From the IMG/VR virus record IMGVR_UViG_3300050821_003793, positions 1-39,401 of that record: a DNA stretch of 39,401 nucleotides; one strand, written 5' to 3'. The position numbers were made by a program, and so were the translations under genes. This DNA comes from a virus. Shown here one piece after another: positions 1-39,401 of the stretch; the stretch's first letter is position 1; the number at the start of each line of letters is the position of its first letter. The notes below the pieces were generated by a model. It worked only from the letters and a program-made list of their open reading frames with translations. It was not told the origin of the DNA and made no database searches.

Positions 1-1228
1 CATTCATATCTTGAACAACAGTTTGAACACCACCACCTGGAGGATTAACACCATAAGAACCTTGGACAAATGCTCGAGTCAATCCAGCTGCCGTTGCGAC
101 CCTGAAGGTATTTGACTCTCCCACGGTTCCTGTATTACCCGATCCAATCGTCACATTCCCAGATTCGTTACCCACATATGCGCTTCCCGCATTATAACCA
201 AATGCTGAATTGTTTGATCCAGTAGTCACTTGCAGAGCTAAGTCACCAAATGCACAATTCTGCGTACCCGTGGTCAGCCCATTCGAACTGGTACTTCCGC
301 AAGAGGTATTTTTTCCGCCCCCTCCGTTACATGCGATTCCACAAGCATATCCAACGAAAGTGTTGTTATTCGAAGTTTGGTTTGCCGATCCGGCCAAACT
401 ACCCACGTAAGTCGATTGTGCCGCTGTCGTGGTTGCTGTGCCTGCTTGAAAACCAATAAAAGTGTTATTTTGAGCTGCGGCAGTTGTAAGGCCTAATGAG
501 CCACTTTGGTACCCAAGGAAAGTGTTATGTGTACCATAATTGTACATGAATCTATCAGTTACAAGATCTGTAACACCTAAGGAATACATACCAGCTGTTC
601 CAGCCATATTTGTTGGCGGTTGAATAATAGAATTATCTAACGCCACTCCAACAGTATGTATATCTCCACCTATTTTTGTATTGGTATTACTAAATCCATT
701 ACCTGCGGATGCTGCATGTACAATATTTATTTGTCCCACCGATCCAACTGGGGGTATAACTACTGTTCCAATTGGAACTTCAACATTATTATCATCTGTA
801 TGGAAACTTTGAGTTGCTACTCCGCCACCGCCACCAACAAGCGACCATGTTAAAGTATTAGTTGCAGGATTACCTACTACCGTAATACCTATGTTATCGC
901 CTACAGTATTAATATTAAAATTAACATCGCCTGGTACTGGACCACCTACGTTACCTGTAAGGGTCAATAATGCACCACCTCCACCAAAATTAACCCAAGT
1001 AGATTCACCACTTGCCTTAGATACAAGCATCCAAAAATTTTCAGCTTTTGGAGGTGTAGGATATGATGAATTATCTAACCAGGTATCTCCTACATAGAAG
1101 TTGGCATAATCGTTAACAGTAGGAGGTCTGTTGTTAATGTTAAAATTAACAGGACTTAGAGGAGTAACCCCAAGGTAAGCCAAGGGGTTAAATCCGTTTA
1201 ATCTTTGTGATCTTGTTCTTGAAGCCAT
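1..1228 (-). CDS. C1q-type tail fibre, N-terminal part (gene spans the circular joint)
   Basis: First 409 codons of a fibre gene that continues in frame from position 1 into 39357-38870, giving 571 aa in all. ATG at 1228. Residues 25-70 hold PTVND, then G-D-TW, FWML and STWVNFGGGG, a module also found in the 282-aa fibre and likely used for virion attachment. Residues 215-350 carry repeats of the type NTFLGYQSG, NTFIGFQAG, NTFVGYACG and NSAFGYNAG. These resemble YadA-head/Hep-Hag beta-roll repeats, which form trimeric stalks. The C-terminal jelly roll is described in the 38870-39401 entry. It follows the other fibre gene by only a few bases. Role (inferred): trimeric host-recognition fibre. 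The whole gene is visible only if the window is treated as circular. Confidence 0.88.
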   Translation of the reverse strand, partial: MASRTRSQRLNGFNPLAYLGVTPLSPVNFNINNRPPTVNDYANFYVGDTWLDNSSYPTPPKAENFWMLVSKASGESTWVNFGGGGALLTLTGNVGGPVPGDVNFNINTVGDNIGITVVGNPATNTLTWSLVGGGGGVATQSFHTDDNNVEVPIGTVVIPPVGSVGQINIVHAASAGNGFSNTNTKIGGDIHTVGVALDNSIIQPPTNMAGTAGMYSLGVTDLVTDRFMYNYGTHNTFLGYQSGSLGLTTAAAQNNTFIGFQAGTATTTAAQSTYVGSLAGSANQTSNNNTFVGYACGIACNGGGGKNTSCGSTSSNGLTTGTQNCAFGDLALQVTTGSNNSAFGYNAGSAYVGNESGNVTIGSGNTGTVGESNTFRVATAAGLTRAFVQGSYGVNPPGGGVQTVVQDMN

Positions 1229-1230
1229 GA

Positions 1231-2442
1231 TTATCCTCCTACAAAGTAACCACTAAATGTTGTACTTGGATTTGTTGTACCGAATACACCCACGGTCTTT
1301 GAAGAACCGTTAACTTCAAACTCAACAAAGCATGTATCTCCAGCTGTCATGTCTATTAAAGCTGTACCTTGAATAGTTAAGAATCCAGAACTGGACATGG
1401 CAAAAGGGTTTAATGATTGTTGGAATGTATAGTTTCTAGAAGTTGCTGTAAATCTGAAGAATGAGGCATTATGACCAGAACTTAAATTCTCCATAGTAAT
1501 AGAAGCCAAGAACATATATTTACCAGTCTTAGGAGCTGTAAATACACCTGTTCCACTGTTGTAACCTGAGCCATTATTAAATACAACTGTATTGAATATT
1601 GGGGAATAAAATGTTCCATCTCCAGTTACGTTATCTGCTGTTGAAGCACTTTGATATGCAGTGAAATCTGGGAGAACTCCTGTTCCTAATTGGCCAGCTG
1701 AATCTATAAGTACTGGAAGAGCATCATTGTTTCCTGTAGTAACTCCCCTAATACCAGCAATAAAGGCTTTATTGAGTTGTTGGGTTCCTCCGCCTGTAGC
1801 TGCACCAATTCTCAGTATATTGTTGTCCCCCGACACCCCAGGATGTGAAATAATAATATTATTAGAATCAGTACCCGATAAATTTGTGCCGGCTGAAATT
1901 CCAATACCTACGTTAAATGTGCCAGCAGTGAGGGTTCCGCTAGCTAAGGCTATATAACCTAGCGCCGTATTCATACCCCCCGTAGTTAGGGTAGAGCCCG
2001 CTACATAACCAATAAAAGTGTTCCCAGCCCCGCTCTGGCAGCGGTTTCCCGCGCCCCAGCCTAGAAAAGTTGATTGACCCCCAGAAGTCAAATCGACTCC
2101 CGAAGCTCCGCCGATAGAGGTCACTTCTGTAGCTGTTAATGTAAAATTACCCGCTGGAAGGCCTGGATTTCCTAAAAATGTATTATCTGTACCAAAACAA
2201 TGAAGTACAGGTACACCATTTATATTTATAACACCGTGTGTGCTATCCGACGTAGTGGGTAGGTTCAATTCAGTGAAAGCTAAGGTTAATGTATTAGCGG
2301 CACCTGAAAATAATCCACCAGAAGTTCCACCACTTATAGTTATCGCTGGACCAGCTTGTGGTCCACCTGAATCTCCTGATATAGAGGTAATTCCGCCACC
2401 ACCTCCACCACCACCTAAAACAAAAGTTGTAATCTGTGACAT
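1231..2442 (-). CDS. C1q/TNF-like tail fibre protein
   Basis: 403-aa fibre protein. It starts with a Gly-rich stretch (eight Gly near residues 10-17). Head-type repeats follow at about residues 85-200 (NTFLG, STFLGWGAG, NTFIGYVAG, MNTALGYIAL, FNVGIGISAG). A linker contains NKAFIAGIRGV and SAGQLGT. The last 140 aa look like a C1q jelly roll, with FNNGSGYNSGTGVFTAPKTG, then KYMF, and ending FSGYFVGG. C1q/TNF-like heads trimerise and often bind ligands. Paralogue of the joint-spanning fibre, with the same domain order. Start ATG at 2442. Inferred to be a receptor-binding fibre or a branch on the tail. Confidence 0.87.
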   Translation of the reverse strand: MSQITTFVLGGGGGGGGITSISGDSGGPQAGPAITISGGTSGGLFSGAANTLTLAFTELNLPTTSDSTHGVININGVPVLHCFGTDNTFLGNPGLPAGNFTLTATEVTSIGGASGVDLTSGGQSTFLGWGAGNRCQSGAGNTFIGYVAGSTLTTGGMNTALGYIALASGTLTAGTFNVGIGISAGTNLSGTDSNNIIISHPGVSGDNNILRIGAATGGGTQQLNKAFIAGIRGVTTGNNDALPVLIDSAGQLGTGVLPDFTAYQSASTADNVTGDGTFYSPIFNTVVFNNGSGYNSGTGVFTAPKTGKYMFLASITMENLSSGHNASFFRFTATSRNYTFQQSLNPFAMSSSGFLTIQGTALIDMTAGDTCFVEFEVNGSSKTVGVFGTTNPSTTFSGYFVGG

Positions 2443-2450
2443 ACTACTCC

Positions 2451-2795
2451 TTAACCATTTAATCCGAAGAATGTAGAAACTGCTACTTCACCAAGGGTAG
2501 GAGCAACCACGTATTTAACCCAGATACCTATACCTTGGGAAAAATATGCTGCTCCGCCTGTATTTGTTCTATTTGCTGTTACATCTAAAACTATTTGTCC
2601 GCCTGACGGTAAGGTTAAGTGGTCATCATCTCCATTAAATGAAAAATCCATCTGTTTATCTGTTAAATTCTGTATAACTAAAATTCGGCTAGGGTTTTCA
2701 AATGGAGTACCAATAAGGGTATATCCAGCTCCGATATCACCGAACTCGGTTACTCTTAATGGTTCAGGAAAAATTTGTATCGCTAAATTTGACAT
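2451..2795 (-). CDS. small beta-rich virion protein
   Basis: 114 aa, mostly beta-strand in character, with no signal peptide or membrane segment. It contains a pattern (YTLIGTPFENPSRILVIQN, then FSFNGDDDHLTLPSGG and VLDVTAN) that I recall from hypothetical structural proteins of metagenomic podoviruses. It lies between fibre genes in the late operon, so a fibre-associated or decoration role is likely. Function is inferred from position only. Confidence 0.75.
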   Translation of the reverse strand: MSNLAIQIFPEPLRVTEFGDIGAGYTLIGTPFENPSRILVIQNLTDKQMDFSFNGDDDHLTLPSGGQIVLDVTANRTNTGGAAYFSQGIGIWVKYVVAPTLGEVAVSTFFGLNG

Positions 2796-2812
2796 TACTA
2801 CTCTCTCTTTTT

Positions 2813-3082
2813 TTATGCTTCTTTATTTACTACTTCTACAGGCACTTCTTTGGGTGCTTGAGGAGCTACAGTTTGGTTAGCCTGCTGCATCATGCTATGT
2901 ATACCGGTAAGTATTTCAAAGCATGTATCGTAAGCTACACCAAGGGACGTTCCATCAGGTACCGAAAAGATGTATCTCTTTCCATCCTTTTCTAATTGAA
3001 CATGAAATCTTTTTTCATCTTCAGGTTTTACTATGGGAGTAACTTCTATCGCTTCAGTTGACTGCACGGATTGATTTTCCAT
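2813..3082 (-). CDS. small hypothetical late protein
   Basis: 89 aa. The N-terminus is polar and acidic (MENQSVQSTEAIEV). The middle has a beta pattern (FHVQLEKDGKRYIFSVPDG), then a helix (AYDTCFEILTGIHSMMQQA), and the tail is Pro/Val/Glu-rich. No family recognised. Its place between two fibre genes suggests a small virion or fibre-assembly protein. A hairpin lies just upstream at 3104-3134. Confidence 0.7.
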   Translation of the reverse strand: MENQSVQSTEAIEVTPIVKPEDEKRFHVQLEKDGKRYIFSVPDGTSLGVAYDTCFEILTGIHSMMQQANQTVAPQAPKEVPVEVVNKEA

Positions 3083-3103
3083 GTACTTCCTTTATTTAAA
3101 TAG

Positions 3104-3134
3104 AGCCTCCTCAGAACTATTCCAAAGAGGCTCG
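3104..3134 (-). terminator. hairpin between fibre genes
   Basis: A 7-bp perfect stem (GAGCCTC/GAGGCTC) with a 17-nt loop, in the 71-bp gap between two minus-strand genes. The bases after it on the minus strand (TATTTAAAT) are only weakly T-rich, so it may be an attenuator rather than a full terminator. Confidence 0.45.
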
Positions 3135-3153
3135 GTTGATCTCTAATTAATAA

Positions 3154-4002
3154 TTAACCTGCACAAGTAATATTGGTCCAAGCACCTACGCCTGTTGCTA
3201 TATACATACGAGTAACGGCACTAGCCGCAGTTGTATTGATATATAAGTCACCAACGTGAAGAGCTAAACCGTTTCCAGGAGCTCCTGCGCCAGTGTATAT
3301 ATATACAGGTCCAGGAAGAGCTACAAAAGGAGCTGTTAAAGTTACCCCTGATGTACCACCTCTTATGGTTGTTGCAGATGCACCTGTAACAGATCCAACG
3401 GATACTGGGTGATCCACTGCATTTGTTCCTACAGTTACACCAGCTGTACCACCATTAATAGTTATTAATGAAATCCCTGTGCTGCTTCCAATGGAAACTG
3501 GTACATCATTTGCTGTTGTACCAATTAAAATCGCACCTGCACCAGCTGTACCACCATTAATGTTTACAGTTGTTGCACCAGTGTTATTACCTATATTTAT
3601 AGTATTAGCAGCTGCGTCTGCACCAATACCAATAGTGTGACCATTACCATTAATAGCTAAGTTGCCGGTACCAACACTTAAGGTTATTGCGCCTGTGTTA
3701 GTTGCGTTTCCAATGGTAACTGCTCCATTACCCACAGTACTTAAGTTAGTTGGGCCCGGATTAACAGTAAGTGAAGTAAACACTCCTGCACCACCTGCTA
3801 CGTTTAACCATGTTGCTGCGCCCGCTACTACTTGTTCAAGAAACCAAATACCATTTCCTGGCCATACCCATTCTTGTCCAAGCTGATACCCAATATCGTT
3901 TACTGTAGGTGCTCTTTTGGCAACAATTGGTGGTGGAAATATTTTTGATAACGGCCCCTTGCCTAAACTATAGGCAACTGCCGAATTTTGTTGATTAGAC
4001 AT
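3154..4002 (-). CDS. beta-solenoid fibre protein
   Basis: 282 aa. Residues 25-70 carry the attachment-like module shared with the joint-spanning fibre (APTVNDIGYQLG, EWVW, IWFLEQVVAGAATWLNVAGG). The centre is a run of short Gly/Thr/Asn/Ile repeats (VTIGNATNTGAITL, IGNNTGATTVNINGGTAG, VGSVTGASATTIRGGTSG) typical of a beta-solenoid shaft. The end is GDLYINTTAASAVTRMYIAT followed by an aromatic tip, as in many phage fibres. Probably a shaft or short side fibre. Confidence 0.82.
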   Translation of the reverse strand: MSNQQNSAVAYSLGKGPLSKIFPPPIVAKRAPTVNDIGYQLGQEWVWPGNGIWFLEQVVAGAATWLNVAGGAGVFTSLTVNPGPTNLSTVGNGAVTIGNATNTGAITLSVGTGNLAINGNGHTIGIGADAAANTINIGNNTGATTVNINGGTAGAGAILIGTTANDVPVSIGSSTGISLITINGGTAGVTVGTNAVDHPVSVGSVTGASATTIRGGTSGVTLTAPFVALPGPVYIYTGAGAPGNGLALHVGDLYINTTAASAVTRMYIATGVGAWTNITCAG

Positions 4003-4060
4003 TACATCTCTCCTATTTTTATCGGATGATTACTACTCTATGAGTAAACAAACATAAAAA

Positions 4061-4115
4061 TTCAGTAAAAACAAATGTCTGTTGCAATGTACTGAAAAAT
4101 GTAATAAGTTCAGTA
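4061..4115 (+). promoter_or_regulatory. operator-like repeats upstream of the RHH gene
   Basis: Three copies of a 7-mer: TTCAGTA at 4061-4067 and 4109-4115 (direct) and TACTGAA at 4090-4096 (inverted). They sit in the 126-bp gap before a ribbon-helix-helix gene. RHH proteins commonly bind such short repeats to regulate themselves. I see no convincing -35/-10 pair at good spacing. Confidence 0.5.
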
Positions 4116-4128
4116 ATGAAAGGAAAAC

Positions 4129-4308
4129 ATGACACCAGAAAATAGAAAACGATTAGCTTTGGATATCCCAAGAGAACTACATCATGAATTGAAAGTGGCT
4201 GCGATTGAACATAATACTTCAATCACAATATTAGTATGTCAGTGGTTAGTGTCTAAATTAAATGAACAGAAAAAATTATCTGGAGAAGGAAATGACGTTA
4301 AAGGGTAA
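4129..4308 (+). CDS. ribbon-helix-helix (Arc/CopG-type) regulator
   Basis: 59 aa, starting MTPENRKRLALDIPRELHHE. The short strand (KRLALDIP) followed by two helices (RELHHELKVAAIEHN, then ITILVCQWLVSKLNE) matches the RHH fold, which binds DNA as a dimer through the strand. ATG at 4129 is preceded by AAGGA at good spacing. First gene of a plus-strand island inside the minus-strand late operon; it overlaps the next gene. Operator-like repeats lie upstream. Probable repressor of this island, possibly of other phage promoters. Confidence 0.8.
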   Translation: MTPENRKRLALDIPRELHHELKVAAIEHNTSITILVCQWLVSKLNEQKKLSGEGNDVKG

Positions 4309-4507
4309 GTCTAACTGTAAGGTTTGCAATAAGGAATTTGAGTATTTGGTATCACAAAGAAAGAATCCTACATTTTGTAATAAGGACTGCCAACTAAAGT
4401 TCTTAAGAAAACCGAATATTTTAGAAACTATTCCAAACAAAACCACCATATCCACACCTCCACCAAAAAGTAGAAATATCTTTAAACAGATCTTCCCATG
4501 GTTATAA
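4292..4507 (+). CDS. small zinc-knuckle protein
   Basis: 71 aa from the ATG at 4292 (GGAGAAGG just upstream), overlapping the end of the RHH gene. CKVC at residues 10-13 and CNKDC about 18 residues later form a likely treble-clef or zinc-ribbon site. The C-terminal half is basic with a Pro-rich linker. No specific family recognised. Co-transcribed with the RHH regulator. Confidence 0.7.
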   Translation: MTLKGKSNCKVCNKEFEYLVSQRKNPTFCNKDCQLKFLRKPNILETIPNKTTISTPPPKSRNIFKQIFPWL

Positions 4508-4662
4508 AAATAAGAATAAATTTGACCATGGTAGCACTTTTATTTAGTGCTTCTTATGTTTCATCATTTGCCTTAGAAGATATGATTAAAAGCGATTGTA
4601 GTATTTGTTCGCACTTTAATAATGAAGAATATGAGTTTTATAGTTTAAACCAAGAAGAATAG
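4498..4662 (+). CDS. small secreted peptide
   Basis: 54 aa, starting at an ATG inside the end of the zinc-knuckle gene. Residues 1-25 look like a signal peptide (basic start, hydrophobic core NLTMVALLFSASYVSSFA). The mature part is about 29 aa, acidic, with a C-x2-C pair (CSIC). Function unknown. Too short for most ORF callers; kept because of the overlap and the signal peptide. Confidence 0.55.
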   Translation: MVIKIRINLTMVALLFSASYVSSFALEDMIKSDCSICSHFNNEEYEFYSLNQEE

Positions 4663-4669
4663 AACAAAT

Positions 4670-4732
4670 ATGGATACATTTGTAATTGTATGGTTATGGT
4701 TAGTATGGTGCTTATATAATCCTAATGAATAA
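4670..4732 (+). CDS. membrane micropeptide
   Basis: 20 aa (MDTFVIVWLWLVWCLYNPNE), almost all one hydrophobic helix rich in Trp. It starts 8 nt after the secreted-peptide gene and ends right before the convergent gene at 4734. No strong ribosome binding site. Could be a real micropeptide or chance. Confidence 0.35.
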   Translation: MDTFVIVWLWLVWCLYNPNE

Positions 4733-4733
4733 T

Positions 4734-6056
4734 TTATTTAGACACTCTTAGAACTTTACCTTTTATATTTTGTTTTCTATCAACTTTATCAGCTTCTTTA
4801 TCTAAAGCTTTTAAATTGTTTATAAAAGCAGACTTATTATTTTTTATAGCATTAACACCTAATTCAGCCACTAACTCTCTAGCCCTTTTACTGTTATTGA
4901 ATAAGTCATAAGTTCTAGCAGCATATCTACCTAATCTGGTTCCTGCTGCTATACCGGCAGCTCCAGTAGCTACTGGAATAATTGCTCCTGGTTTTCCTAC
5001 AGCTATTCCTCCTAAACCGAGAAGAGCTGTTTTAACTTTTGGATTCTTTATAAGATTTCTCAAGTCTGAATTTCTTTCAAACATCCCTCTAACTTTATTT
5101 TGGGCATCAAGTCCTTTATATAAGTCCTGGGCTGCATTATAAGGTTCTCCAAACTTTGGATGTTCTTTAGCTATCTTATTTAATTCACCTGTACCTGCAC
5201 CACCCGCTCTATAATAAATATCTGCAAGTTTCTTATCGGCTGCGCTAGTCGAATCCTTAAGTCCGTTATAAAGAGAATAGAAGTGTTTCTTTTGTTCTTC
5301 TAATTTTGTAGGAGTTAGTTTACCCATTTGTATTTGGTTAGATCTACCTTGTAGTTCATTTATAGCTTTTCTAACAGCTGTTTTATCTATACCTGGATTT
5401 CCAGTGCTTAATCTTTCCATTTCATCATTAAGATACTTTTCATATTCTGGTACTTTAACATGAAACTTTTTACCTTCTTCTTCAGCCTTTTTGAAAGCTT
5501 GTTCCATTTCTGGTCTTAATTTTTTTCTTAATTGTCCTGGAAAACCACCACTTTGCCATAAGTTCCATCCAGTACTTCCCAATATATCTGCTACTGCTTC
5601 TGCCTTAGGTCCAAGTTCAAGTCCTTTAGCAGCTGTTGCTAATCCTGCACCTGCGGCTGCTGATTGAATAGCAGGAGATATCGGTCTGCCACCTATTTTT
5701 GCTCCTGCTGCTGCTGTGATAGCATTAGGTAGAAATCTCTGAACAAATGATTCACCTAAGTTCTGTGGTTGCATTTGTTGTTCTGATAAACCTATTCCTT
5801 GTTGCACCAAATCTGATAGTGCCGGTCCTTTAGCAATATCTGCATAGTTAGGTATTCCCCTTTGTTTTAAGGATTCAACCATTTCTGGAGTTTGTTGCAG
5901 TAAAGCTTTGCCAGGCGCCTCTAAGTTTCTAACTAAGTTTATTAAACCAGTTCCAAGATTTCTCTTAGCATAGTCGCCCCAACCTTCTGGTTGTGGTTCT
6001 GGTTGCTTTAATCTTTGTCCCAATGATCCTAATGATAAAACTTTTCCTACAGGCAT
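4734..6056 (-). CDS. putative ejection (internal virion) protein
   Basis: 440 aa. It has two Ala/Gly-rich hydrophobic regions, around 110-150 (ITAAAGAKIGG, SAAAGAGLATAA) and 340-375 (ALLGLGGIAVGKPGAIIPVA, then TGAAGIAAG). A long charged helical middle lies between them and the tail is basic. Large, Ala/Gly-rich, partly membrane-active proteins after the tail genes are typical of podovirus ejection proteins (P22 gp7/gp16/gp20 position). It abuts the coiled-coil gene upstream without a gap. Role inferred from position and composition. Confidence 0.7.
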   Translation of the reverse strand: MPVGKVLSLGSLGQRLKQPEPQPEGWGDYAKRNLGTGLINLVRNLEAPGKALLQQTPEMVESLKQRGIPNYADIAKGPALSDLVQQGIGLSEQQMQPQNLGESFVQRFLPNAITAAAGAKIGGRPISPAIQSAAAGAGLATAAKGLELGPKAEAVADILGSTGWNLWQSGGFPGQLRKKLRPEMEQAFKKAEEEGKKFHVKVPEYEKYLNDEMERLSTGNPGIDKTAVRKAINELQGRSNQIQMGKLTPTKLEEQKKHFYSLYNGLKDSTSAADKKLADIYYRAGGAGTGELNKIAKEHPKFGEPYNAAQDLYKGLDAQNKVRGMFERNSDLRNLIKNPKVKTALLGLGGIAVGKPGAIIPVATGAAGIAAGTRLGRYAARTYDLFNNSKRARELVAELGVNAIKNNKSAFINNLKALDKEADKVDRKQNIKGKVLRVSK

Positions 6057-7163
6057 TTATATCTCCTCATCTATAACTACCCATTTTCCCTTAACTATTT
6101 GTTGAGGTAGTCCATCCCATTCAACTGCAAAACCATCAGGAAACTTTTCTGGATGATCATAGTCTGATTGAGTAAAAGTATCTCCAGGCTTAAACTCTGT
6201 AGCCTTTCTATTTTGTTTGTTCATACGTTGAACTTCTTTTTCAACTTCTTGAGCTATATTAGGTGGTTGATTTTGACCTGAAGATTCTAAGATATTATCC
6301 AGCGCCTGAATCTTTGCTTTTCTCTTATCTACGTATGATCGAGCCTGATCCAATAAAGCTTTTTGTGCAGCTAATGGTTGATTAATAAACGCCTTACTCT
6401 TTTGTGCCAATCTTGTTTTAAAGTCGCTAGATATTCCAGGCAAAGCACTAATTAAAGTAGGAAGTTCAGTTGCATTTGCTACATATTTAGCTGTTACATC
6501 ATTTTGTAATGAAGGGAAATTAGCCTGTAAAGTTCCTGACCAACCCTGAGCAACATTTCCACTTTCTATAGCTTCTTCCATAGCAGTAAGAAGATCATCT
6601 GCTTTTTCTATAGTTTCTCTAGAACTATTATATTTATCTATAGCCTGTTTATTTTTAGCATTGATCTCGGTCTGTCTTTTATATCGTTCAGCTTCTTGAG
6701 TTTTAGCTTTAGCTGCTTCTAATTTTTCTTTGGCCAATTCTTCTCTAGATTGTCTATTAGCCTGTGATTCTTCTCTTCTTAAATCTAAGGATTGTCGTCT
6801 AAGATCTAATTCTTCCTTGGCTCTTTTTTCAGCAGGTGATGTAAATACATCTTCAATTAGTCCTAACTTATCAGGTGCCCCAAATTCTCCAACATTACCA
6901 CCCTGACTAGTAAGTTTCATTAAAGAACCTACGTTTTGAAGGGCGTACTTTCTTTCTTCAGGATTAAGTTGGCTCAAGAAATCAGCAGTTTGTTGGCCCA
7001 ATAAAGGAGCTAATCCAGATGCATATCTTTGTCTTTCTAGATTTTGGGAATATTGTTTGGTTTTAACATCAGCCAATTGATTAAAGGTTTGAGATAGTCC
7101 AGATCCTAGTCCTGTTCCAAAAAGTTCCCCTAGTCCTGGCTTAGTATTTAAAATTTGTACCAT
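6057..7163 (-). CDS. putative ejection protein with long coiled coil
   Basis: 368 aa. A Gly/Leu-rich N-terminus (LGELFGTGLGSGLSQTFNQL) precedes a long Arg/Glu/Lys/Gln heptad region (about 110-180, with EKRAKEELDLRRQSLDLRRE) that predicts a coiled coil. A second helical region is at 235-290. Second of three consecutive genes in the ejection-protein position, ending one base before the 440-aa gene begins. Likely part of the DNA-ejection conduit; no family named with confidence. Confidence 0.68.
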   Translation of the reverse strand: MVQILNTKPGLGELFGTGLGSGLSQTFNQLADVKTKQYSQNLERQRYASGLAPLLGQQTADFLSQLNPEERKYALQNVGSLMKLTSQGGNVGEFGAPDKLGLIEDVFTSPAEKRAKEELDLRRQSLDLRREESQANRQSREELAKEKLEAAKAKTQEAERYKRQTEINAKNKQAIDKYNSSRETIEKADDLLTAMEEAIESGNVAQGWSGTLQANFPSLQNDVTAKYVANATELPTLISALPGISSDFKTRLAQKSKAFINQPLAAQKALLDQARSYVDKRKAKIQALDNILESSGQNQPPNIAQEVEKEVQRMNKQNRKATEFKPGDTFTQSDYDHPEKFPDGFAVEWDGLPQQIVKGKWVVIDEEI

Positions 7164-7172
7164 TATCTCTCC

Positions 7173-7832
7173 TTAAAACCTACGCATACCAAACTGTTGA
7201 GCAAAATTATTACCACCATAAGGATTACCAAAACCACCACTAAGAGCATAAGGCATTTGTTGTTGATTTTGATTTCCACCACCACCACCGCCAAACATAC
7301 TTGATAAGCCACTTAAACCACTAAGGGGTAACGATGCTCCTCCAGTTAGTCCTGCTAATAAAGCATGAGGTAAGGCTCTACCTAATCCCTCTCCAAATCC
7401 ACTAGCTAATCCACCAAAAGCACCTTGACGACCTGGCATGAATATGTTCTCAAAGCTGGGTTGTTGTGAATAGCCCAATAGTAGACTTAATAGGTTGTTG
7501 TTTTGTCCTTGTTGCATAGCAGATAGGTTTTCTTCTAGTCCTGCACCAGCATTTCCTAATGCACCCTGGAAAGCAGAAGAACGTTGACCACCTTGACCAC
7601 CAAGTGAAGTAAATCTTTCAGCAAGAGAAGGAACAGTCTGTGACTGAAACCTACTTCTAGCTTGTTGCATAATGGGGGATAGACCACCATTATTGCTCAT
7701 CAAACTTTGTAACAATGGTGAGATGTTCTGTCCAAGTTGTGATTGAGTACCCAATTGTTGATTATTCAAAGTAGGTAGTTGTTTAAATGTATCCTGGGTA
7801 CCGAATAAGTTTTCTGACAAACTTGCCATCAT
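7173..7832 (-). CDS. Gly/Gln/Asn-rich virion protein (ejection group)
   Basis: 219 aa of low complexity, rich in Gly, Gln, Asn and Leu. It has a Gly-rich amphipathic region (GLASGFGEGLGRALPHALLA, then GLTGGASLPL) and a C-terminal Gln/Asn/Gly tail (GGGGGNQNQQQMPY). Its start overlaps the stop of the exported-protein gene before it. First of the three ejection-type genes. Such Gly/Gln-rich small virion proteins are common next to podovirus ejection proteins. Confidence 0.68.
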   Translation of the reverse strand: MMASLSENLFGTQDTFKQLPTLNNQQLGTQSQLGQNISPLLQSLMSNNGGLSPIMQQARSRFQSQTVPSLAERFTSLGGQGGQRSSAFQGALGNAGAGLEENLSAMQQGQNNNLLSLLLGYSQQPSFENIFMPGRQGAFGGLASGFGEGLGRALPHALLAGLTGGASLPLSGLSGLSSMFGGGGGGNQNQQQMPYALSGGFGNPYGGNNFAQQFGMRRF

Positions 7833-8182
7833 TCACCTTTTAAATTTTTAATGTGTTCCAATAACTCAGCAAATATTTCAGCAGTACGTTCGGTCTTCAA
7901 TTGTGTCAATTGACATTCCATAGTTTCTAAATCTATTAAGTTATCATAGTACATTTCTTCTATTAATTTCTTAATCGATTCTACAAGCATACTAACATAA
8001 TAACTTTTACATTTAAAAGGACACTCTGGAATCCTGTCTAAAGGACAACTACTTCCATTCAATCTAGCAATAGTATCATTTGGTGAGTTCCAGTCACTAC
8101 TTTTAATAGCACCACATGTACCATCGGACATAGCCTGAGAATTCATGACAAAAAACAAGGATAACAAAGCAATCTTCTTCAT
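7829..8182 (-). CDS. exported Cys-containing protein
   Basis: 117 aa with a signal peptide (MKKIALLSLFFVMNSQA, cleavage near residue 17). Six Cys follow in the exported part (CGA, SSCPLD, ECPFKCK, MECQL), fitting disulphides in the periplasm. The C-terminal half is helical. Role unknown; possibly lysis or modification of the infected cell surface. It lies between tail and ejection genes. Confidence 0.72.
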   Translation of the reverse strand: MKKIALLSLFFVMNSQAMSDGTCGAIKSSDWNSPNDTIARLNGSSCPLDRIPECPFKCKSYYVSMLVESIKKLIEEMYYDNLIDLETMECQLTQLKTERTAEIFAELLEHIKNLKGE

Positions 8183-8236
8183 ACCGCACCTTCAATAAAA
8201 TAATAAATTTCAACTACAACCATATTAGTTAATGTT

Positions 8237-8653
8237 TTACTGGTTGTTAAGGATAATTGTAATAACTGCTGTAGCTGTTGAAGATAAAGCAGTAAGTAAC
8301 GCAATTTTAAGTTTTGTACTTGAATTACAACATTTCTTATTTCTAGCCAATTCTTCTTCTAGTCTTTTATTATGGAAAGCTTCTCTTATAGAAGCTGAAA
8401 CTACTTTACGTATAACTTCCTGAACTTCTGGATCATTAACATCCAAAACAATATTGCGTTCTTCTTCGTTAACTGGCGTAAATACTTCATCTATTTCCTT
8501 AACTTCTGGTCTATTAGCACCCCAAACTGGACTCTTTGGTTCTCCCTCACGAATTTCTTTTAACTTTTTGCCTTCATTAACATCAAATTCCAAACCTATT
8601 TCCAAAGCAGAACAGCTATAAGACATTAATAACAAGAAAAGTAACTTCTTCAC
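8237..8653 (-). CDS. exported protein with C-terminal membrane helix
   Basis: 138 aa with a GTG start at 8653 preceded by AGGAGG. Residues 1-17 are a signal peptide (MKKLLFLLLMSYSCSA). The middle is charged and helical (RKVVSASIREAFHNKRLEEE), followed by a CC pair and a C-terminal membrane helix (LKIALLTALSSTATAVITII). A signal plus C-terminal anchor and a helical periplasmic span recalls a one-component spanin, but there is no lipobox. Function unproven. Confidence 0.68.
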   Translation of the reverse strand: MKKLLFLLLMSYSCSALEIGLEFDVNEGKKLKEIREGEPKSPVWGANRPEVKEIDEVFTPVNEEERNIVLDVNDPEVQEVIRKVVSASIREAFHNKRLEEELARNKKCCNSSTKLKIALLTALSSTATAVITIILNNQ

Positions 8654-8661
8654 GAGTCCTC

Positions 8662-9201
8662 CTAAAACTTAATGTATTCTAGAACTATATAACACACATT
8701 ATAATTTGACCTATCTATCCCAGTAGTAATAGTAACCTGAGTAGCAGTTACATCAACTTTTATATTTTCATTTAAAGTAGGTGATGCATAAGGCAATGGT
8801 ATATATAATCTATTAACTGTATCAGATGCAACTCCATATATTCTTGTAAAGGTAAATGGAGAGGGGTTGGTTATACCTATATTATGATTAACTGACTTAA
8901 CAGCTGCGGGTAATGCACCAAAGTTAATTGTTGTTCTAAACACTGGTCTCTGTATAGCCTTGGCTACAGTTGAAGAATTATTGGCTGGGTTAGGAAACCA
9001 CTGATTACCATTAACTGTTTCAAACTGATTAGTATATTGTCCTATTTCAGCCACATTTAGAACGTTAGACATCAAGTTAAGGTTCTGATACATCCGTAGA
9101 AAAAACTCTTTTAAAACTGGATCAAGATCCTGGGGTATCTGGGACGGATCCCATATATTAGTTGTAGGAGTTTTTGCACCATATTGACCTGATACTGCCA
9201 T
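8662..9201 (-). CDS. structural protein after the tail hub
   Basis: 179 aa using the ATG at 9201, which has GGAG upstream and follows the tail-hub stop by one base. An upstream in-frame start at 9264 would overlap that gene by 62 nt and is less likely. The N-terminus has a helical pattern (DLDPVLKEFFLRMYQNLNLM) and the rest is beta-rich (AVKSVNHNIGI, VDVTATQVTITTG). The pattern resembles small tail proteins that follow the hub in marine podoviruses. Confidence 0.72.
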   Translation of the reverse strand: MAVSGQYGAKTPTTNIWDPSQIPQDLDPVLKEFFLRMYQNLNLMSNVLNVAEIGQYTNQFETVNGNQWFPNPANNSSTVAKAIQRPVFRTTINFGALPAAVKSVNHNIGITNPSPFTFTRIYGVASDTVNRLYIPLPYASPTLNENIKVDVTATQVTITTGIDRSNYNVCYIVLEYIKF

Positions 9202-9202
9202 A

Positions 9203-11566
9203 TTACTCCAATCTTTGTGATGTTGGTGAGGTGTATAATATGAACGAGTGCAGCTGGAAATCACTTAATGATATAGCAGGTTGAACCATCTGCTCTGCTG
9301 TAAAGTACATAGCCAATTGAATAGATTCACCTACTGTCTGGAAGTAAACAGGGTGCCATAGAATATCTTGAACCGTCTCCAATAGGTAAAGTGCGTAAGG
9401 TGAAGTTTCCAATACTCCGGTTCCTAGTAAACAACCTGTAGCATCTGCTTGCTCAAGCATTGATAAACTTGAAGATGATGGATAATAATCAACTGTTATT
9501 GCACCACCAGAAGTTCTTGTAACTGCAAAATCTACTTTATATAGATATACACTTCTATCTTTTGAGAAATATGGGTTTATCCACTTTGTCTCTAATTGAA
9601 CATTAGATACACGGGTTCCCGTACCACCACCAAGATACATACCTGCAAGAAGAGCTCCTTCAGTATTTATTGTTATATTGTCTTTATCTAACACTGTATA
9701 AACAGGGAATATAGTACCATTCATAAATGCTTCAGTAGGATCATCAGCAATTATGTTTTCTGTTAGTATGTAATCTGTTTCGTCTAAGTTGGTTGGGTTA
9801 GCAGTAAAGTTGTGGTCTATAATAGTTAAAATTAATATTCCAGTACCATCGTAGGTTATATTGGTTATTTGCATTGCAGGAGCATTCCTAGCAACATCTG
9901 GAGCAACTATAACTACAAAACCTTCTGGGGTTCCAGCAAGAATTTGTCTCTTATTTGCTTGAGCTATATTATCGTTCCAAGCAAATGTAGCTTCTGCCCA
10001 AGTTAAAGGGAAAGAACTGGCCCAAGTCATATCTTGAGTCTGTTCAAAATAACCAAATGTAGTATAGCAATCATCAAAGAGGGCCCATGATCCAGTCTTA
10101 TAGTTATAAACTAAGATTTGGTTTGCCCAGTTTTGATCATCTGTTAAAGAAGTATCTTCAAATACCCAGTAAACAAGTTCTGTAAAATAATCTCTTATAC
10201 CAGATATTCTCAATGTGGCATTATCTGAAGTTTTGAAATCGTTAAATATTTCGTCTGGTATTTTTTGGTCTATCCGGCTCACGTTTGAGCCATTGCAACT
10301 ATGAATTCCGGTATTTCCAGTTACAAGTAACTCTTTATCGAAAGGCACTAAACTAAATGTACCTTGGGATCCTAGTTCATTATTAAGTTTTTGCCACACA
10401 AAAGGTAAGACTTCGTTACCTGTATAAGCAAGTTCCCAAGTGGATCTTTCAAAGTAAACTATTAATCTGTCTTTTATGAAACCTGCACTTATAATTTGTT
10501 CATCTGTAGCAGCATCTATGAATCCTCCACCTGCTGCCGCACTTCCTGTAGAATCTACATTATTTTGTTCGTACCATGCATTTCTTGCTAATGGAGAACC
10601 ATTAAATGAATATCTACATCTTTGAGGGTAAGCAGTGGCCGTACCATTACCAGTTGTAGCAGAGTTGTTATTTTCAACGGTACTAAGCAGAACCAACCTA
10701 TCTTTAAATGGAAGTATAATTAATGCTGTTTGTACAAATGGAGTCTGTTCACGCACGCCACCATTACCAGGTAGAAAGAATATTCCATTTACTGAGGAAC
10801 CTAACATGGCTACCCATGTATTTGCAGGAGTCATGTACCATATTGGATCATCAGTAGCTGCTGGAGCACCTGCACCTAAAGTGAAATTAAAATTAGAAAC
10901 ATATAAAACAACTGTACCCGATACACTTTGCCAGTTGGTTGCCCAGAAGTATTTAGTATTATCACCGTGCCAAATGGCTGTACCTGACCTTGCCCATCCT
11001 GCTGAATATACATAAGCAAATTGTTGATCAAAGGCATAAGTAGGATGATTATTTATTGAACCTGTCTCATATTGTGTTATTCCCATTACAGGAAGAGCTG
11101 GATACCAGTAAACTGGAGCACCTGCTATTGCAGCTTGACCACCAGCGATTCTAAACTGGTAAACATTTGGAGCAACAGAATTTAATCTAACTGTTCCTAC
11201 AGCTGGACCACCTGGACCTTGATCAGTAGATAAAGTATCTGCGTTTCCAACTACTATAGGAACATTTATAACATTGAAGAAAATACCTGCTGCTGAAAAC
11301 ATAGATCCTTCATTAAGAACATTTCCTGGTAAGTTAGTAAATGCTAAATTACCTGCACCATCAGCAGTGCCTATTTGAACTCTTAAACGAGTTAAAGATT
11401 GATTACCTTCACCCATCCAAATAGAACCGAAACGTTTTCTAACTCTTCCACGGAATACATAACAATTCTGTAGTTCTGTAAAGGCGTCGTCTGGTATTAA
11501 AAAAGGTTTTAGATCTCTTTGTAAACCCGAATTAATAGGACCAACAAGAAAACGATCGAATGGCAT
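9203..11566 (-). CDS. tail nozzle / hub protein
   Basis: 787 aa, the largest protein in the genome. It begins MPFDRFLVGPINSGLQRDLK and has ELQNCYVFRGRVRKRFG at about residues 30-47, a typical start for P22 gp10/T7 gp12-like tail tube proteins. Repeated beta-propeller-type blocks follow (DRLVLLS, DRLIVYFERSTWELAY, KELLVTGNTGIHSCNG, NQILVYNYKTGSWALFD). It follows the adaptor gene and a small fibre gene, as expected for a tail nozzle. It probably forms the hexameric end of the tail that carries the fibres. Confidence 0.8.
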   Translation of the reverse strand: MPFDRFLVGPINSGLQRDLKPFLIPDDAFTELQNCYVFRGRVRKRFGSIWMGEGNQSLTRLRVQIGTADGAGNLAFTNLPGNVLNEGSMFSAAGIFFNVINVPIVVGNADTLSTDQGPGGPAVGTVRLNSVAPNVYQFRIAGGQAAIAGAPVYWYPALPVMGITQYETGSINNHPTYAFDQQFAYVYSAGWARSGTAIWHGDNTKYFWATNWQSVSGTVVLYVSNFNFTLGAGAPAATDDPIWYMTPANTWVAMLGSSVNGIFFLPGNGGVREQTPFVQTALIILPFKDRLVLLSTVENNNSATTGNGTATAYPQRCRYSFNGSPLARNAWYEQNNVDSTGSAAAGGGFIDAATDEQIISAGFIKDRLIVYFERSTWELAYTGNEVLPFVWQKLNNELGSQGTFSLVPFDKELLVTGNTGIHSCNGSNVSRIDQKIPDEIFNDFKTSDNATLRISGIRDYFTELVYWVFEDTSLTDDQNWANQILVYNYKTGSWALFDDCYTTFGYFEQTQDMTWASSFPLTWAEATFAWNDNIAQANKRQILAGTPEGFVVIVAPDVARNAPAMQITNITYDGTGILILTIIDHNFTANPTNLDETDYILTENIIADDPTEAFMNGTIFPVYTVLDKDNITINTEGALLAGMYLGGGTGTRVSNVQLETKWINPYFSKDRSVYLYKVDFAVTRTSGGAITVDYYPSSSSLSMLEQADATGCLLGTGVLETSPYALYLLETVQDILWHPVYFQTVGESIQLAMYFTAEQMVQPAISLSDFQLHSFILYTSPTSQRLE

Positions 11567-11567
11567 G

Positions 11568-12242
11568 TTATACCCCTCTTCCAGTTACCATCCAATATAT
11601 AGCTACCCCGCCTAAATTAACTGCTACTGCTGCATTTATACGGGCAATATTTAATGTAAAAGTTGTATTATTGGCATCTAAATTAGCTGAAATAGTAGCA
11701 TTTAAAGCTGCTGCACCTACCTTGGATAAAGTAACTTGCACATTAGAAGGAATTCCTGCAAATGCTGGTATTCCTCCACCAACTGGATAAGTTACTGTAT
11801 TGTTACCTTCAATCCATAAAGGACCAGCATTAGTTTTATATCCCCATTTAGTTAATATTCCAGAAGGAGATAAATTCCATCCAGAAGCATTAATAGCAGG
11901 AGCAGATACTGTACTTAAAGATGAAGCTGTAAAAGGTATCTGAACTTGTGTAACTTGATTCTGCTTGTTTACAAATACTTCATTTTGAGGTGTTCCGCCA
12001 CCATAATTAAACAAACTAGAATAAAAAGCATTAGAGGTTCCAAACGTAGCAGTTGGAGGATTTCCTCCTGCTGTAAAAAATACATAATTGAATCCTGCAC
12101 CAGGCACCAAGTTTATCCCAGAACTATTGTTAACACCTGGAATACCACCCAAGGCACCTAATACCAAGAAATTGCCATTAATATCAGCTTGTGACTGTGA
12201 TAAACGGTCCGCTGCTAACGGTATATTATATTGATATGGCAT
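11568..12242 (-). CDS. small tail fibre/appendage protein
   Basis: 224 aa. The N-terminus is MPYQYNIPLAADRLSQSQAD. The C-terminal part has GWNLSPSGILTKWGYK, then FAGIPSNVQVTLS, TTFTLNIARINA and YWMVTGRG. That pattern is common at the end of phage tail fibres, where a small beta domain precedes a tip. Placed between the adaptor and the tail hub. Probably a short appendage. Confidence 0.74.
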   Translation of the reverse strand: MPYQYNIPLAADRLSQSQADINGNFLVLGALGGIPGVNNSSGINLVPGAGFNYVFFTAGGNPPTATFGTSNAFYSSLFNYGGGTPQNEVFVNKQNQVTQVQIPFTASSLSTVSAPAINASGWNLSPSGILTKWGYKTNAGPLWIEGNNTVTYPVGGGIPAFAGIPSNVQVTLSKVGAAALNATISANLDANNTTFTLNIARINAAVAVNLGGVAIYWMVTGRGV

Positions 12243-12252
12243 CTACTCTCCT

Positions 12253-13371
12253 TTATAATAATCCACTTCCAAAACCCCATGTCCAATTACCGGAACCATT
12301 ATTATTTTCGGTATATATGGTAGCTGTGCGCTCACCTGTATATTGAACTATAGTTCTACGATTACATAACCTTTGTTGTTCCTTGAATTCAGGCATAATC
12401 AATGTAACTGAATCAAGATCCATTTTGTCCTGTAGTACTTTGATTGCTGCACCATAAGCAATGTATTGCCAGTACTCTTCCAATTCTGGTATATCTCCAG
12501 CAGCCAATAGGGCAGTTGGCCTTGCATAAACTTCTATATTGATTGCATAAGATTGATCCGGTACCGGTCTAACTGTGAATTGGTTGTTATGATATAAAAG
12601 TGACTGTGGCAATGCATACTGCTGAGGAACTGTTTGGCTATTTATTGGTGTACCTGCAACAGTTGCTAGTGGAAAATTAATAGTAAAGACACCAGTAAGG
12701 TAATTTATATTGTTATTTGGATCCACTATTGTTGGTGGGTTTACTAATGCATCTCTATAAGCAGCTGTATTTGGATCGTATAGATTACCCATGTTTAGTT
12801 TGTAACCTGTACCGGCATCTACTATAGGAATATCCTGTAGAGCCATACCTTGTTCCTGTCCAACTCCTGCTGTTCCAATAGCAGTAAATAGAACATTTCT
12901 TTGCAATAGACCTATATTTTGTGTGAATCCTGGTGGAACTATTGCTTGTTGAGAATTTACAACCCCTACAAAAGGCCCAGCTGTTCCATTACCCGTTACA
13001 CCTATAGAGGCGATACTATTTATTATTGGATATATACCAAAGAATTGTTGTCTATCCTGTGAGTATAGGGCTGGAAATCCAGCAATAAATATGGGCTCAT
13101 GGACAGTTATATTTAAGTTCTGAAAGTTATATAAAACGTTATCTACTGCTCCGGCAAAGGCATTTATATTTGTATCATAAACATCTTGTCCAGGGTTGGT
13201 GTAGAACGTAAAAGGACGTCTAAGGTTAAATGTCCTTAGATGTTCAGGGAAATCATAAAGAATAAAGGTATTAATATAGTTATCAAGGTCAGCCTGTGAC
13301 AGTTGAGCAATGGAAGGTACCCGGGCTAACAGTCTAACCTTTCTTTCTATATCTGCAAGTGTTGCTGGCAT
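12253..13371 (-). CDS. head-to-tail adaptor protein
   Basis: 372 aa. The N-terminal helices (TLADIERKVRLLARVPS, then LDNYINTFILYDFPEHLR) and the C-terminal helix (GDIPELEEYWQYIAYGAAIK, then VLQDKMD) match the helical bundle of podovirus adaptors (P22 gp4/T7 gp11-like). A large beta insertion lies between them. It should form a ring under the portal and carry the tail nozzle. Position before the tail hub agrees. Confidence 0.75.
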   Translation of the reverse strand: MPATLADIERKVRLLARVPSIAQLSQADLDNYINTFILYDFPEHLRTFNLRRPFTFYTNPGQDVYDTNINAFAGAVDNVLYNFQNLNITVHEPIFIAGFPALYSQDRQQFFGIYPIINSIASIGVTGNGTAGPFVGVVNSQQAIVPPGFTQNIGLLQRNVLFTAIGTAGVGQEQGMALQDIPIVDAGTGYKLNMGNLYDPNTAAYRDALVNPPTIVDPNNNINYLTGVFTINFPLATVAGTPINSQTVPQQYALPQSLLYHNNQFTVRPVPDQSYAINIEVYARPTALLAAGDIPELEEYWQYIAYGAAIKVLQDKMDLDSVTLIMPEFKEQQRLCNRRTIVQYTGERTATIYTENNNGSGNWTWGFGSGLL

Positions 13372-13388
13372 ACTCTCTCCTAATCTTT

Positions 13389-13766
13389 TTATTCAACAGG
13401 TAACTGGTTTTGCACGGCTCCCGTGATCATGCTATTTAATTCCGCTATGGGTACGCTTTGACAATATTGTGCAGTTAGTGGCCAATTAATTGGTGCCGAA
13501 AACACTTCATAAAGTGATGTATCGATACTTATTAAATATGAGTTGGCATCAACTATTGTTATAGGTGCAAATTGCTGGTTAATTTGTTGCATTGTATAAC
13601 CAGGTGCCATATCAATTCTTATTATTAATCCATCAATGTAACCATGTGGTCCTGGATTAACTCCATCCAGGGAAGTAGTAACCAACGCTTGTGGGGCGTT
13701 GGTTATACTTAAAATAGTTCTCATCGCAGGAATAAAGACAGGAATTGGGAGGGCCAATATTGCCAT
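13389..13766 (-). CDS. FCCH-like beta domain structural protein
   Basis: 125 aa. The core (GPHGYIDGLIIRIDMAPGYT, then ITIVDANSYLISIDTSLY) matches the HGY-x-G...F/Y-x-I-D pattern of FCCH-like beta-barrel domains, often found in phage tail and head-completion proteins. Between the head-completion-type protein and the adaptor. Probably part of the neck. Confidence 0.7.
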   Translation of the reverse strand: MAILALPIPVFIPAMRTILSITNAPQALVTTSLDGVNPGPHGYIDGLIIRIDMAPGYTMQQINQQFAPITIVDANSYLISIDTSLYEVFSAPINWPLTAQYCQSVPIAELNSMITGAVQNQLPVE

Positions 13767-13775
13767 ATTTCTATC

Positions 13776-14240
13776 CTACATAGGTAAGTGAAGTCCTGTG
13801 TTAGCTGATGAAACTCTTTCTACTGCTACGATTCCTGATGTTGGAGTCAAATCATCAATGTCTACGAACTCCAGACTTTGGAAGCTCATACGTCTAACTT
13901 TTCTGCATGCTCTCATAATTGCGGCATCGGGCTGAAATGAAGCCAAAGCTGTTCTTTCAGTCTTGATGTATTCATATTCTGGATACCAACAATTCTTATT
14001 AAGATGTCGAGCCACACCCAATGGTATGGTATAGATCTGACCATCTACCAAGTCATAACGTTCAATTTCTTCACCTTTATAGGCTTTAAAGTTGAAACTT
14101 ACTGATCCACCTGGGCATTCATGGAAAATAAACTTACCCTTCACTAACTCACGATCTTTTTCTTTCATCTTCTGATACTCAGCGGCTGTTATCCCTTTTC
14201 TTACAGGTTTTGCCGGAGTTAAATTTTGCGCTACTGACAT
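13776..14240 (-). CDS. head-completion-type protein
   Basis: 154 aa. It has a basic helical N-terminus (AAEYQKMKEKDRELVKGKFI) and a compact centre with CPGGSVSFNFKAYKGEE, then IYTIPLGVARHLNKNCWYPE. I recall this pattern from small proteins next to the capsid genes of related uncultured podoviruses, but no function is known to me. A perfect 14-nt palindrome and a hairpin lie just upstream. Confidence 0.7.
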   Translation of the reverse strand: MSVAQNLTPAKPVRKGITAAEYQKMKEKDRELVKGKFIFHECPGGSVSFNFKAYKGEEIERYDLVDGQIYTIPLGVARHLNKNCWYPEYEYIKTERTALASFQPDAAIMRACRKVRRMSFQSLEFVDIDDLTPTSGIVAVERVSSANTGLHLPM

Positions 14241-14259
14241 ACTTTCCTTTCTTAAGAAA

Positions 14260-14289
14260 GCGGGAGAGGGGTCAAACTAACTCTCCCGC
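14260..14289 (-). terminator. hairpin between decoration and head-completion genes
   Basis: A 9-bp perfect stem (GCGGGAGAG/CTCTCCCGC) with a 12-nt loop. On the minus strand it is followed by TTTCTTAAG, giving a short T-tract. Right next to it is the perfect palindrome CTTTCTTAAGAAAG (14247-14260). Likely a partial terminator that lowers expression downstream of the capsid genes. Confidence 0.6.
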
Positions 14290-14306
14290 AATATGCATTT
14301 ACGTTA

Positions 14307-15506
14307 TTAGAGTCCACCTAATGTTGATTTACCAGCTACCCAGTAAACAACATCACCTGTTGCAACGTTACCAGCTGACCAAGCTAAGGCACCTGAAGGG
14401 CCTATGATTGGTGTACCTAATGCGTTTCCATTTCCACCATTACCAAGAATCATTCCCAAGAAACCAGTATTTATTGTGGCATCTGAGAAAACTCCAGTAT
14501 TTGTGTTATAGATTTGCTGACCGTTATACATAGGTGTTTGAGGCTGAAGCGACATTAGCGCTGTAGCAGAATCTTCACCTACAGGATCAACAATAGGGAA
14601 CGAACTTGGTTGCTGAGCTATAGTTGGCCATGTGAATGCTGTGAATGCTGTAGTATTTATGTTTATTGTGAAATTGTAAGCATCAACAACAGTAAGAACA
14701 GTGGCTGTCATATAGTTATTTTCAGGGGTTGAGTTCAATTGAATCATTCCTGAAACAGCAGGGATATTAAATCTAATAGCCTGACCAGCTACATATCCAT
14801 GAGCAACTGAGGTAGAAACTTGAGCATTAACTGCTTGAGTTATATTAACTACCCATCTGCGTCTTGGATAATACAATCCATCTGTATTAACAAGTCTGTA
14901 GAACCCTGCACCACCAATTGCTCCAGGAGCATTAGCTAGCGGGTTAGAAGCTGTTAATAGTGTGAAGCTTGTATTTGCTGTAACTGCACCAACTACAAAA
15001 TCAATACCATTGATATCTGTTTGGGCCGTGTTGCTTAATCTAACAACTGAACCAACAATAACACCGGCTGTATTTCCTGTAGAAACAACTGGTCTTACTA
15101 CGTTAGTTGAAGCTGTAGTTGCAATTGCATTTCCAAGTAATGGTAATGCGCCTTGAGATTGTCCTGATGGATCATAAAGTGTGAAACCACCTGATACTAA
15201 TGTGTCACCATCAAGTACCTGAGAAGCTGCACCATAGTATTTAACAATACCTGTTCCTGGTGCCATACCTCTTTGCCAGTAGAATTCTACACCTACTGAA
15301 GCATTGGCTACACCATTGAAATAAGCACCTGTTGTACCAACTGTTCCATATCTTGTGTAGTTATACACTTTTACGAAGTCAGCATTAGAAGGTATTACAA
15401 TGATTTGGGCATTTGCTTGTGCAATAGAGGCAACACCTGGATTTGGGTTGGCTAGGTTTGTTGAGTTAGCAACAAAAGTTCCTTGGCTTAATATAGTTCC
15501 GTCCAT
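14307..15506 (-). CDS. capsid decoration-like protein
   Basis: 399 aa, Ala/Thr/Gly/Val-rich and beta-rich. It contains an FCCH-like unit around residues 230-290 (STSVAHGYVAGQAIRFNIP, then VVDAYNFTININTT). It directly follows the major capsid gene, with a good ribosome site (GGAGG). A second-most abundant head or decoration protein is the best inference. Confidence 0.7.
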   Translation of the reverse strand: MDGTILSQGTFVANSTNLANPNPGVASIAQANAQIIVIPSNADFVKVYNYTRYGTVGTTGAYFNGVANASVGVEFYWQRGMAPGTGIVKYYGAASQVLDGDTLVSGGFTLYDPSGQSQGALPLLGNAIATTASTNVVRPVVSTGNTAGVIVGSVVRLSNTAQTDINGIDFVVGAVTANTSFTLLTASNPLANAPGAIGGAGFYRLVNTDGLYYPRRRWVVNITQAVNAQVSTSVAHGYVAGQAIRFNIPAVSGMIQLNSTPENNYMTATVLTVVDAYNFTININTTAFTAFTWPTIAQQPSSFPIVDPVGEDSATALMSLQPQTPMYNGQQIYNTNTGVFSDATINTGFLGMILGNGGNGNALGTPIIGPSGALAWSAGNVATGDVVYWVAGKSTLGGL

Positions 15507-15515
15507 GTTACCTCC

Positions 15516-16460
15516 TTAAGCTTTTGTGCATCTTAGATTCAAGACCCAAAGATCGTTAGTGATTCTTGGAACTTGAGCGAATTTATAACCAACAGACGCA
15601 TTAAGAGCTAGAGGGCCATCATAGATTGGAGGTCTATATATAAAGGATGCAGAATATCCATCTTGTTCAATACATGCATAAGCTTCCATACCTACACAGA
15701 AGATATTGAATACGTTATTTCCCAATGACGAAGCATTCGGAGATACGCTGCCAATGCTTGAAAGCAAGAAGCGAAGGTTGGATATTGCGCCCCATTCTGA
15801 TCTTAGACCTTCTTGTACTGCGTATTGTGCCTTTGCAACGAAGCCGTCAACAGCTTCAAGGTTTCCGATAAGTTGAGTTGAAGTAAGAGCAAAGTACGCA
15901 TCCCTTATAGGTGATGTCGCAAATTTATCTTTACCTTCAATGTTATCCATGATTGTGTAGGCGTTGTTATTTGCCAAAGTAGCAATAATACCGTCTACGT
16001 CTGAACGTGTAATTTCTGTAGGAACGTCACCATTCACACCACCTGTACAGTTAATGAAAGCAGCTGTAGCAGCTAACATATCACGTGTAAGTTGATCTTC
16101 AGTTTGTCGCAGAGAGACACCAAGACGTGCCGCTGCTTCGTTTAGAACTGGATCCTGGTTTTGTAGGGTAACTTGTTCATTTAACTGAACGTATGTTCCA
16201 TAGAATGATATTTTTGCGTCGATATCCAAAGCAGTAAGGTTTTGAGCTGGAGGTGTAACCCCAGTATTTCCCAATGGAACCATAGCTGTATTTAATGGGT
16301 TGTATCTTCGCATCCTGAGCGTTGTTCCACCATTTCTTGGCATATTTTTCTTCATCGCTGGAATTTTATGGATGAAGTTAGGAACAGGCACAGAAAGTAA
16401 TTTATAACTGAAACTGGCCTGAATAGGCGCAGGTAGAGTCGATGTGGTTGTTATTGCCAT
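15516..16460 (-). CDS. major capsid protein (N4-gp56 family)
   Basis: 314 aa, HK97-fold capsid protein of the N4-gp56 type. The region around residues 39-80 (MPRNGGTTLRMRRYNPLNTA, then LTALDIDAKISFYGTYVQLN) and the following helix (EAAARLGVSLRQTEDQLTRD) fit the E-loop and spine of that family. The C-terminus is a typical P-domain strand set ending NDLWVLNLRCTKA. It has the strongest ribosome site in the window (AGGAGG, 7 nt from ATG). A 378-nt leader upstream holds a terminator, a promoter candidate and hairpins, fitting very high expression. Confidence 0.88.
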   Translation of the reverse strand: MAITTTSTLPAPIQASFSYKLLSVPVPNFIHKIPAMKKNMPRNGGTTLRMRRYNPLNTAMVPLGNTGVTPPAQNLTALDIDAKISFYGTYVQLNEQVTLQNQDPVLNEAAARLGVSLRQTEDQLTRDMLAATAAFINCTGGVNGDVPTEITRSDVDGIIATLANNNAYTIMDNIEGKDKFATSPIRDAYFALTSTQLIGNLEAVDGFVAKAQYAVQEGLRSEWGAISNLRFLLSSIGSVSPNASSLGNNVFNIFCVGMEAYACIEQDGYSASFIYRPPIYDGPLALNASVGYKFAQVPRITNDLWVLNLRCTKA

Positions 16461-16614
16461 ATCGATCCTCCTAAAGTTAATTAAATATATTAATTACCTT
16501 AAGGGGACGAGTCTTAAAACTGTGCTTTTTCGTCCTTTTTTTGTGAGGTGAACGACGTCTCGTTTTCGTTCGAATTTGTTGAGGGGAGCGACTCCTCGGG
16601 TTTCGCTACCACCA

Positions 16615-16643
16615 GATATACATATAATATTTATGTAAATCAA
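16615..16643 (-). promoter_or_regulatory. candidate sigma70-type promoter for the capsid gene
   Basis: On the minus strand: TTGATT (16643-16638), 17-nt spacer, TATATC (16620-16615). It lies just after the terminator and 155 nt before the capsid ATG. Spacing is ideal and the boxes are partial matches. Confidence 0.55.
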
Positions 16644-16647
16644 GAAA

Positions 16648-16672
16648 GCCTAAGGAAGAGTGTACCTTAGGC
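16648..16672 (-). terminator. intrinsic terminator after the scaffold gene
   Basis: An 8-bp perfect stem (GCCTAAGG/CCTTAGGC), 9-nt loop, followed on the minus strand by TTTCTTGATTT. It separates the upstream terminase-portal-scaffold unit from the capsid gene. Confidence 0.72.
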
Positions 16673-16838
16673 AATCAAAAAAGAAGAAAAATGGAGGCTT
16701 GAATTTTAGGCGGCGGCATGATTTTCAATGATAAACTATGAGATTTAGAAGAAAGATATGTATAAACATTAAAAAAAGGAGCTCATACCGCCGTACAAAA
16801 AGAATATGTTAAGATACTAATACGTTAAATATTTAAAA

Positions 16839-17642
16839 TCAATATCCTCGTCTAGCATCATTCATTTCCTTCAATAACTGTGTTCTCAATTCATCAGTTA
16901 AGCCTTGTGAGAAAGCATTAGCTGCTGATAAAGGACTTTCACCTTTTTGAGGATTTATGCTGACAGATGGTTTGGGCTTGGTAGCATTTTTCTGAATCCT
17001 TTGAATATCTTCCCTATACATTTCTTTAGGTTGAATATTCATATTCTTTATCATTGTATAGGCAGTTATACCACCAGCATAAAGATCAGGGTTATTATCC
17101 AATAATCTTGTTACTTCTGGTTGTAGAACACTTAACATTTCTAAAGTATCTGGATTAACTACTGCTTCAAAATCAGGATATTTATTTTTAAGTCTAAGTC
17201 GGGCCGACTCGGCATGATTCTGTCTTTGACTGGACAGTATCTGTTCTTCAAGTTGTCTAATCTTTTGACCGTAGGCCTTCATCTTCTTAGCAGGCACATA
17301 TGATTCATCATCAAGGTCTATGTCTAAATCAAGATCTTCCTGTATAACTTGTTTTTGTTGTGATTGTTGCATTTGAAGTAAACGTAATGCATCATCACGT
17401 TCCTTCTCAGCTCTTTCTCTAGCTAACCTTAGATCTCTCCAGCTTTTAACTGTTTCAGGGCTAAACTGAGGCGCTTCAGGCGCGCTTTCCTCAACTTGAG
17501 GCGCTTCTTGCTCTGGCTGCATTAATTGCTGAGGCGCTTTTGGCGCGGTTTTTTCTACTGGCGCTACATCGGGCATTGGAGGATTGTCTGGTGGAAACTC
17601 TCTAGCAATTTCTGGGTGTACTTCATATTTTTCATCTATCAT
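16839..17642 (-). CDS. scaffolding protein
   Basis: 267 aa, directly before the major capsid gene. Residues 20-65 are Pro/Ala/Glu/Gln-rich (repeats of EAPQ and APQ). A long charged helix follows (85-150, RLARERAEKERDDALRLL and KIRQLEEQILSSQ). The tail ends in helix-turn-helix-like basic segments (LRTQLLKEMNDARRGY). This is the usual make-up of podovirus capsid assembly scaffolds, which are lost from the mature head. Three copies of TGAGGCGCTT lie in the Pro-rich part. Confidence 0.78.
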   Translation of the reverse strand: MIDEKYEVHPEIAREFPPDNPPMPDVAPVEKTAPKAPQQLMQPEQEAPQVEESAPEAPQFSPETVKSWRDLRLARERAEKERDDALRLLQMQQSQQKQVIQEDLDLDIDLDDESYVPAKKMKAYGQKIRQLEEQILSSQRQNHAESARLRLKNKYPDFEAVVNPDTLEMLSVLQPEVTRLLDNNPDLYAGGITAYTMIKNMNIQPKEMYREDIQRIQKNATKPKPSVSINPQKGESPLSAANAFSQGLTDELRTQLLKEMNDARRGY

Positions 17643-17655
17643 ACTGTTCCTTTTT

Positions 17656-18153
17656 TTAGGTTGTTATGAGTTCTGGGGTTTCTAATTTTTCTTTGTTATA
17701 AGACTTCATCATTTTGAAGAGTGTGCCGTTATTGTGCATAACCACAAAACGTAATAGTTCTATTTCACCTGTCCATGCAGGTTGTTTTAGAATTTCGTCA
17801 GCATTCTCGATCATCATTTCAGCTACATCTTTGCTGGGTAATGTCCAAAGGTATTCTATCTGCCCTTTTTCACGGTTATATCTGAATACAGACTGATCGT
17901 AATTGGGAGAAGGGCACGATACAAGAGGAGCAAAATAATCACGATGCACATTAGGTAATAATCTTTCATTCTTGGAGTTAACTTCTACGAAAAAATTACC
18001 CTGTAATGTAGCACATCCTGAATCAATTGCCTTGAATAGATTTGGCATGAATTCTGACTTCATGGCTTGGGCCTGTTCAATAACTCTCACTTTGCCAGGA
18101 TCTTTTTGCATAAGATCGGTAGCAACTTTTCCAACTGTTGGCTTTTTTACCAT
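17656..18153 (-). CDS. conserved head-region protein
   Basis: 165 aa. It has PNLFKAIDSGCATLQGNFFV, a beta segment (FRYNREKGQIEYLWTLP) and a helix (KDVAEMMIENADEIL). Its ATG lies inside the stop region of the 23-aa micropeptide, so translation is likely coupled. No function known; the position before the scaffold suggests a head-assembly or minor virion role. Confidence 0.7.
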   Translation of the reverse strand: MVKKPTVGKVATDLMQKDPGKVRVIEQAQAMKSEFMPNLFKAIDSGCATLQGNFFVEVNSKNERLLPNVHRDYFAPLVSCPSPNYDQSVFRYNREKGQIEYLWTLPSKDVAEMMIENADEILKQPAWTGEIELLRFVVMHNNGTLFKMMKSYNKEKLETPELITT

Positions 18154-18218
18154 GTTTTATAGACCAGTATTGATAACATGATAAATAGACCCATCAATAA
18201 ATAATCGGTAAATTCCAT
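18147..18218 (-). CDS. membrane micropeptide
   Basis: 23 aa: MEFTDYLLMGLFIMLSILVY then KTW. One clear membrane helix. It has a good ribosome site (AAAAAGGAAATAG) and its stop overlaps the start of the next gene by a few bases, which argues that it is really translated. Function unknown. Confidence 0.6.
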   Translation of the reverse strand: MEFTDYLLMGLFIMLSILVYKTW

Positions 18219-18233
18219 ACTATTTCCTTTTTT

Positions 18234-18264
18234 AAGAAAAAGAGGGTGTAAGGTCGGCACCCTC
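18234..18264 (-). terminator. intrinsic terminator
   Basis: A 7-bp stem (GAGGGTG/CACCCTC) with a 9-nt loop, followed on the minus strand by TTTTTCTT. It lies just after the Lys-rich DUF6496-like gene. Confidence 0.72.
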
Positions 18265-18285
18265 CCAACATGAGCAAGTAACGAA

Positions 18286-18498
18286 TTATTTTTTTTTCTT
18301 TTTAGGAACTTTAAGACCTTTCTTTCTAGCTTCAGAAAGAGCAATCGCAATTCCTTGTTTAGGGTTTGTTACTACTGGCCCTTTTTTTGAACCACTATGT
18401 AACTTACCTTCTTTCATTTCATGCATTACTTTTTTTATCTTTTTCTCAGCCTTAGGCGATTCTTTAGCCTTATGCTTTTTCATTTTTTTATGTTTCAT
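18286..18498 (-). CDS. Lys-rich DUF6496-like protein
   Basis: 70 aa, highly basic (MKHKKMKKHKAKES... KVPKKKKK). The segment VMHEMKEGKLHSGSKKGPVV, then QGIAIALSEARKKG is the signature I recall for DUF6496, common in phages and possibly DNA-binding or packaged with DNA. It follows the small head-associated genes and precedes a terminator. Confidence 0.75.
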   Translation of the reverse strand: MKHKKMKKHKAKESPKAEKKIKKVMHEMKEGKLHSGSKKGPVVTNPKQGIAIALSEARKKGLKVPKKKKK

Positions 18499-18541
18499 TT
18501 ACATTTCCCCATATGCATTTTTCCGCATTTTGCGCACTTTT

Positions 18542-18796
18542 TCATTTGGCACCTACTTTTCTAATAAAACCGATTTCATTATGTTCCCAGTCTGGCGAAC
18601 CAGCTGTATAACCATCAAACTTAAACTTATCTTCATCATATTCATGATGTATTGCCTGTCTTGGAAGGTTGGCCATAGCTTTATGATCTTCTCTTACCAT
18701 ATATGCATCATGAACTTCTTGACGTCTACGAGGGTCAATTGCTTCAAAAAAAGCATTAGACATAGTTCCGTAGCGTCCAACATTTTTAACTTTCAT
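18542..18796 (-). CDS. small head-region protein, paralogue of the 89-aa gene
   Basis: 84 aa. Contains YMVREDHKAMANLPRQAIHH, which aligns with MIRENHSAIANLPQEVMIKP of the 89-aa protein encoded at 19009-19278. Both lie downstream of the portal gene. No function known. The hairpin at 18810-18846 sits just upstream. Confidence 0.7.
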   Translation of the reverse strand: MKVKNVGRYGTMSNAFFEAIDPRRRQEVHDAYMVREDHKAMANLPRQAIHHEYDEDKFKFDGYTAGSPDWEHNEIGFIRKVGAK

Positions 18797-18809
18797 ATAT
18801 CTCCTTAAA

Positions 18810-18846
18810 ACGAGGTGGGAAGGAATTTATAAGCGACCCACCTCGT
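18810..18846 (-). terminator. hairpin between small head-region genes
   Basis: A 10-bp perfect stem (ACGAGGTGGG/CCCACCTCGT), 17-nt loop, followed on the minus strand by TTTAAGG. A strong stem with a short T-tract; likely a partial terminator. Confidence 0.6.
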
Positions 18847-18857
18847 ATCGAAGCGTA

Positions 18858-19007
18858 CTATCTCACTCTAAAGGTCTCTTGTGGCAGCAAAACAGAATTA
18901 ATATATTTCTCTTTCTTACTAGGTTTATGGGCCAAGTTGGCCGGTATACCTAAAATGGAATATAAAATCTTTTTTGTCTTTTTATTTGGCCTTGGAGCTG
19001 TAGGCAT
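18858..19007 (-). CDS. small basic protein
   Basis: 49 aa from the ATG at 19007, which has AAGGTG just upstream and follows the previous stop by one base. Basic, with KKTKKILYSILGIPANLAHK, then KKEKYINSVLLPQE. No family recognised. A longer frame starting at 19061 would overlap the upstream gene and lacks a ribosome site. Confidence 0.65.
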   Translation of the reverse strand: MPTAPRPNKKTKKILYSILGIPANLAHKPSKKEKYINSVLLPQETFRVR

Positions 19008-19008
19008 C

Positions 19009-19278
19009 TTACACCTTTTTAGGTACATTATGTCTACGTCTAACACCATCATCCAACACATCTATTTGATGATCTGCACCACGGATTGTGTCATCAAGAT
19101 TTTCTGGCATGTAAGGACCAGTTTCAGGGTAAGGTTTAATCATTACTTCCTGAGGTAAATTAGCTATTGCAGAATGATTTTCTCTAATCATTCCTCCGTG
19201 TTCAGATTCCATTCTATTTCTAGCGGCAAGACCAGAAGAATAATCTCCTAGATCTTTGCCATGGTATCTCTTTGCCAT
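19009..19278 (-). CDS. small conserved head-region protein
   Basis: 89 aa. It has GLAARNRMESEHGGMIRENH, then SAIANLPQEVMIKPYPETG and a Leu/Asp segment (ENLDDTIRGADHQIDVLDD). I recall this type from uncultured phages, where it follows the portal gene. Paralogue of the 84-aa protein 200 bases downstream. Good ribosome site (AGGAG). Confidence 0.72.
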   Translation of the reverse strand: MAKRYHGKDLGDYSSGLAARNRMESEHGGMIRENHSAIANLPQEVMIKPYPETGPYMPENLDDTIRGADHQIDVLDDGVRRRHNVPKKV

Positions 19279-19311
19279 ATTCGGCTCCTATGTAGAAACT
19301 GCTTTTCAACT

Positions 19312-19353
19312 CGTGACGTTTTGTCCCACTTTGAGTGCGTGACGTTTTGTCCC
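19312..19353. repeat. 16-nt direct repeat after the portal gene
   Basis: CGTGACGTTTTGTCCC at 19312-19327 and again at 19338-19353 (26-nt period, 10-nt spacer) in the 100-bp gap after the portal stop. Higher GC than its surroundings. It could be a protein-binding site or a remnant of a mobile element end. Confidence 0.8.
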
Positions 19354-19378
19354 GAACTGATAGCAAGGTTTCATTCCT

Positions 19379-21376
19379 CTATCTACCAACAGAACCACTC
19401 TGTTGTTTAATATTCTTATCAACTGGCTTTAAGCTAGCATCAACCTTTTCAGGTTGCTCCTGAGCTTTGATCATATTGGCCATAGCGAGTAATCTCTCAA
19501 TATGTCCAAGATCCATATCTTCAAGCTCCTTAATTATTTTTACTTTTTCTAAGGTAGCTTGTTCATCATTCTTATTAGCTTCATGAAGTTTCTGTATTGC
19601 TAACGCAGTATCAGACTGTACCCTAGCATCACGTTCATGTCGTAATCCAATGTCCGCCTCAGCTCTAGCATTTGCCAGATTGATTTTAGACATGATTTCT
19701 TGCATTTGAACTTGTTGCTGTTGCTGTTGTTGTTGTTGCATTTGTTGTTGTTCTTTTTGCATGTTCTCAATGATGATTTTCTTATTTTGGAAAGTACTTG
19801 CTTCCAGAAGATCAGAATTGCTTATAGGTACGCCAGCCTCTCTAAGTTGTAACATCTGTGCAAGTTGCATTTGTCTTTGTGTAGTTGTATTAAGACCTTC
19901 TTCTACAGCTGCATGGTATTTACCAAAAGCCTTGTTATAGAATAGATCTGCTGGTTTTTCACCTTCAAGAATGTTTTGAATCTTTCCAGGTGTATAATTC
20001 ATTTGAACTAGATCAATCATTAACTTGCCCAACAATTTCTGAGCATGATCCAATTGATCAAATAATATTTGTAATGTTGTTAAACCGGCACCTTGCCTTA
20101 ACATACTTAAGATTCCGGCTTTCTCATCAGTTGCACTACCAATAAGTTCTTCATTGGTACCTGCTATTTGATTAAGTTCATCACCTAGAATCTTAGATAG
20201 TTCTATAATGCTTGGATCTAACCTTGGAGATGGAAGCACAATAATATCGGACATTTGAGCTTCATCTTTTAGAGCCAATCCCCTTCCCTGACCTGAGAGG
20301 AAGACATCTTTAGGATTAACGAGCGCGCTTTCCTTATAAATAAAGCCTGAATTGATTTGAGATTCGAGGATATCGAGCTCAATAATCTTTCGTCTATTGT
20401 AAAGGTACTGAGCATCGCGCATACCACGCACCACGCCTTGAACTCTCTGTGGGAAGTAGGGCATTTGTGGATTATAATAAGCGAAGACGGGCACAAAAGG
20501 ATATGTATCCAGTCCAGAAGGTAATGGACCATCGTAGAAGACCTTTCCTTGAATTACTATTGCGAGTCTTACCGTAGGTATTTCAGATTCAATAACAGTA
20601 ACCTGGGGATATGTTCTTAAAAATAACTGTAGAGCTGCTTCATCATTACTCTTCCATTCCATTGATTCACCGGTTTGGGAATCAACTAACATTTTTTGTG
20701 ATCTAAAATCTCTATAGTAGAACTCGTCATAGGTTAATAAATTTTTATATCCATAATGGTAGGACTCTGGCATGAATTGGAACTTTCCATCCTTAGCATT
20801 ACCATAATCATTACCAACAAGACCTAATATTTCTTCAGAGTTTTCAGGCATGAGTGATATACACTCACGTTTCGTTAAGAAGGATCTTTTCCATATAGCA
20901 TTACAATCTGAAAGATCAGCCTTTCTAAAGTAAGGATCAATCAAAAAGGAGTTATAAGAGCAGTTATCTACCCTTATATTTCCTGATATTGGATCGTTTC
21001 TGTAATCTATCCATACTTGTAATAGATTCATTCCTGTTACAAGAGCACCATGAAAAGCATCAGATATAGTTTCAAGTACGCCTTCCTGTCTAGCTATCCA
21101 CATTAGAACTTTTGTGAATTGATCAGCTGTTTCATTATCACCATTTTCAATAGGTATAACGATAGTAGACTTACGATTACGTCTTTGATGACCATCGATT
21201 ACATTTACAACCCGCCTTATTCTGTTGAAATTGAACTGACGACGACGATTAGCGGGAAGATTACCATACATATCATTCCAAAGTGTTTGATCACCAGATT
21301 CGAAACGAGTATCTGTATCAGCTTCTCCCCAAAAAGATTGATTAATAGTTATTGATTCGGCATAGAACGCTTCCAT
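19379..21376 (-). CDS. portal protein (P22-like)
   Basis: 665 aa from the ATG at 21376. The N-terminal segment (ESGDQTLWNDMYGNLPANRR, then FNRIRRVVNVIDGHQRRNR) and WKRSFLTKRECISL match P22-type portals, which form the dodecameric DNA channel and bind terminase. Late residues hold AGTNEELIG, the portal crown helices, and a poly-Gln run near residue 550 (QQMQQQQQQQQQVQMQ). The frame stays open upstream to an ATT codon at 21439 that has an ideal GAGGAG site 6 nt away, so the protein may start 21 residues earlier (686 aa). A promoter candidate lies upstream. Confidence 0.85.
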   Translation of the reverse strand: MEAFYAESITINQSFWGEADTDTRFESGDQTLWNDMYGNLPANRRRQFNFNRIRRVVNVIDGHQRRNRKSTIVIPIENGDNETADQFTKVLMWIARQEGVLETISDAFHGALVTGMNLLQVWIDYRNDPISGNIRVDNCSYNSFLIDPYFRKADLSDCNAIWKRSFLTKRECISLMPENSEEILGLVGNDYGNAKDGKFQFMPESYHYGYKNLLTYDEFYYRDFRSQKMLVDSQTGESMEWKSNDEAALQLFLRTYPQVTVIESEIPTVRLAIVIQGKVFYDGPLPSGLDTYPFVPVFAYYNPQMPYFPQRVQGVVRGMRDAQYLYNRRKIIELDILESQINSGFIYKESALVNPKDVFLSGQGRGLALKDEAQMSDIIVLPSPRLDPSIIELSKILGDELNQIAGTNEELIGSATDEKAGILSMLRQGAGLTTLQILFDQLDHAQKLLGKLMIDLVQMNYTPGKIQNILEGEKPADLFYNKAFGKYHAAVEEGLNTTTQRQMQLAQMLQLREAGVPISNSDLLEASTFQNKKIIIENMQKEQQQMQQQQQQQQQVQMQEIMSKINLANARAEADIGLRHERDARVQSDTALAIQKLHEANKNDEQATLEKVKIIKELEDMDLGHIERLLAMANMIKAQEQPEKVDASLKPVDKNIKQQSGSVGR

Positions 21377-21483
21377 CCTAGCCAGGATTCCCTTATGTTT
21401 TTCGTCATAATAGGATGGCCCTAATTGTGGGAATAAAATTGTCGTCTCCTCTACCTTTTTTAGTTAGATCTGACTTTTCCCAC

Positions 21484-21512
21484 ACTCTAGAATTAACTTG
21501 TAGCAATATCAA
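21484..21512 (-). promoter_or_regulatory. candidate promoter before the portal gene
   Basis: On the minus strand: TTGATA (21512-21507), 17-nt spacer, TAGAGT (21489-21484). A reasonable sigma70-like pair in the 227-bp gap before the portal. Confidence 0.45.
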
Positions 21513-21570
21513 GAGTTTGTTAAAATTGAGTTGCAATATTAAGCCTTAAGTTTAATGTCGCATAATTTTT

Positions 21571-21595
21571 CCCACTACGGGGTGTTTGTAGTGGG
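21571..21595. terminator. hairpin downstream of the 100-aa gene
   Basis: An 8-bp perfect stem (CCCACTAC/GTAGTGGG) with a 9-nt loop just after the stop of the 100-aa gene. On the minus strand it is followed by A's, on the plus strand by ATTTTAGTTT. Direction is uncertain. Confidence 0.5.
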
Positions 21596-21603
21596 ATTTT
21601 AGT

Positions 21604-21906
21604 TTATAGTCTTTTACCAGTCTTCTTATCAACAAGATATGGCTTGCCAACGATCTTGTCCGGTTCCCTGATAAAACATGGTTCTTTAGTACAATTTATT
21701 ATATCGCAGTCACCCTCATGTAATTTTAGTCCTATAGCATCCATTTCTTGCTGTTGGGCATCAAACCAGGCCTTTATATCTTTTTGTTGCTGAATTGATC
21801 TAGGATCTTCCTGAGTGGTTTTAAACGTTGGGGTTTGAATTGGAATGGTATCTATCTGCTTACTCTTTATCCAATCACTAATCTTTTTTAACACTAGTCC
21901 CTCCAA
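21604..21906 (-). CDS. hypothetical protein between terminase and portal
   Basis: 100 aa. Polar helical N-terminus (KKISDWIKSKQIDTIP), a Gln-rich helix (QKDIKAWFDAQQQEMDAI), then a Cys pair (GDCDIINCTKEPC) and a basic C-terminus. The neighbouring gene for a 169-aa protein shares the DKIV...YLVD pattern near its end, so the two may be distant relatives. No function known. Confidence 0.65.
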   Translation of the reverse strand: MEGLVLKKISDWIKSKQIDTIPIQTPTFKTTQEDPRSIQQQKDIKAWFDAQQQEMDAIGLKLHEGDCDIINCTKEPCFIREPDKIVGKPYLVDKKTGKRL

Positions 21907-22262
21907 GGCATGATTTCTATATCTTCTGTAACTTCATCAGCCATTTTACGCATCATTATAGCTATTGGATGAGTTGGAATAACTTCACAATTAGTACATA
22001 AACAACCACAACCGCATTCAAAACGTTGAGGAGTTTCAAGACAATTACCAGTAAAATGAAAAATACAACGATCTATAGCCCTTTCAAGATCAGTCAAAGT
22101 AAGCCAAGGATAAGGTACTAAATATGGTTCTTTAGAAGCCTTCCATTCTAATTCAAACTTTTTACGATTTATATCTTCAATAGCACTTAACTTAACGGCT
22201 ACTTCTTTAAGTTCTTTAACTTTTAATTTTTTAATTCTTTTCAATAAATCTATGTTTGTCAT
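21894..22262 (-). CDS. Cys-rich hypothetical protein
   Basis: 122 aa from the ATG at 22262, one base after the previous stop; a GTG at 22286 is an alternative. A basic helical N-terminus (LLKRIKKLKVKELKEVA) is followed by a Cys cluster (CIFHFTGNC, ECGCGCLCTNC), probably metal-binding. It overlaps the next gene by 13 nt. Unknown role between terminase and portal. Confidence 0.65.
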   Translation of the reverse strand: MTNIDLLKRIKKLKVKELKEVAVKLSAIEDINRKKFELEWKASKEPYLVPYPWLTLTDLERAIDRCIFHFTGNCLETPQRFECGCGCLCTNCEVIPTHPIAIMMRKMADEVTEDIEIMPWRD

Positions 22263-22263
22263 T

Positions 22264-22773
22264 TCAATCTCTACACTTTTTATCACATTCTCTTAAAGCA
22301 AATACACCTAATTTCCCACCTTGATCAAATAGTCCAGGAAACTTTTCTTCAAACCAACAAGGACAATCACCTATATCTCTATCTACTACATTAGTTTGTA
22401 AAGAGTTCGGATCTACAAGATATAAATTCGATACAATCTTATCCGGTTTAGGAGAACTGTAACCTATAGCAAACTTAAAATGATAAAAATCCTTTAATAT
22501 ATATTCATGAGCATCTAATTCATCAGGATCCACAGTTTCTGTATCATAAGTTGCATGATATAGAACCAAATCTGGTTTAAATCTTTCCTTAACTTTTCTA
22601 ATAAACTCTTCTTTTAAAATGTATTGCTCTATTACTTCTTCTTTGTTTGAAGGCTGATAAAAGTTATACTTTTTACCATCAAGTTCAAATTCTAGACCCA
22701 TATGAAACTGAGACAAAGACATCCTTAACTTCTGCTCTAATTCATTAAGCTCTTTTTCTACATGATCTATCAT
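22264..22773 (-). CDS. hypothetical protein after terminase
   Basis: 169 aa from the ATG at 22773, which has AAAGGA 5 nt upstream; a TTG at 22788 overlapping the terminase is less likely. Helical N-terminus (HVEKELNELEQKLRMSLSQF), a middle with YILKDFYHFKFAIGYSS, and a Cys-containing C-terminus (DCPCWFEEKFPGLFDQGG, CDKKC). No family recognised. Placed where some phages keep accessory packaging genes. Confidence 0.65.
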   Translation of the reverse strand: MIDHVEKELNELEQKLRMSLSQFHMGLEFELDGKKYNFYQPSNKEEVIEQYILKEEFIRKVKERFKPDLVLYHATYDTETVDPDELDAHEYILKDFYHFKFAIGYSSPKPDKIVSNLYLVDPNSLQTNVVDRDIGDCPCWFEEKFPGLFDQGGKLGVFALRECDKKCRD

Positions 22774-22781
22774 TACTTCCT

Positions 22782-24152
22782 TTACCAATTACTTCCAGGG
22801 GTATCATAATCACCACTAAATATACCTGGAAACTTTTCACCAAACATAGCTTCACGATACCTTCTATCAAGCTCTTCTGGACTAGAGTTAGTTGTATGCA
22901 ACTTAGGCAAATATGTACACATCATTCTAAGAGCATCTGCAACGTGTGAGTTCATATCATGTAACGGCTTTTGCCTATACATCTTAGTAGCTGGATCAAA
23001 CTCTTTACGATAGTTCCTTAAAGCTTCAATAAGAGGTCTACATTTTTGATTATCTATATAGATTCTAGGTAATGCGGTACGTACAGACTCAATACCATCA
23101 ATAATTGTTAAATTTGGAGCAACCATAAACCTAAAACCAAGCTGAGCAGCCTTGTCGATTCTTGATATACCGCCCGATGTGAATTCTCTAACCTTAATGT
23201 CATGTGGCGCAATATGCTTACCCCACGTATATGGTTTTGTTTGTAGGTAATTAATATAATGTTCTAAACCAACATCTGAATTTTGATACATATCTATAAT
23301 GTTGATCTGTCGTCCTACAAGTTGAAATAGTAAAATGCAGGTTTGATCCCTGAGGCCTAAATCCCAACTTGAATTTACTGGATAGTTTGGTTCCCAATCT
23401 ACTTTACCTATCTGACTATTAAGTTCCATTCTATTGAGATACTTAGCATAATATGCACCAACAGCACCAATAGAAAATGAACAATAATATTCCTGTTCCG
23501 CCATGTCTGGACTTATAACACCGGCTGCTATTTCTGCATCTATCTGTGCGCGTGTTACGTGCTTAGTTTCATCAACAGTAAGGAAGTATGAGAACCATGT
23601 TTGTGGATTATGTTTAGCTACTTCAAATAGTTTATAGAAATGATTCTCCCCAAAAGGTGTAGATACAAATATTACCCACCCATCATTGGCCAACAAAATA
23701 GCCGACAATGTAGGATATGCTTGAGGATGGGAGTATGCTGCTTCAGAAAATACACAACCAACAGGGTTTGTACCACGAAGTGAGTCATAACGTTCACTAC
23801 CAACAAACTGAATAATAGACTCATTAGTTAAAATAATCTTCATTTGCTGAATATTGATAGCTTTTATAAGTTGTGGAGGAATATAATCGATTATACGTTC
23901 ACCAGAATTGGTTTTACCGTCGAACATTACGCGCCTAGCTTGAACTGCATCAGGTAGTAAGTAATAATATATTCCTACTCTACGTAAAGCAGCTCTAATA
24001 AGCAGATTAAAGGCAACAATATCCTTACCTGCACGTCTTGGGAGCGTAATAATTAGCTTTTTATAACCTTTTTCTTCAAAAGCCTGACAAATAGGAATTT
24101 GATATGAGCGAGGTTGGAACTTATCCAAACATATTTGGTTCTCAGCGTTCAT
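22782..24152 (-). CDS. terL: terminase large subunit
   Basis: 456 aa DNA-packaging motor that docks on the portal. N-terminal ATPase: Walker A-like LPRRAGKD (37-44), Walker B-like VGCVFSEAA (131-139, with Ser-Glu in place of Asp-Glu), and motif III FVSTPFGENHFY (162-173). C-terminal RNase-H-type nuclease: Asp264 in SSWDLG, Asp287 in INIIDMY, and Asp399/Asp406 in LHDMNSHVADALRM. This residue set is complete for a headful-type terminase, but the circular assembly does not show the physical ends. Confidence 0.9.
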   Translation of the reverse strand: MNAENQICLDKFQPRSYQIPICQAFEEKGYKKLIITLPRRAGKDIVAFNLLIRAALRRVGIYYYLLPDAVQARRVMFDGKTNSGERIIDYIPPQLIKAINIQQMKIILTNESIIQFVGSERYDSLRGTNPVGCVFSEAAYSHPQAYPTLSAILLANDGWVIFVSTPFGENHFYKLFEVAKHNPQTWFSYFLTVDETKHVTRAQIDAEIAAGVISPDMAEQEYYCSFSIGAVGAYYAKYLNRMELNSQIGKVDWEPNYPVNSSWDLGLRDQTCILLFQLVGRQINIIDMYQNSDVGLEHYINYLQTKPYTWGKHIAPHDIKVREFTSGGISRIDKAAQLGFRFMVAPNLTIIDGIESVRTALPRIYIDNQKCRPLIEALRNYRKEFDPATKMYRQKPLHDMNSHVADALRMMCTYLPKLHTTNSSPEELDRRYREAMFGEKFPGIFSGDYDTPGSNW

Positions 24153-24217
24153 TACATCCTTTTTTAAGATGATACTATTGAGTTACTTCCATTTTGTCGA
24201 CAACTGAATTGGTCTGT

Positions 24218-24448
24218 CTACAAATTGGAGACACTTCGATTATTGCAACCTGTATATGTACATTCTTCATATGCACAATATTGGAAAGTATTAGAATCAG
24301 AATGAACTATTTTTGGTGTGTATTCATAAGGACGTCTATAAGTTACATCTATTCTAGATTCTTTATTTTTGGCCTGTTGTTCTTCAAACATTTTGGCCAA
24401 CCTATTCCTGTGATGAAACAATAGTATGTTATTGTTAAAAAAAGCCAT
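24218..24448 (-). CDS. hypothetical protein upstream of terminase
   Basis: 76 aa (MAFFNNNILLFHHRNRLAKM...). Polar, with NKESRIDVTYRRPYEY in the middle and Cys residues near the end (YCAYEECTYTGC). Its ATG overlaps the stop of the 63-aa membrane gene, so the pair is likely co-translated. No family recognised. Confidence 0.6.
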   Translation of the reverse strand: MAFFNNNILLFHHRNRLAKMFEEQQAKNKESRIDVTYRRPYEYTPKIVHSDSNTFQYCAYEECTYTGCNNRSVSNL

Positions 24449-24639
24449 TATAAATACCTATCTATTATCCACATAACAAGAAATATGGGAGCTGCAACTA
24501 ATAGAACTAATGGGCATATAAACACCAAACCAAGTACAAAAAGTAAAATTAGAGCCAAGAATATACCCGCAAATACCCATTTAACAATAAAAGGTATTAA
24601 TATTAGAGCTAATATAACCAATAATATTTCTACTAACAT
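24448..24639 (-). CDS. hydrophobic membrane protein
   Basis: 63 aa, nearly all hydrophobic, with two to three membrane helices (LLVILALILIPFIVKWVFAG, then LALILLFVLGLVFICPLVLL). Overlaps genes on both sides. Candidate holin by size and topology, but unproven and in an early/late boundary position. Confidence 0.68.
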   Translation of the reverse strand: MLVEILLVILALILIPFIVKWVFAGIFLALILLFVLGLVFICPLVLLVAAPIFLVMWIIDRYL

Positions 24640-24968
24640 GGTCTTTCCTCACTACATCTTGGACTACATAACTTAGCATCACGTTTTAATTCATGAAGGT
24701 AAGGCATTTTATGATATGAAGCTTCTTCTGGATGTTTTTGTAACCAGTGTAAGTTGAATATTTTAGCATCTATATCAGACTCATCTTTTATGATGATAGG
24801 ATTATCCTTGTACCATTGTTGTGTCCACTCACGATCTTTAAGAGTTTCACACATGGCATCAAAGTACTTTTTACGCTTCCTGTACATTATAATGGTCAGT
24901 TTGGTCTTTTGATAATACTTATGGAATAGATAACCCAAACAAAATGCTGACAAATATACTATTATCAT
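24633..24968 (-). CDS. membrane-anchored hypothetical protein
   Basis: 111 aa. One N-terminal membrane helix (MIIVYLSAFCLGYLFHKYY) followed by a basic, Trp-containing cytoplasmic domain (REWTQQWYKDNPIIIKDESD) and Cys residues at the end (LCSPRCSEERPC). Stop and start overlap neighbours by 4-7 nt. No family recognised. Confidence 0.66.
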   Translation of the reverse strand: MIIVYLSAFCLGYLFHKYYQKTKLTIIMYRKRKKYFDAMCETLKDREWTQQWYKDNPIIIKDESDIDAKIFNLHWLQKHPEEASYHKMPYLHELKRDAKLCSPRCSEERPC

Positions 24969-25171
24969 TTTTCACCTAATGGGATTAGAACTAATTTCAT
25001 ATCATCCATAGCATTCATCATGATACGTATAGTTTTTAGTGTTGGGTTTTTAAACTTGAACAGTTTGTAGAGAGTCTGTCTTTTTATTCCAGACTTTTTA
25101 GAGAATTCACCTATTCCACCTTTTGCTTCAACTGCATCTGCTAATTGATCTATTAAATCTTTATTACTCAT
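24965..25171 (-). CDS. HTH DNA-binding regulator (XRE/HigA-like)
   Basis: 68 aa. Residues 19-39 (GIGEFSKKSGIKRQTLYKLF) form a clear helix-turn-helix, as in phage Cro/CI or HigA-type antitoxins. No toxin partner is visible next to it. First protein gene after the tRNA array, and first of the run that leads into terminase, so it may control the switch to late transcription. Confidence 0.75.
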   Translation of the reverse strand: MSNKDLIDQLADAVEAKGGIGEFSKKSGIKRQTLYKLFKFKNPTLKTIRIMMNAMDDMKLVLIPLGEK

Positions 25172-25190
25172 TCCTTTTTTCCTTTCAATT

Positions 25191-25266
25191 TGGTTCCTGG
25201 AGTTAGACTCGAACTAACAACCTCACGCTTATCGAGCGTATGCTCTGCCAATTGAGCTATCCAGGA
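25191..25266 (-). tRNA. tRNA-Ile(GAT)
   Basis: 76 nt with encoded CCA. Acceptor TCCTGGA/TCCAGGA; anticodon stem TACGC/GCGTG; loop TCGATAA, giving anticodon GAT. Position 33, before the anticodon, is C instead of the nearly universal T. Confidence 0.85.
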
Positions 25267-25276
25267 ATATTATACC

Positions 25277-25351
25277 TGGTCGCTATGGTTGGAATCGAAC
25301 CAACGGCCTGACGGTTATGAGCCGACTGCTCTTCCATTGAGCTACATAGCA
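25277..25351 (-). tRNA. tRNA-Met(CAT), elongator type
   Basis: 75 nt with CCA. Acceptor TGCTATG/CATAGCG; loop CTCATAA, anticodon CAT; one T-T mismatch in the anticodon stem. It could also be the Ile-CAT species if its C34 is modified to lysidine. Confidence 0.8.
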
Positions 25352-25356
25352 CTAAT

Positions 25357-25431
25357 TGGTAGTGGAGACTGGAATCGAACCAGTGACCTTTGGCTTATGA
25401 GACCAACGAGCTACCGCTGCTCTACTCCACT
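25357..25431 (-). tRNA. tRNA-Met(CAT), initiator-like
   Basis: 75 nt with CCA. The D arm (GAGCAGCGGTAGCTCG) resembles bacterial fMet tRNA; loop CTCATAA. It lacks the usual C1-A72 mismatch (A1-T72 pairs) and has only partial G-C pairs in the anticodon stem, so true initiator use is uncertain. Confidence 0.8.
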
Positions 25432-25440
25432 GTAATATTT

Positions 25441-25515
25441 TGGCTCCCCGATGTGGACTCGAACCACAACCTAAAGTTTTGGAGACTTTCATGCTACCAA
25501 TTACAACATCAAGGA
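25441..25515 (-). tRNA. tRNA-Trp(CCA)
   Basis: 75 nt with CCA. Anticodon stem AAAGT/ACTTT, loop CTCCAAA, anticodon CCA; discriminator G73 as in bacterial Trp tRNA. The D stem has a T10-T25 mismatch. Confidence 0.87.
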
Positions 25516-25517
25516 TC

Positions 25518-25593
25518 TGGCGGTCATAATGGGAGTCGAACCCATGTCCTTAGATCGACAATCTAACATCCTAGGCCTCTAGACGATATGACC
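25518..25593 (-). tRNA. tRNA-Asp(GTC)
   Basis: 76 nt with CCA. Acceptor GGTCATA/TATGACC perfect; anticodon stem TTAGA/TCTAA; loop TTGTCGA, anticodon GTC; discriminator G73, the Asp identity base. Confidence 0.87.
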
Positions 25594-25600
25594 ATAAATT

Positions 25601-25675
25601 TGGCAACCCTGGCGGGAATCGAACCCACATTATCTGGTAGAAAGCCAGGTATCCTAACCATTAGATGACAGGGTC
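25601..25675 (-). tRNA. tRNA-Glu(TTC)
   Basis: 75 nt with CCA. Acceptor GACCCTG/CAGGGTT; loop CTTTCTA, anticodon TTC; discriminator G73. One mismatch at 27-43 of the anticodon stem. Confidence 0.85.
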
Positions 25676-25676
25676 A

Positions 25677-25761
25677 TGGTGGCTAGACTAGGATTTGCAC
25701 CTAGGAAGCTCGAAGCAACTGGGTTACAGCCAGCCCCTTTTGTCTACTCAGGCATCTAGCC
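25677..25761 (-). tRNA. tRNA-Tyr(GTA)
   Basis: 85 nt with CCA and a long variable arm (class II, as in bacterial Tyr). Acceptor GGCTAGA/TCTAGCC perfect; loop CTGTAAC, anticodon GTA; A73. The T-loop is TGCAAAT, with G in place of the conserved T at position 55. Confidence 0.85.
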
Positions 25762-25773
25762 TAAAAATTTCAA

Positions 25774-25858
25774 TGGAGGATAAGACAGGACTCGCACCTG
25801 CGAAGGCTTTCGCCAGCGGGGTTGCAATCCGCCGCCTTTGCTGCTCGGCCACTTACCC
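25774..25858 (-). tRNA. class II tRNA with Cys anticodon (GCA)
   Basis: 85 nt with CCA. Acceptor GGGTAAG/CTTATCC; D arm GCC...GGC with G26 in the style of Ser tRNAs; anticodon stem GCGGA/CCCGC (A-C at the top), loop TTGCAAC, anticodon GCA. A 14-nt variable arm with stem GGC-GAAA-GCC makes it class II, unlike normal tRNA-Cys. Discriminator U73 fits CysRS, but both phage Ser tRNAs also have U73. T-loop TGCGAGT (G55). Charging with Cys or Ser cannot be settled from sequence. Confidence 0.78.
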
Positions 25859-25868
25859 ATAATTTCAA

Positions 25869-25954
25869 TGGAGGAAAGTGTAGGATTCGAACCCACGACA
25901 CCGAAGTGTAATAGTTTTCAAGACTATCGGTTTAAGCCACTCACCCAACTTTCC
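25869..25954 (-). tRNA. tRNA-Ser(TGA)
   Basis: 86 nt with CCA. Acceptor GGAAAGT/ACTTTCC; anticodon stem ATAGT/ACTAT; loop CTTGAAA, anticodon TGA. The variable arm ACAC-TTCG-GTGT is class II. Discriminator U73, not the G usual for bacterial Ser. Confidence 0.88.
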
Positions 25955-25960
25955 ACAACT

Positions 25961-26046
25961 TGGAGGAGAGAACAGGATTCGAACCTGCGTATCCGAAGAT
26001 AATTGCTTTAGCAAAGCAACGGTTTCAGCCCCTCACCCACCTCTCC
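25961..26046 (-). tRNA. tRNA-Ser(GCT)
   Basis: 86 nt with CCA. Acceptor GGAGAGG/TCTCTCC; anticodon stem TTGCT/AGCAA; loop TTGCTAA, anticodon GCT. Variable arm TATC-TTCG-GATA. U73 again. Confidence 0.88.
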
Positions 26047-26058
26047 ATAAATTTCAAA

Positions 26059-26134
26059 TGGCTACTAGGGATGGAATCGAACCACCAACCTTTGGATCCA
26101 AATTCCAACGTTCTGCCAATTGAACTACCTAGTA
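26059..26134 (-). tRNA. tRNA-Gln(TTG)
   Basis: 76 nt with CCA. Acceptor TACTAGG/CCTAGTA perfect; anticodon stem TTGGA/TCCAA; loop ATTTGGA, anticodon TTG; G73. Confidence 0.88.
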
Positions 26135-26140
26135 ATAACC

Positions 26141-26215
26141 TGGCTCCTAAGGCTGGATTCGAACCAACAACCTCACCCTTAACAGGAGTTTGCTCTGCCT
26201 TTGAGCTACTTAGGA
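26141..26215 (-). tRNA. tRNA-Asn(GTT)
   Basis: 75 nt with CCA. Acceptor TCCTAAG/CTTAGGA perfect; loop CTGTTAA, anticodon GTT; G73. The anticodon stem has a mismatch at its base. Confidence 0.86.
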
Positions 26216-26221
26216 ATAACC

Positions 26222-26296
26222 TGGAGCGGGAATCGAGAATCGAACTCGAATATCGAGGTTGGAAGCCCCGCACTCTGCCAATTGAGTTATTCCCGC
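26222..26296 (-). tRNA. tRNA-Gly(TCC)
   Basis: 75 nt with CCA. Acceptor GCGGGAA/TTCCCGC perfect; anticodon stem CGGGG/CCTCG; loop CTTCCAA, anticodon TCC; T-stem TCGAG/CTCGA; U73 as in bacterial Gly. Confidence 0.88.
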
Positions 26297-26302
26297 ACAA
26301 TC

Positions 26303-26377
26303 TAGCGGCCACTGGTGAGTCTCGTCCTCACATCCAATAAGCCTAAGCTTATTCTCTACAATTGAGTTACAGTGACC
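26303..26377 (-). tRNA. degenerate tRNA, anticodon unclear
   Basis: Cloverleaf-like: an 8-bp acceptor-type stem (GGTCACTG/CAGTGGCC) and a perfect T stem (GTGAG/CTCAC). The T-loop GACGAGA lacks TT at 54-55 and the CCA is replaced by CTA. The anticodon hairpin AATAAGC/GCTTATT is fully paired to 7 bp around TTAG, so no 7-nt loop forms with 5 bp (the loop would be 8 nt, GCTTAGGC). TAG (Leu) is the likeliest anticodon. Probably a decaying tRNA. Confidence 0.55.
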
Positions 26378-26383
26378 ATACTT

Positions 26384-26460
26384 TGGAGCTGAGAATAGGA
26401 TTCGAACCTATGACCTCCTGCTTACAAGGCAGGTGCTTTAAGCCACTCAGCCATCCCAGC
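26384..26460 (-). tRNA. tRNA-Thr(TGT)
   Basis: 77 nt with CCA. Acceptor GCTGGGA/TCTCAGC; anticodon stem CCTGC/GCAGG; loop CTTGTAA, anticodon TGT. The D arm (GGCTGAGTGGCTTAAAGC) is unusual for bacterial Thr and the discriminator is U. Confidence 0.86.
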
Positions 26461-26470
26461 ATAACTTATA

Positions 26471-26546
26471 TGGTGTGAAGGGTTGGACTTGCACCAACGA
26501 CGACCTGATTCACAGTCAGGCGTTCTTCTTTCTGAACTACCTTCAC
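26471..26546 (-). tRNA. tRNA-His(GTG)
   Basis: 76 nt with CCA. Acceptor GTGAAGG/CCTTCAC perfect, preceded by a G; anticodon stem CCTGA/TCAGG; loop CTGTGAA, anticodon GTG. Discriminator is A73, not the usual C73 that pairs with G-1. T-loop TGCAAGT (G55). Confidence 0.86.
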
Positions 26547-26774
26547 CATTATTTTTAAACTTCTGCCCAAACGAGAACCCTAGGAAGATCTGAATCTAAT
26601 ATGAAAAATAACTAACCCTAGGTCATTCCCAATATGTAATATTGAGTTACTAACTTTAAACTTGAAACGTAAACCTTAATCAGCATAAAACTTAATATCT
26701 TAAAACTTGATACTTACTATCTTGATATTTTTGGGACTTTCGTCCATGGATCCTAAATCCATTGCCTATTACGG
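26547..26774 (-). other. spacer in the tRNA array
   Basis: A 228-bp AT-rich gap. It contains several imperfect repeats around AAAACTT (such as AAAACTTAATATCTT and AAAACTTGATACTTA), two copies of AACCCTAGG (near 26577 and 26615), and the tRNA-Leu fragment noted separately. No protein and no intact tRNA seen. Confidence 0.5.
26733..26766 (-). pseudogene. tRNA-Leu(TAG) fragment
   Basis: On the minus strand: anticodon arm ATGGA-TTTAGGA-TCCAT (anticodon TAG, reads CUA), then a class II variable arm GGAC-GAAA-GTCC. No matching D arm, T arm or acceptor stem flanks it. The bases before it merge with the 3' end of the damaged Thr tRNA. Looks like a remnant. Confidence 0.6.
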
Positions 26775-26852
26775 CGGTTTACCATGCAGGAGTCGAACCC
26801 ACAACCTATCGATTACAAGTCGATCGCTCTAACCAAATTGAGCTAATGGCGG
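26775..26852 (-). tRNA. tRNA-Thr(TGT), second copy with damaged acceptor
   Basis: D stem GCTC/GAGC, anticodon stem ATCGA/TCGAT, loop CTTGTAA (TGT) and T arm are intact. The acceptor CCGCCAT/ATGGTAA pairs only in its inner 5 bp and the end reads ACCG instead of ACCA. The 8-mer AAACCGCC occurs at both ends of the gene on the minus strand. Function doubtful. Confidence 0.65.
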
Positions 26853-27147
26853 TTTTAAGAATTATCGTAGTCTTAAACGTCATATTTAATCATTTTTATG
26901 TTCGTTTGTCAGAAGTCTTAATCTTTTCAAAGATCTAAGGGCTTAGTTAAAATTTAAATCCAAAAACTAAGCCCAGAAAGTAAATTATTAAAACGAGGCG
27001 TATACTTTCTGTTGGTAACGTTTTTTAATTCTCATCCCGCTTCAGATTATATACACCTTTAGCTTATGGTGACAGGCCATCCTCTCGGACACTTAGTATT
27101 CACAGTATCGAACTGCCGCTAAGCAATTACCCATCATAAATTTCAAT
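26853..27147 (-). other. spacer in the tRNA array with two hairpins
   Basis: A 295-bp gap between tRNA genes. It holds the paired hairpins at 26939-27011; the rest is AT-rich without a supported gene. The part at 27070-27135 has scattered tRNA-like words but no cloverleaf that I could close. Confidence 0.5.
26939..27011. ncRNA. paired hairpins, possible small RNA
   Basis: Two abutting inverted repeats: GGGCTTAGTT/AACTAAGCCC (26939-26948 with 26965-26974, 10 bp perfect) and CAGAAAGTA/TACTTTCTG (26974-26982 with 27003-27011, 9 bp perfect). Loops are 16 and 20 nt. Neither is followed by a clear T-tract on the minus strand. Could be processing signals or a structured RNA. Confidence 0.4.
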
Positions 27148-27223
27148 TGGTGGAGATGATTGGACTCGAACCAATTACCTCTAGTTTGCAAAACTAGTGT
27201 TCCGCCAGTTGAACTACATCCCC
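27148..27223 (-). tRNA. tRNA-Ala(TGC)
   Basis: 76 nt with CCA. Acceptor GGGGATG/CATCTCC; anticodon stem CTAGT/ACTAG; loop TTTGCAA, anticodon TGC; A73. First tRNA of the array in the direction of transcription. It lacks the G3-U70 pair used by AlaRS in E. coli: position 3 is G, paired here with T70, so the pair is actually present as G-T. Confidence 0.87.
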
Positions 27224-27300
27224 AAAATTTCATCCCAAGCTGAACATTAGTTAGATGTTCTATTTAATCCTAACGTACGTCTGCGAACTCGGGAGCTAGT

Positions 27301-27819
27301 TTATTCCATCAAATCTGTAGTACTGTTAACAGTTTCTAATATACCGTCAATTGTACTTGGTTCAGATCTGAATAATTCAATTTTAACATCACGTTCTTTA
27401 GGGTCAAAGTACAAACGTCTTTTGATGAAGTTCTCTGGTGAGTTAGGAGTTGGCTGTGTCTTATATGTTTCTTGTAAATTACGGTCAGTTAGTTGTTTCC
27501 AACAAGACTGTTCCATATTAGCCAAGTCCTTACGTCTATGAATCCACTCAGCAATAGACTTTGTAACATTCTTATCACCAAGTCTCATTGTAACCTGAGT
27601 ATTAACGTTAGTCTTTTGGACTCTATAACGTAACATTAATATTTCTTTAACAATATCACCATGAGATTGCAACCATTCTGATACTTGACCACGTTGATCA
27701 GGATATATTGGTGTTTCACAATCTAAATCTGCACAATACTTAGCTATCTTAGCTTTAATATCATCTGCCTTCTTGGACAGATCCTTCATCTTCTTTAACG
27801 CTTCTATTATTTTCATCAT
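27301..27819 (-). CDS. hypothetical protein, DIP1984-like
   Basis: 172 aa. The helical N-terminus (IIEALKKMKDLSKKADDIKA) is followed by EILMLRYRVQKTNVNTQVTM, then KNVTKSIAEWIHRRKDLANM. The TN...T-x-AEW-x-HRR-x-LA arrangement resembles the DIP1984/septicolysin-type family known from bacteria and phages, of unknown function. Last gene of the early run before the tRNA array; overlaps the next gene upstream. Confidence 0.68.
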   Translation of the reverse strand: MMKIIEALKKMKDLSKKADDIKAKIAKYCADLDCETPIYPDQRGQVSEWLQSHGDIVKEILMLRYRVQKTNVNTQVTMRLGDKNVTKSIAEWIHRRKDLANMEQSCWKQLTDRNLQETYKTQPTPNSPENFIKRRLYFDPKERDVKIELFRSEPSTIDGILETVNSTTDLME

Positions 27820-27949
27820 TATCCTTAAAACTTAAATACTTGAACCTTAATGTTCTCTTTTCAAAGAAGTCTTTTAACTTCTGTTTATGATCATTATCAA
27901 TCTTTTCAGCTTGTTCAGGTGTTAACTCCCTGAAAGGAATATCGTTCAT
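27761..27949 (-). CDS. small charged protein
   Basis: 62 aa from the ATG at 27949 (a TTG at 27970 is less likely). Charged, with LTPEQAEKIDNDHKQKLKDF and an acidic tail. Overlaps the 172-aa gene by 59 nt. No family recognised. Confidence 0.55.
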   Translation of the reverse strand: MNDIPFRELTPEQAEKIDNDHKQKLKDFFEKRTLRFKYLSFKDNDENNRSVKEDEGSVQEGR

Positions 27950-27950
27950 A

Positions 27951-28274
27951 TTAATCTCTAGGCTCACCAACTATTAAATTACCTTTTATAGAAGATATCT
28001 TACTATCTATAACTTTAAAGATACGATCTGTTAACTCATTATTTGTTTTAACTAATTTATCTACTCTGTCTTCTAGACTTCTATTAATAGACTTTAGATA
28101 TTCATTGTCTCTGGTATCCATAGTTCTTCTATGATAAGCATCTTTGCTATCTAAATCACGTTGGTGGACTGCAATAAAGTTGTCTTGTTTAAGACCTTCT
28201 ATCTTGGATTCAAATTCCTTAATAATCTTATCTTTTCTAATACACTCATCACATGACTTTGAACTATAAAACAT
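27951..28274 (-). CDS. coiled-coil protein
   Basis: 107 aa from the ATG at 28274 (GGAAGAGG upstream). A C-x2-C pair (SCDEC) is followed by a long heptad-rich helix (IIKEFESKIEGLKQDNF and SLEDRVDKLVKTNNELTDRI). Follows another coiled-coil gene by one base; the two may interact. Function unknown. Confidence 0.65.
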   Translation of the reverse strand: MFYSSKSCDECIRKDKIIKEFESKIEGLKQDNFIAVHQRDLDSKDAYHRRTMDTRDNEYLKSINRSLEDRVDKLVKTNNELTDRIFKVIDSKISSIKGNLIVGEPRD

Positions 28275-28275
28275 A

Positions 28276-28548
28276 TTAATCCTCTTCCTGCTCACATGCA
28301 CCAATGATCTCAGCCAATCTTTGAAGCAATATATTATGATAGTTACGGGCTATCTCAAGTTCCTTATGAAGAAACTTATTCTGATCATTAACACATCTCT
28401 GTGCTTCTCTGACAAGGTTATAATCCTGATTCAAACTTGCTAGTTGGTTCCTGAGATCCCTAACTTGGTCTTCATAATTTTCTTGAGTGGCTTTTAGAAG
28501 ATTTTCTAACTCTTTTACTTTATCAACTTTCCAAAACATATTATCCAT
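28276..28548 (-). CDS. coiled-coil protein
   Basis: 90 aa, nearly all helix: VKELENLLKATQENYEDQVR, then DLRNQLASLNQDYNLVREAQ. Acidic end (CEQEED). Overlaps the upstream HTH gene by 8 nt. Function unknown; probably oligomeric. Confidence 0.65.
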   Translation of the reverse strand: MDNMFWKVDKVKELENLLKATQENYEDQVRDLRNQLASLNQDYNLVREAQRCVNDQNKFLHKELEIARNYHNILLQRLAEIIGACEQEED

Positions 28549-28894
28549 TCATTAGATCCACAAGATCTTTTTTGAACTTATCTACAAGTTGCTCTACCTT
28601 GGTAAACTTATCTGCACCAAATAGTTCACGTTGTTCTTTACGAGCAAACTTCTTATCTTCTTCCTCAAGCTTCTTGATTACAACAGTAGAATACTTCTTT
28701 ACGAAGTCTGTAACTACTTCTCTTTTGAAGGCTAATGTAGGAAGACCGGGACAATGAGATGGTATGAACCCATGACGTTTCATACGTTGAGCATGATTAC
28801 TGTTTCTATATAGACCAATCTCAACTAAATCATTAAAGGATAACATGTCATCTTTAGATTCCATCCTTGAAAGGATGTCTTGAATTTCGTTCAT
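28541..28894 (-). CDS. excisionase-like HTH protein, copy 2
   Basis: 117 aa. Residues 18-60 (LSFNDLVEIGLYRNSNHAQR and PTLAFKREVVTDFVKKY) match a MerR/excisionase-like winged helix. Its C-terminal half is a charged helix. Aligns with the 136-aa protein encoded just upstream; likely a tandem duplication. Probably a DNA-binding accessory protein. Confidence 0.68.
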   Translation of the reverse strand: MNEIQDILSRMESKDDMLSFNDLVEIGLYRNSNHAQRMKRHGFIPSHCPGLPTLAFKREVVTDFVKKYSTVVIKKLEEEDKKFARKEQRELFGADKFTKVEQLVDKFKKDLVDLMNG

Positions 28895-29304
28895 TATTCA
28901 CCTTTTTTAACACCGAGAAGGGATACTACTTTATTTCTTAAATCTTCAATTTCTTCATCAAATATAGCTTTAAATTCTGAAATAGAATTTTCAAAAGCAG
29001 CCACCTTGGTAAGATCTACTATATCTTCTGATTTGATTCTTCTTTTACCATCAGCTGCATGAGGAGCAAGGACACATTCCAACAAATAGTCCTGATTATC
29101 ATTGATGTAGTTTATAACTGAATGCTTTTCATAACAGAAAACATTACCAACTTTGTTAACGTAGTCTGGAAATCTATCTTGGTTTCTAAGGTACGATGCT
29201 TGAGCTGGATTCTTATACATTCCATAGTGAACAAGATCAGATGTTGTTAAGTAACCATCATGTAATTCTACTTTTTCTATGATCTTAGATAATTTTTTGT
29301 TCAT
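28894..29304 (-). CDS. excisionase-like HTH protein, copy 1
   Basis: 136 aa. The N-terminal winged-helix pattern (LTTSDLVHYGMYKNPAQASY and NVFCYEKHSVINYINDN) is followed by a helical C-terminus (ISEFKAIFDEEIEDLRNKVV). Its stop overlaps the start of the 117-aa paralogue. First gene after a small gap with a possible -10 box (TATAAT, 29366-29361, minus). Confidence 0.68.
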   Translation of the reverse strand: MNKKLSKIIEKVELHDGYLTTSDLVHYGMYKNPAQASYLRNQDRFPDYVNKVGNVFCYEKHSVINYINDNQDYLLECVLAPHAADGKRRIKSEDIVDLTKVAAFENSISEFKAIFDEEIEDLRNKVVSLLGVKKGE

Positions 29305-29383
29305 TATTCTTCTTTCTTTGCTTCGATTAGTAAACTTCTAGGTACAGACATAACATGACAATTATAAGATTGCAATACTAATA

Positions 29384-29677
29384 TTACTTAATTGGATAAA
29401 TATTTGTATCTATTACCTGATTAGCTGACTGGTAGTGCATATTTCTGTATCTAATATCTTCTAAAGGAGTACCAACAAATGAAGAATTATCTTTAACAGA
29501 AGTACCATCAAGGGTCTGCTTTAACATAGAAGGATTATTGGCCAACATATTAAGAACAAAGTCTATATCTTGCTGAGTTATGTCAGGACTATTTAGCCAT
29601 TTTACATAGAATTGTCCCGGTTTCCATTCACCAACTTCAAACCCAGGCTTTTTATAGTTAACAGGATACCAATTCAT
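29384..29677 (-). CDS. hypothetical early protein
   Basis: 97 aa. GFEVGEWKPGQFYVKWLNSP, then a helical segment (QQDIDFVLNMLANNPSMLKQ). Ends TNIYPIK, similar in style to the TKLYPVE end of the 91-aa protein two genes upstream. No family recognised. Confidence 0.6.
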   Translation of the reverse strand: MNWYPVNYKKPGFEVGEWKPGQFYVKWLNSPDITQQDIDFVLNMLANNPSMLKQTLDGTSVKDNSSFVGTPLEDIRYRNMHYQSANQVIDTNIYPIK

Positions 29678-29871
29678 CTTCTATCTCTTTTTCTTAGTTT
29701 TATAACAGACAACTTTGGCCCTCTTAGATTGAATACCCATTTATCATTTAGGATTACTACACCATCATGAGCAGGACACTGAATTCTTTCTTTTATTTTA
29801 TAAACTAAACGTCTACGAGCCTTAGGGCTTATTAAATACTGATAGCGACTACAATCTTTAGATTTATGCAT
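29674..29871 (-). CDS. small basic protein
   Basis: 65 aa, strongly basic (SPKARRRLVYKIKERIQ and LSVIKLRKRDRR). Contains DKWVFNLRGPK, close to DRWTVDLRGTI in the neighbouring 91-aa protein, so the two may share a domain. Starts with overlap to neither but ends over the next start. Confidence 0.6.
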   Translation of the reverse strand: MHKSKDCSRYQYLISPKARRRLVYKIKERIQCPAHDGVVILNDKWVFNLRGPKLSVIKLRKRDRR

Positions 29872-29875
29872 TACA

Positions 29876-30151
29876 TTACTCCACAGGATATAATTTAGTA
29901 TCTACCTTAGGCTCTCTTAGATCTATAGTCCCTCTTAGATCCACAGTCCACCTATCATTAGTTATACGTGGTGGTTCAGCTTCTTTATTGTATGTAAAAG
30001 ATAAGGTATTGCCACCTTCATTACCAGTGATCCTTATACCACCAGAACTAGCATTAACAAATGTTTCATTGGTACGAGTATTGACCCAAATGTCACCAAC
30101 TTTGGGTTCATATCGTCCAAACAAGACAGGTCTATTGTTCTTACACTTCAT
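29876..30151 (-). CDS. hypothetical early protein
   Basis: 91 aa. Beta-rich: FGRYEPKVGDIWVNTRTNET, then GGIRITGNEGGNTLSFTYN and DRWTVDLRG. No family recognised. A triple 8-bp repeat lies in the gap upstream. Confidence 0.62.
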   Translation of the reverse strand: MKCKNNRPVLFGRYEPKVGDIWVNTRTNETFVNASSGGIRITGNEGGNTLSFTYNKEAEPPRITNDRWTVDLRGTIDLREPKVDTKLYPVE

Positions 30152-30182
30152 TATTATTTCCTATTTCTTTTTTATATAGGGA

Positions 30183-30206
30183 ATCGGAAAATCGGAAAAT
30201 CGGAAA
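30183..30206. repeat. three tandem copies of an 8-bp unit
   Basis: ATCGGAAA repeated three times without interruption, in the 56-bp gap between two minus-strand genes. Possibly a protein-binding site, or slippage. Confidence 0.9.
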
Positions 30207-30207
30207 C

Positions 30208-30453
30208 CTATTGCTTTGGCATTTTAGGTAAAGGCATCCAATAAGTTATAAGGTCTTCATTGCAATCTTCAAATTCAGCCCATGTATTATCTTGTGTATC
30301 AAACCAAGCTACATACATTCTAGGTGTTGGCCATCCCATTCTATGAGCATGAGGTTTTATTGAAAGGTTACAAATCTCACATTTAGATGACTTAAAGATT
30401 AGATAATGATCTCTCTCTTGAGGTAATCTATCCTTAACACTAATCCACTTCAT
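30208..30453 (-). CDS. DUF551-like protein
   Basis: 81 aa, starting MKWISVKDRLPQERDHYLIF and ending EDLITYWMPLPKMPKQ. The start and the W-MPLP end are the signature of DUF551, widespread in phages and without known function. A C-x2-C pair lies in the middle (CEIC). Next to a shorter relative. Confidence 0.8.
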   Translation of the reverse strand: MKWISVKDRLPQERDHYLIFKSSKCEICNLSIKPHAHRMGWPTPRMYVAWFDTQDNTWAEFEDCNEDLITYWMPLPKMPKQ

Positions 30454-30454
30454 A

Positions 30455-30625
30455 CTATTCCTTTGGTAATTCAGGTAATGGTATCCAATACTTAACTAAG
30501 GATTCAGAATACTCAAACTTACCATCAGTCCATTTACCATTCTTAACATGTAATAGATATCCACTGCTTGATATAACAGTTTGTCCTTCTTTAGGAAGAC
30601 TCTCACTAGATTTAATCCACTTCAT
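30455..30625 (-). CDS. DUF551-like protein, short copy
   Basis: 56 aa from the ATG at 30625, chosen because DUF551 proteins begin MKWI; an ATG at 30652 is possible. Starts MKWIKSSESLPKEGQTVISS and ends VKYWIPLPELPKE. Tandem paralogue of the 81-aa protein. Confidence 0.78.
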   Translation of the reverse strand: MKWIKSSESLPKEGQTVISSSGYLLHVKNGKWTDGKFEYSESLVKYWIPLPELPKE

Positions 30626-30639
30626 ATTATTCCCTTGCT

Positions 30640-30765
30640 TCACTTTATGCATACGATAGCACCCTTACTAACTAATTCTAATTTTCGTTGATGATCTATA
30701 TATGAGAAAACTAAACCAAAAATAACTAATAGAATGATCATTGGCCAACTTACAAAACTATTCAT
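30640..30765 (-). CDS. small membrane protein
   Basis: 41 aa with one membrane helix (FVSWPMIILLVIFGLVFSYI) and a basic tail. Its ends overlap the 73-aa gene before it and the alternative start of the DUF551 copy after it. Too short for most ORF callers. Confidence 0.55.
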   Translation of the reverse strand: MNSFVSWPMIILLVIFGLVFSYIDHQRKLELVSKGAIVCIK

Positions 30766-30979
30766 ATTTACTTCTCATACGCTTAATATATTCACTGCCT
30801 GCTTTACTACCTTCCTTAAACTTAGCTCCAAGATTCTCTTTACAGCCAGAACAGTTCAATAAGATGATATCTTCAAACTCTTCAGCTTCAATATCAAACT
30901 CATCAGGATACTCAAACCTATCTATATTATTCTGTCTAGATCTACACCTTAAAGGGCATAAAGGAGTTAAGTAAGCCAT
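30758..30979 (-). CDS. small Cys-containing protein
   Basis: 73 aa. Basic start (CPLRCRSRQNN), acidic middle (EYPDEFDIEAEEFEDIILL), then CSGCKENLGAKFKEG. Two C-x2/3-C pairs suggest metal binding. No family recognised. Confidence 0.6.
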   Translation of the reverse strand: MAYLTPLCPLRCRSRQNNIDRFEYPDEFDIEAEEFEDIILLNCSGCKENLGAKFKEGSKAGSEYIKRMRSKYE

Positions 30980-30986
30980 CTACTTC

Positions 30987-31193
30987 CTAATCACAACAAG
31001 GACAGTCATCACTATCATCGTCATCTTCATCTGACCATAGAATAGATACATCACCATAGATCTTAAATACTTCAGCAAAAGGAGCACAAATATCTATACA
31101 CATATCACCACAAGCACAAGTAGTTATATGGTGTGGTATGGTAAGATCTATAATAACTCTGCATTTATTACATCTAACTGCTTCTTTTTTCAT
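30987..31193 (-). CDS. zinc-ribbon protein, DUF7695-like
   Basis: 68 aa. CNKC (8-11), then HHITTCACGDMCIDICA, and an acidic Asp-rich end (SDEDDDDSDDCPCCD). The CxxC...H..xxC.CG arrangement resembles a small phage zinc protein family (DUF7695). Function unknown. Confidence 0.62.
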   Translation of the reverse strand: MKKEAVRCNKCRVIIDLTIPHHITTCACGDMCIDICAPFAEVFKIYGDVSILWSDEDDDDSDDCPCCD

Positions 31194-31387
31194 CTATCAC
31201 CAATAGTATTTTGTATATCTTTAAGAAACTGATCTTCTCTTACAAAAAAGAAATCACTACCTTGGTATGTGTTCCATATAAGTTGCCCAAGTCTCCAATC
31301 AGGAACCTTTTGCCATAAGACTAATAATTTCTCAATTACTTCACGTTTGCCTGCAGGCGTACTAGGGCATTTAGATTTATCGTTCAT
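31190..31387 (-). CDS. small hypothetical protein
   Basis: 65 aa. KREVIEKLLVLWQKVPDWRL, then GQLIWNTYQGSDFFFVREDQ. The P-x-RLGQLI-x-N pattern is common in small phage proteins of unknown function. Starts and ends overlap neighbours by 4 nt. Confidence 0.62.
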   Translation of the reverse strand: MNDKSKCPSTPAGKREVIEKLLVLWQKVPDWRLGQLIWNTYQGSDFFFVREDQFLKDIQNTIGDR

Positions 31388-31602
31388 TTATCTACCTTTT
31401 CTATAATGCGTCTTAATATTTCAGTAACAATCTTATTCCCTTCATTCTGGCTAATTTCATCTCCACCAAATTGAAGAGTGCTAACTAAATGTTGGGTATT
31501 AGATTTTGCTATATAACATTCAATACAGATATTCCATTTATCGTTATATCGTACTTTATTCTTCATGCATTCTATGCACTTAGCTTTAAAGAATAGACCC
31601 AT
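31384..31602 (-). CDS. small zinc-knuckle protein
   Basis: 72 aa. C-x2-C (KCIECM) and a second pair (NICIEC) about 20 residues apart, followed by a helical C-terminus (NKIVTEILRRIIEKVDK). Overlaps the next gene. Function unknown. Confidence 0.6.
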   Translation of the reverse strand: MGLFFKAKCIECMKNKVRYNDKWNICIECYIAKSNTQHLVSTLQFGGDEISQNEGNKIVTEILRRIIEKVDK

Positions 31603-32174
31603 TATTTATCCTTGGCACAACAAGAGTTATAACATGGCAATACAACACCAATCTTTTCCTTTTCACCAGACTCATCCCTCTTCAAGGAAGCATGGTATTT
31701 ATCAACAGAGATATGTTCAGGGTCATATTGGTGTAGATTACGATATGCGTAATGACCGTCTATCTTTCTAGTCATAGAAAATACACGTCTTCTAGATGCA
31801 ATGATTAACTTAACTTCATCAATAATCTTTTTAACATCTGGGTATTTGTCCCGCCATAGGTATAAGGTTGTACGTGGTATCTTGTATTCAATACAGAACT
31901 GGTCTATTTCCAAAGCATCTTTATCCTGTGACCATTCCAACATGGTATGAACTAAGCGTTCTCTCCAAGAGTCCTTTTCTGGGAATAGCCGACCAGAATT
32001 ATCCGACATATAATCTAGAAATGTACACTCTTTGTTTATAGATTCTATTTTCTTGTTAGTCTTGGGCGGTATATCCCGTGAATCCATTACTGCTGTTCTA
32101 GAAGATTGACCTTCTTTTGCATCAAAAAGAACTGGTTTAGATTTAAACTTTATAGTTTTCTTTTTATCCTTCAT
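31602..32174 (-). CDS. HTH protein, possible terminase small subunit
   Basis: 190 aa. A basic N-terminal tail precedes a helix-turn-helix near residues 90-125 (EIDQFCIEYKIPRTTLYLWR, then DKYPDVKKIIDEVKLIIASR). Terminase small subunits often have this kind of HTH for pac-site recognition. No other small-subunit candidate is visible, but the gene lies 7.4 kb from terL, so it could also be a regulator. Confidence 0.6.
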   Translation of the reverse strand: MKDKKKTIKFKSKPVLFDAKEGQSSRTAVMDSRDIPPKTNKKIESINKECTFLDYMSDNSGRLFPEKDSWRERLVHTMLEWSQDKDALEIDQFCIEYKIPRTTLYLWRDKYPDVKKIIDEVKLIIASRRRVFSMTRKIDGHYAYRNLHQYDPEHISVDKYHASLKRDESGEKEKIGVVLPCYNSCCAKDK

Positions 32175-32370
32175 TTACCTCATCCATCCATTCGAATAGT
32201 TCAAAAAACAAATTATCTTCATTATAATTATCAAACTGAGAATGAAAGAGATCCATTGGGATTAAGACGTGACTGATCTTGTTTTTGATATTGTAATAGA
32301 AGGAACAGTCCTTAAAGGTTGCTTGTAATTTTTTAGATGGTCTGCCCCGTGTTAGCTTTCCTTGCTTCAT
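32164..32370 (-). CDS. small hypothetical protein
   Basis: 68 aa. Basic start (GKLTRGRPSKKLQATFKDC), then a beta-like segment and an acidic end. Overlaps the RusA gene and the HTH gene. No family recognised. Confidence 0.6.
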   Translation of the reverse strand: MKQGKLTRGRPSKKLQATFKDCSFYYNIKNKISHVLIPMDLFHSQFDNYNEDNLFFELFEWMDEVNEG

Positions 32371-32818
32371 TACTAATTTCCTTTAAAAATATTTCAACTC
32401 GTGATCCGTTGCCGTCATCATACAATTTTTCTTCCCACGATGCTACAATTTGTGCGTCATCTCTAAATACACCTATATCTTGCATGACATCTTCATAGAA
32501 TTTACACAGGTTGGACTTGTCTGGTCTTATTGGTCTAAATGTACCAGCAAGTAAATCCTTTTTACCTTGTGACCATTTCATGGGCATGGCATGGTATGTA
32601 GTTATCTTCATAAAAATACAACCAACAAGCATACGCTTTGGTTTAGTCTTTAACATGAAGTAACCTACATCTCTTTTCTCTCTCTTTTGAGGATCATACA
32701 TGTGGTGTCCAGAGTATTTATGTCTACTCAAAGGTATAGGATCTGAGGGAATTATAAAACGAACTACGTTCGAATTGGTTGAAAGATCTTCGATAATATC
32801 AATCAAGTACTTCATCAT
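32333..32818 (-). CDS. rusA: RusA-like Holliday junction resolvase
   Basis: 161 aa. The family core is present: RPDKSNLCKFYEDVMQDIGV (98-117) and FRDDAQIV (118-125), giving the acidic residues D100, D120 and D121, plus K131. RusA cuts four-way DNA junctions; in phages it helps finish replication and packaging. Overlaps the end of the initiator gene, so the two are likely co-expressed, and it fits with the RecT protein encoded in the other operon. Confidence 0.85.
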   Translation of the reverse strand: MMKYLIDIIEDLSTNSNVVRFIIPSDPIPLSRHKYSGHHMYDPQKREKRDVGYFMLKTKPKRMLVGCIFMKITTYHAMPMKWSQGKKDLLAGTFRPIRPDKSNLCKFYEDVMQDIGVFRDDAQIVASWEEKLYDDGNGSRVEIFLKEISNEARKANTGQTI

Positions 32819-34211
32819 AGTCCTCTTCGTTTGGTGTAATGGATTCTGGTTCGTTTTTGACCGGTTCTGGTGTGCCGTATTTCTTTAGAATTTCATAAAG
32901 GGTATCTAAATTGTTATTAACTTTCTTTGGGGTAGCTGCTTTAACTAAATCTTCGATATTTGTAGATGGTACATTATCTGGAATAGCAATCCCTAGTTCT
33001 TTTAGATATGGATGGTTTTGTTCAGCAAGTTTCATCAAGTCATATTGTCCATTACTATAGCAATGCTTATACATTCTAGTCATATATTCTTGATTATGGT
33101 CATTCATCTGCTTTTGAAACTTATCTATTTTTTCTTTTACTGACACACTACCTTTCTTACCCCACTCCAAGATATATGCATCTACCTCTGCGCTACCAAT
33201 GTAGTCATTTAATCTCTTAACGTTAAACTCTTTTGTTTCTGTCCAGTTATAGTGAAGTGCCGGTGCTAGTGGTTGGTACTTTGTCTCTTTACGTTGGGCT
33301 GGTTGTTGTATTGTTGGTTTTGTACGTATAGGTAAAGACAATAACGGTTTACCCAACCCTTCATCGGGTTGTTGATAACTGATGTTGTATTTTTGACATA
33401 TCTTAATACACACACTCCGATAGTAACCAAAAGGGTTAACCAAACCAACCTTGCCAGCCATTACCTTCATGGCTTCAACATGTACCTTATCTGGAAAGAC
33501 TGCTAATTGTCGTTTAGCTTCCTCATTAAACTCCGGATAACTGTAAACTATGCTATTCAAATTACTTACCTTTTCTATTAGTAAACTTCGATTAACTTTT
33601 AAACTCTTTTTTTGTCCGTAGCTCTTACGTATTGTAGTAGTATTACCTACATATGTAGTATTAGTCTCTCTAAGAGGTAGTGACTTCCTACGTAAGTACT
33701 CTATACCAGTAGGTAGTATGTTGTTGTTTATAAATAAACAATTAGGAGAAATACTTAATCCTGTAACCTCTTCATCCTGCATTAAATTATGATTTAAAGA
33801 AAGACTATCTTTGACAGATTGTATTGAATTAATTGTTATTTGGTATCTTAATGCTGGGAATATGTGGGCATATCTTTTACGTACTAATGGATTACGGAAT
33901 TGTGGGGAGACTTCATAAAGACATGAGAATTTTATACCATACTTAGACTTATCAAATCCTCTATCTTTTTTAGTAACTAACCCATACTTAGATATTTTAG
34001 TTGTAGATTCATTTGCAGTCTTCCTGCTAACTTTAACTTTCTTAGCTATTCTTTTTTGAGAAACCGTTACTTTATCGTAGTTATTCGTTAAAGCCAGTAA
34101 GTAATTTGTTATCTTTTTATCTGCATGGGACAGGCTATCAACATATTTATCAAGAAAGACAAAATCCTGTTGACAACTACTAGATCTTAAACTAGAATTA
34201 TTACTAATCAT
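32799..34211 (-). CDS. replication-initiator-like winged-helix protein
   Basis: 470 aa. Residues 25-90 (HADKKITNYLLALTNNYDKV, then VSQKRIAKKVKVSRKTANES) form a winged helix-turn-helix like those of phage and plasmid replication initiators. The centre (DKVHVEAMKVMAGKVGLVNP, then GYYRSVCIKICQKYNIS) is helical. A charged linker and an acidic end follow. Downstream of a repeat-bearing, ori-like gap and upstream of RusA. No polymerase, helicase or primase exists in the window, so it probably recruits host enzymes. Not matched to a named family. Confidence 0.7.
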   Translation of the reverse strand: MISNNSSLRSSSCQQDFVFLDKYVDSLSHADKKITNYLLALTNNYDKVTVSQKRIAKKVKVSRKTANESTTKISKYGLVTKKDRGFDKSKYGIKFSCLYEVSPQFRNPLVRKRYAHIFPALRYQITINSIQSVKDSLSLNHNLMQDEEVTGLSISPNCLFINNNILPTGIEYLRRKSLPLRETNTTYVGNTTTIRKSYGQKKSLKVNRSLLIEKVSNLNSIVYSYPEFNEEAKRQLAVFPDKVHVEAMKVMAGKVGLVNPFGYYRSVCIKICQKYNISYQQPDEGLGKPLLSLPIRTKPTIQQPAQRKETKYQPLAPALHYNWTETKEFNVKRLNDYIGSAEVDAYILEWGKKGSVSVKEKIDKFQKQMNDHNQEYMTRMYKHCYSNGQYDLMKLAEQNHPYLKELGIAIPDNVPSTNIEDLVKAATPKKVNNNLDTLYEILKKYGTPEPVKNEPESITPNEEDYDEVLD

Positions 34212-34251
34212 GACATTCCTATTTTGTTGGTAGGTGTTTGATGCTGCATGT

Positions 34252-34279
34252 TTATTACACTTCTTTACACAAGTTGTAA
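34252..34279 (-). promoter_or_regulatory. candidate promoter of the initiator gene
   Basis: On the minus strand: TTACAA (34279-34274), 16-nt spacer, TAATAA (34257-34252), about 40 nt before the initiator ATG. Confidence 0.45.
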
Positions 34280-34321
34280 TATTTCAAAGGTACTAAGTTG
34301 ATAACGGTAAAGCTATCGACT

Positions 34322-34360
34322 TAAAAGTTAGGGGTCACCTCAGGGTGGCCTTCACTTTTA
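34322..34360. repeat. two-part hairpin in the ori-like region
   Basis: Outer stem TAAAAGT/ACTTTTA (7 bp), small internal loop, inner stem GGTCACC/GGTGGCC (7 bp, one G-T pair) with a 4-nt loop. It may be a terminator for the upstream small genes or an origin structure; no long T-tract follows on the minus strand. Confidence 0.6.
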
Positions 34361-34416
34361 TATGGATTTCAAAAGGTACTAGCTTTTTTTGCCACTACCG
34401 CAAACCTAGTATAATT

Positions 34417-34590
34417 TTATTCTTTTGACAACTTTAAAGTTTTTTCTTCTTTATCTGCAATCTTAGAAGCAGTTTCAACAAGCTGTAACCATTGACCTGA
34501 ACTTAAATTATTCATCTTAAGACTTTCTTTAGAGATACCTAACTCTTTAGCAGCCTTTAACAATATTCTTATATTTTCTTTATCTGTCAT
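34417..34590 (-). CDS. small charged protein
   Basis: 57 aa (MTDKENIRILLKAAKELGIS...). Helical, with LGISKESLKMNNLSSGQWLQ, which has a helix-turn-helix-like rhythm. Its ATG overlaps the stop of the upstream 56-aa gene (ATGA). Real by overlap and codon pattern; function unknown. Confidence 0.6.
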   Translation of the reverse strand: MTDKENIRILLKAAKELGISKESLKMNNLSSGQWLQLVETASKIADKEEKTLKLSKE

Positions 34591-34757
34591 TTTAGTTCCT
34601 CTTCCAATCTTTGTTTTAGATAACTTTCAGCTAAATAATTAATTAGAACTTGTTTTTCTTCTTTAGTGAGGGTATTGCTCTTTAATATCTCTAAAGGTGT
34701 GGTGCCGCTTTTTTTAGATTCTTCTACTATTATTTTTATTTTTTCTGGGTAAGTCAT
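34587..34757 (-). CDS. small charged protein
   Basis: 56 aa (MTYPEKIKIIVEESKKSGTT...). Helical; PLEILKSNTLTKEEKQVLIN resembles the 57-aa neighbour, so the pair may be an old duplication. ATG lies 3 nt before the upstream stop codon; function unknown. Confidence 0.58.
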   Translation of the reverse strand: MTYPEKIKIIVEESKKSGTTPLEILKSNTLTKEEKQVLINYLAESYLKQRLEEELK

Positions 34758-34759
34758 TA

Positions 34760-35305
34760 CTATTCCTTACCAAGTATTTGATCTATCATTCCTCTTAACT
34801 GCTCTTTTACAAACTCCAAGTTTCTATAGGTCCCAATGTATGGCCACTTATCTTGAATATCTTTCCATACTTCATCTATTGGTTTATCTATGATTGGCAT
34901 TGTTTCATGTCTTTTATTATACATTTTGATCATATCCGTCATGAAGCCTTTTTGTGCCGCTGTAGTCGGTAGATAGTCCCCGTAATGAGAACAATCAAAT
35001 CCAATACGATAGATATCTTTTGTTTTATCATAGCCCGCATAAGTAACACCACCATGACATTCTAAGTCTATATTCATAAACTCTTCATTTTCTGGTGCAT
35101 ATGTTTTATGTAGTGGGTTGTTTCTATCTAATATCAGATAACCACACCAGGCACCTAGCATATTTCTTAAGCCTTCACACTTGATACCTCTATATTCAAA
35201 CTCAAATGTATCTGGTTCATTTTGCCACTCACCATTACCCCATTGATCTTTGGGGAACATTTCATCAAAAAGTGGTAATTTTGCTGTATTATCTTTTTTA
35301 GCCAT
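34760..35305 (-). CDS. conserved hypothetical protein (HGG...FDC.H.GD)
   Basis: 181 aa. The pattern GAWCGYLIL, CHGGVTYAGYD, IGFDCSHYGDYLP and TYRNLEFVKEQLRGM recurs in hypothetical proteins of phages and plasmids I recall. The conserved His, Asp and Cys residues could bind metal or form an active site, but no activity is known to me. Confidence 0.72.
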   Translation of the reverse strand: MAKKDNTAKLPLFDEMFPKDQWGNGEWQNEPDTFEFEYRGIKCEGLRNMLGAWCGYLILDRNNPLHKTYAPENEEFMNIDLECHGGVTYAGYDKTKDIYRIGFDCSHYGDYLPTTAAQKGFMTDMIKMYNKRHETMPIIDKPIDEVWKDIQDKWPYIGTYRNLEFVKEQLRGMIDQILGKE

Positions 35306-35600
35306 GTTGTTTCATATCCTTCATAAACTCTTTTTTCATCCGATCTGTCATAGCATGCACTTTTTCCACTTCATCCATAAATTTAGGAGCAAATTCTAAG
35401 TATTCATTAAATATATGTGGCATTTCTTCATCTGATGCATTATCCAATTCAGCTAAAAACTGTAACATTTTTACTCTTCTGTCTTTACTCGCGGGCAGAT
35501 CCCTTAGTGCTTTATATTTATCCCCTGACTCTAATCTAATTTGGTTTTGTTTCATGAACCACTCTTGAAGTTCTAGTAGCTTCTTTCTCATCTCATGCAT
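35298..35600 (-). CDS. small helical protein
   Basis: 100 aa, almost all helix (LLELQEWFMKQNQIRLESGD; LQFLAELDNASDEEMPHIFN). Acidic middle, His/Lys end. Overlaps the 181-aa gene by 8 nt. No family recognised. Confidence 0.62.
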   Translation of the reverse strand: MHEMRKKLLELQEWFMKQNQIRLESGDKYKALRDLPASKDRRVKMLQFLAELDNASDEEMPHIFNEYLEFAPKFMDEVEKVHAMTDRMKKEFMKDMKQHG

Positions 35601-35611
35601 TATATTTCCCT

Positions 35612-35845
35612 TTAATTTATCATTTCAAAGTTCCATCTATGTAGATCCGTACACTCTCTATCATGGTGCGGAGTTCCTTCATGAAGAACATCTATAAATG
35701 CTCTTAATTCATGTGGTAACAATAAATGACCATGATCCTTTATAGAAAAGGTTCCTGAGTAACCTGTTATATGTCTTGTAGCCAAGCCCATCGGTTCCAG
35801 TTTTCTTATTATATCCGTCAAATCAACTATTCTACTGCTACTCAT
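35612..35845 (-). CDS. small hypothetical protein
   Basis: 77 aa. LTDIIRKLEPMGLATRHITG, then a beta segment (TFSIKDHGHLLLPHELRAFI). Begins over the stop of the RHH gene. His-rich end. No family recognised. Confidence 0.62.
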   Translation of the reverse strand: MSSSRIVDLTDIIRKLEPMGLATRHITGYSGTFSIKDHGHLLLPHELRAFIDVLHEGTPHHDRECTDLHRWNFEMIN

Positions 35846-36011
35846 CTTTCTCCTTAGCTAGTTTCTTTTTATAATGTGCTATAGCCATTAATACGCCATC
35901 TCTGGCAACATCGTGAATCTTCATATCCATCTTAGCCGATACTATTCTAAGCTCTCTATATTCTTCTACAGTCATAAATACCGTGTATCTTCTTGTCTTT
36001 GTCTCGTTCAT
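35838..36011 (-). CDS. ribbon-helix-helix-like regulator
   Basis: 57 aa. RRYTVFMTVEEYRELRIVSA, then KMDMKIHDVARDGVLMAIAH fits a strand plus two helices (RHH). First gene of the leftward early operon and next to the divergent promoter region, a typical place for an autoregulated repressor. Overlaps the next gene by 8 nt. Confidence 0.66.
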   Translation of the reverse strand: MNETKTRRYTVFMTVEEYRELRIVSAKMDMKIHDVARDGVLMAIAHYKKKLAKEKDE

Positions 36012-36141
36012 GCTTTACCTCACTTGTTAAACGTAATTATATAATAATACTATTTTTTTGTCATGTAAAGTATTGACTTCATTATTTTTTAATATAGACT
36101 TCTAATTAAGTATGTTAATTTTCTAAATCTTAGGAGTACTC
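36012..36141. promoter_or_regulatory. divergent early promoter region
   Basis: 130 bp, about 80% A/T, between divergent operons. For the minus strand: TTTACA (36069-36064), 17-nt spacer, TATTAT (36046-36041). For the plus strand: TTGACT at about 36072 and a TATAGA 14 nt later, too close for a standard promoter. AGGAG precedes the plus-strand ATG at 36142. Confidence 0.6.
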
Positions 36142-36648
36142 ATGTCAGATAAAATATCAATTATGTTTGGTGACAAAGTAGTTGATCTAGATAAAAAAGA
36201 TCTTCAAAGTGAAGAAGATGTCCGCGTAGCCATCATGAAAGTTATAAATAACACAGCAAATACTACAGAAGTATTACAAGCTGCGGATGCAATGGCTCCT
36301 TTATTTGAGGTAGCTAAAGAAGAAAGAGAAAGAAGATTCAAAGAAGGCCAAATAGCAGTTGAAAAGTTTGGTAAGATGTATAACCATTACGTAAACTTCA
36401 GAAAGAAACATAATATAACTGCTGCTACCAAATTCGATGATTTGCCTAAAAATGTAGATGAAGAAAGATGTTTGAATGAAAACCTTTTAGCTATGCAGTG
36501 GGATTTGGTTAAGAGACTTGGATGGGAAAACGAAGTAAAACACTTGTTTCCACAACTTAAACCATTTTTAAAGTGTTTGGATCAGATTTTTAAGGTTGTA
36601 TTTAAAGAACCAAAAAGAAGGAAAAAAAATGAATCCAAACCTAGTTAG
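36142..36648 (+). CDS. hypothetical protein, first gene of the plus operon
   Basis: 168 aa. Acidic N-terminus, then a long helical part (PLFEVAKEERERRFKEGQIA and FGKMYNHYVNFRKKHN). The C-terminus is basic (KEPKRRKKNESKPS). No family recognised. Good ribosome site (AGGAG). Likely an early protein. Confidence 0.68.
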   Translation: MSDKISIMFGDKVVDLDKKDLQSEEDVRVAIMKVINNTANTTEVLQAADAMAPLFEVAKEERERRFKEGQIAVEKFGKMYNHYVNFRKKHNITAATKFDDLPKNVDEERCLNENLLAMQWDLVKRLGWENEVKHLFPQLKPFLKCLDQIFKVVFKEPKRRKKNESKPS

Positions 36649-36829
36649 ATTTATAGCGTGTGCCCTGGGTAGTTGTATAGGTATATTAATCAGCTATACA
36701 ATAATGGAATATAGAAAGCCCAAAAAGAAATTCTATTGTAATGACTGTGGTATTGAAACTTCTACATATGTTGGCAAATGTTATGAATGTAAAAAGAAAT
36801 GGTATGACCTTCATGACAGAAAAAAATAA
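36629..36829 (+). CDS. membrane protein with zinc ribbon
   Basis: 66 aa from the ATG at 36629 (AGAAGG upstream). One membrane helix (FIACALGSCIGILISYTIM) followed by a cytoplasmic C-x2-C/C-x2-C zinc ribbon (YCNDCGIETS and GKCYECKKKW). Overlaps the upstream gene. Unknown function. Confidence 0.65.
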   Translation: MNPNLVRFIACALGSCIGILISYTIMEYRKPKKKFYCNDCGIETSTYVGKCYECKKKWYDLHDRKK

Positions 36830-36852
36830 TTAACCTCTTAAAAGGAGAGATT

Positions 36853-37125
36853 ATGAAAGTATTATATTTATTGCCTGTATTATTGTTACTTACTGGTTGT
36901 TGTGATGATACATATTACGAAGAAAGTGGATGTGTATATCCTCCGTATAGACATCACACATCTACCGTGGTAGTCGCACCTAGGATCGTCACACGACCAC
37001 GTATTATAACTGGACAAAGATTTCACTATACCCCTATAGTAAACACTTGCAGAACTGTGTCGCATAGGCCTGCAAGTGTTTCTCGTCCAAGGGTTGTTGG
37101 AAGAATGTCCGCATGTCACCGATAA
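36853..37125 (+). CDS. lipoprotein
   Basis: 90 aa. MKVLYLLPVLLLLTGC is a lipoprotein signal with lipobox LTGC (Cys16). The mature part is rich in Arg, Val, Pro, His and Tyr with several Cys. AGGAG upstream. Phage lipoproteins can block superinfection or act as outer-membrane spanins; size and composition fit either. No partner spanin is certain. Confidence 0.75.
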   Translation: MKVLYLLPVLLLLTGCCDDTYYEESGCVYPPYRHHTSTVVVAPRIVTRPRIITGQRFHYTPIVNTCRTVSHRPASVSRPRVVGRMSACHR

Positions 37126-37138
37126 ACAAAGGGAATAT

Positions 37139-37336
37139 ATGGACAAAGTAACTAGATATTTCATGATTGCTTCAAAAAGCTGTATGTTTGCAGCTTGTAT
37201 GACTTATCTATACCAAATAGTTTTTGTATATGAAGTTACATTTGCTGAAAAAGCTATCATTACTCTTCTATGTGGAATATTAATGGTACTTATGACTATA
37301 TCATCTGTATTAATGATCTTTTTATCCAAGGAATAA
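37139..37336 (+). CDS. two-helix membrane protein, holin candidate
   Basis: 65 aa from the ATG at 37139 (AAAGGGA upstream); a longer frame from 37076 lacks a ribosome site. Two membrane helices (FAACMTYLYQIVFVYEV; IITLLCGILMVLMTISSVLM). Size and topology fit class II holins, but the operon also holds replication genes. Confidence 0.62.
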   Translation: MDKVTRYFMIASKSCMFAACMTYLYQIVFVYEVTFAEKAIITLLCGILMVLMTISSVLMIFLSKE

Positions 37337-37337
37337 T

Positions 37338-37619
37338 ATGGATATGAAATTTGTACTCACCGCAGCTTCTGCTGTAGCATTTGCAGTTGTAACTAGATTT
37401 GTATTTGATGTGAACCTAACGCCTTATTTAATATGGATAACATCTGTTAATGTAGGGATTATGGTTTATCAAAAAATTAGTAATGAAAGACATCTAAGAG
37501 ATTTAGAACAGTTCTTAGAAGAAGCTAAATCATGTCAGAAAGCAGTAAGTGAGCTTAATGACAAGTTAGATGAAAAAATAAAAAAAGGAATTAAGGATGG
37601 AACCAATATTGGAAATTAA
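37338..37619 (+). CDS. membrane protein with coiled-coil tail
   Basis: 93 aa. Two membrane helices (FVLTAASAVAFAVVTRFVF; TPYLIWITSVNVGIMVY) and a C-terminal coiled coil (ERHLRDLEQFLEEAKSCQKA). Overlaps the RecT gene by 23 nt. Could be part of a holin/spanin set or a membrane anchor for replication. Confidence 0.62.
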   Translation: MDMKFVLTAASAVAFAVVTRFVFDVNLTPYLIWITSVNVGIMVYQKISNERHLRDLEQFLEEAKSCQKAVSELNDKLDEKIKKGIKDGTNIGN

Positions 37620-38415
37620 CCTAGATCTAATAAAAGCTTTAAATAAAGATGCTACACCTTCTGAAATAAATCAATTGGTGTATCTAGCCAAGCAGTACAA
37701 TTTAGATCCCCTTAAAAAAGAAATATATTGTTTAAAGTTTGCTGGTAAACCTGCTGCGTTTCTTGTTTCTCGTGATGGATTTTTAACTATAGCCAACAGA
37801 GAACCAAACTTTGATGGTATGGAGTCAGATGTAATCTATGATGGTGATGTGCTTCTAAGAAGAGGTGATGGTTCAATAGAAATTAAGTATGGCGAGAACC
37901 ACTTCAAGTTTCAAAAGAATCAGATCAAAGGTGCTTTCTGTAATGTCTATCGTAAGGATAGATCAAAGGCCACATCTATGATAGCTCCTCTTGTGGACTA
38001 TAATAAGCCAAATAATATGTGGAGTGGTTTTACTTCTGCAATGATAATGAAAGTTGCTGAAAGCATGGCCATCAAAAGATCATTTGCGCTTAGTGGTATA
38101 AATAGTACAGAAGAGGTAGATCCAGATCCAACAGGTGAAGAAGGTATGGCCGGAGCTATACAGGCACCAAAAGTGGTACCACCTGAATTAGATGAAAAAT
38201 ATCCTAAGCTAACTATAGAACAAGTGGATCATATCAGGAGTGTTCTTAAGGATAGAAAAGAACTAGAAGATGAATTCTTGGGTAAATGTACCAACAAATA
38301 TAGATTGGTAGATAAAGAATATCCAAAACTTAGCAAGATAGAAGAAGTTAAACGGGAAGATTATAAGGCGGGATTAAAATGGATAGAAGATAATATTAAA
38401 GCAATGAATAACTAG
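37597..38415 (+). CDS. bet: RecT/Bet-type single-strand annealing protein
   Basis: 272 aa. The family core is clear: YLAKQYNLDPLKKEIYCLKF (29-48), FLVSRDGFLTIANREPNFDG (55-74), CNVYRKDRSK and SAMIMKVAESMAIKRSFALS. Bet/RecT proteins bind single-stranded DNA and anneal complementary strands. No partner 5'-3' exonuclease is encoded nearby. With RusA it supplies recombination functions for replication. Confidence 0.87.
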   Translation: MEPILEINLDLIKALNKDATPSEINQLVYLAKQYNLDPLKKEIYCLKFAGKPAAFLVSRDGFLTIANREPNFDGMESDVIYDGDVLLRRGDGSIEIKYGENHFKFQKNQIKGAFCNVYRKDRSKATSMIAPLVDYNKPNNMWSGFTSAMIMKVAESMAIKRSFALSGINSTEEVDPDPTGEEGMAGAIQAPKVVPPELDEKYPKLTIEQVDHIRSVLKDRKELEDEFLGKCTNKYRLVDKEYPKLSKIEEVKREDYKAGLKWIEDNIKAMNN

Positions 38416-38422
38416 GAGAAAA

Positions 38423-38638
38423 ATGAACAAAGAACCATTTGTGATAACTAGACATTCTGAACCTAATAACTTAGATACGGCAGAAAGAGGTACTTTGTGC
38501 CACGTAAATGAATATGTAGGTGAAAATAGCTTTTATGTGCAAATGAGTTCTAATGCAGAATCTCCTACATGGATAAGATTAGAATCTAAAACTTTAGACG
38601 ACGCCCAGAGAGAATTGATCTCTTTGATTAGTTCCTAA
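38423..38638 (+). CDS. small hypothetical protein
   Basis: 71 aa. RHSEPNNLDTAERGTLCHVN, then EYVGENSFYVQMSSNAESPT and a helix (LDDAQRELISLI). AGGAG upstream. Last gene of the plus operon; no family recognised. Confidence 0.65.
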   Translation: MNKEPFVITRHSEPNNLDTAERGTLCHVNEYVGENSFYVQMSSNAESPTWIRLESKTLDDAQRELISLISS

Positions 38639-38653
38639 GCTAATCATTCATAC

Positions 38654-38687
38654 TTCAATAGGTAGGAGATCAAGCCTACCTATTGAA
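38654..38687. terminator. long hairpin between convergent operons
   Basis: A 13-bp perfect stem (TTCAATAGGTAGG/CCTACCTATTGAA) with an 8-nt loop, between the ends of the plus operon and the minus late operon. A's follow it on the plus strand, so it is not a standard U-tract terminator; it may act by structure in both directions. Confidence 0.6.
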
Positions 38688-38714
38688 AAAAGGAAATAAT
38701 AACAGTGAGTGAAG

Positions 38715-38861
38715 CTAAATTTGTGACGCTTCTTGTTGAATAACTTCTTCTGCTACTTTTTCCACTATTTGCTTATCCTTCTCACTTGGAATAAACCTAG
38801 CACCTATCGCTACAGCTATTGCAGCCAATACTATAGTTAGTTTGATACCAAAATCTGACAT
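38715..38861 (-). CDS. small membrane protein, last gene of the late operon
   Basis: 48 aa (MSDFGIKLTIVLAAIAVAIG...). One N-terminal membrane helix, then a charged helix (SEKDKQIVEKVAEEVIQQEA). AGGAG 8 nt upstream, immediately after the fibre gene stop. Size and place after the fibres fit a lysis protein, but the sequence alone does not prove it. Confidence 0.62.
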   Translation of the reverse strand: MSDFGIKLTIVLAAIAVAIGARFIPSEKDKQIVEKVAEEVIQQEASQI

Positions 38862-38869
38862 GTTATCTC

Positions 38870-39401
38870 CTATGCTATTTGATACCCTTGTAAGAATGTC
38901 CTAGAAAAACCACCTTCTACATCTGGGGTTGCTCCAGCACCTCCCAATAGAACTGTAATTTTTACTGTATCTCCAGCAGTTAATGGAGTCATCCATGAAC
39001 CACCATAAGCCATACCCGTACCTGGGCCACCAGATTGATAAGTTGCTGGATTAAAACTCATAGGTCCAAATATTCCACCAGGAGTTGCATTAAATCCCAT
39101 AGTACATTCAGTTATTGTATTAGGAACCAAAGTAGTAGTTATCATTGTATTGAACCAATAATAACCTGTATTTGGAGCAGTATATGTAAATGTTCCCACA
39201 TTGAAATTACCACCCAAATCAAATCTAATGTTATTAATAGGAACATCTGAGAAAGCTCCTAAAACAAAAGGAGAAGCACCTACAGTTCCATTAGAGAATG
39301 CATAAAATGCTGTTTGATTAAATAATGGTGGACCACCTGCCATTGTTCCAAGTTGACCATTCATATCTTGAACAACAGTTTGAACACCACCACCTGGAGG
39401 A
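38870..39401 (-). CDS. C1q-type tail fibre, C-terminal part
   Basis: C-terminal part of the joint-spanning fibre. The region around QGSYGVNPPG, then QTVVQDMNGQLGT continues the stalk. The last 140 aa are a C1q/TNF-like jelly roll (FDLGGNFNVGTFTYTAPNTG, then YYWFNTMI; LTAGDTVKITVLLGGAG; ending FLQGYQIA). It ends 8 nt before the small membrane gene. Reading frames match: codon positions at 39364 (= position 7) and 1228 are in phase (1221 nt apart). Confidence 0.87.
   Translation of the reverse strand, partial: PPGGGVQTVVQDMNGQLGTMAGGPPLFNQTAFYAFSNGTVGASPFVLGAFSDVPINNIRFDLGGNFNVGTFTYTAPNTGYYWFNTMITTTLVPNTITECTMGFNATPGGIFGPMSFNPATYQSGGPGTGMAYGGSWMTPLTAGDTVKITVLLGGAGATPDVEGGFSRTFLQGYQIA

Follow-up and report, generated by a model that had tools for sequence, protein, structure and literature searches.

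The stretch of DNA analysed here (the window) is the entire viral record IMGVR_UViG_3300050821_003793, comprising 39,401 bases. Within this 39.4 kb record ARAGORN and Rfam recognise 17 tRNA genes, gathered between positions 25191 and 27223 and all encoded on the minus strand. Textbook class II tRNAs of bacteria, distinguished by their long variable (V) arm, are those for Ser, Leu and Tyr (and Sec); the gene considered below combines such an arm with the anticodon GCA. The relevant features are as follows.

25191..27223, minus strand: cluster of 17 tRNA genes including tRNA-Cys (ARAGORN, Rfam)
25774..25858, minus strand: class II tRNA-Cys(GCA), 85 nt including the encoded CCA (ARAGORN; Rfam RF00005)
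25823..25825, minus strand: anticodon GCA, reading UGC and UGU (ARAGORN position 34; sequence)
25802..25815, minus strand: V arm U-GGC-GAAA-GCC-UUC with Tyr-type geometry (bracket structure, geometry statistics)
25777..25777, minus strand: discriminator base U73 of tRNA-Cys (sequence)
25774..25776, minus strand: encoded CCA end of tRNA-Cys (sequence)
25677..25761, minus strand: tRNA-Tyr(GUA), neighbour of tRNA-Cys, V arm also of Tyr type (ARAGORN)
25869..26046, minus strand: two tRNA-Ser (UGA, GCU) with U73 and a V arm of 4 bp plus one unpaired 3' nucleotide (ARAGORN)

Structure of the tRNA-Cys and geometry of its variable arm

The initial annotation placed a class II tRNA with GCA anticodon at 25774-25858, and this assignment is borne out by the ARAGORN call and by a score of 42.8 bits with Rfam RF00005 (cut-off 29), the lowest among the 17 tRNAs of the cluster; its coordinates are likewise correct, to which the strand, left unstated there, can be added as minus. 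Read from 5' to 3', the sequence is

GGGTAAG TG GCC GAGCAGCAAA GGC G GCGGA TT GCA AC CCCGC TGGCGAAAGCCTTC GCAGG TGCGAGT CCTGT CTTATCC T CCA

and every stem of the cloverleaf is present, including an acceptor of 7 bp, a D stem of 3 bp (GCC/GGC) followed by G26, and a T stem of 5 bp. The V arm of 14 nt consists of one nucleotide, a 3-bp stem GGC/GCC closed by a GAAA loop, and three unpaired 3' nucleotides (UUC). The computed folding energy of the cloverleaf is -27.2 kcal/mol versus -29.3 kcal/mol for the minimum-energy fold. Two deviations from the common pattern, absent from the initial annotation, are evident: an A31*C39 mismatch in the anticodon stem (window 25820 and 25828), and an elbow composed of A18/G55, replacing G18/U55 (window 25842 and 25795); both could weaken folding or recognition. 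The mismatch is encountered in 7 of 60 class II and 4 of 81 class I viral tRNA-Cys, versus 23 of 1390 other tRNAs.

The same elbow is carried by the phage tRNA-Tyr (25677-25761) and tRNA-His (26471-26546), and across the viral and cellular set the two positions covary strongly, A18 being found in 17 of 18 tRNAs with G55 (TGC T loop) versus 58 of about 1,500 tRNAs with a TTC T loop. No paper on this covariation was found in the open-access literature searched. Elsewhere in the cluster, a decayed tRNA-like piece lies at 26302-26377 on the minus strand, where neither ARAGORN nor Rfam makes a call; its acceptor has 7 bp, the anticodon is UAG (Leu), the variable loop is short and the piece ends in CTA. 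A second tRNA-Thr(UGU) at 26776-26852 lacks the encoded CCA and has an unpaired acceptor end, while the copy at 26384-26460 is normal.

The body of this tRNA was originally described as Ser-style, which holds for the D stem GCC/GGC but not for the V arm with its 3 bp and three unpaired 3' nucleotides. Such a D stem is also found in many canonical class I tRNA-Cys of bacteria. In both tRNA-Ser of the phage the V stem is 4 bp long and one unpaired nucleotide precedes the T stem, as against three in tRNA-Cys and tRNA-Tyr, the arm of the latter being, by inspection, a 3-bp GCU/AGC stem followed by UUC. The same contrast separates viral tRNAs at large: at most one unpaired 3' nucleotide is found in 85 of 104 Ser but 13 of 51 class II Cys arms, and two or more in 19 and 38, respectively (Fisher p = 2e-11 with sequences taken as independent though partly related), while the mode for viral Tyr arms is three. 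Thus the tRNA-Cys shares with tRNA-Tyr the arm of 3 bp followed by about three unpaired 3' nucleotides and departs from it in having U73 and GCA in place of A73 and GUA; it has neither the longer V stem with at most one unpaired 3' nucleotide nor any of the anticodons (UGA, GCU, GGA, CGA) typical of tRNA-Ser; and it bears both GCA and U73 of tRNA-Cys, while its 14-nt arm takes the place of the short variable loop that is usual, not obligatory, for this isotype. Unpaired bases of the V arm are among the elements used by synthetases on class II tRNAs (PMC9976931).

Recurrence in viruses and in Phycisphaerae

A search for class II Cys tRNAs elsewhere, proposed along with the initial annotation, turned out to be productive. 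Viral contigs were scanned with a pattern describing a class II tRNA with a GCA loop, modelled partly on the window tRNA and leaving the V-arm sequence outside, and 74 further matches were obtained, all 74 of which ARAGORN assigns to class II tRNA-Cys(GCA). Isolate phages are among the carriers: f2b1, where the gene is unannotated, and CcrColossus and Kikimora, where it is annotated as tRNA-Cys. Applied to bacterial genomes, the same pattern matched 70 stretches, the titles of 55 naming Planctomycetota, nearly all of them Phycisphaerae. With this combination turning up again in 74 viral contigs and in about 70 stretches of cellular DNA, the window tRNA is more than a product of chance. The statement that tRNA-Cys is normally class I agrees with viral tRNA-Cys sampled regardless of arm length (83 class I and 8 class II, n=91) but fails in some Phycisphaerae, where the sole tRNA-Cys is class II. 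We found no report of a class II tRNA-Cys with 7/5 configuration in phages or Planctomycetota in the open-access literature, and papers outside it may describe one.

Discriminator bases follow the isotype closely, with the reservation that these viral and cellular counts treat related sequences as independent: U73 is present in 59 of 60 distinct viral class II Cys and in 81 of 81 viral class I Cys tRNAs, A73 in all 51 viral class II Tyr tRNAs, and among 106 distinct viral class II Ser tRNAs G73 occurs in 79 and U73 in 24. When the window tRNA was scored with models in which anticodon and discriminator were masked, the profile built from viral class II Cys tRNAs, the window tRNA left out, gave 39.0 bits, compared with 16.0 for class I Cys, 15.8 for Leu, 15.1 for Tyr and 11.6 for Ser, a margin which is inflated because the sequences used for training had been selected with a pattern derived partly from the window tRNA. 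In plain alignment its nearest neighbours are mostly class II Cys tRNAs, with 63-64 matched positions in other phages, and within the phage itself tRNA-Tyr comes closest, with 55. On the grounds of V-arm geometry and masked-model score, a Ser origin of the gene was rejected.

The V arm is not tied to the isotype in these viral loci. Class II forms are common there and occur for Asn, Thr, Lys, Ile, Met, Val, Pro and His, while 39 of 154 viral tRNA-Leu are class I; the usual discriminator of the isotype is kept in 100 of 106 class-switched viral tRNAs, Cys included, in some of which ARAGORN may misplace V arms or anticodons. One example of a normally class I isotype in class II form is located at 1500-1586 of a Pseudomonas phage phiHQ locus (L010). 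The long arm of tRNA-Cys thus looks like a variant of the body, in terms of isotypes gaining or losing the arm and keeping the discriminator proper to the amino acid of their anticodon.

In Phycisphaerae the class II tRNA-Cys is an isolated chromosomal gene. Most matches outside Planctomycetota sit in tRNA-rich clusters, phage-borne in appearance, as in Hydrogenophaga, the matching genomes of which possess a class I tRNA-Cys too. Among 61 Phycisphaerae genomes, seven match the class II form only, almost all others class I only, and none matches both. The single complete 4.1-Mb chromosome of Planctomycetota bacterium PNC22 contains 46 tRNA genes that together serve all 20 amino acids, with exactly one tRNA-Cys, which is class II with U73; since no other tRNA found there reads UGU/UGC, it must be a working cysteine tRNA and must carry Cys. 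In a search confined to cysS, the synthetase on hand for it is CysRS, encoded by a full-length gene (361 bits). It is most likely, judging from this sole-gene case, that CysRS accepts class II tRNA-Cys, at least in Phycisphaerae. In the seven class II genomes the cysS scores lie between 336 and 379 bits, near the bottom of the range for full-length genes, but the catalytic motifs are kept. Compared with L294-L304, the CysRS of these genomes (L287-L293) are divergent, several having extra insertions; coevolution with the class II tRNA-Cys is possible. Cells whose own tRNA-Cys is class II, anticipated earlier as the case that would speak against an ambiguous tRNA, therefore exist in Phycisphaerae. 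A search for terL at E <= 1e-40, run without a positive control, returned nothing in 248 Phycisphaerae genomes, and the viral-contig stretches of the terL relatives (L002-L008) contain no tRNAs.

Amino acid inserted at UGY codons

Taken together with its sequence features, the window tRNA is very probably a genuine, working cysteine isoacceptor with a class II body, and it almost certainly inserts cysteine rather than serine because the class II form recurs in unrelated phages and is the sole tRNA-Cys in a Phycisphaerae group. U73 and GCA are established CysRS identity elements. Host CysRS would read both, tolerate the long arm and charge the tRNA with cysteine, and the resulting Cys-tRNA would decode UGU and UGC while phage proteins are made, either adding to the host tRNA-Cys or taking its place, as a part of the cluster that covers many amino acids. 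The long arm may have been kept through unconstrained drift, as an escape from enzymes attacking class I tRNA, or by plain inheritance. U73 alone gives minihelices cysteine identity, and recognition by E. coli CysRS additionally draws on an unusual G15-G48 pair (PMC9976931); the window tRNA lacks this pair. Proteins of the window use UGU 92 times and UGC 19 times among 9,943 codons. In alignments with relatives L002-L008, 65 of the 119 cells at these positions are occupied by Cys and 9 by Ser, several columns of the terminase and of the 665-aa protein encoded at 19379-21376 being invariantly Cys. As UGY columns align with Cys, the phage genes are written for Cys at UGY, and the alignments are compatible with minor mis-insertion at these codons.

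The initial annotation allowed for Cys, Ser or both at UGC/UGU. Its cysteine part is strongly upheld by U73 and GCA, by the coherent class II family and by bacteria with no other tRNA-Cys, whereas the serine part is unsupported; what has to be weighed is the assumption that host SerRS also charges the tRNA via the long arm, so that UGY would be translated as a mixture of Cys and Ser in the course of infection. The long arm itself suggests this, given that serine identity resides mainly in the variable arm and SerRS largely ignores the anticodon (PMC9976931). U73 alone need not block SerRS either, because viral Ser tRNAs can carry it, both of the phage among them, as originally pointed out and seen in their sequences; and with the anticodon masked, 45 of 60 class II Cys tRNAs score best with Ser among the models other than class II Cys. 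Nevertheless, the arm resembles that of tRNA-Tyr in its 3 bp and three unpaired nucleotides, in contrast to 4 bp and one unpaired nucleotide in the phage Ser tRNAs, the Ser model gives the window tRNA its lowest score, U73 prevails in the class II Cys family (59/60 versus 24/106 in Ser), UGY positions align with Cys, and a bacterium whose sole tRNA-Cys is class II would scarcely tolerate Ser in place of Cys. Double charging by both enzymes is accordingly improbable; widened to embrace either a SerRS-charged fraction yielding Cys/Ser at UGY or an altered body that evades nucleases or toxins attacking class I host tRNA-Cys, the proposal is still unlikely.

The neighbouring tRNA-Tyr might have been switched recently by GUA-to-GCA replacement and an A-to-U change of the discriminator, the product accepting Cys or, in part, Tyr as before. 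The adjacent position of the two genes, their common V-arm geometry, anticodons one base apart and the rank of tRNA-Tyr as best match among the phage's own tRNAs all fit such an event, and a Tyr-like tRNA with GCA and A73 does exist in Trichlorobacter (L099). The window tRNA is, however, closer to class II Cys tRNAs of other phages (63-64 matched positions against 55), the Tyr model falls far below the class II Cys model (15.1 versus 39.0 bits), and U73 argues against TyrRS because A73 is invariant in viral class II Tyr tRNAs. A recent switch is thus very unlikely, and a simple anticodon change of the neighbouring gene was set aside in favour of the likelier descent within class II Cys; tRNA-Tyr is a possible remote origin. 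Least credible of all is that the gene is a decayed or non-translational tRNA-like element with no decoding role, as might be thought from its lowest Rfam score in the cluster, the A31*C39 mismatch, the altered elbow and the decayed piece nearby at 26302-26377: all stems are intact, CCA is encoded, the identity bases are kept, the A18/G55 change comes as a matched pair, as in 17 of the 18 tRNAs with G55, and viral Cys tRNAs other than this one show A31*C39 too, at the frequencies given above. The reading as a cysteine isoacceptor is therefore preferred.

The tRNA from the Trichlorobacter MAG (L099, 3344-3428) deserves separate mention, being Tyr-like throughout, with A73, yet having the GCA (Cys) anticodon; a class I tRNA-Cys is present in the same genome. 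For mistranslation it is a stronger candidate than the tRNA-Cys of the window.

Comparison with known tRNA-Cys

With canonical bacterial class I tRNA-Cys the window tRNA shares GCA, U73, the codons read and the 7/5 acceptor/T configuration, and differs in its structured V arm, 14 nt long in place of 4-6 nt, its 3-bp D stem and its class II core. Class II tRNA-Cys with novel cloverleaves, the selC* tRNAs of anaerobic bacteria, were reportedly described by Mukai et al. in 2017. Class II tRNA-Cys as such is therefore known already, from selC* tRNAs with an 8/4 acceptor branch and bulged A51a, at times linked to selB*/cysS* (review PMC7609411); these resemble the window tRNA in the long V arm, U73 and often GCA (PMC7609411), but the latter has a plain 7/5 configuration with no bulge and resides in a phage tRNA cluster, so its membership in selC* was rejected.

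The present analysis adds a plain 7/5 class II tRNA-Cys that is recurrent in phages and, in one bacterial subclade, the sole tRNA-Cys. A long arm is consequently an unreliable sign of the charging synthetase, and genes of this kind should not be discarded in annotation as wrongly assigned tRNA-Ser. Since sister genomes of Phycisphaerae differ in the class of tRNA-Cys, and the class II clade has a divergent CysRS, coevolution of tRNA and synthetase becomes directly testable there.

The tRNA-Cys of Phycisphaerae has the 7/5 configuration, long V arm, GCA and U73 in common with the window tRNA, and its V-arm hairpin is often short and of GNRA or GTAA type, the window tRNA having GAAA; it differs as an isolated chromosomal gene, the cell's only tRNA-Cys, with the normal G18/U55 elbow. 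A further parallel is provided by the horizontally acquired 32-tRNA cluster of Mycobacterium Maub-T, for which a tRNA-Leu(TAG) with a short variable loop and an expressed third tRNA-Cys are described (PMC6582537). V-arm class does not follow isotype in this phage-linked tRNA cluster either, the reported switch there being loss of the arm in Leu (PMC6582537), in contrast to the long-armed Cys of the window.
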